From Corallococcus macrosporus DSM 14697 (GTDB lineage: Bacteria > Myxococcota > Myxococcia > Myxococcales > Myxococcaceae), in NCBI RefSeq assembly GCF_002305895.1, contig NZ_CP022203.1:3016501-3080500 (forward strand): a stretch of 64,000 bases of DNA. Direction: 5' to 3'. Shown here in pieces: positions 1-64,000 of the stretch. The notes below the pieces were generated by a model. That model was not told the DNA's origin, did no database searches, and worked only from the letters and a program-made list of their open reading frames with translations. How positions within the stretch are numbered: position 1 is the stretch's first letter; every line of letters begins with the position of its first letter. Made by a program: the position numbers and the translations under genes.

Positions 1-16
1 CAGACGGCCTTTCTTC

Positions 17-2434
<2,418 letters not shown>

Positions 2435-2560
2435 TGACATCGGGCGTTTGGCGGGTATGCGGCATCCTGCCCCAGCAGCGGACAAGTGGGCCCTGGTGGG
2501 CTTGAGTGTCCTTAAGTCGTTGGAATTCCAGGGCTTTCGTCTTCCCGAGCGCGTTTACAC

Positions 2561-3400
2561 ATGTCAGACGGGTCCGTAGAATCCGGAACCCTTATGGCGC
2601 GCCCGAAGAGTCAGAAAAACGTAATCAGGAAGCGGAGTTACACGGCCGGCCGGGTGGCCCGGCAGGTTCCCCTCGTCCCCGAGCCCAACAGGCTCCTGAA
2701 GGTCTGGCGTCGTGTGCTCGAACGCCGGCTGCGCACGCGCCTGCGCGCGAAGGTGGCGTTGGAGATTCATGACAACACGCACACCATGCTGACGTTCCAA
2801 CGTCAGCGGGCCATGTGGCGGCTGCGGCTGCACCACATGTTCCTGGTCGCTCCGGACGACGTGGTGCAGGCGCTCGCCAGCTTCGTCCGCCACGGGGACC
2901 CGGACGCCAGCGTCCTGCTGGACAAGTTCATCGAGCGCAACCGCGTCTACATCCGGCGCCTGTCCCCGGCGCAGATGCGCAAGCGCATCCGGCTGGAGCC
3001 CGTGGGGCAGCACCACGATTTGGAGCGCATCTACGACCGGCTGAACGAGCGCTACTTCGACGGCCGCATCGACGCGGCCATCACCTACGGCCCGGCGCCG
3101 CGGGTGAAGGGGCCTCGCAAGAGCATCAAGATGGGCTCCTACTCGGCGGACTCGAAGGTCATCCGCATCCACCCGGCGTTGGACCAGCCGGTGGTGCCCC
3201 GCTACTTCGTGGAGTGGATTGTCTTCCACGAGATGCTCCACCACGTGTACCGGACGCGGAAGGGCGAGGATGGGCGGCGCTGCATCCACCCGCCCGAGCT
3301 GATGGAGCACGAGAAGCAGTTCCACGACTACACCCGCGCGCTCGCCTGGGAGCGGGAGAACCTGGACCTGCTGCTGCGCGCCCGCGTGTCGCCAGCCTGA
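2561..3400 (+). CDS. SprT-like putative zinc metalloprotease
   Basis: The protein has 279 residues. The C-terminal part (about 150-270) resembles the SprT/Spartan fold: a DLERIYDRLNERYF helix, then a zinc site HEMLHH (HExxH type, about residue 225) and later His residues near the end (EHEKQFHDY) that could supply the third ligand. Spartan-type enzymes cut DNA-crosslinked proteins; whether bacterial SprT-like proteins do so is not established. The N-terminal 100 residues are basic and fit DNA or RNA binding. ATG 2561 is used here. ATG 2594 (MARPKSQKN) is an equally good start and would remove 11 residues. It lies 126 bases after the kinase gene and converges with the next gene. Confidence 0.75.
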   Translation: MSDGSVESGTLMARPKSQKNVIRKRSYTAGRVARQVPLVPEPNRLLKVWRRVLERRLRTRLRAKVALEIHDNTHTMLTFQRQRAMWRLRLHHMFLVAPDDVVQALASFVRHGDPDASVLLDKFIERNRVYIRRLSPAQMRKRIRLEPVGQHHDLERIYDRLNERYFDGRIDAAITYGPAPRVKGPRKSIKMGSYSADSKVIRIHPALDQPVVPRYFVEWIVFHEMLHHVYRTRKGEDGRRCIHPPELMEHEKQFHDYTRALAWERENLDLLLRARVSPA

Positions 3401-3416
3401 GCGGCCGCGGGTGCCT

Positions 3417-3435
3417 CCCCTGGACGGCTCAGGGG
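3417..3435. terminator. Small hairpin between convergent genes
   Basis: Arms CCCCTG and CAGGGG (6 bp) flank a 7-base loop between the SprT-like gene and the convergent unknown gene, overlapping the latter's last codons. There is no clear T-run, so it is only a weak bidirectional terminator candidate. Confidence 0.3.
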
Positions 3436-4646
3436 ATGATGAGCCCGCCGGGGCTGCGCCGCTCCTGCGTGAGCGCAGGCGCGGCCTCCGCGGGGCCTCC
3501 GGAGTCCGCGCCGGGCCGTGCACCCGCGGCCTGCGCCCCGGCGGCGGCCACCAGGGCCAGGACCTTCTCGAAGAGCCGCTCGGCGAAGCGGGAGAAGGGC
3601 TCCTGGGCCCCGTGGAAGAGCCGGCGGGCCTCGGCCCGGGCGATGTCCGCCTCCCGGGGGCGGGCGCTCCGCGCGAAGTAGTCTGCCATCCGCCACAGCC
3701 GCAGCGCGTAGCGCTGGCGAACCTCGGGGGTGAAGAAGTCCCGGGCCACGCTGACGACGGCCGCCTGGAGCTGCTCCTGGCGCTGCACGTCGCTGAGCGA
3801 CAGGGGGCCGTGCACCACCTCATCCATCTTCTGCACCAGCGTCCGGACGTCGCTTTCCGGCGGCAGCCACGAGGCCAGCTCCACGGTGTCGTGGAGGACG
3901 TCGGCCTCCTGCGCGCGGCGGACGTCCTCGGGCTCGGGCGGGGGCAGCTCGGTGGGGGCCTGCTGGGGCTGGACGCCGAAGTGGCGCAGCACCACGTCCA
4001 GGCCGTCCGGGAAGGGCGTGCGGGTGCGCAGGTTGGTGCCGGCGGCCTCCGCCAGCAGGGCCGTGGCCTCCTCGGACGGCAGCTCGACGATGCCGCCGTG
4101 GGCCAGCCCGTCCTTCACCAGCTTCCGCCAGGTGCCGCGGCTCCGGTCGCCCAACTGGAGCGCCACCACGCCGCGCTCATCGGACACCTGCATCTGCACC
4201 ACCTCCACGCCCGCGCCCCGCAGCGGGCGGGCCAGCACGAGCGCCCGCTCGCCCTCGCTGGTGATGGCGCTGGCGAGCGCGTCGAGGGCCTCGGGCGAGG
4301 AGGGCGCGGCGGCGCGGGGCGGCTCGGCGGCGCGCGCGGGCCCGGCCACGGCGACGCCTCGCGAGCGGAGCTGGTACAGCGCCTTCTTCGCGGCCTTGGC
4401 CAGGGGCTTCACCTTCGAGGCCGACAGGGACTCCGGCAGGGCTGTGTGTCCCGCCGCCACGGCGGCCTCGAGCACGGCCAGGGCCAGGGGCTCGGGGAGG
4501 GACTCCACGCTGGCGGGCGCGGCCTGGGATACATCGCGCACCCAGGCGCGGGTGGACTCCACCGCTTCAGCGGGGAAGGCGGGCAGCGGCGCGCCGGCGC
4601 GCAGGGCGTCCAGCAGGGAGCGAGGGTCCGTGGAGGAGGAGCTCAT
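3429..4646 (-). CDS. Hypothetical protein, helical, unknown function
   Basis: 405 residues with no family I recognise. The N-terminal 120 residues are Ala/Leu-rich and helical, with a basic stretch (KVKPLAKAAKKALYQLRSRG). A middle part (about 125-210) looks like an alpha/beta domain. The C-terminal half is helical and charged, ending in an Ala/Gly/Pro-rich tail. No signal peptide or membrane segment is visible, so it is probably cytoplasmic. The ATG start is followed by a Ser-rich leader. It sits about 90 bases upstream of the membrane-protein gene on the same strand and may be co-transcribed with the gene ending at 4740 only if transcription enters from further upstream. Confidence 0.7.
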   Translation of the reverse strand: MSSSSTDPRSLLDALRAGAPLPAFPAEAVESTRAWVRDVSQAAPASVESLPEPLALAVLEAAVAAGHTALPESLSASKVKPLAKAAKKALYQLRSRGVAVAGPARAAEPPRAAAPSSPEALDALASAITSEGERALVLARPLRGAGVEVVQMQVSDERGVVALQLGDRSRGTWRKLVKDGLAHGGIVELPSEEATALLAEAAGTNLRTRTPFPDGLDVVLRHFGVQPQQAPTELPPPEPEDVRRAQEADVLHDTVELASWLPPESDVRTLVQKMDEVVHGPLSLSDVQRQEQLQAAVVSVARDFFTPEVRQRYALRLWRMADYFARSARPREADIARAEARRLFHGAQEPFSRFAERLFEKVLALVAAAGAQAAGARPGADSGGPAEAAPALTQERRSPGGLIIP

Positions 4647-4739
4647 GCCGGACCTTCTACTGCACGGCGCCCGCTCCGGGGCAGGCCACGCGTGGGCCTT
4701 GCGCCCACCAGGCCACAGTGGCGCGCGGCCCGGGGGCTT

Positions 4740-6308
4740 TCAGCGCCGGCGGACCAGGGCGCTCTTCCCCGGCTCCGCCACCACGGCCAGCTCGGACTGG
4801 AGCCGAGGGCCGAACACCCGCGACGGGGGCGCGCCGCGGACGAGGAAGTGGTCGTACCAGACGCCCTGCCGCGCGTAGTCCATCTGCTGCGGACGCCACT
4901 CGGAGGGGAAGGTGGGGGGCTCCTCGCCGGTGTAGCGCAGCGGGGAGTGGGGCGTGGACGCGAAGGTGAAGTTGGGCACGCCGCCGCGCGCCCGGGCCAG
5001 CACCGCCGCGCTGTGGATGAAGACGGGCTGTCGCACCACCCGGGAGCCGGGGTCGAACATCAACCCCATGACGCGCGCGCGGGGCGCGGTGGCGGCCACC
5101 AGCGGGCCCCATTCGGCCTGCGCCTCCCGGGAGAAGGCGCGGTAGCCGCGCGCCATGACGAAGGCCAGCACCACCGCGCACGCCAGGGCGGCGACGCGCA
5201 GGGGCCGCCGCCACGCCGGAATCGCGGCCGGAGCCGTGGCCACCAGGAGCGCGGCGGCCAGGTGCGCGTAGCGCGTGTTCAGGTAGTAGACGTAGCCGCG
5301 GATGTCGAAGGGCAGCAGGAAGTAGAGCGCGAGCGCCAGCAGCCCCAGCCCCATCAGCCGCGAGCGCGCCACCAGGCCCTGTCCGGCCGGCCGCTCCGGA
5401 CGCAGCAGCCCCGCGGCCCAGCCCGCCACGGCCACCGCGCACACGGCGTACAGCGCCCACCGGTCCGAGCCATCCCGGAAGGTGTTGGCGAGCACCTGGA
5501 AGAGCTCGGCGCGGTTCTGCTCAAAGCCCTTCCACGCCAGGTTCTGCGGAGAGAAGGTGGGCCCCCACGCCTTCCAGGGCACGCCAGGCTGGATGTCCGC
5601 GGGCTCGCCGAAGCGCAGCACCACCCAGCCGAGGAACAGCGCGACGCCCGGCACCACGCCCAGCAGCGCGGGCACGCGGGGCCGCAGCCGCGCGGCGAGC
5701 CCGCGGGCCCCGGCGTCCTCGGGCACGCGCGTGGTGAGCAGCAGCAGGGGCAAGCCGAAGGCGAGGAACCCGAAGGCCTGCACGTGGAAGAGGAGCACCG
5801 CCACCAGGCACACCGCCAGCCCCGCGCCCCACGCGCGCCGGCGGGGCGCGTCCTCCAGCGTCCGTACGAAGAGGCCGCAGCACAGCAGCGTCAGCGGCAG
5901 CGCGGCGCAGTAGTTGATGAAGCCCCAGTTGAAGCTGTCCCCATAGGCGAAGGGCAGCGCCAGCAGGGCGGGCCAGGCGGGCCGGCCCAGGCCGCGCAAC
6001 AGGAAGCCGAGGCTGAGCGGCAGCCCCACCACGTAGGCGGAGAGGAAGACGCGGTTGGCCAGCTCCAGCGGCAGCAGCCAGTTGAGGCCGCTGACCAGGT
6101 AGTAGTAGCCCAGGTACGGCGTCAGCGCGTGGCGCGCGGCGAACACCTGCGGATACAGCGTGGTGGGGTCGTCCAGCCGGTGCAGGACGGAGATGAGGTA
6201 CAGGTGCTGCGGCAGGTCCACCAGGGGCAGGTGGCGCGACACCCACAGGGGGAGCGTCCCCAGGACGAGCGCGGCGGCGAAGAGGAGGCGGGAGTGTCGG
6301 GGCGTCAC
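4740..6308 (-). CDS. Polytopic membrane protein, possible GT-C-type glycosyltransferase
   Basis: About 522 residues with roughly ten hydrophobic segments across the first 420, then a soluble C-terminal domain of about 100. The first outside loop carries LPLVDLPQHLYLIS. An acidic residue in that position is typical of GT-C lipid-sugar-dependent transferases, which would make this a cell-envelope sugar transferase. No diagnostic family motif confirms this. The GTG at 6308 (VTPRHSRLLF) is preferred. The frame is open to 6752, but that extension is low-complexity, lacks hydrophobic segments, and would run through the divergent gene starting at 6484. Confidence 0.75.
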   Translation of the reverse strand: MTPRHSRLLFAAALVLGTLPLWVSRHLPLVDLPQHLYLISVLHRLDDPTTLYPQVFAARHALTPYLGYYYLVSGLNWLLPLELANRVFLSAYVVGLPLSLGFLLRGLGRPAWPALLALPFAYGDSFNWGFINYCAALPLTLLCCGLFVRTLEDAPRRRAWGAGLAVCLVAVLLFHVQAFGFLAFGLPLLLLTTRVPEDAGARGLAARLRPRVPALLGVVPGVALFLGWVVLRFGEPADIQPGVPWKAWGPTFSPQNLAWKGFEQNRAELFQVLANTFRDGSDRWALYAVCAVAVAGWAAGLLRPERPAGQGLVARSRLMGLGLLALALYFLLPFDIRGYVYYLNTRYAHLAAALLVATAPAAIPAWRRPLRVAALACAVVLAFVMARGYRAFSREAQAEWGPLVAATAPRARVMGLMFDPGSRVVRQPVFIHSAAVLARARGGVPNFTFASTPHSPLRYTGEEPPTFPSEWRPQQMDYARQGVWYDHFLVRGAPPSRVFGPRLQSELAVVAEPGKSALVRRR

Positions 6309-6483
6309 GGAAGGCGCGGACTGTACGCGGCGCCTCCCTGGCGGGCGAGCCGTCCGTGCAGCCCGGCCAGCGCCTGTGTCCCAGGTAGACAAAGGTGTGG
6401 CCGCCGGCCTTGGCAGGGGGGAAGGGCTGCGGTATAGGCGCCGGCTGAGCAGGGGCGCTGGAGCGTGCCCCGAGGAGAGCACC

Positions 6484-6852
6484 ATGGCGCGCATCGGAAT
6501 GTGGGTGGCCGGAGGGCTGATGGCGAGCGGCCTGCTCCTGGCGCCGGGCGCGGCGGAGGCCTGCGAGGCCCACCGGCGTCCGGCTTCAGAGGCGAAGGCC
6601 GCGAAGGCCGCGCCGCCGGAGGCCGGGCCTTCCACCGGGGACGTGGAGCGCCCGCTGGATGTCCTGGATTCGCTCATGGCCGCCAAGTGCCAGTGCGGCA
6701 GCAAGGCGGACTGCACCTGCAAGAAGGGCTCGTGCGAGTGCCGCAAGTGCAAGAAGGCGAAGCGCCAGGTGATGGACGCGCTGCGCGGTCAGCCCGCGGA
6801 GCTGAAGCTCGACGAGGCGCGCAACGACGCGTCCGCGGGCGTGTTCATCTAG
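6484..6852 (+). CDS. Exported cysteine-rich protein, metallothionein-like
   Basis: 122 residues. An N-terminal signal peptide (hydrophobic 5-25, likely cut near AEA at 24-26) is followed by a low-complexity Ala/Lys/Pro linker. A compact cysteine cluster follows: Cys 69, 71, 77, 79, 84, 86 and 89, in the pattern CxC-x5-CxC-x4-CxC-x2-C, interleaved with lysines. Closely spaced CxC pairs are the mark of metallothioneins, which bind Zn, Cu or Cd through thiolates. Known bacterial metallothioneins are usually cytoplasmic, so a secreted or periplasmic form is unusual. Metal binding is inferred from the cysteines only. An upstream in-frame extension exists, but the ATG at 6484 begins the signal peptide. 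The gene overlaps the convergent methyltransferase gene by 8 bases. Confidence 0.8.
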   Translation: MARIGMWVAGGLMASGLLLAPGAAEACEAHRRPASEAKAAKAAPPEAGPSTGDVERPLDVLDSLMAAKCQCGSKADCTCKKGSCECRKCKKAKRQVMDALRGQPAELKLDEARNDASAGVFI

Positions 6853-7657
6853 GCGTCTGGGCGGAGCCCTTCTCCGCCTTCACCACCAGCAGCGACGGCA
6901 GGGACACGCGCTCGAAGCGCACGAAGCCCGCGGCCGCGGCCTCCCGGCGCAGCTCCGCCTCGCCGCGAGCATGCAGGCCCACGCCCCGGTGGAGCAGCGC
7001 CCGGGGCGCTCCCGGCGGCGCGTAGGTGCTGGCCACCCAGCGGCCTCCGGGGCGAAGCACGCGGTGGACCTCCATCAGCAGCCGGGGCAGGTCGGCGACG
7101 AAGGGCAGCGCGTCGCTCATCAGCACCGCGCCCAGCACGCCGTCCTGGAAGGGGAGGTAGGGCGCCTCGGCGCGGAGGAAGTCCACGGCGACGCCGGCCT
7201 CTCGCACCTGGGCCACGCCTTCCTCCAGCATGGCGCGGGACACGTCGAGCGCGGCCACGGGCGGCGCGTCGGGCTCGCGCGCCAGCTTCCGCGCGAGCAG
7301 CCCCGTGCCGCAGCCCACGTCCAGCACCGGCCCCGCCGGCTGGCCCAGGAGGCTGCGGTAGAGGACGAACTCGCTGTCGCCATCCAGCGGCTGGCGGGTG
7401 AGGGCGCGCTGGAGGACGGGCCGCATGTAGCGCTCATAGGCGCGCGCCACCCAGCGCTGCTCCATGCCGCGTTGAAGCGGGCCCGCCTCGGCCGGGTCCA
7501 CCACCAGGTCGGCGACGCCCTCGGCCACCGGGTGGCTGGCGCCGCACGCCTGGCAGCGCAGCGGACCGAAGAAGAGCACCGGGGCGTCCACCTCCGGTTG
7601 GAGGGCGCCACGCCGGCACCGGGGACACCGCAGGAGTTGAACGAGCGCGCGCCGCAT
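6845..7657 (-). CDS. SAM-dependent methyltransferase with N-terminal zinc ribbon
   Basis: 270 residues. Residues 1-55 form a Trm112-like zinc ribbon (CPRC near 11-14, CQAC near 35-38). Residues 100-240 form a class I methyltransferase, with SAM motif I as VLDVGCGTGLLARKL, an acidic residue at the end of strand 2 (ALDVS) and a UbiE/Methyltransf_11-like late motif (LRPGGRWVAS). This fused layout is common in bacterial methyltransferases of unknown substrate. It could modify a small molecule, lipid or RNA; the sequence does not say which. Three bases of context separate nothing downstream: the gene ends inside the last codons of the cysteine-rich gene. Confidence 0.85.
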   Translation of the reverse strand: MRRALVQLLRCPRCRRGALQPEVDAPVLFFGPLRCQACGASHPVAEGVADLVVDPAEAGPLQRGMEQRWVARAYERYMRPVLQRALTRQPLDGDSEFVLYRSLLGQPAGPVLDVGCGTGLLARKLAREPDAPPVAALDVSRAMLEEGVAQVREAGVAVDFLRAEAPYLPFQDGVLGAVLMSDALPFVADLPRLLMEVHRVLRPGGRWVASTYAPPGAPRALLHRGVGLHARGEAELRREAAAAGFVRFERVSLPSLLVVKAEKGSAQTPR

Positions 7658-7717
7658 GGGGCCGGCGAGGCTACCGTCCCTCGCGCGGCGCGAGAACCCG
7701 TTTCACGCCGGACGCCG

Positions 7718-8317
7718 TCAGGCCGAGGGCTGCGTGCGAGGCACGCGCCGGTCCTCGGCCACCAGCACCGGCCAGCCGCGGGCCATGGCCTCGCGGAAGA
7801 AGGCGGCCAGCTCCCGGCGGCTGTGATTCACCGCGCCCAGGAACGGGTCGATGAGGGACTCCTCGCCCAGGCTGCGCGTGGCCGCCAGCTCCACGGGCGT
7901 GCCGCAGCGCTCGCAGCGGATGGACACCTGACGCACCAGGGCCACCGGCACCGCGTAGCGGGCGCCGCAGTCTCCGCACTTCCACACCAGGGCGCGCTCG
8001 CCGGCCTCGCGGCGAGCCAGATTCTCCAGCTCGTCCGCCAGCCGGAGGAGCGCGGGCAAGTCCTGGGGCGGCTGCGCGAAGACGGCGGACGGACCGAAGC
8101 CTGTCTCGGGCGCGCCCAGCGACGGGGGGCGGTCCCCCTGAAGCAGGGTGCGCAGCCTGTCCTTGGCGCGCATGTCTCGGAATTCAGCGCCGGTGAGGGC
8201 GCGCTCCACGGCCTCGTGGACCGGAGGCAGCTCCGGCTCGAGGCGCTCATCGTCCGGCAACGCCTGGGGGAAGTTCACCAGCCGGTGCCCGGGGACTGCG
8301 AGGAATCGGAAGGCCAC
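7718..8317 (-). CDS. Zinc-ribbon protein of unknown function
   Basis: 199 residues. A central zinc ribbon has CGDC at about 123-126 and CERC at about 144-147, with the second knuckle in the sequence IRCERCG. The preceding stretch is helical and charged. The tail (HSRRELAAFFREAMARGWPV) is a helix that could pack on a partner. No signal peptide is visible. The ribbon resembles MJ0042-type finger domains seen in myxobacterial regulators, though here the ribbon is internal, not N-terminal. It lies between nadA and the methyltransferase on the same strand, so all three may share transcription. The function cannot be assigned. Confidence 0.7.
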   Translation of the reverse strand: MAFRFLAVPGHRLVNFPQALPDDERLEPELPPVHEAVERALTGAEFRDMRAKDRLRTLLQGDRPPSLGAPETGFGPSAVFAQPPQDLPALLRLADELENLARREAGERALVWKCGDCGARYAVPVALVRQVSIRCERCGTPVELAATRSLGEESLIDPFLGAVNHSRRELAAFFREAMARGWPVLVAEDRRVPRTQPSA

Positions 8318-8395
8318 GGTAGCTCCATCGCATTGTGCTTCGCGGGGTGCAAGACGCGAGTTGGCAAATGTCCGCTGCTGCCGTTCATCCGCGGA

Positions 8396-9328
8396 CTACT
8401 GCGACCAGTCCAGCATGCGCTGCAGCGGCGCGCGAGCACCCTCGCGCAAGTCTTCCGGCATGGTCAGCTCCGGCGTGCGGTCCTTCATGCAGCGCCAGAG
8501 CTTCTCCAGCGTGTTCAGCCGCATGTACGGGCACTCGTTGCACGCGCAGCCGTTGTCCGGCGGCGCGGGGATGAACGTCTTGTCCGGCGCGGCCCGCTTC
8601 ATCTGGTGGATGATGCCCGCCTCCGTCACCACGATGAACCGCTGCTTCGGGCTACGCACCGCGTAATCCAGGATGGCCTTGGTGGAGCCGATGAAGTCCG
8701 CGTGGCGCAGCACCGCCTGCTCGCACTCGGGGTGGGCCACCACCTCCGCGTCCGGGTGCTCCACCTTGAGCTGCACCAGCTTCTTCTCGCTGAAGATTTC
8801 GTGGACGATGCAGCTCCCCGGCCACAGCACCATGTCGCGGCCCGTCTGCTTCATCACGTAGCGGCCCAGGTGCTGGTCCGGCGCGAAGAGAATCTGCCGG
8901 TCCTTCGGCACCTGGTTCACGATTTTCACCGCGTTGGACGACGTGCAGATGACGTCGCTCATGGCCTTCACCGCGGCGGAGCTGTTGACGTAGCTCACCA
9001 CGAAGGCGCCCGGGTGTTTGTCCTTGAACGCCTTGAAGGCCCCCGGCGGGCACCGGTCCGACAGCGAGCAGCCCGCCTTCAGGTCCGGCAGCAGCACCTG
9101 GCGGGACGGATTGAGGATCTTCGCCGTCTCCGCCATGAAGTGGACGCCACAGAAGACGATGACGTCCGCCTGCGTGCGCGCCGCGGCCTGGGCCAGGGCC
9201 AGGCTGTCTCCCACGAAGTCCGCGAGGTCCTGGACTTCGCTCTCCTGGTAATAGTGCGCCAGGATGACTGCGTTCATGGAACGCTTGAGCTCCTGGATTT
9301 CCTTCGCGTAATCGACTTCGGCGCCCAT
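8396..9328 (-). CDS. nadA: Quinolinate synthase NadA
   Basis: 310 residues, the normal length for the short NadA type. NadA condenses iminoaspartate with dihydroxyacetone phosphate to quinolinate in de novo NAD synthesis, using an oxygen-sensitive 4Fe-4S cluster. The three expected cluster cysteines are visible: Cys60 ([13 protein letters not shown]), Cys173 (GSCIVHE) and one in CACNECPYM near 261-266, probably Cys266. The ATG at 9328 is chosen because AGGAGGTG sits just upstream; the frame is open to 9403 but that extension has no ribosome site. No nadB or nadC is adjacent. Confidence 0.97.
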
Positions 9329-9681
9329 GGCACCTCCTGGAGTCCCACATTTAACCGGGACTGGAAGTGCCGGCCAGGGTGCGGTTTGCCCCACTTCGCT
9401 CATGCCCGGGTGGTCGCGAATCGAGCGGGCGGCCCTTTTCCAACATCCGCCCTGTCCTCATGCTGGGGCACTCCCTTCCCCATGAGGTCCGGTAAGATGG
9501 CGAGCCGGGCCGGACGCCACGCATGCGGTTCGGCCATTGCATCTGGGAACTTCGAACCACGGGGGAATGTGAGGGGCCGCCGCCGGAAGGCTCGGCGGGG
9601 CGGTGGTGGCTGGCGGTCACATTCCCATCCGTGAAGTGGTTCATCCGGGGCGGGCGGCTCCGACCCGGTGGAGGAGGACAT
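9329..9681. other. Divergent intergenic region between nadA and the PilZ cassette
   Basis: 353 bases without a supportable gene. It must contain the leftward nadA promoter and the rightward cassette promoter, but no clear -10/-35 pair was found for either. Its main feature is a long inverted repeat at 9563-9626 in the presumed leader of the PilZ gene. Confidence 0.6.
9563..9626 (+). repeat. Long inverted repeat in the leader of the PilZ-acyltransferase gene
   Basis: Perfect 10-base arms, GGGAATGTGA at 9563-9572 and TCACATTCCC at 9617-9626, enclose 44 GC-rich bases that can form a further internal hairpin (GCCGCC against GGCGG). The element ends 55 bases before the start codon. It could be an RNA leader structure or a spaced protein operator; the sequence does not decide. 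Confidence 0.6.
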
Positions 9682-12096
9682 ATGACCGTGACGACGCGCG
9701 CAGTGCTGGTCGTGCATCCGGAGGCGGAGCGTCGTGGACGGCTCCGCGCCTTGCTGGATGGCTACGAAGTGCTCGAAGCCTCCAACCGGCAGGAGGCGGT
9801 CGAATTCCTCACCAAGTCCGTCCCCGCGCTGGTGTTGACGCATCCGGACATCTTTCCCCGCCTGTTGAAGGACCTGGAGCGCTACGCGCCGCGCTCCATC
9901 CGCGCGGTGCTCTGCCCCAAGGACAACGCGCGGGCCCACCACAGCCTGGTGGACGTGGCCGCCGCGGGGCACATGTTCTTCACCCTGGAGGATGACCCCA
10001 CGCCGGCGCTGCGGCGCGCCGTGCAGGAGCTGCTGGACCTGCGTGAGTCCGAGCGCCGCGAGCCGCACGGCGTGTTGGAGGCCCGCTTCACGGCGGATGG
10101 GACGGCGTTCCGCGCGCGGTTGCTGGACGTGGCCACCGGGGGCCTGGGGCTGCGGCTGGAGTCCAGCGTGCGCATCGAGCGGCTCACGCCGGGCACGGAG
10201 CTGGAAGGGCTCCAGGTGCTGCGCGGCGACACGTTGGTGCTGCGCGCCGGCCACGCCACGGTGCGGATGGTCCGCCCCCTGCGCGCGAACGAGGGCAGCG
10301 GCTTCCACCTGGGGGTGTCGTTGGAGCGCCCCATGGAGCATTCGCGTTCCTCCGCCGCGCCGCTGCTCAACGATTCGGTGCGCATCCGCGGCCTGCTCCG
10401 CCGCGCCGTGCGCGCGGGCGTGGGCTTCGGGCTGCGCACGCATGAGGGCAACCGGCTGGTGGACTTCTCCCGCGCGGAGGTGCTCCCGGAGGAGTCCCGA
10501 CTGGTGCTGAGCGAGCAGTCGCAGCCGGGCACGCTCTTCCACCCGGGGGACGTGGTGCGGCTGTGCCTGGACTTCGGCGGCGTGTGTCACGTGGGCACCA
10601 CCGCGGTGCTGGCCTCGGAGCCGAACCAGGTGGAGGTGGCCCTGCCCCGCGCGCTGAGCCTGCACCACCGCCGCAACAGCCTGCGCTTCCGCTCGTCGGC
10701 GGAGCGGCCCTTCGCGGTGTCCTTCAACTCGCCGCTGACGGGTGAGTCCATCGTCCGGCCGCTGCTGGACCTGCACACGGGCGGGTTCGCCTTCCCCTTC
10801 GACGCGGGCCGGGAGGCCTTCCCTCCGGGCCTGGTGCTGGACGACGTGATGCTGCAGTTGCCGGACGGCACGCGCTCACGCTGCCGCGCCCAGGTGCAGG
10901 ACACCGGACAGCTCACGGTGACGGAGGAGGGCGCCAGCATGAGCCGCCCGCGCCGCTGTGGCCTGCGCATCCTGGAGCTGGCGCCGGAGGCCCGCGCCGC
11001 CATCCTGGACGCCTTCATCAAGGCGCGCTGTCCGGACGCGCGCGACGCGTCCGAGCTCCCCTTCTCCGACGTGTGGGATTTGTTCCGCGCCGCCGACGTG
11101 CGCTTTCCCGACTACCCCTTCCACGACACGGCGACGCCGGAGCCGCTGGTGGACGCGCACCAGCGGCTGGGCAACGGCATCCACGGCCTGTCCAAGGCCA
11201 TCGTCTATCAGCGCGAGGGCCGGCTCTACGGCCACATCTCCGGGCTGCGCATCTATTCGCGGACGTGGCTGTCGCAGCACCTGGTGGTGCGGCCGGGCTA
11301 CCACCGGCATGAGTCCATCTCCCAGGAGCTGGTGGCGCTGGCGGCGGACTACGCGGAGAGCCTGGACGACGTGGAGTACCTGCGCGCGCTGTGGCGCTGC
11401 CGCAACCGGTGGACCTCGCGCATCTACGGCGCCATCGCCAGCCGCCTGGAGCGCCCGGGCATGAGCTGTCTGCACGCCTTCACGCCCTGCCGGCTCCCGG
11501 TGGACGCCGCGCTGCCGCCCCCGCGCGCCGACCTGCGCGTGCGCCCGGCGGGGACGTCCGACCTGCGCTGGCTGGAGCAGCACCTGCGGGAGACGCAGGA
11601 CGTGGTGCGCCTGCGCAGCTCGGACCTGGTGGAGGGGGAGATGACCATGGGGACGCTGGGCGGGCGCTACTCGGACGCGCGGCTGCGGCGCTCGCGGCGC
11701 ATCGCCCTGGTGGAAGGCCAGGATGGGCCCAGGGGCTTCGTGCTCATGGAGGACTCGACGCCCGGCCTCTTCTGGGCGGAGTGGTACAACGCCTTCTCGC
11801 TCGTCATGGTGGAGCAGGACGCGCGGGAGGCGGACGCCGTGCGCCAGGCGCTGGTGACGCACGCGGTGGAGGACTCGGCCCGGCGTGGCCGCTCCACCGC
11901 GGAGTGCCTGGCCGCTGACGCGGACCTGCCCGCGCTGGAGGCGCTGGGCTTCCACAACCTGGGCAAGGTGATGGAGTTCACGGCCCACCGCCGGCTCGTA
12001 CGGGACTGGAACGCCTACCTGCTCGCCGTCTTCGAGCGGCTGGCCGCCCATGGCCGTGGCGGCGCTCGGGGAGATGACAAGGACATCGCGGCATGA
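9682..12096 (+). CDS. Pseudo-receiver / double PilZ / GNAT-like multidomain protein
   Basis: 804 residues. Residues 5-118 look like a response-regulator receiver, but the phosphoacceptor position reads LVLTHPD where a receiver has Asp, and the acidic pocket reads VVHPE. Two PilZ-like domains follow. The first (about 120-225) has DVATGG in place of DxSxxG and no clear RxxxR. The second (about 320-440) keeps RNSLR (an RxxxR, near 331) and has DLHTGG. PilZ domains bind cyclic-di-GMP through those motifs, so only the second is a plausible binder. Residues 470-790 resemble two acyltransferase (GNAT-like) modules. The ATG at 9682 follows GGAGGAGGA. The stop overlaps the next start as ATGA, implying translational coupling. 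Confidence 0.8.
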   Translation: MTVTTRAVLVVHPEAERRGRLRALLDGYEVLEASNRQEAVEFLTKSVPALVLTHPDIFPRLLKDLERYAPRSIRAVLCPKDNARAHHSLVDVAAAGHMFFTLEDDPTPALRRAVQELLDLRESERREPHGVLEARFTADGTAFRARLLDVATGGLGLRLESSVRIERLTPGTELEGLQVLRGDTLVLRAGHATVRMVRPLRANEGSGFHLGVSLERPMEHSRSSAAPLLNDSVRIRGLLRRAVRAGVGFGLRTHEGNRLVDFSRAEVLPEESRLVLSEQSQPGTLFHPGDVVRLCLDFGGVCHVGTTAVLASEPNQVEVALPRALSLHHRRNSLRFRSSAERPFAVSFNSPLTGESIVRPLLDLHTGGFAFPFDAGREAFPPGLVLDDVMLQLPDGTRSRCRAQVQDTGQLTVTEEGASMSRPRRCGLRILELAPEARAAILDAFIKARCPDARDASELPFSDVWDLFRAADVRFPDYPFHDTATPEPLVDAHQRLGNGIHGLSKAIVYQREGRLYGHISGLRIYSRTWLSQHLVVRPGYHRHESISQELVALAADYAESLDDVEYLRALWRCRNRWTSRIYGAIASRLERPGMSCLHAFTPCRLPVDAALPPPRADLRVRPAGTSDLRWLEQHLRETQDVVRLRSSDLVEGEMTMGTLGGRYSDARLRRSRRIALVEGQDGPRGFVLMEDSTPGLFWAEWYNAFSLVMVEQDAREADAVRQALVTHAVEDSARRGRSTAECLAADADLPALEALGFHNLGKVMEFTAHRRLVRDWNAYLLAVFERLAAHGRGGARGDDKDIAA

Positions 12097-12881
12097 GCTA
12101 CTTGATGGAATCGGCCCAGGAGGTGCACCGTCTGCAGGCGCAGGCGGGCGCCACCTCCTACGCGGACCGGCTGAGGCTCACCGGGCTGCGGCCCGGAGCC
12201 GCCGCGCTGGATGTGGGCTGTGGTCCGGGCGTCATCACCTCGGAGATGCTGGACGTGGTGGGCCCCCACGGCCGTGTGGTGGGCATGGAGCCGCAGGCCG
12301 AGCACCTGCAAGCGGCCCGGGCGTTGCTCGCGGGCAGGCCCAACGTGGAGCTGCTGCAGGGCGCGCTGCCGGACACGCGCCTGCCCTCCGACCACTTCGA
12401 CTACGTCTGGTGCCAGTACGTCTTCGAATACCTGGGGGAGCCGGGCCCCGCGCTGGCGGAGCTGGTGCGGGTCGTCCGGCCGGGCGGGCGCGTGGTGGTG
12501 GCGGACATCGACGGGGTGGGGCTGTGGAACTGGCCCTTTCCGGAGGACCTCCAGGAGGAGAGCCAGAAGCTGCTGGCCGCCCTCCGCGCGGCGCGCTTCG
12601 ACCTGCACGCGGGCCGCAAGCTGTTCCATCTCTTCCGGAAGGCGGGGCTGGCGGACGTGCGCGTGCACATCTCCCCGTTCTACGTGGCGGCGGGCGCGGT
12701 GGACGCGCGGCTCCACGAGGACTGGGTCATCCGCTTCCGGACGCTGCGCCCGCTGGCGGAGCCCTACTTCGGGGGCGCCGGCCCCTATGACGCCTTCTGT
12801 GAACGCTTCCTCGCACTCCTGGACGACGCCGACACCCTCAAATATGCGATGGTGTTGACGACCGAAGGAGTGAAGCGTTGA
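12093..12881 (+). CDS. Class I SAM-dependent methyltransferase
   Basis: 262 residues. SAM motif I is LDVGCGPGVITSEML (about residue 35), followed by an acidic strand-2 end (GMEPQAEHL) and a late motif VVRPGGRVVVADIDG typical of UbiE/Methyltransf_11 enzymes. The C-terminal half has a substrate cap (FHLFRKAGLADVRVHISPFY). The target, whether small molecule or protein, is not evident. Its start overlaps the upstream stop (ATGA) and its stop overlaps the TTG start of the kinase gene (TTGA), so all three genes should be made together. That context suggests a role in the same signalling pathway. Confidence 0.9.
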   Translation: MSYLMESAQEVHRLQAQAGATSYADRLRLTGLRPGAAALDVGCGPGVITSEMLDVVGPHGRVVGMEPQAEHLQAARALLAGRPNVELLQGALPDTRLPSDHFDYVWCQYVFEYLGEPGPALAELVRVVRPGGRVVVADIDGVGLWNWPFPEDLQEESQKLLAALRAARFDLHAGRKLFHLFRKAGLADVRVHISPFYVAAGAVDARLHEDWVIRFRTLRPLAEPYFGGAGPYDAFCERFLALLDDADTLKYAMVLTTEGVKR

Positions 12882-15778
12882 CCGTCCCCGCGGAACCGGA
12901 CTCCGCACCGTCAGCCCCCGACACGCCCGAGCTGAGTGTCCGGATGCTGCGCAGCGTGATGCTGTACTACGAGCGGACCTACGGCCGGGACAGGCTGGTG
13001 CGGGTGTGGCAGCGCGAGTCGCTGCCGCTGCCCCTGTCGTACATGGAGACGCTCACCAACTTCGTCTCCGTGGGCTTCACCGAGCGCCTGTTCGACGCGC
13101 TCGACAAGGACTCCGGCGACCCGGACTTCATGACGAAGGCGGGGCGCAGCATCGCCAGCCCGGAGGCGGTGGGCTTCCTCTATTACATGATGCGGGCGCT
13201 GGCCACGCCGCGGAGCGTCTACGAGCGCGCGCTGGAGCTGGACCACACGTACAACCGCGTGGGCGGCTTCCACATCGACACGCTGACCGACTCGCGGGTG
13301 CAGGTGCGCTACGTCAGCCGCATCCGCGAACGCGACCGGAACTTCTGCCGCGCGCGCCAGGGCAACCTGTCCGCGTTCCCCGCCATCTGGAACCTGCCCC
13401 TGGCGGAGGTGAAGGAGCTGCGCTGCCAGGTGGATGGGGCGGACTGCTGCGAGTACGACATCCGCTGGCAGGCCCTGCCGCCCCTGGCCTGGCGCTACAT
13501 CGTGGGCGGCATGGCGGGCATGGTGGCCGGGCTGCTGTCGGGCACGCTGAACCTGGCGCCGCCCGTCTTCGCCGTCACCTCCATGGGCATGGTGGGCGTG
13601 GCCGCGGGGGCCTGGCTGGACACGCGCGCGGCCCTGCTGCGCAAGGACGAGAAGCTGTCGGAGCAGCACCAGGGGCTGCAGACGTCGCTGGAGGATCTGC
13701 AGCGGCGCAACGAGGAGATCTTCGCCGCCAACAAGGCGCTCGAGGACCGCGTGGCCGAGCGGACGCAGGAGCTGTCCGAGGCCAACACCAAGCTGGAGGC
13801 GTCGCTCGCGCGGCAGCAGGAGCTGGACCGGCTCAAGAGCGAGTTCTTCGACAACGTCAGTCACGAGCTGCGCACGCCGCTCACGCTCATCCTGCTGACC
13901 CTGGAGGCGCTGGCGAAGCAGATGGAGACGCTGCCGTCCGACGTGGCGCCGCTGGTGACGAACATGGAGCGCAGCGCGCAGCGCCTGCTGCGGCTCATCA
14001 ACAACCTGCTGGACCTGGCCCAGCTGGAGTCGGGCAAGGCGCGGCTGCGCTACCAGCCGCTGGAGCTGTTCGGCTTCCTCAGCACGGTGGTGCCGCCCTT
14101 CCACACCATGGCGGAGAAGCAGGGCGTGACGCTGCGGCTGGAGGGCGCATCCGTGACGCCGGTCCACGTGGACCACGAGCGCATGGACATCGTCTTCCAG
14201 AACCTGCTGGGCAACGCGCTGAAGTTCACCCAGAAGGGCGGGGTGATGGTGCGCGTGCACGAGGACGCGGCGGAGGTGCACGTCGAGGTGGAGGACTCCG
14301 GCCAGGGCATCGCCGCGCAGGACATCCCGGTCATCTTCGACCGCTTCTCCCAGGCGGACAACAGCGGCACCCGGCGCTTCGGCGGCTCGGGCATCGGCCT
14401 GGCGCTGGTGAAGGAGACGCTGGAGCTTCACGCGGGCGGCATCTCGGTGACGAGCGAGCTGGGCAAGGGCTCCACCTTCCACGTGCGGCTGCCCAAGGGC
14501 ACCGCCCACATCCGCGAGGACCTGCGCGAGCGCCGCCAGGCCGTCATGCCCGTGCGCCGGGAGCGCCGCATCTCCGGCGCCTTCCCGTCACTGGAGCCGA
14601 CGGGGCCCACCGTCCTCGGCGCGGCGCCGCCGCAGGCCCGGGACCACGCGGGGCCCGGGCCCGAGTCGCCCCGCATCATGGTGGTGGAGGACGACCCGGA
14701 GATTCGCGCCTTCCTCGCCCGGCTGCTGGCCCAGCACTACCGGGTGCTGGAGGCCATCAACGGCGAGGACGGCCGGCAGCGCGCCCTGCACGAGCGGCCC
14801 GACCTCATCCTGTCGGACGTGATGATGCCCGTCATGTCCGGCCTGCAGATGCTGGTCGCCCTGCGCAATGAGCCGCAGACGGTGGACATCCCCGTCATCC
14901 TCCTCACGGCGCGTCATGAAGTGACGGCCAAGGTGGAGGGCCTGGGCGTGGGGGCCAACGACTACCTGGGCAAGCCCTTCAGTCCGAACGAGCTGCTGGC
15001 CCGCATCGAGACACAGCTTCGCCTGCGCGAGGCGGCGGTGCGCGCCGCGGAGAACGAGCGGCTGGCGGCCGTGGGCCTGCTGACGTCGGGCTTCGCGCAC
15101 GAGGTGCGCAACCCGCTCAACGGGCTGATGAATGCCTTGCTGCCGCTCAAGGACATGCTGTCGGCCGGCGTCTCGGACCCGGAGCTGAGCAAGGCCATGC
15201 TGGACGTGGTGGAGGAGTGCGGCCAGCGCATCCGCCACCTGGCCGAGTCCCTGCTCTCCTTCACGCGGACCAGCGAGACGCCCGTGGTGCTGTCCCTGGA
15301 CTCCACGCTCAGCGTGCTGGCGTGGAAGGTGCCGCCCGACGTCAAGGTGGAGCGGGCGTACCACTGCAACGAGCCGGTGCGCGGCAACCCGGGCGCGTTG
15401 AACCAGGTGTGGTTGAACCTCCTGGACAACGCCCTGCGCGCGGTGGGCGACACGGGGCGGGTGCGCATCGCCACCGCCAGCACGGCGGACGAGGCCATCG
15501 TCACCATTGGCGACGACGGGGTGGGCATCCGCCCGGAGGACATGGAGCGGCTCTTCCAGCCCTTCTTCTCCACCCGCGCCGCGGGCGAGGGGACGGGGCT
15601 GGGCCTGGCGCTCAGCCGCCGCATCATCATCCAGCACGGCGGGCACATCTCGCTGACGAGCGTGCCGGGGGAGGGGACGCAGGTGGAGGTCCGCCTGCCG
15701 CTGCGCCCCGTGGCGCCCCGCGTCCCTGGAGCCGCGCCCGAGCTCGCGTCCGAGCCGCGCATCGGCCGCCTGGGCTGA
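12878..15778 (+). CDS. V4R-like sensor double histidine kinase (HK-REC-HK)
   Basis: 966 residues. Residues 15-205 form a soluble input domain with a V4R-type end (CRARQGNLSAFP, then ELRCQVDGADCCEYDI), a fold that binds small ligands or heme-like groups. Two hydrophobic segments (about 208-250) and a coiled coil (260-315) follow. The first kinase has HisKA His329 in VSHELRTP and a HATPase domain (NALKFTQKGG; GSGIGLALVKE). A receiver follows with Asp647 in LILSDVMMP, then a second HisKA with His741 in FAHEVRNP and a second HATPase (LLDNALRAVG; GTGLGLALSRR). It starts at TTG 12878, overlapping the methyltransferase stop. No output domain is present, so phosphate must pass to another protein. Confidence 0.92.
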   Translation: MTVPAEPDSAPSAPDTPELSVRMLRSVMLYYERTYGRDRLVRVWQRESLPLPLSYMETLTNFVSVGFTERLFDALDKDSGDPDFMTKAGRSIASPEAVGFLYYMMRALATPRSVYERALELDHTYNRVGGFHIDTLTDSRVQVRYVSRIRERDRNFCRARQGNLSAFPAIWNLPLAEVKELRCQVDGADCCEYDIRWQALPPLAWRYIVGGMAGMVAGLLSGTLNLAPPVFAVTSMGMVGVAAGAWLDTRAALLRKDEKLSEQHQGLQTSLEDLQRRNEEIFAANKALEDRVAERTQELSEANTKLEASLARQQELDRLKSEFFDNVSHELRTPLTLILLTLEALAKQMETLPSDVAPLVTNMERSAQRLLRLINNLLDLAQLESGKARLRYQPLELFGFLSTVVPPFHTMAEKQGVTLRLEGASVTPVHVDHERMDIVFQNLLGNALKFTQKGGVMVRVHEDAAEVHVEVEDSGQGIAAQDIPVIFDRFSQADNSGTRRFGGSGIGLALVKETLELHAGGISVTSELGKGSTFHVRLPKGTAHIREDLRERRQAVMPVRRERRISGAFPSLEPTGPTVLGAAPPQARDHAGPGPESPRIMVVEDDPEIRAFLARLLAQHYRVLEAINGEDGRQRALHERPDLILSDVMMPVMSGLQMLVALRNEPQTVDIPVILLTARHEVTAKVEGLGVGANDYLGKPFSPNELLARIETQLRLREAAVRAAENERLAAVGLLTSGFAHEVRNPLNGLMNALLPLKDMLSAGVSDPELSKAMLDVVEECGQRIRHLAESLLSFTRTSETPVVLSLDSTLSVLAWKVPPDVKVERAYHCNEPVRGNPGALNQVWLNLLDNALRAVGDTGRVRIATASTADEAIVTIGDDGVGIRPEDMERLFQPFFSTRAAGEGTGLGLALSRRIIIQHGGHISLTSVPGEGTQVEVRLPLRPVAPRVPGAAPELASEPRIGRLG

Positions 15779-15933
15779 CGCGGGACGCAAGGGCCCCGCC
15801 CGGGCCCACGGCGGCCGGGCGGCGGAGGGGGGGAATTCCCTACCGGCTCAGGTGTCCTCCTGGGCATGGCCCGCGTGTCTGGTACAGTCACGCCACTTTT
15901 TCGTAGCACCTCTCCTTTCAAGGAAAGCACGGC

Positions 15934-17325
15934 ATGCAAGGCACCGTAGCCGCGGGCGATGCCCGCAAGGGGCACCCGCGAGGGCTCTACCTCCTCTTCT
16001 TCACCGAGATGTGGGAACGCATGTCCTATTACGGCATGCGCGGCCTGCTCGTGCTCTTCCTCACGAGCAAGGTCAACGGAGGCTTCGGCTGGTCCACCGC
16101 GGATGCGCTCAGTCTCTACGGCACCTATACGGGCCTGGTGTACCTGACGCCCATCGCCGGCGGCTTCATCGCGGACCGCTTCATGGGACAGCGCCGGGCG
16201 GTGGTGCTCGGTGGCGCGTTGATGATGATAGGCCACCTCGTCCTGGCGCTCCCCAGCGTGACGATGTTCTACGCGGGCCTGGGCTTCCTCATCATCGGCA
16301 ACGGCTTCTTCAAGCCGAACATCTCCACCATGGTGGGCGGGCTGTACGCGCCCGGTGACGGCCGCCGGGACAGCGCCTTCACCATCTTCTACATGGGCAT
16401 CAACCTGGGCGCGGTGCTCGGCAACTTCATCTGCGGCACGCTGGGCGAGCGCGTGGGCTGGCACTGGGGCTTCGGCGCCGCCGGCGTGGGCATGCTGCTG
16501 GGCCTGATTGCCTTCATGTCGCTGCAGAGCAAGCTGCTGGGGCAGGTGGGCCTGGTTCCGGTGAAGATGGTCACCGACGCCGAGTCGAAGCCGGGCACCC
16601 CGAAGCAGTCGTCGGGCTTCAGCCGCGATGAAATCGACCGCATCATCGTCATCTTCATCATCGCGCTCTTCGTCGTCGCCTTCTGGACGGGCTTCGAGCA
16701 GGCCGGTGGACTGATGAACCTCTACACGGACGCGAAGGTGGACCGCGGCGTGCTGGGCTGGGAGGTGCCCACCACCTGGTTCCAGAACTTCAACTCCGTC
16801 TTCATCGTCGCGCTGGCGCCTGTATTCGCCGGCCTGTGGAGCTGGCTGGCCGCGCGCGGCAAGGACCCGAGCATCCCCGTGAAGATGGGCCTGGGCCTGC
16901 TGTTCCTCTCCACCGGCTTCCTCTTCATGCTGGGCGCCTCCAGTGAGAGCGCCTCGGTGGGCAAGGCGGCGGCGTGGTGGGTGGTGATGGCCTACCTGTT
17001 CCACACAATGGGGGAGCTGTGCCTGTCCCCCGTGGGGCTGTCCATGGTGACCAAGGTGGCGCCGGCGCGCATCGTCTCCGCGATGATGGGCGTGTGGTTC
17101 CTCGCGAACGCGGCGGCCAACAAGCTGGCCGGCGTCTTCGGGGGCTACTCGGAGAAGCTGGGCGAGTTCGGCGTGTTCCTCTACATCACCGTGGGAACGG
17201 GCATCGCCGGCGTGCTGCTGCTCATCGTGTCGCCCATCCTCAAGCGGATGATGCACGGCACCGACGAGGTGAAGCCCTCCGCGCCCCCCTCCGAGCAGCA
17301 GGGCGGCTCGGTGGCGGCGGCCTGA
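15934..17325 (+). CDS. POT-family proton-coupled peptide transporter
   Basis: 463 residues with about 12-14 membrane helices. It imports di- and tripeptides with protons across the inner membrane. POT marks are the ExxER-type TEMWERMSYYG in helix 1, the GGFIADRFMG loop between helices 2 and 3, and FTIFYMGINLGA, matching the PTR2 signature. The ATG at 15934 is preceded by AAGGA; that site lies in a small CTTTC-AAG-GAAAG hairpin. It converges on a second POT gene. A peptide importer fits a predator living on the lysed proteins of prey. Confidence 0.93.
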   Translation: MQGTVAAGDARKGHPRGLYLLFFTEMWERMSYYGMRGLLVLFLTSKVNGGFGWSTADALSLYGTYTGLVYLTPIAGGFIADRFMGQRRAVVLGGALMMIGHLVLALPSVTMFYAGLGFLIIGNGFFKPNISTMVGGLYAPGDGRRDSAFTIFYMGINLGAVLGNFICGTLGERVGWHWGFGAAGVGMLLGLIAFMSLQSKLLGQVGLVPVKMVTDAESKPGTPKQSSGFSRDEIDRIIVIFIIALFVVAFWTGFEQAGGLMNLYTDAKVDRGVLGWEVPTTWFQNFNSVFIVALAPVFAGLWSWLAARGKDPSIPVKMGLGLLFLSTGFLFMLGASSESASVGKAAAWWVVMAYLFHTMGELCLSPVGLSMVTKVAPARIVSAMMGVWFLANAAANKLAGVFGGYSEKLGEFGVFLYITVGTGIAGVLLLIVSPILKRMMHGTDEVKPSAPPSEQQGGSVAAA

Positions 17326-17355
17326 GCGGCCCCGGACACCGCTGATTGCAGCGCG

Positions 17356-17387
17356 GACGCCGGTGTCCCGAAAGGGGCGCCGGCGTT
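17356..17387 (+). terminator. Strong hairpin terminator of the first POT transporter
   Basis: A 14-pair stem (with G-U pairs) closed by a GAAA tetraloop at 17370-17373. Left arm 17356-17369 pairs with 17374-17387. CTTGT follows on the plus strand. It lies 30 bases after the transporter stop. Confidence 0.75.
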
Positions 17388-17520
17388 CTTGTAGACGGAT
17401 GCGCCGCTTCTTGGGGCGTATCGCCGGAGCATACCCAGCGCGCCGCCCGAGGCGGCTGTTCGCCCGCCGGGCCGGCTTCGTGGCGCCTCCGGGGGCGGGC
17501 CTGCGGGGCTCTGAAACACG

Positions 17521-17553
17521 AACGCCGGCGCACCGCGAAGGTGCACCGGCGTT
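17521..17553 (-). terminator. Hairpin terminator of the second POT transporter
   Basis: Arms beginning AACGCCGG and ending CCGGCGTT form a 14-position stem with one mismatch around a GCGAA loop. It lies 38 bases beyond the stop of the minus-strand transporter and is followed on that strand by CGTGTTTC. The outer arms match those of the hairpin at 17356. Confidence 0.7.
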
Positions 17554-17590
17554 CATGGCGCGGGCCTGGATGGCCCTGTCGCTGCCCGTC

Positions 17591-19045
17591 CTACGCGGAC
17601 TTCGCCGAGCCGGGCGTCACGCCCGCGGCGTTGCGCTCCTCGGTGGGGACGGGCGCGGACGTCTGGTAGTAGTCGCGCACCACGTAGCGGCGGGCCACCA
17701 GCGCCATGCCCACGGCGGCCAGCAGGGCGAAGCCGGCATAGAAGAAGAACTGCCCGGAGCCCGTGAAGACGTTCAGCTTGGAGGAGACGGCCACCGCCAC
17801 GTTGGCCAGCGTGTTCGTCACCAGCCACACGCTCTGGATGGTGCCCTTCATCTCCCGCGGGGCCTGCGTGTACGCGAACTCCAGGCCCGTGGTGGACATC
17901 AGGATTTCACCCAGCGTCAGCACGATGTACGGGAGGATCTGCCACGCGATGTTCAGCGTCGTGCCGCCCTCCATCGTCACCTGGAAGAAGCCCGCGATGA
18001 TGAAGGACAGCGCGCCCACCACCAGGCCCAGCGGCATGCGCCGCAGCGGCGTCAGCTCCCAGCCGGCGCGCTGGAAGGCCGGGTAGACGACGGCCGTCAG
18101 GAAGGGGATGAGCAGCATCACCAGCAGCGGGTTGACGAACTGCATCTGGCTGGCCTGGAAGGTGAACGGCCCCACCTGCGGGTCCATGGCCCGGGCCTGC
18201 ACCACCCACGTGGACGCCTTCTGGTCGAAGAGCATCCAGAAGAAGGGCACGAAGGGCAGCAGCAGCGCGCTCACCTTGAACACCGCCTTCACGCCGTCCA
18301 CGGCCTCCTCGGGGTGCTCCTTCCTCGCGCCGTCCAGCCAGCTCTTGCCCTGGCCCCGGTTGCGCAGCGCGCTGAACACCACCTTGGTGAAGCTGTGCGG
18401 GTTGGCGCCCGTCGCGGGCACCCGGACGTACTTGTGGCGGCCCAGCCAGAAGATGAACGTGGCGATGAACATCAGCACGCCGGGGATGCCGAAGGCCACC
18501 GACGGCCCGAAGTGCTTGAGCAGCAGGGGGATGAACAGCGACGCGAAGAACGAGCCGAAGTTGATGGTCCAGTAGAAGATGGCGAAGACCTTCTTCACCA
18601 GGTGGCTGTTGGACTCGTTGAACTGGTCCCCCACCATGGCCGCCACGCAGGGTTTGATTCCGCCACTGCCAATGGCGATGAGCGCCAGGCCCGTGAAGAA
18701 CCCCGTGACGTTGTGCTCGAAGACGGCCAGGCACGCGTGGCCCAGGCAGTACACCAGGCTCAGGCCCAGGATGATGCGGTACTTCCCGAAGAAGCGGTCC
18801 GCCAGGTACCCGCCGATGAGCGGGAAGAAGTACACGCCCGCCATGAACGTGTGCATCAGGCTCTTCGCTTCGGCCTCCCGCAGCGCGTTGTCCGGTATCT
18901 GCGTGCGCAGCAGGTAGTCGATGAGGAACACCGTGAGGATGTTCCGCATCCCGTAGAAGCTGAAGCGCTCACACGCCTCGTTGCCGATGATGAAGGGGAT
19001 TTGCGGCGGGAACTTGTTGCTCTGCGCGGCGCTTGCCTGGGCCAT
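17591..19045 (-). CDS. POT-family proton-coupled peptide transporter (second copy)
   Basis: 484 residues with about 12-14 membrane helices. The family marks are NEACERFSFYGMRN in helix 1, LIGGYLADRFFGKYR, and FAIFYWTINFGSF for the PTR2 signature. It differs enough from the convergent neighbour to be an old paralogue, closer to the eukaryotic-like branch (NEACERFSFYG, loop between helices 6 and 7 of about 60 residues). It should import small peptides; a difference in side-chain preference between the two is inference. The ATG start is at 19045. Confidence 0.93.
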   Translation of the reverse strand: MAQASAAQSNKFPPQIPFIIGNEACERFSFYGMRNILTVFLIDYLLRTQIPDNALREAEAKSLMHTFMAGVYFFPLIGGYLADRFFGKYRIILGLSLVYCLGHACLAVFEHNVTGFFTGLALIAIGSGGIKPCVAAMVGDQFNESNSHLVKKVFAIFYWTINFGSFFASLFIPLLLKHFGPSVAFGIPGVLMFIATFIFWLGRHKYVRVPATGANPHSFTKVVFSALRNRGQGKSWLDGARKEHPEEAVDGVKAVFKVSALLLPFVPFFWMLFDQKASTWVVQARAMDPQVGPFTFQASQMQFVNPLLVMLLIPFLTAVVYPAFQRAGWELTPLRRMPLGLVVGALSFIIAGFFQVTMEGGTTLNIAWQILPYIVLTLGEILMSTTGLEFAYTQAPREMKGTIQSVWLVTNTLANVAVAVSSKLNVFTGSGQFFFYAGFALLAAVGMALVARRYVVRDYYQTSAPVPTEERNAAGVTPGSAKSA

Positions 19046-19242
19046 ACGACGGGGTGCTCCCTGGTGACGAAAGGTGGGGGCTCCTAGATTCCGAGAAGCC
19101 GCACCCTACCCAACGGAGCGCCGGGACTCCACCGCGCGGCGCCTGCCCGCCCTTCCGGGCGACGCCTCCCCGGCCGCACCCACGCCGGAAATCTCCCTCC
19201 CGACTGCCCGCGTCATTCCGGTGGGCGTGTGTGTTTATTGAT

Positions 19243-19256
19243 ACAACTCAAGTTGT
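19243..19256. promoter_or_regulatory. Palindromic operator candidate upstream of the putative sRNA
   Basis: ACAACT-CA-AGTTGT is a perfect 6+2+6 palindrome, ending 10 bases before the -35 element. The position suits an activator or repressor site. It could equally serve the leftward POT transporter promoter. Confidence 0.5.
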
Positions 19257-19266
19257 CTGGCTGGGT

Positions 19267-19294
19267 TTGACAGACATTGGAATATCCCTATCAT
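19267..19294 (+). promoter_or_regulatory. Sigma-70-type promoter
   Basis: A perfect TTGACA at 19267-19272, 16 bases of spacer, and TATCAT at 19289-19294. It would start transcription near 19301. No coding gene lies downstream on this strand before the terminator. Confidence 0.65.
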
Positions 19295-19300
19295 TTCCCG

Positions 19301-19374
19301 TGATGTCATTCCTCCAAGGTGGTGCGGGGGGATGGGGGTGAATGAAGGCACCCCCGTCCCCCCGCTCCATTTTT
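19301..19374 (+). ncRNA. Candidate small RNA, about 74 nt
   Basis: Inferred from a consensus-like promoter (19267-19294) followed within about 30 bases by a self-contained terminator. No open reading frame of note lies between. The 5' part (about 19301-19323) would be single-stranded and could pair with a target; the rest is the terminator stem. I cannot match it to a known family. Confidence 0.5.
19324..19374 (+). terminator. Very strong intrinsic terminator
   Basis: A 17-pair stem (one G-U pair) with left arm 19324-19340, 8-base loop AATGAAGG, and right arm 19349-19365, then a T-run at 19370-19374. The T-run is on the plus strand only. The stem could also stop uvrA transcripts from the other strand, but without a T-run there. 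Confidence 0.75.
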
Positions 19375-19402
19375 CCCGGAAGGCATTGCGCGGTGCGTCG
19401 TG

Positions 19403-22303
19403 TCAGCCGCGGGCGCCCTTCTTCAGGGGCGCCGCTTCCTCCACGCGCACGCCCACGCGGGCCCTGCGGGCCTTGGTGAGCACGTGGCCCAGGTAGCGGC
19501 CGGTGTGGCTGCCTTCGACCTGGGCGACCTCCTCGGGCGTGCCGGCGGCCAGGATGCGGCCACCGCCCGCGCCGCCCTCCGGCCCCAGGTCGACAATCCA
19601 GTCCGCGCTCTTGATGACGTCCAGGTTGTGCTCGATGACGAGCACGGTGTTGCCCGCCTCCACCAGCCGGTTGAGCACCGACAGGAGCTTGCGGATGTCC
19701 TCGAAGTGCAGGCCGGTGGTGGGCTCGTCGAGGATGTAGAGCGTGCGGCCGGTGGCCACGCGCGCCAGCTCACGCGCCAGCTTGATGCGCTGGGCCTCGC
19801 CGCCGGACAGGGTGGGGGAGGGCTGCCCCAGGCGGATGTAGCCCAGGCCCACGTCATGGAGTGTCTGGAGCACGCGCATGATGTCGCGGTGCGCGCCGAA
19901 GTGCTCCATCGCCTCGCGCACGCTCATGTCGAGCACCTCGGCGACATTCTTGCCCTTGTAGCGCACGCGCAGGGTGGCCTCGTTGAAGCGCTTGCCGGCG
20001 CACACCTCGCACGGGACGTAGACGTCCGCCAGGAAGTGCATCTCCACCAGCTTCACGCCGTCGCCCTCGCAGGACTCGCAGCGGCCGCCCTTGATGTTGA
20101 AGCTGAAGCGGCCCGGCCCGTAGCCGAACGCGCGCGCCTCGGGCGTCATCGCGAACACCTCGCGGATGTTGTCGAAGAGCTTGGTGTACGTGGCCGGGTT
20201 GCTGCGCGGGGTGCGGCCAATGGGGCGCTGGTCGATGTCGATGACCTTGTCCAGGTGCTCCAGGCCGTGCACGGCCTTGTGCTTGCCGGGGGCCTCGCGG
20301 CTCTCATAGAGGTGCCGCGCCAGGGCGGGGAAGAGGATGTCGTTGATGAGCGTGGACTTGCCCGCGCCGGACACCCCGGTGACGGCGGTGAAGACGCCGA
20401 GCGGAATCTCCGCGTCCACGTTCTTCAGGTTGTTCTCCCGCGCCCCCTGGATGACCAGCTTGCGCTTCGGGTCCGGCTTGCGGCGCTCCTGTGGAATCTC
20501 GATTTCCAGCCGCCCGGAGAGGTACGCGCCGGTGGAGCTGGCCTCGTTCGCCATCACCTCCGCCGGCGTGCCCTGGGCCACCACCTGGCCCCCCAGCTCG
20601 CCCGCGCCCGGCCCGAAGTCCACCAGCCAGTCCGCCTCCTCCATCGTCTCCTCGTCGTGCTCCACGACGATGACGGAGTTGCCCAAGTCCCTCAGGCGCT
20701 TGAGCGTCAGCAGCAGCTTGCCGTTGTCGCGCTGGTGCAGGCCGATGGAGGGCTCGTCCAGGATGTAGATGACGCCCGTCAGCTCGCTGCCCATCTGCGA
20801 CGCCAGCCGGATGCGCTGGCTCTCGCCGCCCGACAGCGTGGACGCGGTGCGGTCCAGCATCAGGTAGCCCAGGCCCACGTCCACCAGGAAGGACAGGCGG
20901 CTGCGAATCTCCTTCAGCAGCTCGGTGGCGATCTTCCGCTCGTGGGCGGACAGGGCCAGGTCGCTCAGGAAGCCCAGTGAGTCGGAGATGGTCAGCCGGC
21001 TCAGGTCCACGATGGTGCGCCCGTGCACCTTCACCGCGCGGCTCTCCGGCTTCAGGCGCTCGCCCTTGCAGGACGGGCAGGGCTTGTCGCTGAAGTACTT
21101 CTGGAGCTCGGTGCGGCGCGCCTCGGAGGTGGTCGTCTTGAAGTTGCGCATCATGCGCTCGACCAGGCCCTCCCACTCCATCTTGTACTTGCCGCCCTCG
21201 CCCCACGCGACGGTGAAGGACTTGCCGCTGGCGCCGTACATCAGCGTGTCCTTCTCACGCCTGGTCAGCTTGGCGTAGGGCACGTCCAGATCAATCTTGA
21301 AGGCCTTGGACAGGCTCTCCACGAAGTCGGCCGTCCAGCCCTCGCCGCGGTTCATGCTGCCGGCCCACGGTTCAATGGCGCCGTCCCGGATGCTGCGCGA
21401 GGTGTCCGGGACGATGAGGTCCGGGTCCATCTCCGGCTTGGTGCCCAGGCCGTTGCAGTCCGTGCACATGCCCAGCGGGTTGTTGAAGGAGAAGGACGCG
21501 GGCGTCAAATCCCCGAAGGACAGGCCGCACTTGGAGCAGGCGTTGAGCTCGCTCATCACCCGGTCGGAGGCGAGCGTGCCCTTCTCGTCGGTGATGATGA
21601 TGGTGCCCTTGCCCTCGCGCAGCGCCGTCTCCACGGAGTCGGTGAGGCGCGTCTTCACGTCCGGCTTGAGCACCACGCGGTCGATGACGAGCGCGATGTC
21701 GTGCTTGGACTTCTTGTCCAGCTCGACGCGCTCCTCCAGGCTCTTGAGCGCGCCGTCGATGCGCGCGCGGGAGAAGCCGCGCTTCTGCGCCTCGGCGAGC
21801 AGGTCCTTGTGCTCGCCCTTGCGGTTGGTGACGAGCGGCGCCAGCACCTGGAGCCTGGTGCCCGCGGGCGCCTTGAGGATTTCCTCCACGATCTGCTGCG
21901 CGCTCTGCTTGCCCACCTTCACGCCACAGTTGGGGCAGTGCTGCACCCCGATGGAGGCGTAGAGCACGCGCAGGTAGTCATGGACTTCCGTGACGGTGCC
22001 CACCGTGGAGCGGGGGTTGTTGCTGGCCGCCTTCTGCTCGATGGAGATGGTGGGCGAAAGGCCACGGATGGTGTCGTACTTCGGCTTCTCCATCTGCCCC
22101 AGGAATTGCCGGGCATAGGCGGAGAGACTCTCCACGTAGCGGCGCTGGCCTTCCGCGTAGAGGGTGTCGAAGGCGAGCGAGCTCTTGCCCGAACCGGACA
22201 CGCCGGTGAAGACGACGAGCTTTTTCTTGGGGATGTCCAGGGAGACGTTCTTGAGGTTGTGCTCCTTGGCGCCTCTGAGGGAAATGACGTCGGGCTCGGA
22301 CAT
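19403..22303 (-). CDS. uvrA: Excinuclease ABC subunit A
   Basis: 966 residues. UvrA is the damage-sensing ATPase of nucleotide excision repair and loads UvrB at lesions. It has two ABC ATPase halves. Walker A is GVSGSGKSS near residue 32 and GVSGAGKST near 650; the signatures are TLSGGESQR and TLSGGEAQR. Zinc sites include CSKC/CTDC and CESC/CEVC. The ATG at 22303 (MSEPDVISLRG) is used; the frame is open to 22405 but conservation begins at this Met. It lies far from uvrB-uvrC (54835-58902) but inside the same window. Confidence 0.98.
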   Translation of the reverse strand: MSEPDVISLRGAKEHNLKNVSLDIPKKKLVVFTGVSGSGKSSLAFDTLYAEGQRRYVESLSAYARQFLGQMEKPKYDTIRGLSPTISIEQKAASNNPRSTVGTVTEVHDYLRVLYASIGVQHCPNCGVKVGKQSAQQIVEEILKAPAGTRLQVLAPLVTNRKGEHKDLLAEAQKRGFSRARIDGALKSLEERVELDKKSKHDIALVIDRVVLKPDVKTRLTDSVETALREGKGTIIITDEKGTLASDRVMSELNACSKCGLSFGDLTPASFSFNNPLGMCTDCNGLGTKPEMDPDLIVPDTSRSIRDGAIEPWAGSMNRGEGWTADFVESLSKAFKIDLDVPYAKLTRREKDTLMYGASGKSFTVAWGEGGKYKMEWEGLVERMMRNFKTTTSEARRTELQKYFSDKPCPSCKGERLKPESRAVKVHGRTIVDLSRLTISDSLGFLSDLALSAHERKIATELLKEIRSRLSFLVDVGLGYLMLDRTASTLSGGESQRIRLASQMGSELTGVIYILDEPSIGLHQRDNGKLLLTLKRLRDLGNSVIVVEHDEETMEEADWLVDFGPGAGELGGQVVAQGTPAEVMANEASSTGAYLSGRLEIEIPQERRKPDPKRKLVIQGARENNLKNVDAEIPLGVFTAVTGVSGAGKSTLINDILFPALARHLYESREAPGKHKAVHGLEHLDKVIDIDQRPIGRTPRSNPATYTKLFDNIREVFAMTPEARAFGYGPGRFSFNIKGGRCESCEGDGVKLVEMHFLADVYVPCEVCAGKRFNEATLRVRYKGKNVAEVLDMSVREAMEHFGAHRDIMRVLQTLHDVGLGYIRLGQPSPTLSGGEAQRIKLARELARVATGRTLYILDEPTTGLHFEDIRKLLSVLNRLVEAGNTVLVIEHNLDVIKSADWIVDLGPEGGAGGGRILAAGTPEEVAQVEGSHTGRYLGHVLTKARRARVGVRVEEAAPLKKGARG

Positions 22304-22755
22304 GGGCGGGCGATCTACCACTGAATAGGCGTTCCGGTAGTGGGGAAACACGTCAGGACCGCGGTGGATGCAAGGGAACGCCCTGGGTTGCGTCCCGCAT
22401 CCCACATCCGCCGACTTCCCAGGCGGGCAGGCGGCGGATGACTTCTGGCATGGGGAGGGGACGCGGGGGCACCCGGGCGCGGACCGCCTGGCTGCCTGCC
22501 CCTCCCGGGCGGAGGCTTCGTCTGTGTGGCACCTGGAGTTCCTGAAGGAATTTCAGGAGTGTCCTGTGAGAGGACACCCGCGTTTCCCGTCCGGGCGCTG
22601 GTGTTTCCCTGGGAGGCCAGAGGGTTGCCGCGACGGACCGCGCCCCTCCACTCCGTGGGCGGACCGGGCACCGGGGTTGCAAAGGGCCCCTCGCTGAGCC
22701 GCGAGGCGACCCAGGCCGTGCTCCTGGCGTCTCTCGGTGTGGTGGGGAGGACGTT
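22304..22755. other. Divergent intergenic region between uvrA and the vWA lipoprotein
   Basis: 452 bases without a supportable gene. It must hold both promoters; no clear -10/-35 pair or SOS-type box was recognised. Two adjacent inverted repeats at 22541-22577 are its main feature. Confidence 0.55.
22541..22577 (+). promoter_or_regulatory. Two adjacent inverted repeats
   Basis: CCTGAA-GGAAT-TTCAGG at 22541-22557 and GTGTCCT-GTGAG-AGGACAC at 22559-22577 lie one base apart, both with 5-base loops. They are about 180 bases upstream of the lipoprotein gene. They may be tandem operators or paired RNA hairpins. Confidence 0.5.
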
Positions 22756-25701
22756 ATGCGTGGGGCGTTCGGGTGGGTGGCGTTGGTGGCGGCGATGGTG
22801 GCGGGGGTGGCGTGTGAGCGGCCCGCATCACAGAAGGCGAAGAGCGCCTTCGTCGTCCGGCCGGAGATCGTGGATTTCGGTCCCGCGGCGCTGGGCCATA
22901 CCAAGACGTTCAAGCTGCGAATCGCCAATGCGGGGCGGGCCTCCTACCGGGTGGAGGGCGCCATCTCCAGCGTGCCCAACGTCGACATTCCGCCCTTCGA
23001 GCCCTTCGTCCTGTCCGCGGGCGGCGAGCAGGACATCGAAATCCACTTCAACCCGCAGGTGGAGGGTGAGGTGCAGGGCATGGTGGAGATCCTCACCGAC
23101 GCGGAGGCCGGCGGGCGGGTGCCGGTGTCCGGCCGCGGGGTGAAGGCCTTCATCGAGGTGTCCTCGGAGGCCATCGACTTCGGCAACGTGGCCATGGGGC
23201 TGGTGGAGATGCGTGAGGTGACGGTGCGCAACCCGTCCGACGTGGACAGCCCGCTGTCGCTGGCGGTGCAGGGCGCGGACGCGGACCAGTTCACCGCCGG
23301 GCAGGGGCTGCCCTCCACGCTGGCGCCCGGCGAGGCGCGGGTGGTGCCGGTGGCCTACGCCCCGAGCCGGCTGGGCGCGGCCGAGGCGGCGCTGCACGTC
23401 GTGGTGTGTGACGGCTGTGCGCCGGCGGTGGTGCCGCTGACGGGCAACGGCGTGGCCTCCAAGCTGGAGGTGACGCCGCTGCGCGTGGACTTCGGGCGCG
23501 TGGCGCTGGGCGCCACGGCGGAGCAGGTCATCACCGTGCGCAACCAGGGCTCGCAGCCGCTGAGCTTCACGGGCTCGCAGCTCGTGGACAGCGTGGACGG
23601 CGTCTTCCGCATCACCAGCGCGCCCGTGGTGGCCAACGGCCTGCTGGCGCCGGGCGCGGCGGTGGAGCTGCGGGTGGCCTTCACCCCCACGGCGGTGGGC
23701 GCGGTGCGTGAGGGCCGGGTGGAGATTGGCGTGCGCGAGCAGGGCTCCAGCGCACCGGGCCCCAAGGTGGCGCTGGCCGGCGAGGGCGGCGGTTCGTGCG
23801 TGACGGTGCTGCCCCGGCGCCTGGGCTTCGGCACGGTGGCGGAGGGCATGACGGCGACGCGGGACGTCACCGTCTACAACCGCTGCCGCGAGGACGTCAG
23901 CGTGAGCGACCTCCAGTTGGACACGCGGCAGGGCGGCTACTTCACCCTGGCCCAGGCCCCCGCCAGCGTGACGGTGCCCGCGGGGCAGAACGCGAAGGTG
24001 AGCGTCACCTTCCGGCCCAGGGCGGGCCACGCGGACGTCAGCGCGGGGCGGCTCTCCGTCACGGTGCGCGATGATGGCGCCTCGGCGACGGAGGCGGTGG
24101 AGCTGGAGGGCCGGGGCCGGGTGTTCGCGCCGTGCCAGTACGCGCTGCCCCGGCAGCTCGACTTCGGCAAGGTGCCGGTGGGCGCGGAGGTGGCGCTGGG
24201 GGTGACGCTGCGGAACACGGGCGCGGAGGCGTGCTACCTGGCGTCGATGCAGCTCGCCCAGGGCTCGGACGCCGTCTTCACCGCGACCCCGGTGCGCAAC
24301 GGGGTGCTGGAGCCGGGCGCGAAGGCGACGCTGCTGGTCCGCTTCAAGCCGTCCGAGGAGGGCGGCTTCTCCGGCCTGGCGGAGGCCTGGGTGAACAGCC
24401 CCACGCAGGGGCACCCGCTGGTGGAGCTGCAGGGCGAGGGCGTGGTGGGGTGCTTCGCGGTGCAGCCCACCACGTTGGACTTCGGCGTCTCCAAGCTGAC
24501 GTGCGCCCCGCGCACGCGGGAGCTGGTGGCGGTCAACACGTGCGTCGGGCCCGTCCAGGTGAGCCAGGTGGCCTTCGACGCGGACGCGGGCGAGTTCACC
24601 GTGACGGGCGGCGGCGACGCCCCGTGGACGCTCGCGGGCCAGGACGCGCGGACGCTGACGGCGGCCTACGCGCCGGTGGACGAGGGCACCGACGCGGCGG
24701 CGCTGCGCTTCACGCTGGCGGACGGCGCCGTCTACACCGTGGGGCTGGTGGGGCAGGGCGCGACGAAGGCGGAGCGGACGGACCGCTTCTTCCAGGAGTC
24801 GCAGGCGAAGGTGGACGTGCTCTTCGTGGTCGACAACTCGGGCTCCATGATGGAGGAGCAGCAGAGCCTGGGGCAGAACTTCGCGGCCTTCCTCAGCGCG
24901 GCGAACGTCGCCTCGGTGGACTACCGCATCGGCGTCACCACCACGGGCCTGGACCCGTCGCCGGGCGGCTGGTCCGAGTGTCCGGGCGGCGCGCAGGGCG
25001 GTGAGAATGGCCGCCTGTTCCCCGTGGATGGCTCGCGGCCGCGCATCATCACCCCGGCGACGCCGGATGCCGCGGGCGTCTTCGCCGCCAACACCCACGT
25101 GGGGGTCTGCCATTGGAACGAGCAGGGCCTGGAGGCCGCCTACCGCGCGCTGGCGGACCCGCTGCTCTACAACCACGATGACCCGCGCACCCCGCTGCTC
25201 GACGACGGCAACGGCGGCTTCCTGCGCGACGACGCGCGGCTGGCCATCATCTTCGTGTCGGACGAGGAGGACTTCAGCACGCAGCCGGTGTCCTTCTATG
25301 AGACGTACATGCTGGCGCTGAAGGGCAATGACCGCTCCAAGCTGAGCGTCAACGCCATCGTCGGGCCGTCGGACCTGTCCCGGTGCCCCACGTCCAGCAG
25401 CTCGGGCAGCCGCTACATCCAGCTCGCGGAGGCCACGGGCGGCGTGGTGGACAGCATCTGCACGCCGAACTGGGCCGGCTCGCTGGAGAACCTCTCCGAC
25501 AGCACCTTCGGCGCGAACCGCAAGTTCCCGCTGGCCGAGACGCCGGAGGACCCGGCCAGCATCGTCGTGGACGTGGACGGCGTCCGGGTGACGTCCGGCT
25601 GGCAGTACGACGCCCGTGAGAACGCCATCCTCTTCGACCGCGCCGCGGCCCCCGACGCGGGTTCGTTGGTGGAGGTGACGTACCCTCTGGGCTGCGGCTG
25701 A
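22756..25701 (+). CDS. Surface lipoprotein with six ASH-like repeats and a vWA domain
   Basis: 981 residues. A signal peptide ends in VAGVAC, a plausible but imperfect lipobox with Cys21. Six Ig-like repeats of about 100 residues follow, each opening with a variant of (V/I/L)DFG-x5-G and xxVRN, the choice-of-anchor-D/ASH type. A von Willebrand A domain starts near 690 with the metal site DNSGSM and later DEEDF. A short beta domain follows. Such proteins stand out from the outer surface and bind partners through Mg2+. Adhesion or prey contact is inference. The ATG at 22756 follows GGGGAGG. It is a single-gene unit, converging on the PEP-mutase-like gene 37 bases on. Confidence 0.88.
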   Translation: MRGAFGWVALVAAMVAGVACERPASQKAKSAFVVRPEIVDFGPAALGHTKTFKLRIANAGRASYRVEGAISSVPNVDIPPFEPFVLSAGGEQDIEIHFNPQVEGEVQGMVEILTDAEAGGRVPVSGRGVKAFIEVSSEAIDFGNVAMGLVEMREVTVRNPSDVDSPLSLAVQGADADQFTAGQGLPSTLAPGEARVVPVAYAPSRLGAAEAALHVVVCDGCAPAVVPLTGNGVASKLEVTPLRVDFGRVALGATAEQVITVRNQGSQPLSFTGSQLVDSVDGVFRITSAPVVANGLLAPGAAVELRVAFTPTAVGAVREGRVEIGVREQGSSAPGPKVALAGEGGGSCVTVLPRRLGFGTVAEGMTATRDVTVYNRCREDVSVSDLQLDTRQGGYFTLAQAPASVTVPAGQNAKVSVTFRPRAGHADVSAGRLSVTVRDDGASATEAVELEGRGRVFAPCQYALPRQLDFGKVPVGAEVALGVTLRNTGAEACYLASMQLAQGSDAVFTATPVRNGVLEPGAKATLLVRFKPSEEGGFSGLAEAWVNSPTQGHPLVELQGEGVVGCFAVQPTTLDFGVSKLTCAPRTRELVAVNTCVGPVQVSQVAFDADAGEFTVTGGGDAPWTLAGQDARTLTAAYAPVDEGTDAAALRFTLADGAVYTVGLVGQGATKAERTDRFFQESQAKVDVLFVVDNSGSMMEEQQSLGQNFAAFLSAANVASVDYRIGVTTTGLDPSPGGWSECPGGAQGGENGRLFPVDGSRPRIITPATPDAAGVFAANTHVGVCHWNEQGLEAAYRALADPLLYNHDDPRTPLLDDGNGGFLRDDARLAIIFVSDEEDFSTQPVSFYETYMLALKGNDRSKLSVNAIVGPSDLSRCPTSSSSGSRYIQLAEATGGVVDSICTPNWAGSLENLSDSTFGANRKFPLAETPEDPASIVVDVDGVRVTSGWQYDARENAILFDRAAAPDAGSLVEVTYPLGCG

Positions 25702-25738
25702 GCCCCCGCGGACACGGTGACGCCGCCGGGCGCCCGCT

Positions 25739-26563
25739 TCAGGGCGCGTCCGGCGGCATCAGCGCGTTGATGGCGGCGTAGCTCATCCGGCCCTGCGTCA
25801 GCGGCTCGGAGCGTCCGTCCGCCAGGAAGCCGGAGACCAGGGCCGAGGCCTGGCTCAGGAGCGTCACGGGAATGGAGGTGCCGGCGGAGAGCCGGCGGAC
25901 CCCCAGCCGCCGCAGCGCCTGGGCGTCAGGGAGGCCCGGACGGACCATGGCGTTGACGGGGAGCACCGTCCCCGCCGCGATGGCCTGGAGGCCGGCGGCG
26001 TCCACCAGGGCGGGCACGAAGAGGCCATCCGCCCCGGCGGCGCGGTACTGCTCGGCCCGGGCCAGCGTCTCCTGTTGCCGCAGCGGTTCCGGGACGAGCC
26101 CGCGCAGGTACACGTCCGTGCGCACGTTGATGAAGAGCCGGACCCCCCGCCGCGTGCTGGCCTGCCTCACGCGGGCAAGCTTCTCGCAGAGCGCGGCGGG
26201 CGGGCCGCTGCCGTCCTCGAGGTTGATGCCCACGGCGCCCGCGTCGATGAGCCGCGCGGCCGCCTCCCCCACCTGGGCCGGGTCGTCGGAGTAGCCGCCC
26301 TCGAAATCCACCGTGAGCGGCACGCGGATGACGCGGGTGATGGCGCTCACCGTGGAGAGCAGCCGCTCCAGGGGCAGCGCGTCTCCATCCGGATAGCCAT
26401 GCGTCCAGGCGACGCCCGCGCTCGTGGTGGCGATGGCCTTCGCGCCCAGGCTCTCGATGAGCCGCGCGCTGCCCGCGTCCCAGGCGTTGGGCAGGATGAG
26501 GAGGTCGGGGCCCTGGTGCAGGGCGTGGAACGTTTCGGCGCGATGCGGAGTGTCAGTGCTCAT
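25739..26563 (-). CDS. Isocitrate lyase/PEP mutase family enzyme
   Basis: 274 residues, a compact TIM-barrel of the PEP mutase/isocitrate lyase superfamily. Family marks are LPNAWDAGSARL near 25, the metal-binding DFEGGYSDDP near 88, GINLEDG near 117 and NVRTDVYL near 152. The isocitrate-lyase KKCGH loop is absent, so it is more likely a C-C or C-P bond enzyme such as a 2-methylisocitrate-lyase-like or oxaloacetate-hydrolase-like protein. The substrate is unknown. It overlaps the methylguanine methyltransferase gene by 11 bases and is the last gene of a DNA-alkylation repair operon; a link to that role is not evident. Confidence 0.88.
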   Translation of the reverse strand: MSTDTPHRAETFHALHQGPDLLILPNAWDAGSARLIESLGAKAIATTSAGVAWTHGYPDGDALPLERLLSTVSAITRVIRVPLTVDFEGGYSDDPAQVGEAAARLIDAGAVGINLEDGSGPPAALCEKLARVRQASTRRGVRLFINVRTDVYLRGLVPEPLRQQETLARAEQYRAAGADGLFVPALVDAAGLQAIAAGTVLPVNAMVRPGLPDAQALRRLGVRRLSAGTSIPVTLLSQASALVSGFLADGRSEPLTQGRMSYAAINALMPPDAP

Positions 26564-27131
26564 GGGAAGACGCCTCTCGTGGGGGAAGGGGGGCTGGGGA
26601 GCCTGGCGCATGGCGGCGCTCGTGGTCGAGCAGCCACTGCTTGCGCTGCAGCCCTCCGCCGTAGCCCGTCAGCGCCGCGTTGGCCCCCACCACGCGGTGG
26701 CAGGGGACGACGACGCCAATCGGGTTGGCGCCGTTGGCCATGCCCACGGCGCGCACGGCCTTGGGGCGCCCGATGCGCTGGGCGAGCTGGCCGTAGCTGG
26801 TGGTGGCGCCGGCGGGGATGTCGCGCAGCGCGCGCCAGACCTCCCGTTGGAAGGGCGTGCCCGCGGTGGCCACGGGCAGCGCGTCGATGGCGCCGAGGTC
26901 TCCGCGCAGGTAGGCCCGCATCGCGGCCGTCCTGCCGAACGGGTCGCTCGCGGGCTGGAGCACGTAGCCGTTGGCGCCGTAGTGGAGCCGCAGCAGCCGG
27001 AGCATCCGCTCTTCGTGCTCCTCCCAGTCGACGGCGCGAAGGCAGCCCGCTTCGTCACAGACGACCCGCATCAGGCCGATGGGCGTGGGAGCGCGGTCCA
27101 TGAGCAAACGCAGCGGCGGGGGCATCGTCAT
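26553..27131 (-). CDS. ogt: Methylated-DNA--protein-cysteine methyltransferase
   Basis: 192 residues. It removes O6-alkyl groups from guanine by transferring them to its own cysteine. The active site is IGVVVPCHRVVG, preceded by the DNA-binding helix (SYGQLAQRIGRPKAVRAVG) with its Arg finger. The N-terminal ribonuclease-like domain is short (about 90 residues), as in Ogt. A start at 27131 is preceded by GGAGAG; 27125 and 27101 are alternatives. All of them overlap the 3' end of the Ada/AlkA gene, by up to 77 bases, implying coupled translation. Confidence 0.92.
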   Translation of the reverse strand: MTMPPPLRLLMDRAPTPIGLMRVVCDEAGCLRAVDWEEHEERMLRLLRLHYGANGYVLQPASDPFGRTAAMRAYLRGDLGAIDALPVATAGTPFQREVWRALRDIPAGATTSYGQLAQRIGRPKAVRAVGMANGANPIGVVVPCHRVVGANAALTGYGGGLQRKQWLLDHERRHAPGSPAPLPPREASSHEH

Positions 27132-28647
27132 CTCTCCGGGGAGCAGGGGAACGGGGGAGGCGGAGCAGGGGCGCGGGGCGGGCGGCGTCGGCGGCCCAGA
27201 GGTGCTGCGCGGCATAGGCGCGCCAGGGGCTCCAGGCCTCGGCGCGGCGGAGTGCCTCCTCCGGTGAAGGCCGCGCGCCCCGGGCATCGGCCAGGGCGCG
27301 CAGCAGCGCGACGTCCGCGGAGGGGAAGGCGTCCGTCTCACGCACGGCGCGCAGCGCGATGTACTGCGCCGTCCAGTCGCCGATGCCGGGGATGCGCTTG
27401 AAGCGCTCGACGGTCTCCTCCAACGTGGCGCGCGGCTGGAACAGCAGCGGGTCCGCGGCGGCCGCGGCGGCCAGGGTCGACAGCGTCCGGGCGCGGGCGG
27501 CGGGCATCCCGAGCGCGCTCAAGTCCTCACGCGCCAGTCGCTCCGGCCGGGGGAAGGCGCGCGTCAGCCGGGCGTCCCCTGTCGCTCCGACGTCCACCGG
27601 CTCCCCGTACGCCGCCACCAGCCGCGCGCCGAGCCCGCGCGCGGCGGCCAACGTGACCTGCTGGCCCAGCACCGCGCGGATGGCCAGCTCGAAGCCATCC
27701 CAGCCGCCCGGGGCCCGCAGCCCGGGGCGCCGCGCCACCAGCGGCGCGAGCAGCGCGTCACGGGACAGATGCGCCTGGATGACGGCCATGTCCGCGCCCA
27801 CGTCGAAGACGCGCCGGACCTGGGCCACCACCGTGGGCAGCGCCTGGACCGCGGGCAGGCGGAGCGTCGCGAGCAGCCCCTCGCGCCCGGAGGCCCGGAC
27901 GACCTCGACGGCGCCCGGGCCGCCTGGCGTCGCCACCGTGCGCCGGTAGCGCCCGGCCTCCACGTGCTCCAGGCCTGGGAGGGCCCGCGCCTCCAGGTGC
28001 GCCAGCATCGATTCCCAGTCGTAGGGCGGCTGGTAGGGGATGAACAGCGTGACGCCCGCCGCGGCGCCCGCCATGGGAGACCGGCTCCGGCGGAGCGCGC
28101 CAGGCGGCCGCCCATACAGGGCGCGGAACACGTCGTTGAAGCGGCGGACGCTGCGGAACCCCGAGGCCAGCGCCACCTGGGCCATGGGCAGGGCCGTCTC
28201 GTGCAGGAGCTGCCGGGCGAACAGCACGCGCCGCGTCTGGGCCACGGCCACGGGGGAGGCGCCCAGGTGCTGTTGGAACAACCGCCGGAGCTGCCGGTCC
28301 CCCACGCCCAGCCGGTCCGCGAGCTCCGACACCCCCGCGCCGTCCTCATCCAGCCCGCCTTCGGCGATGAGCGCCAGGGCCCGGGCGACGGTGTTGGAGG
28401 TGCCGCGCCAGAAGGCGAGGTCCGGTGAGGTCTCCGGACGGCAGCGCAGGCAGGGCCGGTAGCCCGCCTCCTGGGCCCCGGCGGCGCTCGGATAGAAGGT
28501 GCAGTTCTCGAAGCGGGGCGTCCGGGCCGGGCAGATGGGCCGGCAATAGATGCGCGTGGTCCGCACGGCGGTGAAGAACCGTCCGTCGAAGCGGGCATCC
28601 CGGGTCTGCATCGCGCGGTAGCACGCGCTGGGGTCCAGGCCGTTCAT
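27055..28647 (-). CDS. Ada/AlkA fusion: alkylation-response regulator and 3-methyladenine glycosylase
   Basis: 530 residues in four parts. Residues 1-80 are the Ada zinc domain that accepts methyl from DNA phosphotriesters (Cys35, 39, 66, 69; YCRPICP and CLRC). Residues 90-185 are an AraC-type HTH pair. Residues 190-310 are the AlkA N-terminal domain. Residues 315-500 are a HhH-GPD glycosylase with the hairpin IPGIGDWTAQYIALRA and catalytic Asp in FPSADVALL. The Ada domain probably turns on its own operon when methylated, and the glycosylase removes alkylated bases. The ATG at 28647 gives MNGLDPSACYRAM, typical of the family. The frame is open to 28755 but upstream residues are unconserved in character. 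The Ala/Arg-rich tail past 500 overlaps the next gene. Confidence 0.95.
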   Translation of the reverse strand: MNGLDPSACYRAMQTRDARFDGRFFTAVRTTRIYCRPICPARTPRFENCTFYPSAAGAQEAGYRPCLRCRPETSPDLAFWRGTSNTVARALALIAEGGLDEDGAGVSELADRLGVGDRQLRRLFQQHLGASPVAVAQTRRVLFARQLLHETALPMAQVALASGFRSVRRFNDVFRALYGRPPGALRRSRSPMAGAAAGVTLFIPYQPPYDWESMLAHLEARALPGLEHVEAGRYRRTVATPGGPGAVEVVRASGREGLLATLRLPAVQALPTVVAQVRRVFDVGADMAVIQAHLSRDALLAPLVARRPGLRAPGGWDGFELAIRAVLGQQVTLAAARGLGARLVAAYGEPVDVGATGDARLTRAFPRPERLAREDLSALGMPAARARTLSTLAAAAAADPLLFQPRATLEETVERFKRIPGIGDWTAQYIALRAVRETDAFPSADVALLRALADARGARPSPEEALRRAEAWSPWRAYAAQHLWAADAARPAPLLRLPRSPAPRRDDDAPAAAFAHGPRSHAHRPDAGRL

Positions 28648-28864
28648 GGGGGGCAAACTCCCATACGCGGTGGTCGCTGTCTGGCTGCTTTCGGACCTCA
28701 ATGGCACGCAGGGGGCGCCATGGGAAGGTGGGGGTGGACGGGGTGCGTCATCCACCGCGCGCCGGGATTGGCCGTCAGGAGAGGTTGCGTTCTGTCAGCC
28801 ATTGGCGACATGGGATGAACTCGACTCGACAGGGCGGGGGGGCGCGTGCAGCCTTTCAAGCAAG

Positions 28865-29773
28865 ATGCCGGAACCCCTACTTGTCGCGGCCGTGGGCGAC
28901 ATCCATGGCCGCTTCCATCGTGTGGAGACGTGGCTGGACGCGCTGGAGCAGGCCCGTGGCCGCCAGGTGGACCTGGTGCTGGCGGTGGGCGACGTGGAGG
29001 CCTTCCGTCGCGCGGATGACCACCGCCGCAAGGCGGCCAAGCGCGCCATGCCCGCGGAGTTCGCGGAATACGCCGACGGGCTCCGGCAGGTGAGGCGGCC
29101 GCTGTACTTCATCGCCGGCAACAACGAGGACTTCGAGGCGCTGCACGACCTCCAGCAGGGCGGGACGCTGGCACCGAACGTGACGTACCTGGGCCGCGCC
29201 GGGGTCCGCGAGCTGCGCGGCCTGCGGGTGGCGTACCTGTCGGGCATCCACGCGCCGCGCTTCATCGACCAGCCGCTGAAGCCCCCCGTCACGCCGGACA
29301 TGGTGAAGCAGGCCGGCTATTTCCGCACCCCGGAGGTGGAACTGGTGGCGGCGCTGCGCGACGTGGACCTGATGCTGGTCCACGAATGGCCGCGAGGCAT
29401 CGTCCAGCGCGCGCGGGAGGAGAACCCCTCACCGCCCCGGCCGTTGCCTTCGTATTGGATTGGCAATCCCGTGACGCGGCGGCTGGTGGACACGGTGCTG
29501 CCGAAGTGGATGCTGTGCGGCCACTCGCACAAGGGCTTCGCGGTGACGCTGGAGAGCCCGGGACGGCCGGCCACTCGCATCGCCTGCCTGGACCAGGCGG
29601 CCCGGCCACAGGAGTCCGTCTTCTGGTTGGAGTACGAGGGCCGCCAGGCCCTGCGCGCGGGGTGGGGCGTTTCGGGCGCGGTGTCGTGGAGCGCCGGCGA
29701 GCGCTGGGACATGAACGCCCTGCCGCCGCTGGCCACGGAGGGCGACGGCGCGACAGCGGAGGCCGGCCTCTGA
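28865..29773 (+). CDS. Dbr1-like metallophosphoesterase
   Basis: 302 residues, a calcineurin-like phosphoesterase. Metal motifs in order are GDIHG (11-15), GDVEAFR, GNNEDFEAL, LVHEWPRGI and GHSH. Spacing and neighbouring words (AVGDVEAFRRAD, the stretch APNVTYLGRAGVRELRG, HEWPRGI) strongly resemble eukaryotic lariat-debranching enzyme Dbr1, which cuts 2'-5' phosphodiester bonds. The usual GNHE is GNNE here, and the first metal motif has Asp where Dbr1 has Cys. The substrate in bacteria is unknown. The start ATG at 28865 begins the first strand; the frame is open to 28646 but the extension is unstructured. No signal peptide is seen. Confidence 0.8.
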   Translation: MPEPLLVAAVGDIHGRFHRVETWLDALEQARGRQVDLVLAVGDVEAFRRADDHRRKAAKRAMPAEFAEYADGLRQVRRPLYFIAGNNEDFEALHDLQQGGTLAPNVTYLGRAGVRELRGLRVAYLSGIHAPRFIDQPLKPPVTPDMVKQAGYFRTPEVELVAALRDVDLMLVHEWPRGIVQRAREENPSPPRPLPSYWIGNPVTRRLVDTVLPKWMLCGHSHKGFAVTLESPGRPATRIACLDQAARPQESVFWLEYEGRQALRAGWGVSGAVSWSAGERWDMNALPPLATEGDGATAEAGL

Positions 29774-29784
29774 CGCGCGGCGCG

Positions 29785-30693
29785 CTAGAAGGTGCCGGAG
29801 ATGCCCATCATCCGCGCGCTGGCGGTGGGCGTCATGTGGAACTGCCCGGCCTGGGCCTTGGGCGTGGCGTCCCCCTTCCGGCCATGGAGCAGCAGGGGCA
29901 CGGCGACGCCCACCGCCGAGCCCAGCAGGGCCCCGGTGGCCACGTCCGTGAGGTAGTGCTTGTCTGCGCCCATGCGCAGCAGGCCCACGGAGGTGGCCAC
30001 GGGCACGCCCACCGCCCAGATCCACGCCTGGTGCTTGTAGCCCCGCAGCGCGGCCACGGTGCCCGCGGACACCACCAGGGAGAAGGCCAGGTTGGTGTGG
30101 CCGCTGTAGAAGGACAGGTTGTTGTCGGTGGGGTGGTCGGTGAGGCCCTTCTGGTCCTCGGGCAGCACGTGGACGAAGGGCCGCTCGCGGCCGGCGATGA
30201 ACTTCACCGTCTGGTTGGCCAGCGAGGCGAACACCGCGCTCTGGACGATGATGGCGGCGTCCTGGGCGAAGAAGCGCGACGGCGCACCCGAGCTGTTCCC
30301 CACGGCGTACTGGAGGCCGAGCACACCCGCGGGCAGCGCGGCGAAGCCGACGATGTTGCTCCAGTTGTGGGCCCGTCTGCGGGCCTCGGGCGTCGCCCCG
30401 GCGAGGCCTCGGCCCCAGCGGTCCAGCCGGTTGAGGCGGTCCGTCCCGTCCGGTGCGCGGTCGCACCAGCGGCACTGCGCCGGGGCCAGGTCGTCCTTGA
30501 GGAAGCTCTCACTGGAAATCCACAGCGCGCCCGCCGCGCCGGTGAGGATGCCATCCCGCGTCCAGTCGAAGCGGATCTCATGGAGCCGTGGCTCGTCCGC
30601 GCCATCCTGGGCGGCGACGGGGGCGGCGGGGACGACGGCCAGCAGGACGGCAATGGCAAACGCTCGAAATGGGGGGCGCACGGCGGGCAGCAT
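29785..30693 (-). CDS. PAP2-family phosphatase, membrane-bound
   Basis: 302 residues. A signal peptide (FAIAVLLAVVPAAPVAAQ) comes first, then about four to five membrane helices. The acid phosphatase motifs are complete: KFIAGRERP, SFYSGHTNLAF and LLRMGADKHYLTDV, which supply the Arg, His and Asp-helped His of the PAP2 site. It should dephosphorylate lipid phosphates such as undecaprenyl pyrophosphate or phosphatidate at the outer face of the inner membrane. The ATG at 30693 starts the signal peptide; the open frame to 30828 runs into the divergent GNAT gene. Confidence 0.88.
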   Translation of the reverse strand: MLPAVRPPFRAFAIAVLLAVVPAAPVAAQDGADEPRLHEIRFDWTRDGILTGAAGALWISSESFLKDDLAPAQCRWCDRAPDGTDRLNRLDRWGRGLAGATPEARRRAHNWSNIVGFAALPAGVLGLQYAVGNSSGAPSRFFAQDAAIIVQSAVFASLANQTVKFIAGRERPFVHVLPEDQKGLTDHPTDNNLSFYSGHTNLAFSLVVSAGTVAALRGYKHQAWIWAVGVPVATSVGLLRMGADKHYLTDVATGALLGSAVGVAVPLLLHGRKGDATPKAQAGQFHMTPTASARMMGISGTF

Positions 30694-30781
30694 ACGGGCG
30701 CAGTCCCTTCGGGTTCCAGCAATGAGTCCCACGGCTTCATGCGTAGACTCGGGCTCGCCTGCCTTGGGAGGTATTTCGCTC

Positions 30782-31645
30782 ATGCAACTGGCCCCCGCGT
30801 CTGACCTGCCCCCGCGAGCCCTGTCCACGCTGTTCGCCCGTGCGTTCGAGGGCTACTTCGTCCCCGTGCCGGACGCGCCCGCCCTGTTCGACGCGCGCGT
30901 GCGCGGCGAGCACATCTCCCTGGAGGAGAGCCGCGTGGCCCGCGTGGACGGCGAGCCCGTGGGGCTCGTGTTGATGGCCCGCCGGGGCCGGGAGAGCCGG
31001 GTGGCGGGCATGGGCGTGGTGCCCGCGTGGCGCAATCGCAAGCTCGGCGGTGCCATGCTGCGTCCGCTGCTGGACGAGGCCCGCGCCCGCGGCGACGCCC
31101 GGGTCGTCCTGGAGGTCATCGAGCAGAACGCGCCCGCGGTGGCGCTCTACGAACGCCTGGGCTTCCAGCGCGTGCGCCGGCTGGTGGGCTTCATGGGCAC
31201 GCCCGAACCCCTGGACGAGGCGCCCGCGCTGGAGGAAGTGGCCCCGTGGGCCTGCGCGCGGTGGTTGCCGGAGGGGTTGCCGTGGCAGCTCGCCCCCGCG
31301 ACGGTGATGGGGCTGGCGTCACCGGCCCGGGCGTTCCGGCTCGGGCCCGCGGTCGCGGTGGTGGCGGATGTCGCGCCGCCCACCCTGGTGCTGCGTTCCA
31401 TCAGCGTGGAGCCCTCGGTCCGGGGGCAAGGCGCGGGACGCAAGCTCTTGAGGGCCCTGGCGGCGCGGTGGCCCGGCAAGCCGCTGGCCGTGAGCGCCAT
31501 CGTCCCGGAAGGCCCCCTGGGGCGATTCTTCCTGGGGGCGGGGCTGGCCCCAACGCCGCTCACGCAGCTCGAGCTGTCACTGCCCCTGGCTGTCGGCGGG
31601 GAAGCCGGGAATCCGTGGCCGGCGACCGGGCAGGCGCGGAAATGA
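30782..31645 (+). CDS. Tandem GNAT acetyltransferase
   Basis: 287 residues with two GNAT folds. The first (about 1-145) has the acetyl-CoA loop GVVPAWRNRKLGGAML and a late ALYERLGF motif. The second (150-270) has SVEPSVRGQGAGRKLL. Double-GNAT proteins often acetylate aminoglycosides or other amines, but the substrate here is unknown. The ATG at 30782 is chosen because the GNAT fold starts directly after it; an open frame to 30119 overlaps the PAP2 gene on the other strand. Confidence 0.85.
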   Translation: MQLAPASDLPPRALSTLFARAFEGYFVPVPDAPALFDARVRGEHISLEESRVARVDGEPVGLVLMARRGRESRVAGMGVVPAWRNRKLGGAMLRPLLDEARARGDARVVLEVIEQNAPAVALYERLGFQRVRRLVGFMGTPEPLDEAPALEEVAPWACARWLPEGLPWQLAPATVMGLASPARAFRLGPAVAVVADVAPPTLVLRSISVEPSVRGQGAGRKLLRALAARWPGKPLAVSAIVPEGPLGRFFLGAGLAPTPLTQLELSLPLAVGGEAGNPWPATGQARK

Positions 31646-31711
31646 CCTGGGCGGCGGGCCCGGAATGGAGCATGAAACGCACCCGCCCGGTCGTTCTAGA
31701 ATCCGCCCCGC

Positions 31712-34700
31712 ATGTCCTTCCGCTCTGGCCGCACCCTCCACGTGTTTCCCGACGCCAGCCGGCGTCAGGCCGCGTTGCGGGCCATGGGCGACGCCAGCGG
31801 GCTGAGCGTGGGTGCGCAGCTCCTGACGTGGGAGGAGCTGCTTCACGCGTTGGGCGGCGCGCGGGAGCTGAACCGGCGTCCGTGTCCGGCGGTGGCGGCG
31901 CGAGCCGTGGTGGCCTCCCTGGGGTTGGAGCTGGGACCCACGCCCTTTGGCGACTACGTGCGCGAGCCCGCCTTCGCCCGGGCCGCGCTGGACGTGGTGC
32001 TGGACCTGAAGGCCGGGCGCCTGTCTGCTCGGGAGCTCCAGGACGCGGTGGAGGTCCTGCCGCAGGAGCGCAGGACGCGGGTCCGGGTGATGGCGCGCCT
32101 GTACCACCTGTACGAACAGCGGATGGCGGAGCTGAGCCTGGCGGACCGCGAGGACGTCATGCGCGGCGCGCGCGAGGCGCTGGGCCGGGGCGCGTGGCCC
32201 GTGGGGTGGGAGGGGCTGAGCACGCTGGTCCTGCACGGTGTCTACGACGTGCGCCCCTCGGGGCTGGAGCTGCTGCTGGCGCTGGCGGCGGCGTGCGAGT
32301 CGCGGCGGGTGACGTTGCGCGTGGAGACGCCGGTGGGGGGCTCGCCCGCGGCGGACGCGGCGCTGACGGCCCTCTTCCGCGCCTTCGAGAACCGCGGCGA
32401 CGCCATGACGCACGTGGACCTCTTCAAGGCGGACGTCACCTTCGAGGGCCGGCCCTTCATCGACCTGGGGCGCCACCTCTTCTCGCCGCGAGCGCCGCGT
32501 GACGTGCTGAAGGACGCGGTGCCGGCGCTGAGCGTGTGGAGCGCGGCCACGGCGCGCGACGAGGCGCGGCTGCTGGCCCGGGACGTGCGGCGCCTGCTGT
32601 CCGACGGGGTGGCGCCCGGGGACATCGCGGTGGCGTACCGCGAGCTGGGGCCCGAGGCGGGCTGGCTCGCGGAGTCGCTGGGGGAGCTGGGCGTGCCGGT
32701 GCGCCTGCCCTGGGGCGAGCCGCTGGGGCTCGCCGGGCCGGTGCGGCTGGCGCTGGACCTGCCGCTGTTGGTGGAGGATGCCTTCCCGGCCGACCGCGTG
32801 GCGGACCTCATGGCCAGCCGCTACGCGCCCACGCTGTCCCGTGGCGGCCCGGCCGCGCCCGCGAGCCTCTTCGCCCAGGCCGCCGTGCGTGATGACCGGC
32901 TGGGCGCGGTGCGGGGACGCGGTGCCTATGACGTGCGGCTGGACGGACTGGCGCGGCGGCTCCTGGCGCTGAACGGCACGCGCAACGCGCCGGACAGCGC
33001 GCGCGTCCACGCCGTGAAGCTGCTGCGCGAGCGCTGCCTGCTGTTGGTGGAGGCCTGCCGCCGCATCCCCGAGGAAGGCACCGCCGTGGAGCTGCTCGCG
33101 GCGTGGTGGCAGGTGGTGGAGAAGCTGGGCCTCGTGGACGCCGAGGGGGCCCTGGAGCCGCGCGAGGAGGGCGGGCTGGGCGCTCGCGCGGCGGACGCGC
33201 GGGCGCGGGACGATGCCGCGCGCGAGGCGCTCCGTCTGCGGGTGCAGGGCCTGACGCGGATGATGAAGACGGTGGGCGGCGGGCCGAAGATGCGCCGACG
33301 CACGTTCGGCCGCTGGTTGCGTGACGCGATGGCGGACGCGCACCTTCCACCGCGAGGCCCCCGGGGCGCCGCCGTCGAGGTGCTCGACGTGGCGGAGCTG
33401 CCGGGCCGCTCCTTCCAGCACCTCTTCCTGGCGGGGCTGACGGAAGGGCGCTTCCCCGGGCGTGACGCCCCGTCACCGCTGCTGGCGGACGCGGAGCGCG
33501 CGGCCCTCAACAAGCACCTGGGCCGCGATGTCTTCCGTCTCACGGGTGGCGAGTTCGATGATCGCGCGGCCTGGCGCCTCACCGAGGACCGCCTGCTGTT
33601 CGCCAGCGCGCTGGCCGCCTCGGAGGCGAGCGTCAGCCTGTCCTTCGCGGTGGAGTCCGCGGGAGGGCAGGAGCAGGTGCCGTCCGCGTTCCTGGAAGAG
33701 GTGCGCCGGCTCACCGCGCTGAAGTGGACGCCGCGCTCGCTGTCGCCCATCCCCAGGCTGGACGAGGTGCTCACCGAGTCCGAGCTGCGCCGCTGTGTGG
33801 CGCTGGAGGCCCTGTCCCAGCCGAAGCTGCGCGTCACCGAGCCCGACGCCGCGGCCGCGGTGCTCCGGCGCCGCTTCGAGTCCGAGCCCTGGTACAGGGG
33901 CGCGCGGGAGCTGGCGGAGGTGGAGGTGGAGCGCCTGTTCTTCTTCGGGAACAAGACGGCGCAGCCCGGGCCGTACTCGGGCTCGGTGGACGTCAACACC
34001 CTGCGCGAGTCCCTGCGGGAGACGTTCCGCTTCGACATCACCCGGCCGCTCTCCGCGTCGGCGCTGGCGCGCTTCGGCAACTGCGGCTTCCAGGGCTTCC
34101 TCTCGTACGGCCTGAAGGTGGCGGAGCCGGACATCCCGGGAGAGGAGTTCGACGCCCGGGGCCGCGGCACCTTCTGGCACAAGGTGGTGGAGAAGGTCTT
34201 CGCGGCGCTGAAGGAGAAGCAGCTCCTGGGCAAGGCGCCGGAGGAGGTTCCGGAGGAGGTGCTGGACGTCGCGCTCAAGGCCGCCATCAAGGACTTCGAG
34301 CGCGTGCACCACGTGGGGCACCCGGAGCTGTGGAAGCTGGCGGCCGAGCGGGCCCGCGCCATGGCCCGCCGCATCCTGGTGGACGAGCGTCGGGGCTTGC
34401 CCTTCGACACGATGACGCCGGGGGACTTCGAGTTCCGCTTCGGGCCCGCCGCCCGTGACGACAAGTGGAGCAACGTCGTGCTGCACGCGGGCGAGGAGCC
34501 CGTGTACTTCGAGGGCACCATCGACCGGCTGGACACCTCGGGCGGCGAGGTGGGCGTCATCGACTACAAGTCGGGCCGGCTGGAGGAGCGCGCGCTGAAG
34601 GAGAAGCTGCTGACGTCGGACTTCCAGCTCCCGCTGTACCTCTACGCGGCGCGGGAGAGCGGCCACGCGAACGCGCGGCATGCGGCGTGGTTCTCCCTGC

Positions 34701-34951
34701 GCACGGGTAAGGCCATCCGCCTGTCCGAGGTCATCTCCGACGCGGAGCTGGACGAGCTGCTGTCGAAGGACCCCGAGGTCCGCGCGAAGGTGGCGGAGAA
34801 GGAGGGCCTCAACCTGCCCAACGCGGTGGAGGCGCTGGTGGGCACGCTGCGCCAGGGCAAGTTCGCCGCGCGGCCCCAGGACTGCGGGACGTGTGGCTAC
34901 CGCGCCGTGTGCCGCATCACGGACCGCCGCATGACGGAGGAGGCCGGATGA
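31712..34951 (+). CDS. addB: AddB-like nuclease subunit with Fe-S nuclease domain
   Basis: 1079 residues. AddAB complexes process double-strand DNA breaks for recombination, with AddB giving the helicase-like scaffold and one nuclease. The N-terminal helicase fold is degenerate and no Walker A loop is visible. The C-terminal nuclease (about 770-1075) has FEGTIDRL and VIDYKSGR (the PD-(D/E)XK site) and the Fe-S cysteines: NCGFQGFL near 790 and CGTCGYRAVC near the end. The stop overlaps the AddA start (ATGA). The name follows domain layout, though this type also resembles other AddAB/AdnAB branches. Confidence 0.88.
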   Translation: MSFRSGRTLHVFPDASRRQAALRAMGDASGLSVGAQLLTWEELLHALGGARELNRRPCPAVAARAVVASLGLELGPTPFGDYVREPAFARAALDVVLDLKAGRLSARELQDAVEVLPQERRTRVRVMARLYHLYEQRMAELSLADREDVMRGAREALGRGAWPVGWEGLSTLVLHGVYDVRPSGLELLLALAAACESRRVTLRVETPVGGSPAADAALTALFRAFENRGDAMTHVDLFKADVTFEGRPFIDLGRHLFSPRAPRDVLKDAVPALSVWSAATARDEARLLARDVRRLLSDGVAPGDIAVAYRELGPEAGWLAESLGELGVPVRLPWGEPLGLAGPVRLALDLPLLVEDAFPADRVADLMASRYAPTLSRGGPAAPASLFAQAAVRDDRLGAVRGRGAYDVRLDGLARRLLALNGTRNAPDSARVHAVKLLRERCLLLVEACRRIPEEGTAVELLAAWWQVVEKLGLVDAEGALEPREEGGLGARAADARARDDAAREALRLRVQGLTRMMKTVGGGPKMRRRTFGRWLRDAMADAHLPPRGPRGAAVEVLDVAELPGRSFQHLFLAGLTEGRFPGRDAPSPLLADAERAALNKHLGRDVFRLTGGEFDDRAAWRLTEDRLLFASALAASEASVSLSFAVESAGGQEQVPSAFLEEVRRLTALKWTPRSLSPIPRLDEVLTESELRRCVALEALSQPKLRVTEPDAAAAVLRRRFESEPWYRGARELAEVEVERLFFFGNKTAQPGPYSGSVDVNTLRESLRETFRFDITRPLSASALARFGNCGFQGFLSYGLKVAEPDIPGEEFDARGRGTFWHKVVEKVFAALKEKQLLGKAPEEVPEEVLDVALKAAIKDFERVHHVGHPELWKLAAERARAMARRILVDERRGLPFDTMTPGDFEFRFGPAARDDKWSNVVLHAGEEPVYFEGTIDRLDTSGGEVGVIDYKSGRLEERALKEKLLTSDFQLPLYLYAARESGHANARHAAWFSLRTGKAIRLSEVISDAELDELLSKDPEVRAKVAEKEGLNLPNAVEALVGTLRQGKFAARPQDCGTCGYRAVCRITDRRMTEEAG

Positions 34952-37900
34952 GCGCGGGGCCCTCCCTCCTCGCGCTGGAGCGCAACCTCGCCCTGATGGC
35001 GGGCGCCGGCGCGGGCAAGACGTACAGCCTGGTCACCATGACGCTGCACCTGCTCGCGGGGGCGCGTGAGGCCGGCGGCCCGGTGCGCCCGGCGCGGCTG
35101 TGCATGCTCACGTTCACGGACAAGGCCGCCGCGGAGATGCGCTCGCGCGTCCGCCAGCGCCTGGATGGGCTGGCGCAGGGCGAGACGCGCCTGGACCAGG
35201 AGGAGGAGCTGCGCGCCTCGCTGGCGCGGCTGGACAAGCCCTTCCCGCTGCCGGATGCGTGGCGTCAGCTCCGCGAGGAGCTGGGCGCGGCCACGGTGGG
35301 CACCTTCCACTCGCTGTGCGGCCAGTTGCTGCGGCGCGCGCCGCCCGCGGTGGGCATCGACCCGAACTTCGAGGTGCTGGACTCGCTGGAGGCGACGGGG
35401 CTGGTGCAGGACGTCTGCGAGCGCGTCGTCCTCGACGCGCTGGAGGCGGGTGACGCGCAGGTGCGGGAGCTGTGCCGGGAGCTGGGCTTCTCCGGCTCGG
35501 GGTTCTCGGACGGCCTGGTGGCCGCGCTGGTGTCCGTCTACGGCAAGCTCCGCGAGGAAGGGCTGCGCGCGGAGAAGGCCGCCGTGAGCGACGCCGCGGA
35601 GGCGCGCGCGGAGCTGGACGCGGCGATTGCGCGGTGCAAGGCGCTGTGCGCCGAGGCCCGGGGCCTGGACGCGAAGGGCGAGTGGAGCCGGCTGTTGGGC
35701 GGGCTGGAGCGCGCGCTCAACGGCATGACGGCGGAGAACTTCGGCGAGGGCGAGCGCTTCCCGTGGCTGCGGGCCTGCTTCAAGGCGGACGGGCGCAACT
35801 TCTCCAGGCTCAGCAAGGGCGCCGCCGCGCCCGTCAAGAACCTCTACTGGCGCGTCTTCGGCAAGAGCGATGGCTCCGTGCCCCGGCTGGACGACGCCTG
35901 GGCCGCCTGGCGCACCGTGCCCTTCGAGGTCACCTTCCGCGAGCTCCTGACGCGCGTCGAAGCCCGTCACGACACGGAGCTGTCGCGCCGCAACGTGCTC
36001 GACTTCACGTCGTTGCTGGTGAAGTCGCGCGACCTGCTCCGGGAGCATCCGGAGTTCCGCCGTCAGGCGCAGGAGCGCATCGGCGCGCTGTTGGTGGACG
36101 AGTTCCAGGACACCAACCGCCTCCAGTTGGACCTGGTGTTGCTCCTGGCGGAGCAGCGAGAGGGCGGCCCGCGCGAGCTGGCGCCCGACGCGGACCTGGT
36201 GAAGGCGCTGCCGCTGGAGCCCGCCTTCCTGTGCGCGGTGGGTGACCGCAAGCAGTCCATCTACGAGTTCCGTGGCGCGGACGTGTCCGTCTTCTCCGTG
36301 CTGGCGAAGAAGCTGGAGGACGAAGGGGGCACGCGCGGCTTCCTCCAGAACAACCGCCGCTCCGTGCCTGGCTTGCTGTCGTTCTTCAACCGCACCTTCG
36401 CCGGCGTGCTCGTCGCCGCCGACGCCCGGAACCCCCGGCCCTTCGAGGTCATCTACGTCCCGGAAGAGGACGACCTCACCGCGTTCAGGCCGTCGCTGGC
36501 AGAGGGGCCCGTCGTGGAGCGGTTGCTGCTGGAGGAAGCGGCCACCTCGGCGGACCTGCGCTGGCTGGACGCGGACGCGATTGCCCGCCGGCTGCGGTGC
36601 CTGCTGGCGCCCGGCGCGCCGCCGTCGGTGGCGCGCGAGGACGGTGAAGGACAGCGTCCTGCGCGGGGCGGCGACGTGGCCATGCTCTTCCGGACCTTCA
36701 CGCACCTGGAGGTGTACCGGCAGGCCCTCATCCGCCACGGCGTCCCGCACCGCGTGCTGCGCGGGCGTGGCTTCTATGGCGCGCAGGAGGTGATGGACCT
36801 GGCCTCGTTGCTCGCGCTGCTGGCGGACGCGGAGGACGCGCTGGCCTTCGCCGCGGTGCTGCGCTCGCCGTTGGTGGGGCTGTCGGACGCATCCCTGTTC
36901 CGCCTCGCGGGGGACGCGCCCCTGTCCCTGGCGTCGCCCCGGCTGACGGACCCGGAGGTGTTGGGCGCGTTGTCCGAGCGCGAGCGGCAACGCCTGGAGC
37001 GTTTCCTCGCGGCGCTCCCCGGGCTGCGGCGCGAGCGCGACCGGCTGGGCGTGCGCGAGCTGCTGGTGTCCGCGCTGGATGCGACGGGCTATCGCGAAGC
37101 GCTCGCGGGCTCGCCCTACGCGGAGCAGGCGAGCGCCAACGTGGAGAAGCTCCTGGCGCTGGCGTCGCGGCGGGACGAGCGTGGCACGGGCGGCTGCGTG
37201 GCCTTCGCGCGCGAGCTGCGGATGCTGGCGGAGAACGACCCGACGGAGGCCCAGGCGGACCTGCTGGACGCGGGCGACCCGCGCGCGGTGCAACTGCTCA
37301 CCATCCACAGCGCCAAGGGCCTGGAGTGGCCGGTGGTGGTGGTGCCTTCGATGGGCGGCCGCCGGCGTGTGAGCTCGGGCCGGGCCCACTTCGAGCGCAC
37401 CCACGGCATCTCCCTTCAACCGTGGGTACCGGATTCGCTGGACGATGGCTACACCTCCAGCCGCTTCGACGCGGTGCGCGCCGAGCTGAAGGCCCGCGAG
37501 GACGCCGAGTACCGCCGCCTGCTCTACGTCGCGCTCACCCGCGCCAAGGACATGCTGGTGCTGGCGGGCGGCGCGGAGCCGCGCGGTGGCAAGGCCTCCT
37601 GGTGGCACCAGATTGACGGGCGTCTGGACGTGGACGCGGAGCTGCGCCGCCTGGTGGAGGACCTGGACGTCGACACGTTGCCGCCACCCGCGGACCCGGA
37701 GCCCCCGGGCCCGGAGGCCTTGCGCCTGGCGGAGGCGCGCGTCGAGGACGCGCTGCTGCGCGTGCGGGGTGGCCGCGTCGCGCAGGTGGAAGCGCCGGGC
37801 GCCGCGGTGGCCACCGCGGAGGCGCTGCAGGACTTCATCGCGTGTCCGCGGCGCTTCCACTACGTGCACCGGCTGGGACTTCGCGGCGCGCCGTGGCCGT

Positions 37901-38613
37901 GGGAGGTGCCGCCCCGTGGGGCGCCGCCCCTGGTGGAGCCGGACGGGTGGCTTCCCGCCGAGCGCCCCGAGGACCTCGCGCAGCGGCTGCTCCGCGCCGT
38001 GGACCTCCGGCTGGCCGCTCCGGAGGTGGACGCTTCTGAACGGCGGGCCCACCTGGAGTCACTGTTGCGTGACGCGGGCGCCCTCCCGGACGAAGAGGGC
38101 ATGGACGCCGTGCTGCGCACCGCGGAGCGCTTCCTGGCGTCCGGGTTCGCCCGTGAGCTGGCGCGCGCCCCGTCGCAGACGGTTCACCGGGGGCTGCCCT
38201 TCGTCCTCGCCCTGGAGGGTGGGGTGAGCGTCGAGGGCACGGTGGACCTGCTGTGGGAGTCTCCGCGGGAGGAGGCCGTGGTGGTGGCCTTCAAGCACGG
38301 CGGACGTCATCCGCTGGGAGCGGCCGCGTACACCTATGAGCTGGCGGCGCTGGGGCTGGTGGCTCGGCACATGGTGCGAGAAGGGGTGCCGGTGCGGGTG
38401 GGGGTCGTCTCCCTCAAGGAAGCGCAGCCGGAGCCCGAGTGGCTCTCCGGGCCCAGGGGGCTGGAGGACGCAGCGGGGCGGCTCGCGGGCGCGGCACGGG
38501 CCGTGTCACGCGGTGAATCCAGGGGTGAATGGGATGGGAGGGAGAAGGCAGCCTGCCAGGCCCTGCATTGTGGCTTCGCGGAACACTGTCACCCGGCCCC
38601 CCGTGCGTGCTAA
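34948..38613 (+). CDS. addA: AddA-like helicase subunit with degenerate nuclease
   Basis: 1221 residues, a UvrD/Rep-type superfamily 1 helicase. The motifs are Walker A GAGAGKTYSL near residue 20, TFTDKAAAEM, DEFQDTN, GDRKQSIYEFRGAD, IHSAKGLEWP and YVALTRAKDML. The C-terminal nuclease domain (about 960-1220) looks damaged: EGTVDLLW keeps the first acid, but the DYK site reads VVAFKHG, so the second Asp is Ala. It retains cysteines (IACPRRF, then CQALHC and EHC) that could form an Fe-S clamp like that of AddB. The gene is translationally coupled to addB and lies 12 bases before purA. The ATG at 34948 is used; the 57-base upstream extension overlaps AddB. Confidence 0.88.
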   Translation: MSAGPSLLALERNLALMAGAGAGKTYSLVTMTLHLLAGAREAGGPVRPARLCMLTFTDKAAAEMRSRVRQRLDGLAQGETRLDQEEELRASLARLDKPFPLPDAWRQLREELGAATVGTFHSLCGQLLRRAPPAVGIDPNFEVLDSLEATGLVQDVCERVVLDALEAGDAQVRELCRELGFSGSGFSDGLVAALVSVYGKLREEGLRAEKAAVSDAAEARAELDAAIARCKALCAEARGLDAKGEWSRLLGGLERALNGMTAENFGEGERFPWLRACFKADGRNFSRLSKGAAAPVKNLYWRVFGKSDGSVPRLDDAWAAWRTVPFEVTFRELLTRVEARHDTELSRRNVLDFTSLLVKSRDLLREHPEFRRQAQERIGALLVDEFQDTNRLQLDLVLLLAEQREGGPRELAPDADLVKALPLEPAFLCAVGDRKQSIYEFRGADVSVFSVLAKKLEDEGGTRGFLQNNRRSVPGLLSFFNRTFAGVLVAADARNPRPFEVIYVPEEDDLTAFRPSLAEGPVVERLLLEEAATSADLRWLDADAIARRLRCLLAPGAPPSVAREDGEGQRPARGGDVAMLFRTFTHLEVYRQALIRHGVPHRVLRGRGFYGAQEVMDLASLLALLADAEDALAFAAVLRSPLVGLSDASLFRLAGDAPLSLASPRLTDPEVLGALSERERQRLERFLAALPGLRRERDRLGVRELLVSALDATGYREALAGSPYAEQASANVEKLLALASRRDERGTGGCVAFARELRMLAENDPTEAQADLLDAGDPRAVQLLTIHSAKGLEWPVVVVPSMGGRRRVSSGRAHFERTHGISLQPWVPDSLDDGYTSSRFDAVRAELKAREDAEYRRLLYVALTRAKDMLVLAGGAEPRGGKASWWHQIDGRLDVDAELRRLVEDLDVDTLPPPADPEPPGPEALRLAEARVEDALLRVRGGRVAQVEAPGAAVATAEALQDFIACPRRFHYVHRLGLRGAPWPWEVPPRGAPPLVEPDGWLPAERPEDLAQRLLRAVDLRLAAPEVDASERRAHLESLLRDAGALPDEEGMDAVLRTAERFLASGFARELARAPSQTVHRGLPFVLALEGGVSVEGTVDLLWESPREEAVVVAFKHGGRHPLGAAAYTYELAALGLVARHMVREGVPVRVGVVSLKEAQPEPEWLSGPRGLEDAAGRLAGAARAVSRGESRGEWDGREKAACQALHCGFAEHCHPAPRAC

Positions 38614-39936
<1,323 letters not shown>

Positions 39937-39943
39937 GCCAACG

Positions 39944-39990
39944 CCAGGGGCCGCGTCGCTCGCGGGCGTGCTGACGCGGCCCTGGTTTTT
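39944..39990 (+). terminator. Intrinsic terminator after purA
   Basis: Arms 39944-39957 and 39971-39984 (CCAGGG...CCCTGG, 13 pairs with one bulged G) are followed by a T-run to 39990. It begins 8 bases after the purA stop. Confidence 0.85.
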
Positions 39991-40027
39991 CTGCTACGGC
40001 TTCCGGGTCGACACTCCGGGAGCCGTC

Positions 40028-41368
40028 ATGCTCGTCTTGCGCAGGTTCGTCATCGCGCTGTCCGCGGCCATGCTGCTGGGCGCCGCGGAGCCCTCCGCCG
40101 CGGCGCGGGCGGCCTTCCTGCGGGGAGAGTCCGCGCTGGCGCGAGGCCGCTGGGACGACGCGGCCGCCGCCTACCGGGAGGCCCTGGCCGAGACGCCCGG
40201 GTACCCCTCCGCCCTCAATGGTCTGGGCAGCGTGCTGTTCCGCAAGGGACAGGTGCAGGCGTCCCTCACGCACTTCCGCGAGGCCGCCCGGGCCGACCCG
40301 GACTTCAAGATGGCCTGGTTCAACCTGGGCTACGCCGCGCGCAAGGCGGGGGACGCGGCCACGGCGGCGCAGGCCTACGAGCGCTACACCCAGCTCGAGC
40401 CCGGGGACCCGGAGGGTTTCTACGGGCTGGGGGAGAGCTACCGGCAGCTCGGCCAGAAGGACAAGGCCGTCCCCGCGTACCAGGCGTACATCGCCCGGGA
40501 GCAGCGCAAGGGGGAGCAGGTCTGGGTGAACAAGGCGACCGAGCACCTGAAGGCCATGGGCGCCCAGCCCCTGCCGCCCGGCGCCGCGCAGCCGGCCTCG
40601 CAGGTGCTCACGGCCGCGTCCGAGGTCGCCCCGGCGCGGATGGCGCCGGCGGACCGGACCGCCAATCCGGCGCTGGCGGCGGCGCGCATCCGCGACGGTG
40701 ACGCGTTGATGAAGGAGCGGCGCTACCGCGAGGCGGCCTTCGCCTTCCTGGATGCGTCGCACGCGGACGCGGGCCACGTGGAGGCGCTGTTCAAGCTGGG
40801 CAATGCCCTGGCGGTGCTGGGCTACTACGGACAGGCGGTGGCGCAGTGGGAGCGGGCCACCGCGCTCACGCAGGACGCGGCCATCCGGCAGAGCGCGAAG
40901 GAGAACATCGACCGCGCGCGGGCGAAGATGGCGCAGAGCGGAGCGTCTCCCCAGGCCGCGGGACTGGCTCCCGGCTCCGGCCCCGTGGCGGACACGACGC
41001 GCGCGCAGGCGCGCCGCGCGTATGAGCAGGGCGTGCAGCGCATCGCCAGCAAGGACTTCAGCGGTGCGCTGACCAGCCTCACCCAGGCCATCCAGCAGGA
41101 ACCCATGCTGGCCGTGGCCTACGTCGCGCGTGGCAGCGCCAACATCGGCCTGCGCCGCTACGCCGAGGCCGCGGCGGACTACCAGTTCGCCCTGGAGCTG
41201 GAGCCCGGCTCGGCTTCTCCGCTTTACGGACTGGCCGAATCTTTCCGCGCCATGGGCCGGTCGCTCGAGGCGCGCGGCCTCTACGAGCGCTATGCCGCCT
41301 CCTCCGCCGCGGACGCCCGCCCCCAGCTCCAGGAGGAATCCCGACAGAAGGCGGCGCGGCTGCGTTGA
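40028..41368 (+). CDS. Tetratricopeptide repeat protein, exported
   Basis: 446 residues with a signal peptide (FVIALSAAMLLGAAEPSAAA). At least seven TPR-like helical pairs lie in two blocks (about 25-165 and 215-430), joined by a Pro/Ala-rich linker. TPR proteins are scaffolds for protein-protein contact; no partner is evident. The ATG at 40028 begins the signal peptide. The upstream 60 bases of open frame pass through the purA terminator and are unlikely to be coding. Confidence 0.8.
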   Translation: MLVLRRFVIALSAAMLLGAAEPSAAARAAFLRGESALARGRWDDAAAAYREALAETPGYPSALNGLGSVLFRKGQVQASLTHFREAARADPDFKMAWFNLGYAARKAGDAATAAQAYERYTQLEPGDPEGFYGLGESYRQLGQKDKAVPAYQAYIAREQRKGEQVWVNKATEHLKAMGAQPLPPGAAQPASQVLTAASEVAPARMAPADRTANPALAAARIRDGDALMKERRYREAAFAFLDASHADAGHVEALFKLGNALAVLGYYGQAVAQWERATALTQDAAIRQSAKENIDRARAKMAQSGASPQAAGLAPGSGPVADTTRAQARRAYEQGVQRIASKDFSGALTSLTQAIQQEPMLAVAYVARGSANIGLRRYAEAAADYQFALELEPGSASPLYGLAESFRAMGRSLEARGLYERYAASSAADARPQLQEESRQKAARLR

Positions 41369-41430
41369 CCGGCAGGCAGGAAGCCCGAGGGTAGGTGGAC
41401 CGTGTCAGCCCCAGGCATTAGCTTCCATGA

Positions 41431-41865
41431 ATGACCGGGCGCGACGCGGAATCGAACGGACGGCAGGTCTTCAGGCCCCGACGGGTCCTCGCAGCGGCCA
41501 TGGCCGCCGCGGGCCTGCTCTGGGTCACCGTGCTGGTGTACCTCTTGCGGTTCTTCGATGAGGTCCCGCTCAAGACCTTCCTCTCAGCGGGCTTCTTCGT
41601 CCTCTTCTTCGCCGTGTCGCTCATGTACTACGGGCGCACGCGCATCGTGGTGGATGCCCGGGGCGTCACCTACCGCGGCATGGTGCGGACGCGGCGCTTC
41701 ACCTTCGCGGACATCCGCAAGCTGGATGTCCTGCCCGGCCCGGTGACTGTCTATGCCATCCGGGGCAAGGCGGGCCTGGTCCACTTCACCAGCTTCTTCC
41801 TCCACCACCAGCAGCTCGCCCGGCTCCTCGTGGAACGCGCGGGGCTGGGGCCCATCCCCGGCTGA
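41431..41865 (+). CDS. Small membrane protein with PH-like domain
   Basis: 144 residues. A short basic head comes first, then two close membrane helices (about 20-40 and 48-66), then about 75 residues resembling the bacterial PH domain (IVVDARGVTYRGMVRTRRF, FADIRKLDV). Bacterial PH domains bind lipids or proteins at the membrane. Its role is unknown. It converges on the FHA gene, with 22 bases between. Confidence 0.65.
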   Translation: MTGRDAESNGRQVFRPRRVLAAAMAAAGLLWVTVLVYLLRFFDEVPLKTFLSAGFFVLFFAVSLMYYGRTRIVVDARGVTYRGMVRTRRFTFADIRKLDVLPGPVTVYAIRGKAGLVHFTSFFLHHQQLARLLVERAGLGPIPG

Positions 41866-41887
41866 GCCGCCGTCACGGTGCCGCTGG

Positions 41888-42748
41888 TCAGCTCCCCGTC
41901 GCCAGCGCCCAGGTGATGGCCACGCCCGCGGAGGCCGCTACCGCGCCCAGGCCAATCAGCCACCACTCGCCGCGTGGCTTGGATGCGCTGGGCGGCGCCT
42001 CCGGCGCGGGTTCCTCGACGGCGTCCGTGGGGGCCGGCTGCACCGCGTCGGGGACGGGCTCGTTCTCGACAGGAGGTGGGGCGGGGGGCGGGGGCTCTTC
42101 CACCGCGGCCTGGAAGCGAAGCAGCGAGCGGCCCATTTCAATGACGTCGCCATCGGCCAGGAGGGCGCGGCGCTCGAGGCGTTGACCGTTGAGGAAGACG
42201 CCGTTGGGGCTGCCCAGGTCTTCCAGCGTGAAGCCTTCCTCGGCGTGCACGACGCGCGCATGCGTCCTGGACACGGCCCGGTCTCTCAGCCGCAGGGCCA
42301 CGTCGCTGCCCCGGCCGATGTCCGTCTGGGCCTCCGCGAGCGCATGGACGCGCCCGACATCCAGGCCCGTGAGGCAGGTGAGGGTGGCCGCGCGTGACGG
42401 CGCCGGCTCATCCGTCCCCGTCAGCAACCCCTTGAGCAGCGCCACCGTGCCCACGCCGCGCTCGCTGACCGACTCCTGGAGCACGCGCAAGCCCATGTCG
42501 TCGGGCAGGCCGAGCGCCTCGCCGGGGAGCACCAGCCGGGGCACCCCCGGGGGGACGAGCACGCCATTGACGGAGAAGGTGCGCGCGGCCTCGACCATCA
42601 GCCGCTGCGCCTCGACGCGCAGGCTGAGCAGGCTCGGGGGAAGTCCGTCCAGGCGGATGTGGTCGTCCGGGCCGCCGCCCAGGAGGTGGACGCCCTCGGC
42701 GAGCTCGAAGGGGGTCGTGGAGCCCAGGTGTTCGAATTCGAAGCGCAT
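41888..42748 (-). CDS. FHA-domain protein with C-terminal membrane anchor
   Basis: 286 residues. A canonical FHA domain (about 125-200) has GRGSD, RAVSRTHARV and GSPNGVFLNG, the loops that read phosphothreonine. Residues 1-95 look like a second, degenerate FHA fold. A Pro/Glu linker leads to one C-terminal membrane helix (LGAVAASAGVAITWAL), so it is anchored by its tail with the FHA facing the cytoplasm. It probably docks Ser/Thr-kinase-phosphorylated proteins. The ATG at 42748 is preferred. Confidence 0.85.
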   Translation of the reverse strand: MRFEFEHLGSTTPFELAEGVHLLGGGPDDHIRLDGLPPSLLSLRVEAQRLMVEAARTFSVNGVLVPPGVPRLVLPGEALGLPDDMGLRVLQESVSERGVGTVALLKGLLTGTDEPAPSRAATLTCLTGLDVGRVHALAEAQTDIGRGSDVALRLRDRAVSRTHARVVHAEEGFTLEDLGSPNGVFLNGQRLERRALLADGDVIEMGRSLLRFQAAVEEPPPPAPPPVENEPVPDAVQPAPTDAVEEPAPEAPPSASKPRGEWWLIGLGAVAASAGVAITWALATGS

Positions 42749-42874
42749 GGGCCCGGGCCAGGAGCAACGCGCTGGCCGCCGCACGGGCCCGGGGTTTCGC
42801 GGACTTGCCGGCCACCTGCGTCCCGGGCGGCCAGGCCGCGTCCGGCATGCGAGACGCCTCCGAGGGGGATGGCC

Positions 42875-43645
42875 TCAGGCGGCGCGTGGCGTCTCGGCGG
42901 CCGGCGGCGGGCCCTCGCCAGGGCTCAGGCGTGTCCCGGGGTACACGGCCACGGCCGAGCCGTCCGCGACGAAGGCGGAGCTGGGCTGGCCGCGCAGGAA
43001 GGGAACGAACCGGGCGCCGTACAGGCCCTCCACGTCGATATCGAGCGCGGTGTTGTCCACCTCCCACACCGACCAGCGCGGATGCTCCACGCGATACTCC
43101 GCGCAGCCGCCGTCCCGCTGCGCCGTGTAGCCCCAGTAGTGCTCGGTGATGAACTCCGCCTCCGAACCCGGCTCACTGGCCCGGGGCGCTCCACGCGTCG
43201 TCGCGGCCAGGTGCTGCCACCGTCCACCCGCCTTCCACGCATACTCGAGGCGGCCTGGGGCGCCGGCCTCCGCGCCCGTCATCTCCACGACGTGCCGCAT
43301 GGGCAGCGCGACATAGGGCTCGTTGTAGAGCACGCGCGCCACGCTGGCGATGGCCAGGCGCGGGACCAGCTCCTTCACGAACACCACGCCTCGCCGCCAG
43401 CCTTCGGGCCCCCGGTGGCGCACGTAGAAGCGCAGGTTCACCTCGTCGAAGTGACGGTGGAAGGGCACGGACAGGCCGCGCACGCGCGTGTCGAGGAAGC
43501 GGAAGCCCACCATGCTGGCGAACGTCCGCCCCTGCCAGGTGTCCAGCTCCGTGCCCCGGGGGACGAGGGGCCGGAGGACGTCCGGGTCCACCTCGTAGTT
43601 GAGCATGACGAGATACCGCCACTCCGCCGTGAGGAAAGGGCGCAT
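42875..43645 (-). CDS. DUF2071 family protein (YqjF-like)
   Basis: 256 residues matching the DUF2071 pattern: LTAEWRYLVMLNYEVDPDVL near the start, FRFLDTRVRGLSVPFHRHF, a NLRFYVRH strand and the family ending (GLYGARFVPFL). The biochemical role of this family is not known. No signal peptide or membrane segment is visible. A short tail rich in Pro and Ala ends it. It is separated by about 126 bases from the FHA gene on the same strand. Confidence 0.8.
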   Translation of the reverse strand: MRPFLTAEWRYLVMLNYEVDPDVLRPLVPRGTELDTWQGRTFASMVGFRFLDTRVRGLSVPFHRHFDEVNLRFYVRHRGPEGWRRGVVFVKELVPRLAIASVARVLYNEPYVALPMRHVVEMTGAEAGAPGRLEYAWKAGGRWQHLAATTRGAPRASEPGSEAEFITEHYWGYTAQRDGGCAEYRVEHPRWSVWEVDNTALDIDVEGLYGARFVPFLRGQPSSAFVADGSAVAVYPGTRLSPGEGPPPAAETPRAA

Positions 43646-43808
43646 GCCTGCGTCCTAATGCGGGCCCCGCAGCGAAATCCAACCTGCCTGGCGGAAGGCG
43701 CGCCTCGCGCTCACGCCTCGCAGAAGCCGGCGTTCTGCGGTGAGGCGTGCGCGCCCATGGGCCAGGTGCCCGGGCGCGCTCGATGCCCAGGCACCCCTGG
43801 CCGCGCCG

Positions 43809-44432
43809 CTACCAGGTCGCGCCGATGTTCAGGGTGCCCGCGTAGCTGCCGCCGCTGCTGAAGTTGCGGTCGCCAATCGTGACGTCGCCGGGCGGGGCGT
43901 TCGCGGCGAACTGCTGGTCGAGGAGGAAGTTGTACTGGACGCGGGCGTCGGCGGTGAGGCTGCCCATATGGACGCGCAGGCCGCCGCCCACGGGGATGTT
44001 GCCCACCGTGTCATCCGCGAAGGCGAGCGTGGGCGCGCGCACGTTGTACCGGCTGAGGCCCACGCCGCCCAGGACGTAGGGCTGCACGGGCGCGGCGCCC
44101 AGGCCCAGCGTGGCCACGGCGTGCGCGCCGTTGCGCACCAGGTCCGGGCCGCCCCGGGAGCCCGTCACCACGCGCTGGTCGAAATTGTTGATGGCGCCCG
44201 AGTAGCCCAGCTCGATGCCCAGCACCTTCGTGGGCTTGATGGCCACCGTCACGCCGTAACCCAGACCCGGGTTGATGTCGGAGCCCAGCGAATTCGTATA
44301 GCCCTCGACGCCGCCGCCCACGAGGAACGTCAGGCCTCGCATGTCCGCGGAGGACTCCAGCCGCTCCTGTGCCATGGCGCTCCCTGCTCCCAGCACACCC
44401 ACCACCGCACCCACCTTGAGTAGAGTCTTCAT
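43809..44432 (-). CDS. Outer-membrane beta-barrel protein
   Basis: 207 residues with a signal peptide (VGAVVGVLGAGSAMAQ) and alternating amphipathic beta strands: GLTFLVGGGVEGY, GYGVTVAIKP, PYVLGGVGLSRY, LNIGATW. It ends in an aromatic residue (Trp), as needed for Bam-dependent insertion. It is of the OmpA-N/porin-like eight-strand type by length. The substrate or partner is unknown. The ATG at 44432 is used as the start of the signal peptide. Confidence 0.8.
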   Translation of the reverse strand: MKTLLKVGAVVGVLGAGSAMAQERLESSADMRGLTFLVGGGVEGYTNSLGSDINPGLGYGVTVAIKPTKVLGIELGYSGAINNFDQRVVTGSRGGPDLVRNGAHAVATLGLGAAPVQPYVLGGVGLSRYNVRAPTLAFADDTVGNIPVGGGLRVHMGSLTADARVQYNFLLDQQFAANAPPGDVTIGDRNFSSGGSYAGTLNIGATW

Positions 44433-44599
44433 TCGCGCCTCCCTTGGGCCTGAACCGCTGGTTGAGGCGAGAAGATGGGAGCCGCCGCTCGGCATGACAA
44501 TTGCCGGCACTGTAGGCCGATGCCGACACTCCGCCCGCCTGCTCGCTCACCTCGGGGCGAACCCAACTGACGCGAAGCCCGCTAGGATGCGCGGCCCCG

Positions 44600-45802
44600 A
44601 TGCGTCTCCCGTCCTTCGCACTCGCTCCGTTGTTGGCCGTCACCTGCCTTGCCGCCGCCTGTCGTGATGAGCAGGCCGGGCCGCGTCAGCAGGCACCCCG
44701 CATCCCCGCGCCCACCCGGCTCCGCGCCCTGGAGGCGGCGCCCGCAGACCTCACGTTCCGCAGCGGTGAGACCTTCGCTGGCGGCGCGGTGGTGTACCTG
44801 GGCTCCAAGGTGACGCCGGAGAAGGCCGCACCGGGCACGCAGGTGAGGCTCGCGCATTACTTCCAGGCGGTCCGCTCGCCGCCGGAGGGGTACGGCTTCT
44901 TCGTCCACGTCGTGGACCCGGCCAGCGGCGCCATGCTCTCCAACGCGGACCATGAGATTCAAGGCGGCGCCGCGCCGCTGGCGTCATGGCCGGTGGGCAA
45001 GGTCATCGAGGACGTCCACTCGGTGCCCATGCCCGGCACGCCCGCGCGGGTGGTGCTCGGCTTCTGGCGGGGGAACTCCCGGCTGCCCGTGGATGACGCC
45101 AACGCGCATGACGGCTCGCAGCGCATGCTGGGCCCCCCGTTGGGCGGCGCCGCGCAGGAGCTGCCCGAATACACCGTCCCGCGCGTGAGCCAGCCGCCCA
45201 CCCTCGACGGTGTGCTGGATGACGCCGTGTGGAAGCAGGCCCGGCCCGTGGTGCTGCGCCGGAGCTTCGACGGCAGCGCCCCGCGCCTTCGGACCGAGGC
45301 GCGGCTCGTCCATGACGGCGCGTTCCTTTACGTGGCCTTCGACCTGGATGACCCGGACGTGTGGGGCACGCTGCGCAAGCGCGATGACCCCATCTACGAG
45401 GAGGAGGTGGTGGAAATCTTCCTCGACGCCAACGCGGACGGGCGCACCTACAACGAGCTCCAGGTGTCACCGCACAACGTCATCTTCGATGCGTACTTCC
45501 CCGCGCGCCGGCAGGGCATGGACCGCTCGTGGGATTCGGGGATGACGTCCGCGGTGAAGGTGCGGGGCACGCTGGATGATGCCTCGGACCGCGACGAGGG
45601 CTGGTCGGTGGAGCTGCGGATTCCCTTCGACCGCCTGGCCGAAGTCCCCCACCTCCCCCCTCGGCCGGGGGACCGCTGGCGCTTCAACCTCTACCGGCTG
45701 GAGCACCATGACCGCCGCACGGTGGAAGGGCAGTCCTTCTCGCCCCTCTTCGTCGGCGACTTCCACGCGCTGCCGCGCTTCGGTTGGCTCGTTTTCGAGT
45801 GA
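44600..45802 (+). CDS. Lipoprotein with carbohydrate-binding family 9-like domain
   Basis: 400 residues. A lipobox LAAAC with Cys21 follows a hydrophobic signal. Residues 45-185 form a beta domain of unknown type. Residues 195-400 match the CBM9-like domain, with PPTLDGVLDDAVWKQARPV opening, YVAFDLDDPDVWG and EVVEIFLDANADG. Such domains bind sugar ends in xylan-degrading enzymes and are also found in myxobacterial surface proteins. No catalytic domain is present. The ATG at 44600 gives a normal signal peptide. Confidence 0.82.
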   Translation: MRLPSFALAPLLAVTCLAAACRDEQAGPRQQAPRIPAPTRLRALEAAPADLTFRSGETFAGGAVVYLGSKVTPEKAAPGTQVRLAHYFQAVRSPPEGYGFFVHVVDPASGAMLSNADHEIQGGAAPLASWPVGKVIEDVHSVPMPGTPARVVLGFWRGNSRLPVDDANAHDGSQRMLGPPLGGAAQELPEYTVPRVSQPPTLDGVLDDAVWKQARPVVLRRSFDGSAPRLRTEARLVHDGAFLYVAFDLDDPDVWGTLRKRDDPIYEEEVVEIFLDANADGRTYNELQVSPHNVIFDAYFPARRQGMDRSWDSGMTSAVKVRGTLDDASDRDEGWSVELRIPFDRLAEVPHLPPRPGDRWRFNLYRLEHHDRRTVEGQSFSPLFVGDFHALPRFGWLVFE

Positions 45803-45814
45803 CGGCGCCCGCGC

Positions 45815-46069
45815 TCACGCGTGGGGACTGATGTCCCAGTGCGCGTCCGCCACGGAACGCTCGGTGGGGTCCCCCAGGAAGCGGAGGAAGCCGCGAAGCT
45901 CCATCGTGTCGATGAGCTCCTCGGCCTCCAGCTCCGAGAAGCCCCGCAGGTCCACGAGCAGGTTGCGCATCACGGATTTGCCGCGGAGATACCCAATGGG
46001 TTCTCCCGGGCCGAGCGCGTTCTTCAGGTCGGCGGTGAGCTGCTGGAGGTCGAGGTCCTCTGGAATCAT
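45815..46069 (-). CDS. Small hypothetical protein downstream of comEC
   Basis: 84 residues, acidic, helical, with no family I recognise. The ATG at 46069 (MIPEDLDL) is chosen because GAGG precedes it and it lies 5 bases after the comEC stop, consistent with co-transcription. The frame is open to 46213, but that extension is Arg/Pro-rich and overlaps comEC. It converges on the CBM9-like gene. Confidence 0.55.
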   Translation of the reverse strand: MIPEDLDLQQLTADLKNALGPGEPIGYLRGKSVMRNLLVDLRGFSELEAEELIDTMELRGFLRFLGDPTERSVADAHWDISPHA

Positions 46070-46074
46070 CGGCC

Positions 46075-48534
46075 TCAAGGTGGGGATGGGTGGGCGGTCC
46101 GCGCAACCGGCACTGCGGCGGGAGAAGGCTCGGAGGGCAGGAAGGGGAGCAGGCGGACGTCCTGGCCATCGCTCTCCACGGTGACGGCGCCATGCAGGTC
46201 CGTGCGCCAGCACTCGCTCCCCAACGCGCGGTAGCGCGCCTCCACTTCCGCGTGCGGAAAGCCGTACCGGTTGCGCCGGCCCACGCAGAACACGACGTGC
46301 CGTGGACGGGTGCGCTCCAGCAAGGTCTCCGTGGAGGACGTCCGCGAGCCATGGTGGGGTGCCTTCATCACCGTCACGGGCCCCAGCCGCTCCGCCAGCT
46401 CGGCTTCGCCCTCCGCCTCCACGTCCCCCGTCAGCAGCACGGTGACGTCGCCGTGGCGCACCAGCAGCACCACGCTCCGGTCATTCACGCCTTCCAGCAG
46501 CTCGCGCGCGTCCGGCCCTGGAGGCCCGAGCACCTCCAGCGTCGCCTCGCCCAGGCGAAGGGGCGGGTGCCCCACCTCGACCTCCTCCACGAGCGCCGGC
46601 CCCGCGGCGGCCGCCACCTGCCGTGACAGCGGGCCGCCCCCGTCCCCCGCGGGCATCCACAGCCGCGCGGTGGGAACCTGCTTCAACGCGGAGGCGAGCC
46701 CCAGCGCATGGTCCGGGTGAGGATGCGAAAGCACGGCGAGCGCCAGCCGGGAGATGCCCGCCTGCTTCAGGTACGGGAGGATGAAGCGCTCCGCGGTGTC
46801 CATGCCGCCCGGAACGCCGCCGCCATCCACGAGCAGGTGTTCACCGCCGGAGCTGACGACCACGGAGTCGCCCTGGCCCACGGAGAGGAAGGTGACGCGC
46901 AGCCCCGGCCGCGGCGTGAGCACGGGGGCCAGCATGGCGGCGGCGACGGCCGCGGGGGCGAGCAGCCCTCCCAGCCGCCAGCGGCCGGTGCCGAGCGCCC
47001 ACGTCAGCAACCCCGCCGCGTAGAGCGCCGACAGGAGGCCCAGCGACGGCACCTCGACCGAGGCCAGGGGCGCCGCGGCGAAGAGCCGGGTGATGACCAG
47101 CAGCAGCTCGGAGGCCCAGGCGCCGGCCCACAGCAGGGGCGTCGCCAGGCTGGGGGTGACGATGAAGAGCGCGGCGCCCCCCGCCGCCAGTCCCGTGAGC
47201 AGCCCGCACAGGGGGAGGGCGACGACGTTGGAGATGAGCCCCGCCAGGCTCACCCGGCCGAAGGTCGCCGCGACGATGGGGAGCCCCGCCAGCGTCGCCG
47301 CCGCGCTGGCGCACAGCGTCTGCGCCACCGTCTCCTTCGCCTGCCCCCACCAGCGGTGGACACGGCGGGACTCGGCGGGGTCTGGCTCCGCCAGGGGCAG
47401 CGCCTGGCGCAGCGGCGGCGAGAGCAGCACGAGCCCGAAGACGGCGAGGAACGACAGCCTCAGCGACAGGTCCGCCACGCTGGACGGCGCCCACGCCACC
47501 AACACCACGGCCGCGGCGGCCAGGCCGTTGAGCCCGTCCGCTCGCCGCCACAAGGCCAGCCCGAGCAGCACCACCGTGGCCATCACCGCGGAGCGCACCG
47601 CGGGAGGCTGGTTGTCGGTGAACACCACGTAGGCCCAGACGAAGGGCACCGCCGCGGGGGCCGCCACCTGTCGCGCGTCCAGCATCCGCCACCGCTCGCC
47701 GGTGCGCACCACCAGCCGCCGCAGCACCGCGAGCGTCATCAGCGCCAGCGCCGCCACGTGCAGCCCGCTGACGCTCAGCACGTGCGCCAGCCCGGCGCGA
47801 GAGAAGGCCTCCTCCCACGAATCATCCAGCGCCGCGCGCTGCCCCGCGGCGAGCGTGAGGAACAGCGCCGCCGCGTCCTTCGACGGCGACACGGCGTGGA
47901 CCGCCGCCGCCAGCCGTATGCGCGTGTCCTCCAGCGCCACGCGCCACGCCGGGGCAGGGGAGAGCACCAGCAGGCGCCGCGAATCCAGGCCGCCCGTGAA
48001 GGCCACGCCCTGTCTGCGCCGCGCCGCCCCGAAGTCCTTCTCCCCCGGGTTCGACGGCGGCGCGGCCGGCATGAGCTTCGTCTCCGCCCGGACGCGCTGC
48101 CCGGGCAGCAGCGGGGGCGGCTCGCCCCGCAGCGACAGGTTCATCCGGAACCGCACGGGCGCGAGCGGCCCGGAAGGAGGCCCTGCCCGCGCGACAGCCA
48201 GCCGCACCCGCGTCGTCCCCTCGAAGCGGTCCACGCGCTCCGCCTCGCCTTCCACGATGACAGGCGCCCCGCGCGTCAGCTCCCCTGGGAGCGCCACCTG
48301 GGTTTCCCAATGCGCGAGCCCCACGCCAGCGGCCCAGAGCGACGCCAGCACGGCGAGGTGCGCACCAGGCAGCCTGCCAAGCGCCAGGCCGAGCGCTCCC
48401 AGCAAAAGCCCACAAACGAGAAATGGTTCGACGGCTGCGCTTGTTACCGGGGCGCAGAGTGCTCCGAGTGACAAGCTCAGGGCGGGAAAGAAGAGAGGAC
48501 GCGCGCCCAGGTCGCGCCACGCATGACGTTCCAC
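46075..48534 (-). CDS. comEC: ComEC/Rec2-family DNA uptake channel
   Basis: 819 residues. ComEC moves one DNA strand across the inner membrane during transformation. An N-terminal DUF4131-type region (about 20-200) with membrane segments, a competence domain of about eight helices (220-520), and a C-terminal metallo-beta-lactamase domain with SHPHPDHALG near 610 make it full-length. The start is GTG at 48534. It diverges from cdnL. No comEA or other competence gene is adjacent. Confidence 0.92.
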   Translation of the reverse strand: MERHAWRDLGARPLFFPALSLSLGALCAPVTSAAVEPFLVCGLLLGALGLALGRLPGAHLAVLASLWAAGVGLAHWETQVALPGELTRGAPVIVEGEAERVDRFEGTTRVRLAVARAGPPSGPLAPVRFRMNLSLRGEPPPLLPGQRVRAETKLMPAAPPSNPGEKDFGAARRRQGVAFTGGLDSRRLLVLSPAPAWRVALEDTRIRLAAAVHAVSPSKDAAALFLTLAAGQRAALDDSWEEAFSRAGLAHVLSVSGLHVAALALMTLAVLRRLVVRTGERWRMLDARQVAAPAAVPFVWAYVVFTDNQPPAVRSAVMATVVLLGLALWRRADGLNGLAAAAVVLVAWAPSSVADLSLRLSFLAVFGLVLLSPPLRQALPLAEPDPAESRRVHRWWGQAKETVAQTLCASAAATLAGLPIVAATFGRVSLAGLISNVVALPLCGLLTGLAAGGAALFIVTPSLATPLLWAGAWASELLLVITRLFAAAPLASVEVPSLGLLSALYAAGLLTWALGTGRWRLGGLLAPAAVAAAMLAPVLTPRPGLRVTFLSVGQGDSVVVSSGGEHLLVDGGGVPGGMDTAERFILPYLKQAGISRLALAVLSHPHPDHALGLASALKQVPTARLWMPAGDGGGPLSRQVAAAAGPALVEEVEVGHPPLRLGEATLEVLGPPGPDARELLEGVNDRSVVLLVRHGDVTVLLTGDVEAEGEAELAERLGPVTVMKAPHHGSRTSSTETLLERTRPRHVVFCVGRRNRYGFPHAEVEARYRALGSECWRTDLHGAVTVESDGQDVRLLPFLPSEPSPAAVPVARTAHPSPP

Positions 48535-48643
48535 CTTCCCACCCCCACCCGCCGCCCGTCACACTGGTGCACACATCTGCCGACACCGCGTGTAGAAACC
48601 GACAACGTAGTCGGGCGCGTCCCGGGTGGTCAAGGCGATATCG

Positions 48644-48672
48644 TTGCCCGTGGATGTGGTTTGTGGTAGTAG
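48644..48672 (+). promoter_or_regulatory. Candidate cdnL promoter
   Basis: TTGCCC at 48644-48649, 17 bases, TAGTAG at 48667-48672. A hairpin CCCGGC-TGAAAG-GCCGGG (48675-48692) would lie at the start of the RNA. The match to the -10 consensus is only partial. Confidence 0.4.
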
Positions 48673-48717
48673 TGCCCGGCTGAAAGGCCGGGAACGAGTC
48701 TTTCAAGGAGGCAGTGA

Positions 48718-49212
48718 GTGCAGACCAGCTTCAAGACTGGTGACAAGGCGGTCTACCCGGGCCAGGGCGTCGGCGAGGTGATGGGTATCGAACACACCGA
48801 GGTGGCCGGGCAGCGCCAGTCCTTCTACGTGCTGCGCATCCTGGAGAACGGAATGCGGATCATGATCCCGATCAACAAGGTCGGGTCGGTCGGTCTCCGG
48901 GAGATCATCAGCGAGGAGGACGTCAAGCAGGTCTACTCCATCCTCAAGGAGAAGGACATCTCCGTTGACTCCACGACGTGGAACCGTCGGTACCGGGAGT
49001 ACATGGAGAAGATCAAGACGGGCTCGGTGTTCGAAATCGCCGAGGTGCTCCGCGACCTCTACCTCTTGAAGGGCGACAAGGACCTGTCCTTCGGTGAGCG
49101 CAAGATGCTGGACACCGCGCGCTCGCTGCTCATCAAGGAGCTGTCGCTGGCCAAGGACTGCTCCGAGGAAGAGATCGAGTCGGACCTGAAGAAGATCTTC
49201 AACCTGGCCTGA
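48718..49212 (+). CDS. cdnL: CdnL, CarD-family RNA polymerase-binding factor
   Basis: 164 residues, exactly the length known for myxobacterial CdnL. The N-terminal CarD/RID Tudor-like domain (about 1-65: KTGDKAVYPGQGVGEVMGIE, then FYVLRILENGMRIMIP) contacts the RNA polymerase beta subunit. The helical C-terminal domain (70-164) includes WNRRYREYMEKIKTG. CdnL stabilises the open complex at sigma-A promoters, including rRNA promoters, and is essential in M. xanthus (established). It lacks the HMGA-like tail of CarD. GTG 48718 follows AAGGAGG. It is a single-gene unit with its own terminator. Confidence 0.96.
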   Translation: MQTSFKTGDKAVYPGQGVGEVMGIEHTEVAGQRQSFYVLRILENGMRIMIPINKVGSVGLREIISEEDVKQVYSILKEKDISVDSTTWNRRYREYMEKIKTGSVFEIAEVLRDLYLLKGDKDLSFGERKMLDTARSLLIKELSLAKDCSEEEIESDLKKIFNLA

Positions 49213-49240
49213 TTCGCGGGACTGCCGTCCAAGACTCGTC

Positions 49241-49280
49241 GCCCCGGGTTCCCGTGCAGGGAGCTCGGGGCTTCGTCTTT
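49241..49280 (+). terminator. Intrinsic terminator after cdnL
   Basis: A fully paired 13-position stem (two G-U pairs) at 49241-49271 with loop GTGCA, followed by TTCGTCTTT. It lies 28 bases after the stop. Confidence 0.75.
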
Positions 49281-49307
49281 CCACGCCACGCCACGTCATG
49301 TCCGTCC

Positions 49308-49955
49308 ATGAGTGAGCCGTCGCCGCAGACTCCCACGGAAGAGGCGCGAGCGCGCCGCATCGCCGAGCTGGAGGCCCGGTTGTCCCGCCGCCGCGTGGGC
49401 GTGCGTCCCGTGGCGGCGCTCATGGCCATGGCCGTGGGGTTGGCGCTGCTCGGCATGCAGTGGCAGGACTTGTCGTATTTCCTGTCGCCGAGCGTGCCGC
49501 TGACGCTGGGCGCGGAAGGGGCGTACCGCTTCGAGGCGCTCGTCTCCAACCGCTACGCCCAGGTGCACGGGGTGCCCACGGTCCGGGGCGCGTACGAGCG
49601 CGCGGACGGTGCGCTGTACGTCCTCGTCGGGCTGCGAGACTCGCCTTTCGTGGTGCGCCGTCCCGCGCTTCCGGGAGAGCAGTGGACGGAGGGCCGCCCG
49701 CCGCCACAGCCCGACCAGCGCCCCTTCGCCGTGCGTGGACGCCTGCTGGCGCAGGAGGATGCCTCCCGCTACCGCGATGCGCTGGCCCTGATGGAGCGCA
49801 TGGGTGAAGTCCAGCCGCGTGACGGCCGGCTGTGGCTCCTCATCGAGGGTGAGCGTCCCGGCACGGACCGGGGCCTGCTGCTGGTGTCGCTGGCGCTGGT
49901 CACCTTCGTGGTGCTCAACGCGATGCTGCTGGTCAGGGGACTGAAGCGCCGGTGA
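49308..49955 (+). CDS. Two-helix membrane protein, unknown function
   Basis: 215 residues. An Arg/Glu-rich cytoplasmic head comes first, then one membrane helix (about 35-55), a central domain of about 130 residues that is probably outside, and a C-terminal helix (about 188-207) with a basic tail. No family is recognised. ATG 49308 lies 95 bases after the cdnL stop, just past its terminator. It converges with the FHA gene and overlaps it by 23 bases. Confidence 0.7.
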   Translation: MSEPSPQTPTEEARARRIAELEARLSRRRVGVRPVAALMAMAVGLALLGMQWQDLSYFLSPSVPLTLGAEGAYRFEALVSNRYAQVHGVPTVRGAYERADGALYVLVGLRDSPFVVRRPALPGEQWTEGRPPPQPDQRPFAVRGRLLAQEDASRYRDALALMERMGEVQPRDGRLWLLIEGERPGTDRGLLLVSLALVTFVVLNAMLLVRGLKRR

Positions 49956-51462
49956 GCCGGCCGAGCTGTTCGCGGGCCGCCCGGTTGCTGGTGTCGTGCT
50001 TCAGCGCCTGCTCGAAGGCGGCGCGCGCTGCGTCCCCCCGGCCAGCGGCGGCGTGCTCGACGCCGGCCTGGACGTGGAGCCGCGACAACTGCTTGCGCAG
50101 GGGCGGGCCGTGCCTGCTCCAGCCATGCGCCAGGGCGTCGTCCACGGAGAGCGCGAGCGAGAGCTGGGCAATGGCCTCCGGGAGGTCCCCCTTCGCCAGC
50201 GCCTTGCGCGCCGCTTCCTCGGCCGCCTCGAACCGGATGAGCTGCTCGTACAGGGCGGTGAGCTTCTCCGCCTGGGCCAGGTCCCGGGCCGCCGCCACGT
50301 CTCCCGCCTCGTAACGGCGCAGGACCTCGGCTTGCTTCGCGGAGGGCCCGCTGGCCGGCGCCGCGGTGTCGGGTCTCCCCGCCGTTCGCTGGGACGACGG
50401 CGAGGTGTTGCCGGCATGCCCCGCTTCGAGCGCGCCCGCCGTGTCCGGCCCTGGCGACGGGCGCTGGAGGTTCGCCGAGCGGTCCGTCGTGGGGGCCAGG
50501 GTGATGGGACGGACCTGCTTCGTCGTTCCCCGGGCCACGTTCAAGGCGCTGACGCCCGTGGCCATGGGGGCCCGCGGAGGGGACGCGGCCTCCGCGGCGG
50601 TGGGCTCCGCCGCGGGGGACGGGGGCTCCGCCGGGGCCTGGACGGGCGCCGTCTCCAGCTCCTCGCGAGCGGGCTCTCCAGACACAGGCACCGTGGGGGA
50701 CGGCAGGGGCGCTGTCTGCCGGGGGACCGCGGTGGGCGCCGGCTCCGACGTGTTGGAGACACGCATGGAGAGCAGCGCGATGAGCGCGGCCACGCCCGAG
50801 CCCAGCGCCGCGGCGCCCAGGGCGATGCCCAGCGAGCCCAGGGCCCGGCGCGTGGGCGGCTTGTCGTCCGGTGTGAGCGCGGGCACGCCGAGCGCGGGGG
50901 TTCCCCCATGGCCGCGCAGGCGCAGCAGGGCGTTGCCGAGGGAAACCTCGTCCCCCGGCATCAGCTCGACCTCGGCGGCGATGCGGTGGCGGTTGAGGAA
51001 GGTGCCGTTCTGGCTGCTGAGGTCCTTCAGGAAGAAGCGGTCGCCGCGGCGGGTCAGGTGCGCATGCCGGCGGCTGATGGACGGGTGCTGCAGGCGGAGG
51101 TCGGACGAGGACGACCGGCCGATGACCAGCGCTCCCTGCTTGACGGGCACCAACTGCCCGGCGCCGGGGCCTCGCTCGACGTACAGGAAGGCAGGCGCGT
51201 AGCCGGGGTCCGAGTATTCCTGGGCGGTGTCGAAGCGGGAGGCGAGCTCCCGGTCGCTGTTGGCGCGCCCGTCCGGGCCGTGGCGCCGGCTGCGCCGCGA
51301 GCCCGCGGGAAACTGGGGAACCCGCTGGGGGCGCGGGTCGTCAGCCTGGAGCGGATCCACCTCGTCATCATCGAAAGGCAGCTCCACGTCGGAATCCTGG
51401 GGCGCCTGCGTACCGGGCGGGCGGGGCGGCCGAGGGGGCCGCTTCGGGTTCGGTGGAGCCAT
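49933..51462 (-). CDS. FHA-TPR membrane protein
   Basis: 509 residues. A Pro/Arg-rich head is followed by an FHA domain (about 100-170: VIGRSSSSDLRL, SISRRHAHL, SSQNGTFLNRHRI). One membrane helix (about 205-230) comes next, then a long Pro/Ala/Thr-rich linker and a TPR-like helical tail (about 395-505). The FHA reads phosphothreonine; the outer TPR part may bind a partner across the membrane. The ATG at 51462 gives MAPPNPKRP with GGGAG 10 bases away; the ATG at 51471 is an alternative. Confidence 0.85.
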   Translation of the reverse strand: MAPPNPKRPPRPPRPPGTQAPQDSDVELPFDDDEVDPLQADDPRPQRVPQFPAGSRRSRRHGPDGRANSDRELASRFDTAQEYSDPGYAPAFLYVERGPGAGQLVPVKQGALVIGRSSSSDLRLQHPSISRRHAHLTRRGDRFFLKDLSSQNGTFLNRHRIAAEVELMPGDEVSLGNALLRLRGHGGTPALGVPALTPDDKPPTRRALGSLGIALGAAALGSGVAALIALLSMRVSNTSEPAPTAVPRQTAPLPSPTVPVSGEPAREELETAPVQAPAEPPSPAAEPTAAEAASPPRAPMATGVSALNVARGTTKQVRPITLAPTTDRSANLQRPSPGPDTAGALEAGHAGNTSPSSQRTAGRPDTAAPASGPSAKQAEVLRRYEAGDVAAARDLAQAEKLTALYEQLIRFEAAEEAARKALAKGDLPEAIAQLSLALSVDDALAHGWSRHGPPLRKQLSRLHVQAGVEHAAAGRGDAARAAFEQALKHDTSNRAAREQLGRLTGASVP

Positions 51463-51584
51463 GGTGCCCATTCTCCCAGATTGGGGGCGGCGACGAACCC
51501 CTCGCGAATACTGGCCTGTTCGCGACCCGAGACTCTAGAGTGAGGGACACACCCACGCCTATGGACCCGAGAGGATTGCCGCAC

Positions 51585-53054
51585 GTGACCCCGCCCGCCA
51601 TCCGGCTCTTCAACACGATGACCATGCAGAAGGAGCTGCTGCAGCCCGCCATTCCTGGCGAGGTGGGGGTCTACGTCTGTGGTCCTACCGTCTACAGCTA
51701 CATCCATATCGGGAATGCCCGTACTTTTACCTCCTTCGACGTGGTGGTCCGCTACCTGCGTCACCGGGGCCTGAAGGTCCGGTACGTCCGCAACTTCACG
51801 GACGTGGATGACAAGATCATCAAGGCGGCCGCGGAGACGGGGGAGGCCCCCGTGGCGCTGGCGGCGCGCTACGTGGAGATCTTCCGGGAGGACACCCGGG
51901 CGCTCCACCTGCTGGAGCCGGACTTCGCGCCGAAGGTGAGCGACCACCTCCCCGAAATCATCGCCATCATCCAGAAGCTCGTGGACAAGGGCCACGCCTA
52001 CGCGTCCCAGGGGGACGTGTACTTCTCCGTGAGCAGCGACGCGGACTACGCGAAGCTGTCCAGGCGCAACCTGGACGACCTGTGCGTGGGCGAGCGCGTG
52101 CAGCCGGGAGAGCAGAAGCGCGAGCCGCTGGACTTCGCCCTGTGGAAGGCGGCCAAGCCGGGCGAGCCCGCGTGGGACAGCCCCTGGGGCCCGGGCCGGC
52201 CGGGCTGGCACATCGAGTGCTCCGCCATGAGCGCGAAGTACCTGGGGGAGACGTTCGACATCCACGGCGGCGCGCTGGACCTCATCTTCCCCCACCACGA
52301 GAACGAAATCGCGCAGAGCGAGTCCGCCAACGGGGTGAGCTTCGCGCGGTACTGGATGCACTGCGGCTTCCTGGACCTGGAAGGCGCGAAGATGTCCAAG
52401 TCGCTGGGCAACGTGGTGCGCCTGCGCGACGCGCTGACCAAGGTGGACCCGGAGGCGCTGCGCTTCTTCTTCCTCGCCACGCACTACCGCCACCCGCTGT
52501 CCTTCTCCGACAAGGCGCTGGCGGACGCGGAGACGCGCATGGAGTACTTCTACGAGACGCTCCGCAAGGTGGATGAGCGCATCTCCGGGAAGGACTTCGG
52601 CAAGGGGCCGCTGCACGGCGACCCGCGGCGCTTCTTCACCGAGTTCGAGTCCGCCATGGACGACGACTTCAACACCGCCGGCGGCCTGGGCGCGCTGTCC
52701 GGGCTCTTCGGGTTGATGAACGAGCTGACCGACAAGCCCCCGGTGAAGGACAAGGCCCTGGTGGGCCGCACGCTGCAGGCGCTGCGCGAGGACGTGCGGC
52801 GGGTGTCCGGCGTGCTCGGACTCTTCGAGGACGCGCCCGACGCGTGGCTGCTGCGCCGCCGGGAGCGCGCCGTGCGCGAGCGCGGCATCGACGTGGCAGC
52901 GGTGGAGCGCCTGCTGGGCGAGCGCACCGCCGCCCGCGCGGCGAAGGACTTCGCCGCCGCGGACCGGGTGCGAAGCGAGCTGAAGCAGCAGGGCGTGGAA
53001 ATCATGGACACGCCCGCCGGCACGACGTGGAAGGTGGCGCCGCTCCAGGGGTGA
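51585..53054 (+). CDS. cysS: Cysteinyl-tRNA synthetase
   Basis: 489 residues with the chosen GTG at 51585. It charges tRNA-Cys. Class I marks are CGPTVYSYIHIGNAR (HIGH-type, with the first zinc Cys), the second zinc Cys in HIECSAM, FPHHENEIAQSE, and KMSKS. The alternative ATG at 51561 would add eight residues. GTG is preferred because AGAGGA lies 9 bases before it and it is closer to the conserved start. It diverges from the FHA gene. Confidence 0.95.
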   Translation: MTPPAIRLFNTMTMQKELLQPAIPGEVGVYVCGPTVYSYIHIGNARTFTSFDVVVRYLRHRGLKVRYVRNFTDVDDKIIKAAAETGEAPVALAARYVEIFREDTRALHLLEPDFAPKVSDHLPEIIAIIQKLVDKGHAYASQGDVYFSVSSDADYAKLSRRNLDDLCVGERVQPGEQKREPLDFALWKAAKPGEPAWDSPWGPGRPGWHIECSAMSAKYLGETFDIHGGALDLIFPHHENEIAQSESANGVSFARYWMHCGFLDLEGAKMSKSLGNVVRLRDALTKVDPEALRFFFLATHYRHPLSFSDKALADAETRMEYFYETLRKVDERISGKDFGKGPLHGDPRRFFTEFESAMDDDFNTAGGLGALSGLFGLMNELTDKPPVKDKALVGRTLQALREDVRRVSGVLGLFEDAPDAWLLRRRERAVRERGIDVAAVERLLGERTAARAAKDFAAADRVRSELKQQGVEIMDTPAGTTWKVAPLQG

Positions 53055-53101
53055 CGCGGTGCTGCGGGTGTCCCGGGCTTCGTGTTAGGGCTCGGGATAC
53101 C

Positions 53102-54781
53102 ATGATGCGCTCGCTGCCCCTGCTTTTTGCCCTCTGCTCCGCTCCCGCGCTCGCGCAGCGTGTGCCGCTGACGACGCCCGCGGAGAAGTCCGCATCCAGT
53201 CGCATCGCTCCGGAGGTGCTGCGCGCGCACGCGCGCTTCCTCGCGCATGACCTGCTGGAGGGCCGTGGCCCCGGTACCCGCGGGGACGCACTCGCGCAGG
53301 CGTACATCGCCTCGCAGTTCGAGACGCTGGGGCTCGAGCCCATGGGCACGGACGGCTCGTACCTGCAGCCCTTCGACCTGGTGGGCATCACCAGCAGCGC
53401 CCAGGTGATGTCGTTCGACGCGCCCCAGGGCCGGGTGCGGTTGAACTTCCACGACGACTTCATCGCCACGTCCGGCGTGCAGGCCCCCGAGTCGAAGCTG
53501 GAGGCGTCCGAGCTCGTCTTCGTGGGCTACGGAATCCAGGCGCCCGAGTACCAGTGGGACGACTTCAAGGGGATGGACCTGCGCGGCAAGACGCTGCTCA
53601 TCCTCAACAGCGACCCGGCGGATGATCCGCGGCTCTTCGCGGGGAAGACGCGGCTCTGGTACGGCCGCTGGGATTACAAGTACGAGCAGGCCGCGAGGAC
53701 GGGCGCGGCGGGCGCCATCATCATCCACACCACGCCGAGCGCGGGCTACCCCTGGCAGGTGGTGCAGACGTCGTGGACGGGCGAGCAGTTCGAGCTGCCC
53801 GCCGCGCGGGGGCCCCGCCTCCAGGTGAAGGCCTGGACGACCGAAGCCGCCACGCGCCGGGTGCTGCAACTGGCCGGCAAGGAGCTGGACGCGCTCGTGG
53901 CCGCCGCGCAGACGCGCGAGTTCCAGCCCGTGCCGCTGGGCGTGAAGGTGACGACGCGCCTGACCAATACGGTGCGCCGCAGCCCCACCGCCAACGTGCT
54001 GGCGCTGCTGCCCGGCAGCGACCCGAAGCTGTCCCAGCAGGTGGTGCTCTACACCGCGCACCATGACCACCTCGGCAAGAAGGAAGGCGGCAAGCCGGGC
54101 GAGGACACCATCTACAACGGCGCGCTCGACAACGCGTCCGGCGTGTCGGCGATGCTCAACATCGCCAAGGCGTTCAAGGCCCTCCCCACGGCGCCGCGCC
54201 GCTCCATCCTCTTCGCCGCCGTGGCCGCCGAGGAGCAGGGCCTGCTGGGCTCCCAGTACCTGGCCGAGCACCCCCCCGTGCCCCACGGCCGCGTCGCCGC
54301 GAACCTCAACATCGACGGCGCCAACATCCACGGCCGCACCCGCGACATCACCGTCATTGGCCTGGGCAAGTCCAACCTGGACGCCACGCTGACCGCCCTG
54401 GCGAAGACGCAGGGCCGGGTGGTGAAGGCGGACCAGCTTTCGGACCGGGGCTTCTTCTATCGCTCGGACCAGTTCAGCTTCGCCAAGCGGGGCATTCCCG
54501 CCGCGTACTTCGGCAGTGGAATGGACTTCGTCGGCAAGCCGCAGGGCTGGGGCAAGCAGCAGCGGGAGCTGTGGGAGTCGAAGCACTACCACCAGCCGTC
54601 GGACGAACTGCGCCCGGAATGGGACTTTTCCGGCGCGGTGGAAGACGTCCGCCTCTTCTTCCTCCTGGGCGCGCACGTGGCCCGGCAGCCAGAGCTGCCG
54701 CGCTGGAACAAGGGTGACGAATTCGAGGCCGCCCGGCTGCAATCCCTGGAGGCGCTGAAGCGGCAGGACACTTCGAACTAG
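53102..54781 (+). CDS. Secreted M28-family zinc aminopeptidase
   Basis: 559 residues. A signal peptide ([15 protein letters not shown]) is followed by an N-terminal region with a PA-like insert (about 120-270: [18 protein letters not shown]). The M28 catalytic domain (about 300-550) has zinc and catalytic residues in [34 protein letters not shown] and a late His in YHQPSDE. It cleaves N-terminal residues from peptides outside the cell or in the periplasm, which suits feeding on prey proteins together with the POT importers. The start is ATG 53102 or 53105. Confidence 0.9.
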
Positions 54782-54834
54782 CACCGGCACGAACATCCGG
54801 CCTTCCCTCCCGCGCGGTGTTAGATCTCGCGGGT

Positions 54835-56949
<2,115 letters not shown>

Positions 56950-56961
56950 GCGGGAGCCGTC

Positions 56962-58902
56962 ATGGACGCGAAGCTCCTGGAGAAGCTGGACGCACTGCCC
57001 ACCGGGCCCGGCGTGTACCTGATGAAGGACCGCCGCGGCCAGGTCATCTACGTGGGCAAGGCCATCAACCTGCGCAGCCGCGTGCGCTCGTACTTCAACC
57101 GCACCGGTGACACGCGTGTCTTCGTGTCCCTGCTGGACCAGCTCCTCGGCGACCTGGAGACGGTGCTGGTCAGCAACGAGAAGGAGGCGCTGCTCCTCGA
57201 AAACGAGCTCATCAAGAAGCACCGGCCGCGCTTCAACGTCCTGCTCAAGGACGACAAGCAGTTCATCTCCCTGCGCCTGGACCGCGGCCAGCCGTACCCG
57301 CGCCTGGAGGTGGTGCGGAAGTACGAGCGCGACGGCGCGCGCTACTTCGGGCCGTACTCCAGCGCCGGGGCCATCCGCGAGACGCTGCGCGTGGTGAACC
57401 GCTTCTTCCGCCTGCGCACCTGCACCGACCACGTGCTGGCCAACCGCAAGCGGCCCTGCCTGCTGCACCAGATTGGCCGCTGTCCGGCGCCGTGTGTGTA
57501 CCCCGTTCCCCAGGAGGACTACCGCCGCAGCGTGGACGAGGTGGTGATGTTCCTGGAGGGCAAGGCGGGGGAGCTGGTGGAGGGACTGCGCCTGCGCATG
57601 AAGCGCGCCGCGCAGGAGCTGAAGTTCGAGGAGGCGGCGCGCATCCGGGACCAGCTCAACGCCATCGAGCGGAGCCTGGAGCGCCAGAAGATCGCCACCA
57701 CCGACTTCAAGGACCAGGACGTCTTCGCCTTCCACCGGGAAGGGGACCGCATCCTGTTCTACGTCCTCTGGGTGCGGCAGGGCCGGCTCAACGGCGGACA
57801 GGCCTTCCCCTTCGGCAGCCAGGAGTTCCCCGACGAGGAGCTGCTCGCCTCGTTCGTGAACCTCTACTACGACCAGGGCAGCTTCGTGCCGGAGGAGGTG
57901 CTGCTGCCGCTGGAGCTGGAGGACGGCACCGGGGGCCTGGAGGCCCTGCTCGGCGAGCGCAAGGGCGAGCGCGTGCGCGTGCTGGTGCCCAAGCGCGGGG
58001 AGAAGCTGGACCTGGTGAAGATGGCGGCGAAGAACGCCGAACAGGCCTTCGTGGAGCGCCGCCGCACCAAGGACGAGACGGACACCGTGCTGTCCCGGCT
58101 CCAGCAGCGCCTGGGCCTGCGCAACTTCCCGCGCCGCATGGAGTGCTTCGACATCTCCCACTTCCAGGGCTCGGCCATCGTCGCCTCCCAGGTGGCGGTG
58201 ACGGATGGGGACGCGGACAAGTCGCGCTACCGCAAGTACAAAATCAAGACGCTGGAGAAGCAGGACGACTTCGCCAGCATGTACGAGGTCATCTCTCGCC
58301 GGCTGAAGCGGGGGCTGGAGGACCACGACCTGCCGGACCTGCTCGTCATCGACGGCGGCAAGGGCCAGTTGGCCAGCGCGCACGCGGCGATGAAGGACGT
58401 GGGCGTGGACTCGGTGGACGTGGTGGGCCTGGCCAAGAGCCGTGACCTAGAGGTGTTCGACCGCGACGCGGAGAGCGCCCGGAGCCCCGAGCGCGTCTTC
58501 GTGGTGGGGCGCAAGGACCCCATCGTCCTGGCCCAGAACTCAGCGGAGATGTTCATGCTCACGCGAATGCGGGACGAGGCCCACCGCTTCGCCATCACGT
58601 TCCAGAAGCAGGTGCTGCGCAAGAGCCGGGTGCGCTCGGCGCTGGAGGACATTCCCGGCGTGGGCGAGACGCGGCGCAAGCAGTTGCTCCGGCACTTCGG
58701 TTCGCTCAAGCGGGTGGGGGAGGCCTCCATCGAAGAGCTCGCGGAGGTCGTCGGTCCGGCCATGGCCGAACGCGTCCATGCGGGCCTCCACGGACATCCA
58801 GAAGAGGATGCGGAGGATCCCGTACGGGAGGCTTCCCTTGACGACGCGAGCGGACCCGTGGACGAAAAAACGCAAGGAGGGTCGCCACCCGGGGCGGCGT
58901 GA
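56962..58902 (+). CDS. uvrC: Excinuclease ABC subunit C
   Basis: 646 residues. UvrC cuts on both sides of the lesion. It has an N-terminal GIY-YIG nuclease ([18 protein letters not shown]), a cysteine set ([13 protein letters not shown]), a UVR motif near 205-240, an RNase-H-like endonuclease ([19 protein letters not shown]), and a helix-hairpin-helix end ([14 protein letters not shown]). It forms an operon with uvrB and ends in a terminator. Confidence 0.97.
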
Positions 58903-58926
58903 TTAATTTCCGCTGCAGACCTGCTG

Positions 58927-58963
58927 GGAAGTGCGCTGGAAGCGCGACGTTCCTGGGGTTTTT
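58927..58963 (+). terminator. Intrinsic terminator after uvrC
   Basis: An imperfect stem, GGAA...TTCC with inner GCGCT-GGA-AGCGC, is followed by GGGGTTTTT ending at 58963. Confidence 0.6.
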
Positions 58964-58965
58964 CA

Positions 58966-58995
58966 TTGCGACTGGGCTCGGCGCTGAACTATAGC
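58966..58995 (+). promoter_or_regulatory. Candidate promoter of the DUF507 gene
   Basis: TTGCGA at 58966-58971, 18-base spacer, TATAGC at 58990-58995. It starts right at the end of the uvrC terminator. Confidence 0.45.
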
Positions 58996-59039
58996 GGTTG
59001 ACGATTCCGAGCACGTTTCACAGAGGGCGAGGGACCGAC

Positions 59040-59558
59040 ATGAGGCTGTATCCGAAGGTGATCCCGATCATCTCGCGCGAGGCCATTCAGCAGCTCATGC
59101 AGGACGGGGACATCGAGGTGGAGCCGATGCGCGTGGCTGATGCCGAGATGGACCTGTCGGCCATCATGCGTGAGTACCTTGCGAACGAGGAGCGTGTGAA
59201 CCAGGCGACGCGTGAAGCGCTGGAGCGTCGCGGCTACGACTATTCCAAGTTCAACCAGGTGAAGCGCGAGATGGCGGACGTCCGCGGCTTCAAGATGGGC
59301 GACGAGGGCATCGAGTACGTCATCAACCAGATGATCGAGTTCCTGCTCATCAGCCGCAACGTCGAAGAGGTGTACTCGGCGGATAACGGGCTGCGTCAGA
59401 AGATCTTCGCCGTCATGAAGCGTCACCTCGACGTGGACGACGAGATCGACAAGGAAGCGCGCTCCCGTCTGAAGCACCTGCAGGAAGGCACCAGCGCCTT
59501 CGACATCGAGTACAACAAGACGGTCGAGCAGATTCGCCGGGCCCGCGGCCTCATCTAG
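59040..59558 (+). CDS. DUF507 family protein
   Basis: 172 residues, helical and charged, matching DUF507: MRLYPKVIPIISREAIQQLM at the start, EERVNQATREALERRGYDY, and the ending FDIEYNKTVEQIRRARGL. The family function is unknown; it is common in Deltaproteobacteria and Aquificae. No signal or membrane segment is visible. ATG 59040 (MRLYPKV) is where the family begins. Confidence 0.88.
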   Translation: MRLYPKVIPIISREAIQQLMQDGDIEVEPMRVADAEMDLSAIMREYLANEERVNQATREALERRGYDYSKFNQVKREMADVRGFKMGDEGIEYVINQMIEFLLISRNVEEVYSADNGLRQKIFAVMKRHLDVDDEIDKEARSRLKHLQEGTSAFDIEYNKTVEQIRRARGLI

Positions 59559-59625
59559 CTCTCAGGGGTGGGGCGTGCCGTTCCCCGCTCCGCTGCCTAC
59601 CTTGTGAACCAAGGAGGCAGCGTCG

Positions 59626-61107
59626 ATGGCGGGACCCTTCACCACGTTCGTTCTGTCCGGTTTGCTGGCCGCGGCGCCAGGCGGGTTCACGTTCGAGGGC
59701 CGGGAGGCCAGCGCGAGAACCGAGCAGCCGGACGGCTTCTTCGTCCAAGGCTCACTTCCCTTCACGGACCTGGCCGAGACCGGCACGGGGAGCGCGTCCC
59801 TCGCGGTGGAGGACCGCGTGGACCTTTCTGGCGCGACCTTCGGTGACAAGGGGACGCTGGAGGCGAGCTTCCGTCTGGGCGCCACGGAGTACCGGGTCGA
59901 GCTGACCCAGCCGGGCTTCCCGCCCGAGCAGGCCCTCCAGCAGGCCGTCTCGGGCCCGCTTCCCCGGCCTCCGCGGCATACGATTGGCGGTGGCGTGCTG
60001 CTGGACGTGCCGCTCTACGGTGACAGCGGCCTGGGGTGGTCGGCGATGACGCGCACGCACGCCGCGGTGGCGGTGTGGGGCGTGGGCAGCGTCTGGCGCA
60101 ACGGGCAGTTGCTGACGGACTCGGCCTTCGTCCACGCGGCGGCCCTGGCCGCCGGCGCCTATGCGGATGACGGCACCCACCGGCTCCTGCGGCAGGCTCG
60201 CTACGACGACACGGAGCTGGTGGTGCTGGTGTGGAACCTGCCGCCACGGGCCGAGCCTCGGGGCTTCATCCAGTTCGTGTTCGAGGACGTGGCCATCGAC
60301 GTGGGGGGCGTGGAGGTGCGCTCGCGGCCCTTCGTGGAGAACACGGGAGGCCCGCCGCTGAGCTGGCGGTCGCTGACGCCCGTTCCGCCCTCCGCCACGG
60401 TGGGGGCGCCCGTCACGGCGTCGCCGCCGCCCGCGCCGTCCGCCTTTGGGGGCAGTGGCACCGCCGGGGTGGACGGCGCCACGGCGACGACGGGCACGGC
60501 GCTTCAGGGCACGGGGGCTGGCACGCGGGTGGTGGTCCCGGCGACGCCTCCGGGCGGGCTCGCGGCCACGACGACGCCTGCGCCGACCGTGCCGGTGTCT
60601 GGCGCGCCCGCGTCGCCTGAAGTCATCAGCGGGAGCTTCCCCACGCCGACGGCTGCGCCGAGCGCACCCGTGACGTACTCCGGGCAGCTTCCGGTGACGC
60701 CATTGGAGGGGACCACCGTGACAGTGGGGGGGACGCCAGGGCGTGCGCCGACGGGCACGTTCACGACGCCGCCCGCGGTGTCCACCTTCGGCACGTTCAC
60801 CGTGCAGCCGCTGGCGCCTGGTTCGTTCGACGCGTTTGTCGGCACGGGGCAGTCCAGCGCGGGCATCATCGCCACTGAGTCGCCGCTGAATGCGACTCCG
60901 GCCGCGCCGCCGCCGGGGCTTATCAGCACACCCGCGCCGCTCAACGCCGGCTCGCCGCCGCCGCTGGTGGGGACGCCCGCGCCGCTCAACGCGGGCCCTG
61001 CGCTCGCGCTGCCGGCGACGCCGTCACCCGTCATCGGGCCCGCGACGACGGTCGCGCCAGCCGCTCCCGCGCCAGCCGCTGCACCGGCTCCCGCCGCGGG
61101 GCCCTGA
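59626..61107 (+). CDS. Pro/Ala/Thr-rich protein with N-terminal beta domain
   Basis: 493 residues. The N-terminal 245 form a beta-rich domain of no known family (FTFEGREASARTEQPDGFF, then a WGVGSVWRNGQ stretch). The C-terminal half is very rich in Pro, Ala, Thr and Gly, with repeats of the type TPAPLNAG. A weak hydrophobic start (FVLSGLLAAAPGG) may be a signal peptide. The tail may span the cell wall or bind sugars; this is inference. ATG 59626 follows AAGGAGG. Confidence 0.75.
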   Translation: MAGPFTTFVLSGLLAAAPGGFTFEGREASARTEQPDGFFVQGSLPFTDLAETGTGSASLAVEDRVDLSGATFGDKGTLEASFRLGATEYRVELTQPGFPPEQALQQAVSGPLPRPPRHTIGGGVLLDVPLYGDSGLGWSAMTRTHAAVAVWGVGSVWRNGQLLTDSAFVHAAALAAGAYADDGTHRLLRQARYDDTELVVLVWNLPPRAEPRGFIQFVFEDVAIDVGGVEVRSRPFVENTGGPPLSWRSLTPVPPSATVGAPVTASPPPAPSAFGGSGTAGVDGATATTGTALQGTGAGTRVVVPATPPGGLAATTTPAPTVPVSGAPASPEVISGSFPTPTAAPSAPVTYSGQLPVTPLEGTTVTVGGTPGRAPTGTFTTPPAVSTFGTFTVQPLAPGSFDAFVGTGQSSAGIIATESPLNATPAAPPPGLISTPAPLNAGSPPPLVGTPAPLNAGPALALPATPSPVIGPATTVAPAAPAPAAAPAPAAGP

Positions 61108-61121
61108 GCGGATGGAGTCGA

Positions 61122-61295
61122 GCTGAGGCGGTCGTTCGCGGCCGCATGCGCCTGGTCAAGCCGATTCCCGCCTCAGGCGACTGGGTGAAGAGGCGAGAGC
61201 GGATGGCGAAGGGGCTGGAGGCGGCGGCCGTTCGCGGCCGCCTGTGCAGGCCGGTTCCCAGCCCAGGCCCCCGGGCGAACGGATGGCGGAGGGCA
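61122..61295. repeat. Imperfect tandem duplication, about 85-90 bp units
   Basis: Unit one (about 61122-61214) and unit two (about 61215-61295) share GGCGG-CGTTCGCGGCCGC, a CCG-TTCCC core and CGGATGGCG-AGGG, with small deletions in unit two. It lies between the Pro/Ala/Thr-rich gene and the minus-strand unknown gene, with no ORF of note across it. Confidence 0.6.
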
Positions 61296-61299
61296 GGTG

Positions 61300-61671
61300 T
61301 CAGCGGTTCTTCGTGGGCGCCTGCGCGAGCCGGCTCATGCTGGCGGCCTGGGACAGGCGCTTGCGCAGCCGCACGACGGCGTCGTGGAGCGAGTCCAACT
61401 GCTGAAGGACGCGCAGGTCATCACCCGAGTCCACCAGCGTGGCCGGAGACACGGCCTCCGTGCGAAGCGTGTCGAGCAGGTCCGTGAAGTGGGCCTCCAC
61501 CTCGCCGAGCGCATCCAGGCCCTCGCGGAGGTCATCCTCCAGCAGGTCCACGAGCACGGCCGCGTCGGTGCGCGCCGGCAGCGAACGGGCAAGCTGCTCC
61601 ATGGCCACCCGGACCGGGTCGGCACGGCGCGAGGGCGTGGGGGCGACGAGGGACAGGGCCGGAGGGGGCAT
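61300..61671 (-). CDS. Small hypothetical helical protein
   Basis: 123 residues, largely alpha-helical, Leu/Ala/Asp-rich, with no membrane segment and no family recognised. The stretch DLLEDDLREGLDALGEVEAH suggests a coiled coil. The ATG at 61671 is used. It lies just after the tandem duplication on the other strand. Confidence 0.6.
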   Translation of the reverse strand: MPPPALSLVAPTPSRRADPVRVAMEQLARSLPARTDAAVLVDLLEDDLREGLDALGEVEAHFTDLLDTLRTEAVSPATLVDSGDDLRVLQQLDSLHDAVVRLRKRLSQAASMSRLAQAPTKNR

Positions 61672-61796
61672 GCGCCGACGCTACAGTCACGTAGCACTCC
61701 GTCAATTTTCCAGTCGGGGCCGAAGGCCCGCTGGCCTCGGACCTCAGCGTGAGCCGAGGAGCTTCGCCAGCGCGGGCCTGGCCTCCGCCAAAGTGA

Positions 61797-61827
61797 GAAA
61801 GCCCGCGGCGCGGCGCCACGGGCTTTC
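61797..61827 (-). terminator. Hairpin terminator downstream of the DUF3108 gene
   Basis: GAAAGCCCG and CGGGCTTTC form a perfect 9-bp outer stem around a GC-rich loop that can pair further. It lies about 30 bases past the DUF3108 stop. The arms give T-rich ends on both strands, so it may work both ways. Confidence 0.7.
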
Positions 61828-61857
61828 GGTGTTTCAACGAAACAGTGTCTCAGCCGC

Positions 61858-62754
61858 TCACCACTTCATCGTTTCCTGGCCTTCGCTCGTCTGCGGCTTC
61901 TCACCGGGGCGCGACACGGAGGTGAGGGTGGCGCGCACGGCGCCCAGGTCGATGGTGCCCACGGCGGCGAGCGGCAGGCGGCGCGCGTCGTCGGAAATCC
62001 ACACGTGGACCTCGCGCTTCTGCTTGGGCCGGTCCAGGCGCACGGCGGTGCCCGTCATGTGCCAGGCGTTGAACTGGCCCAGGGGGGTGGTCACCTGTTC
62101 GCGCTTCAACACCGAGCCCTGCATGCGCCACATGCGGCGCACGCCGTATACGTCGAAGCACACGTCGAGGTTTTCCTTCAGGGGCAACTGGCGCAGCAGG
62201 TAGATGGCGCCGGCCACGTCCAGGCCGTCCTTGTCGAAGGTGTAGTTGAACTGGCCCTTGGGGCGCTGACCGAACTGGTAGTCCACCTTGACGGTGCGCT
62301 CCTTCTGTCCAAAGGCGACGTCCACCTTGCGGCGCTGCTCGTTCTCCATCGTGTCCTCGACGTAGCGCTTGGGGCGCAGCGTGCGGGGGTGGAGGTACGC
62401 GGTGGCGCTGCCGCGCACGCGCCGCACCTTGGAGAAGAAGGAGTTCGTCTTCGCCTCCACCTGGATGGGCAGGTTCCCATCCTTCTGCTTGTGGACGCGC
62501 ATCGTCATGGTGCCCGCCTGCGCGCCCATGGCGTCGAGGTCGAATTCGAGCACCTCGCCGGGCATGAACGACATGGGCGTGCGCAGCGCCGGCAGCGCGG
62601 AGGTGCACGGCGCGACGGTGAGCGGCGCCTTGGGCTCCGACGCCTTGGCGCTCTCGGCCTCCGGGGCGTCCGCCTCCGTGTCTGGAAGCTGGGCCCAGGC
62701 GCTGCCGGTGGACAGGGACAACACGGCCGCGAAGAGGGTGCGCAGGGGGCTCAT
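61858..62754 (-). CDS. DUF3108-family exported protein
   Basis: 298 residues with a signal peptide (LFAAVLSLSTGSAWA). After an acidic linker the DUF3108 domain (about 60-290) is a beta barrel-like lipocalin-type fold, with RVHKQKDGNLPIQVEAKTN and VWISDDARRLPLAAVG typical. The family function is unknown; a periplasmic role is likely. The ATG at 62754 is used. It lies 18 bases after the DUF4091 gene on the same strand and may be in an operon with it. Confidence 0.85.
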   Translation of the reverse strand: MSPLRTLFAAVLSLSTGSAWAQLPDTEADAPEAESAKASEPKAPLTVAPCTSALPALRTPMSFMPGEVLEFDLDAMGAQAGTMTMRVHKQKDGNLPIQVEAKTNSFFSKVRRVRGSATAYLHPRTLRPKRYVEDTMENEQRRKVDVAFGQKERTVKVDYQFGQRPKGQFNYTFDKDGLDVAGAIYLLRQLPLKENLDVCFDVYGVRRMWRMQGSVLKREQVTTPLGQFNAWHMTGTAVRLDRPKQKREVHVWISDDARRLPLAAVGTIDLGAVRATLTSVSRPGEKPQTSEGQETMKW

Positions 62755-62772
62755 CCTTATCCTTCCAGGGGA

Positions 62773-64000
62773 CTACGGGGTGCTCTGCGGCGTCTGACGG
62801 TCCGGGCGCTTCGCATATTCGGATTCCGCCCAACGCTTGCGGAGCCGGACGGTGACTTCCGCTCGGACCGCCTCCCATTCTCCCGCATCCACGTTGATGT
62901 CCCAACCCGTGCGCGCCAGCTTGCGCGCCGCCGTCCGGGCGAACGCGGCGTCACCCAGCTCGGCGAGCAGCCGGAGGTACTCGTAGTCCTCCAGCCCGTC
63001 CCGGATGTGCTTCAGCCGCAGCGTGAGGATGGGCTGGTGGCCGGAAGGACCCACCCTGGCGGGTGTGCCGGGGTAGAAGAGGGTGCCGTCGCCGTTGCCG
63101 CCGAACTCGAAGACGTCCTTCCAGGGGTCCTTCTTCGTGTTGTAGGCGAAGACGGTGTCGAAATAGAGCTCGCCGTCCACGCCGGAGGAGAAGGCGAGCA
63201 CGCCCATGGCGCGGTTGAGCGGGGCGGGGTGGTCCACCATGTACGACGCCCACCCGCTGTAGGCCGCGTCCACCGCCTTGTCGGCCGGCGGGCCGCCGTT
63301 GCAGCCGTGCGAATTGCAGCTCTGGTACCACCACACCCGGGTGGCATCCGCCAACCGCTTGCGCAGCGCGCGGGCCTCCACCACGCGCTTGCACGTCTGC
63401 GGACCGGGGCGGGGATAGAAGCAGTTGAGCGTGGGCGTGAGGATGTCCGCCGAGCCGTTCAGCGCGTCATCCAGCGGACTGGTGACGAGCACCGGAATCC
63501 CGCCCGCCGCGCGCACGCGCGTGGACTGCGCCTTCACCAGCGGCACGTCCTCGGGCTTGGGTTCGTCCTTGGCGTAGAAGAAGAGCTGCGCGGGCCAGCC
63601 CTTCCGGCGGTAGTGCTCGGCGAAGGCGCGGTAGTACGCCGTCTTCTCCGCGTCCGTCCGGGCCTGCTTGTTGTCGCGCACGTCGGAGCTGGTGAAGCGC
63701 GCGCCGGAGGGCAGCAGGCTGCCGTCCAGGAAGGGCCCCAGCTCCGCGTCGTAGGCGCTCCAGTCCACCACCGCGCGGCCCTTCTCGAAGCGGACGGGCG
63801 GCGGGTCCATGCTCATGCCGTGGGCGCTCACCCGGTGCTCCAGCAGCGCGCGTCCGTAGTCGCGGAGCAGCTTGCGCGCCTCCGCCGACTCCGGGGCCAC
63901 GCCGTGGCCGCGCGCGATGCTGTACTTCGACACGCCGAAGCTGTTGGGCAGCGAGGACGTGGCGGGCAGCGCGAAGGGCTGCACCTCCGCGGTGAAGGAC
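62773..64000 (-). CDS. DUF4091-type glycoside-hydrolase-like protein (5' end cut by window)
   Basis: At least 408 residues are in the window; the frame stays open to the edge, so the start lies beyond 64000. The end matches DUF4091: LTLRLKHIRDGLEDYEYLR. The middle has barrel-like segments (DEPKPEDVPL, FFYAKDE), suggesting a TIM-barrel related to glycoside hydrolases, and cysteines in SCNSHGCNGG. It is likely exported and may act on sugar polymers. GTG 63984 is only an internal start candidate. Confidence 0.75.
   Translation of the reverse strand, partial: SFTAEVQPFALPATSSLPNSFGVSKYSIARGHGVAPESAEARKLLRDYGRALLEHRVSAHGMSMDPPPVRFEKGRAVVDWSAYDAELGPFLDGSLLPSGARFTSSDVRDNKQARTDAEKTAYYRAFAEHYRRKGWPAQLFFYAKDEPKPEDVPLVKAQSTRVRAAGGIPVLVTSPLDDALNGSADILTPTLNCFYPRPGPQTCKRVVEARALRKRLADATRVWWYQSCNSHGCNGGPPADKAVDAAYSGWASYMVDHPAPLNRAMGVLAFSSGVDGELYFDTVFAYNTKKDPWKDVFEFGGNGDGTLFYPGTPARVGPSGHQPILTLRLKHIRDGLEDYEYLRLLAELGDAAFARTAARKLARTGWDINVDAGEWEAVRAEVTVRLRKRWAESEYAKRPDRQTPQSTP

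Follow-up and report, generated by a model that had tools for sequence, protein, structure and literature searches.

The pixB operon of Corallococcus macrosporus: conserved partner genes and a suggested kinase link to c-di-GMP

A three-gene cassette at positions 9682-15778 of the window is the pixB operon, and its central protein is known. The window is the whole stretch of 64,000 nucleotides that was analysed, i.e., positions 3016501-3080500 of the single-contig genome (8,973,512 bases) of Corallococcus macrosporus DSM 14697. PixB itself has been described before; what is new are its conserved partner genes, encoding a methyltransferase and a hybrid sensor kinase, and a link between this kinase and c-di-GMP, which is suggested by two outgroup genomes where the kinase carries an HD-GYP domain.

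The three open reading frames of the cassette are coupled by stop-start joints, ATGA between the first and the second and TTGA between the second and the third, with a 4-bp overlap in each case (Table 1), just as an earlier, sequence-only reading of this DNA had it. An alternative in-frame start of pixB further upstream, at 9523, is unsupported, since the ortholog alignment begins at 9682, where there is also a strong ribosome-binding site.

Table 1. Features of the pixB operon and its flanks, in window coordinates
Feature	Position	Strand	Basis or remark
nadA, upstream of cassette	8396-9403	minus	
pixB ortholog, 804 aa	9682..12096	+	ribosome-binding site GGAGGAGG at 9670-9677
N-terminal pseudo-receiver of PixB, residues 1-114	9682..10023	+	profile match to PDB receivers
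PilZ domain 1, about residues 118-215, RxxxR at R121	10033..10326	+	Pfam PilZ E 2.4e-5, above cut-off
PilZ domain 2, about residues 325-447, RxxxR at R331	10654..11022	+	RxxxR pair and D-G motif
AT region, two GNAT-like halves, residues 480-606 and 612-790	11119..12051	+	hhalign to GNAT profile
Class I SAM-dependent methyltransferase, 262 aa	12093..12881	+	ATG start
Hybrid sensor kinase (V4R-like / hydrophobic stretch / HK / REC / HK), 966 aa	12878..15778	+	TTG start; Pfam
V4R-like sensor domain with C157, E180, C183, C191	12929..13471	+	cysteine spacing; sub-cut-off Pfam V4R in orthologs
Hydrophobic Gly-rich stretch, possible membrane hairpin	13484..13633	+	simple hydropathy, uncertain
First histidine kinase module, HisKA + HATPase	13835..14497	+	Pfam
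Receiver domain with D647	14675..15010	+	Pfam; D647 in 69/69
Second histidine kinase module	15041..15709	+	Pfam; HD-GYP instead in G026 and G056
Two convergent POT-family transporter genes, after cassette	15934-19045		conserved there in most relatives

The class I assignment of the methyltransferase is clear from Pfam (Methyltransf_11, E 1.8e-19), and in an NCBIfam search no model scored above its cut-off. A distant relative of this methyltransferase is encoded in G055 (L186:3377-5416), 6 bases upstream of a gene that joins a FeeM-type N-acyltransferase to a cyclic-nucleotide-binding part, which makes an analogous pair of a methyltransferase and a second-messenger-gated acyltransferase. The four FeeM-cNMP relatives that come closest in other genomes all lack this methyltransferase as a neighbour, and the pairing in G055 is therefore taken as one isolated case.

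PixB and its acyltransferase-type region

Over its full length, the first protein of the cassette shares 96% identity with a protein of Myxococcus xanthus AM003, and its RxxxR motifs, at 121 and 331, carry the same numbers as R121 and R331, the PilZ arginines of M. xanthus PixB (MXAN_2604; PMC8316039). The published PixB has two PilZ domains and an acetyltransferase domain, binds c-di-GMP, acts upstream of Frz and is required in development; its authors consider that pixB and the two genes downstream may form an operon, and they report that the neighbourhood of pixB is conserved among close relatives (PMC8316039). The window protein shares the two PilZ domains, the C-terminal AT region and the operon-like layout with two downstream genes, so that the two are the same gene. 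It follows that the pathway, which the sequence-only reading had called undescribed, is not so in its central protein, for which c-di-GMP binding, phenotypes and an operon have been published or suggested; the description holds for the partner proteins, which are uncharacterised. Neither the two downstream proteins nor an N-terminal pseudo-receiver is described in the available part of the PixB paper (PMC8316039), and a literature search by locus tag for the two downstream genes found no mention of them. Binding of c-di-GMP, Frz-dependent control of reversals and a role in development, published for M. xanthus only, are thus predictions from sequence when they are carried over to the window protein.

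Two PilZ domains had been read from the sequence, and both can be confirmed, the first by its Pfam score and the second by its RxxxR pair, which is invariant (R331 and R335 in 67/67 orthologs), and its D-G motif, which is nearly so (D363 in 66/67, G368 in 67/67). The arginines of the first domain vary more (R121 in 62/67, R125 in 55/67), in agreement with the published weight of the second PilZ domain, which matters most in M. xanthus PixB (PMC8316039). The second PilZ motif reads DVATGG and DLHTGG in the two domains of the window protein, and the conserved Ser is absent from both, as it is in PixB.

The AT region bears a weak resemblance to GNAT domains, possibly in tandem, and is not filed as GNAT here. 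When its two halves were aligned by hhalign with a profile of 30 GNAT proteins from this genome, P was 0.0031 for the first and 0.0017 for the second, with a low hhalign probability and a plausible register, while control profiles (methyltransferase, receiver, PilZ) gave P of 0.097 or worse. In Pfam the window protein matches no acyltransferase or GNAT model, and four GNAT models give weak matches in one or two orthologs (0.0032 at best). At the position of the acyl-CoA P-loop the first half reads R542-H-E-S-I-S instead of RxxGxG/A, with the first Gly not kept in the orthologs, and no motif of this type was found in the second half. A PDB profile search with the AT region returned no relatives, and the AlphaFold model of full PixB, which is poor (pLDDT 45) and was made from few diverse sequences, is of no use for the fold of this region. 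FeeM-type N-acyl synthases were also considered as relatives and gave no profile match, in a comparison that was insensitive in that the FeeM set contained incomplete rows and the GNAT control went unmatched as well. Of the earlier assignment as acyltransferase there remains, accordingly, the weak likeness to tandem GNAT domains; a canonical CoA P-loop and a Pfam match in the window protein do not go with it.

These findings also allow the AT region to be seen as a catalytically dead, GNAT-like scaffold, which binds a partner in the Frz pathway and transfers no acyl group, and this we regard as doubtful, though to be taken seriously. The absent Pfam GNAT match, the P-loop glycines missing from the first half (R-x-x-S-x-S) and the lack of such a motif in the second are all in its favour, and so is the fact that the published tests took out the whole domain, with no catalytic point mutant described in the available part of the paper (PMC8316039). 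Against it stand more than 40 AT positions, polar or aromatic in many cases, that are near-invariant even where identity has fallen to about 28%, which is unusual for a scaffold; invariant residues are numerous and include R523, W529, L534, R580, D648, E700, H769 and R770. Furthermore, GNAT-fold enzymes that use acyl-ACP can do without the classical motif.

In the mycobacterial cAMP-regulated protein acetyltransferases (cited in PMC8316039), too, a domain that binds a second messenger is linked to one of acyltransferase type; these proteins differ from PixB in messenger and in receptor domain, the AT region of PixB having moreover no canonical GNAT P-loop. To control reversals in M. xanthus, PixB needs no more than its AT region, and binding of c-di-GMP is important in development only (PMC8316039), from which it follows that gating by c-di-GMP explains only a part of its action. 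The combination of PilZ with this AT region also marks a wider family of proteins, 660-740 aa long, that is spread over the phylum and accompanied by neither the methyltransferase nor the kinase (L113, L115, L116, L118, L119).

Conservation of the cassette and HD-GYP versions of its kinase

Among 195 genomes of the phylum, full-length PixB is found in one GTDB family and in a few distant cases, and the methyltransferase and the kinase sensor have almost the same distribution. The main test put forward in the sequence-only reading was whether relatives keep the gene order together with its overlaps, and the cassette passes it: strand and order of the three genes are kept in 66 of the 66 genomes with continuous contigs, where PixB identity goes down to 33% within the family, and the overlap is exactly 4 bp at the first junction in 56 and at the second in 54 of them. 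G082 and G086, in which pixB and the other genes are on different contigs, are outside this count. The three genes are, in this sense, one unit, as had been claimed, and their arrangement is no product of chance.

How much weight the gene order can carry depends on its surroundings. The upstream nadA and the downstream POT genes are also conserved in position, in 59-60 of the 66 genomes, which means that gene order alone is weaker evidence and that part of the synteny reflects slow rearrangement. The cassette is, on the other hand, intact without either flank in four genomes (G106, G150, G069 and G070). In G070 (L077, G070:C47:26660-31574) the methyltransferase and kinase genes are preceded by two pixB-like genes in tandem.

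Consider further the genome G060 (L109), where nadA, kinase and POT are kept and pixB and the methyltransferase gene are both cleanly missing. Its kinase, which is on a long branch, is nested inside the family tree, so that the absence of the two genes is a loss, and their joint absence links PixB and the methyltransferase to each other. Compared with G074, identity to the window is lower for the G060 kinase (54% vs 69%), slightly higher for nadA (88% vs 86%) and somewhat lower for POT (65% vs 71%), and this one case hints at relaxed constraint on the kinase after the loss. In G056 pixB and the kinase gene are present and the methyltransferase gene is not. The kinase alone in G060 and the missing methyltransferase in G056 mean that the three genes are separable; PilZ-AT proteins without the other two cassette genes occur in G067 and G109.

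The kinases of G056 and G026 have an HD-GYP domain in place of the second kinase module (HD_5, E 1.7e-42 and 1.4e-37, respectively), with the LHDVGK and HHExxDGxGYP motifs intact, i.e., with both the HD pair and the HHExxDGxGYP motif of this class. Each of these genomes has only five HD_5 proteins. A PixB homologue is encoded directly before the kinase in G056, and in G026 with only the methyltransferase between them, and both homologues have the RxxxR pair in the second PilZ domain. In the tree the two kinases form one clade outside the family, which means that they represent one evolutionary event. For a c-di-GMP reader next to a kinase with a predicted c-di-GMP phosphodiesterase module, a shared c-di-GMP circuit is the most economical reading, and these relatives, a single clade of two genomes, suggest that the kinase of the cassette belongs to such a circuit. 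By ending in REC-HD-GYP, the outgroup kinases resemble REC-containing HD-GYP phosphodiesterases of the RpfG type, from which the window kinase differs by ending in a second kinase.

It could also be that the three genes are merely co-transcribed and co-inherited, acting in separate pathways, with their order a part of the general synteny. The position-conserved nadA and POT genes around the cassette, the kinase alone in G060 and the PilZ-AT proteins alone in G067 and G109 are what one would then expect. We nevertheless think it unlikely, because the cassette persists without its flanks in four genomes, the overlaps are kept at both junctions, pixB and the methyltransferase gene were lost jointly in G060, and the HD-GYP domain of the outgroup kinases fits a c-di-GMP theme shared by the cassette.

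Sensor kinase and pseudo-receiver

The V4R-like sensor proposed from the sequence is supported by the spacing of its cysteines, since the intervals of 26 and 8 residues between C157, C183 and C191 equal those of the zinc ligands C151, C177 and C185 of DmpR. The residues of this putative zinc site, three cysteines and a Glu, are conserved, with Cys in 68/69 and Glu180 in 69/69 orthologs. Of 26 orthologs, 13 match Pfam V4R at scores under the curated cut-off (best E 7.8e-5; 20.8 bits against a cut-off of 31 for the single ortholog scored in full), and a search of the window kinase gave no match. A PDB profile search with the sensor found no relatives either. The AlphaFold model of the sensor is weak (pLDDT 51, few diverse sequences), and Foldseek on this model gave H-NOX as the nearest fold; H-NOX and V4R belong to one superfamily. 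A heme-type H-NOX sensor was rejected from a reading of the alignment, where the expected stretch has no conserved His, and where YxS is kept and the Arg of YxSxR is not. The V4R phenol sensors DmpR, MopR and PoxR (PMC7264223) have the same Cys-(26)-Cys-(8)-Cys spacing and conserved Glu, but here the V4R-like domain lies within a histidine kinase. Judged by spacing relative to the cysteines, the Trp that anchors phenol in DmpR, MopR and PoxR appears to be absent, which points to another ligand. By simple hydropathy, 35 of 68 kinase orthologs have one hydrophobic segment, 8 have two and 25 have none.

The HK-REC-HK part, also named in the earlier reading, is clear from Pfam as HisKA-HATPase-REC-HisKA-HATPase. 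H-, N- and G-boxes are present in both kinase modules and so is the REC Asp, as in hybrid and REC-gated kinases; the catalytic residues of the first kinase module and of REC are invariant (69/69), and the His of the second module is found in 67/69 orthologs. The best NCBIfam match over these modules is LvrA, far below the NCBIfam cut-off. LvrA/LvrB have the HK-REC-HK layout together with another sensor and another pathway, and in LvrB of Leptospira phosphorylation of REC gates the kinase that follows, REC-gated kinases being an established class (PMC13269768). By analogy, the layout of the window kinase fits a REC-gated second kinase.

The N-terminus of PixB, which had been read as a pseudo-receiver, indeed matches receivers at the profile level (3.5e-5 and 3.9e-5 for the best natural receivers in PDB) and shows their alpha/beta pattern in the weak model of full PixB, but it is without their catalytic acids. 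The acidic pair is replaced by His12-Pro13 (65/67 and 64/67 orthologs), and the position of the phospho-Asp mostly holds H, P or T, with D in only 9/67 orthologs. His12, Pro13 and an AAxGHxF segment are strongly conserved, from which it follows that the domain has kept a function, most simply docking; it is probably a docking or dimerisation surface and not a site of phosphorylation. A classical two-component pair, in which the kinase phosphorylates this N-terminal domain and c-di-GMP is a second input, is hardly credible and was rejected, because the homology to receivers and the Asp in nine orthologs are set against His-Pro in place of the acidic pair in nearly all of them, an Asp absent from 58/67 including the window protein, and a receiver that the kinase carries itself.

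Proposed signalling chain

The preferred reading is a chain in which the V4R-like domain would read a small ligand or a redox or metal state, whereupon the first kinase module would phosphorylate the adjacent REC and REC would gate the next module, a kinase in Myxococcaceae and an HD-GYP phosphodiesterase in the outgroups. The kinase would in this way most likely feed into c-di-GMP turnover, directly in the outgroups and via a separate response regulator in Myxococcus. The PilZ domains of PixB would read the resulting c-di-GMP and adjust the AT region, the product or target of which may be further modified by the methyltransferase, and the output would be fewer Frz-dependent reversals and permission to fruit. 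From ligand sensing and REC gating to PixB as the reader and the joint acyl and methyl transfer, these steps are inferred, and the chances for and against the chain as a whole seem to us evenly balanced.

A more specific version has the cassette as a self-contained module from ligand via c-di-GMP to protein modification. The V4R kinase would set a dedicated c-di-GMP signal, in the outgroups through the HD-GYP domain that it carries itself and in Myxococcaceae, following an exchange of HD-GYP and kinase, through a partner regulator. PixB, the product of a neighbouring gene, would read this signal and drive a paired transfer of acyl and methyl groups to a target that lies upstream of Frz. To this version we give little credence; that two group-transfer enzymes modify a target, as had been proposed, is unproven, the AT region having no canonical CoA P-loop and one relative having no methyltransferase.

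PixB is among the few M. xanthus proteins through which c-di-GMP is connected with fruiting and with Frz, the system that controls reversals. The conserved partners of PixB and the HD-GYP versions of the kinase point to genes and activities that are worth testing.
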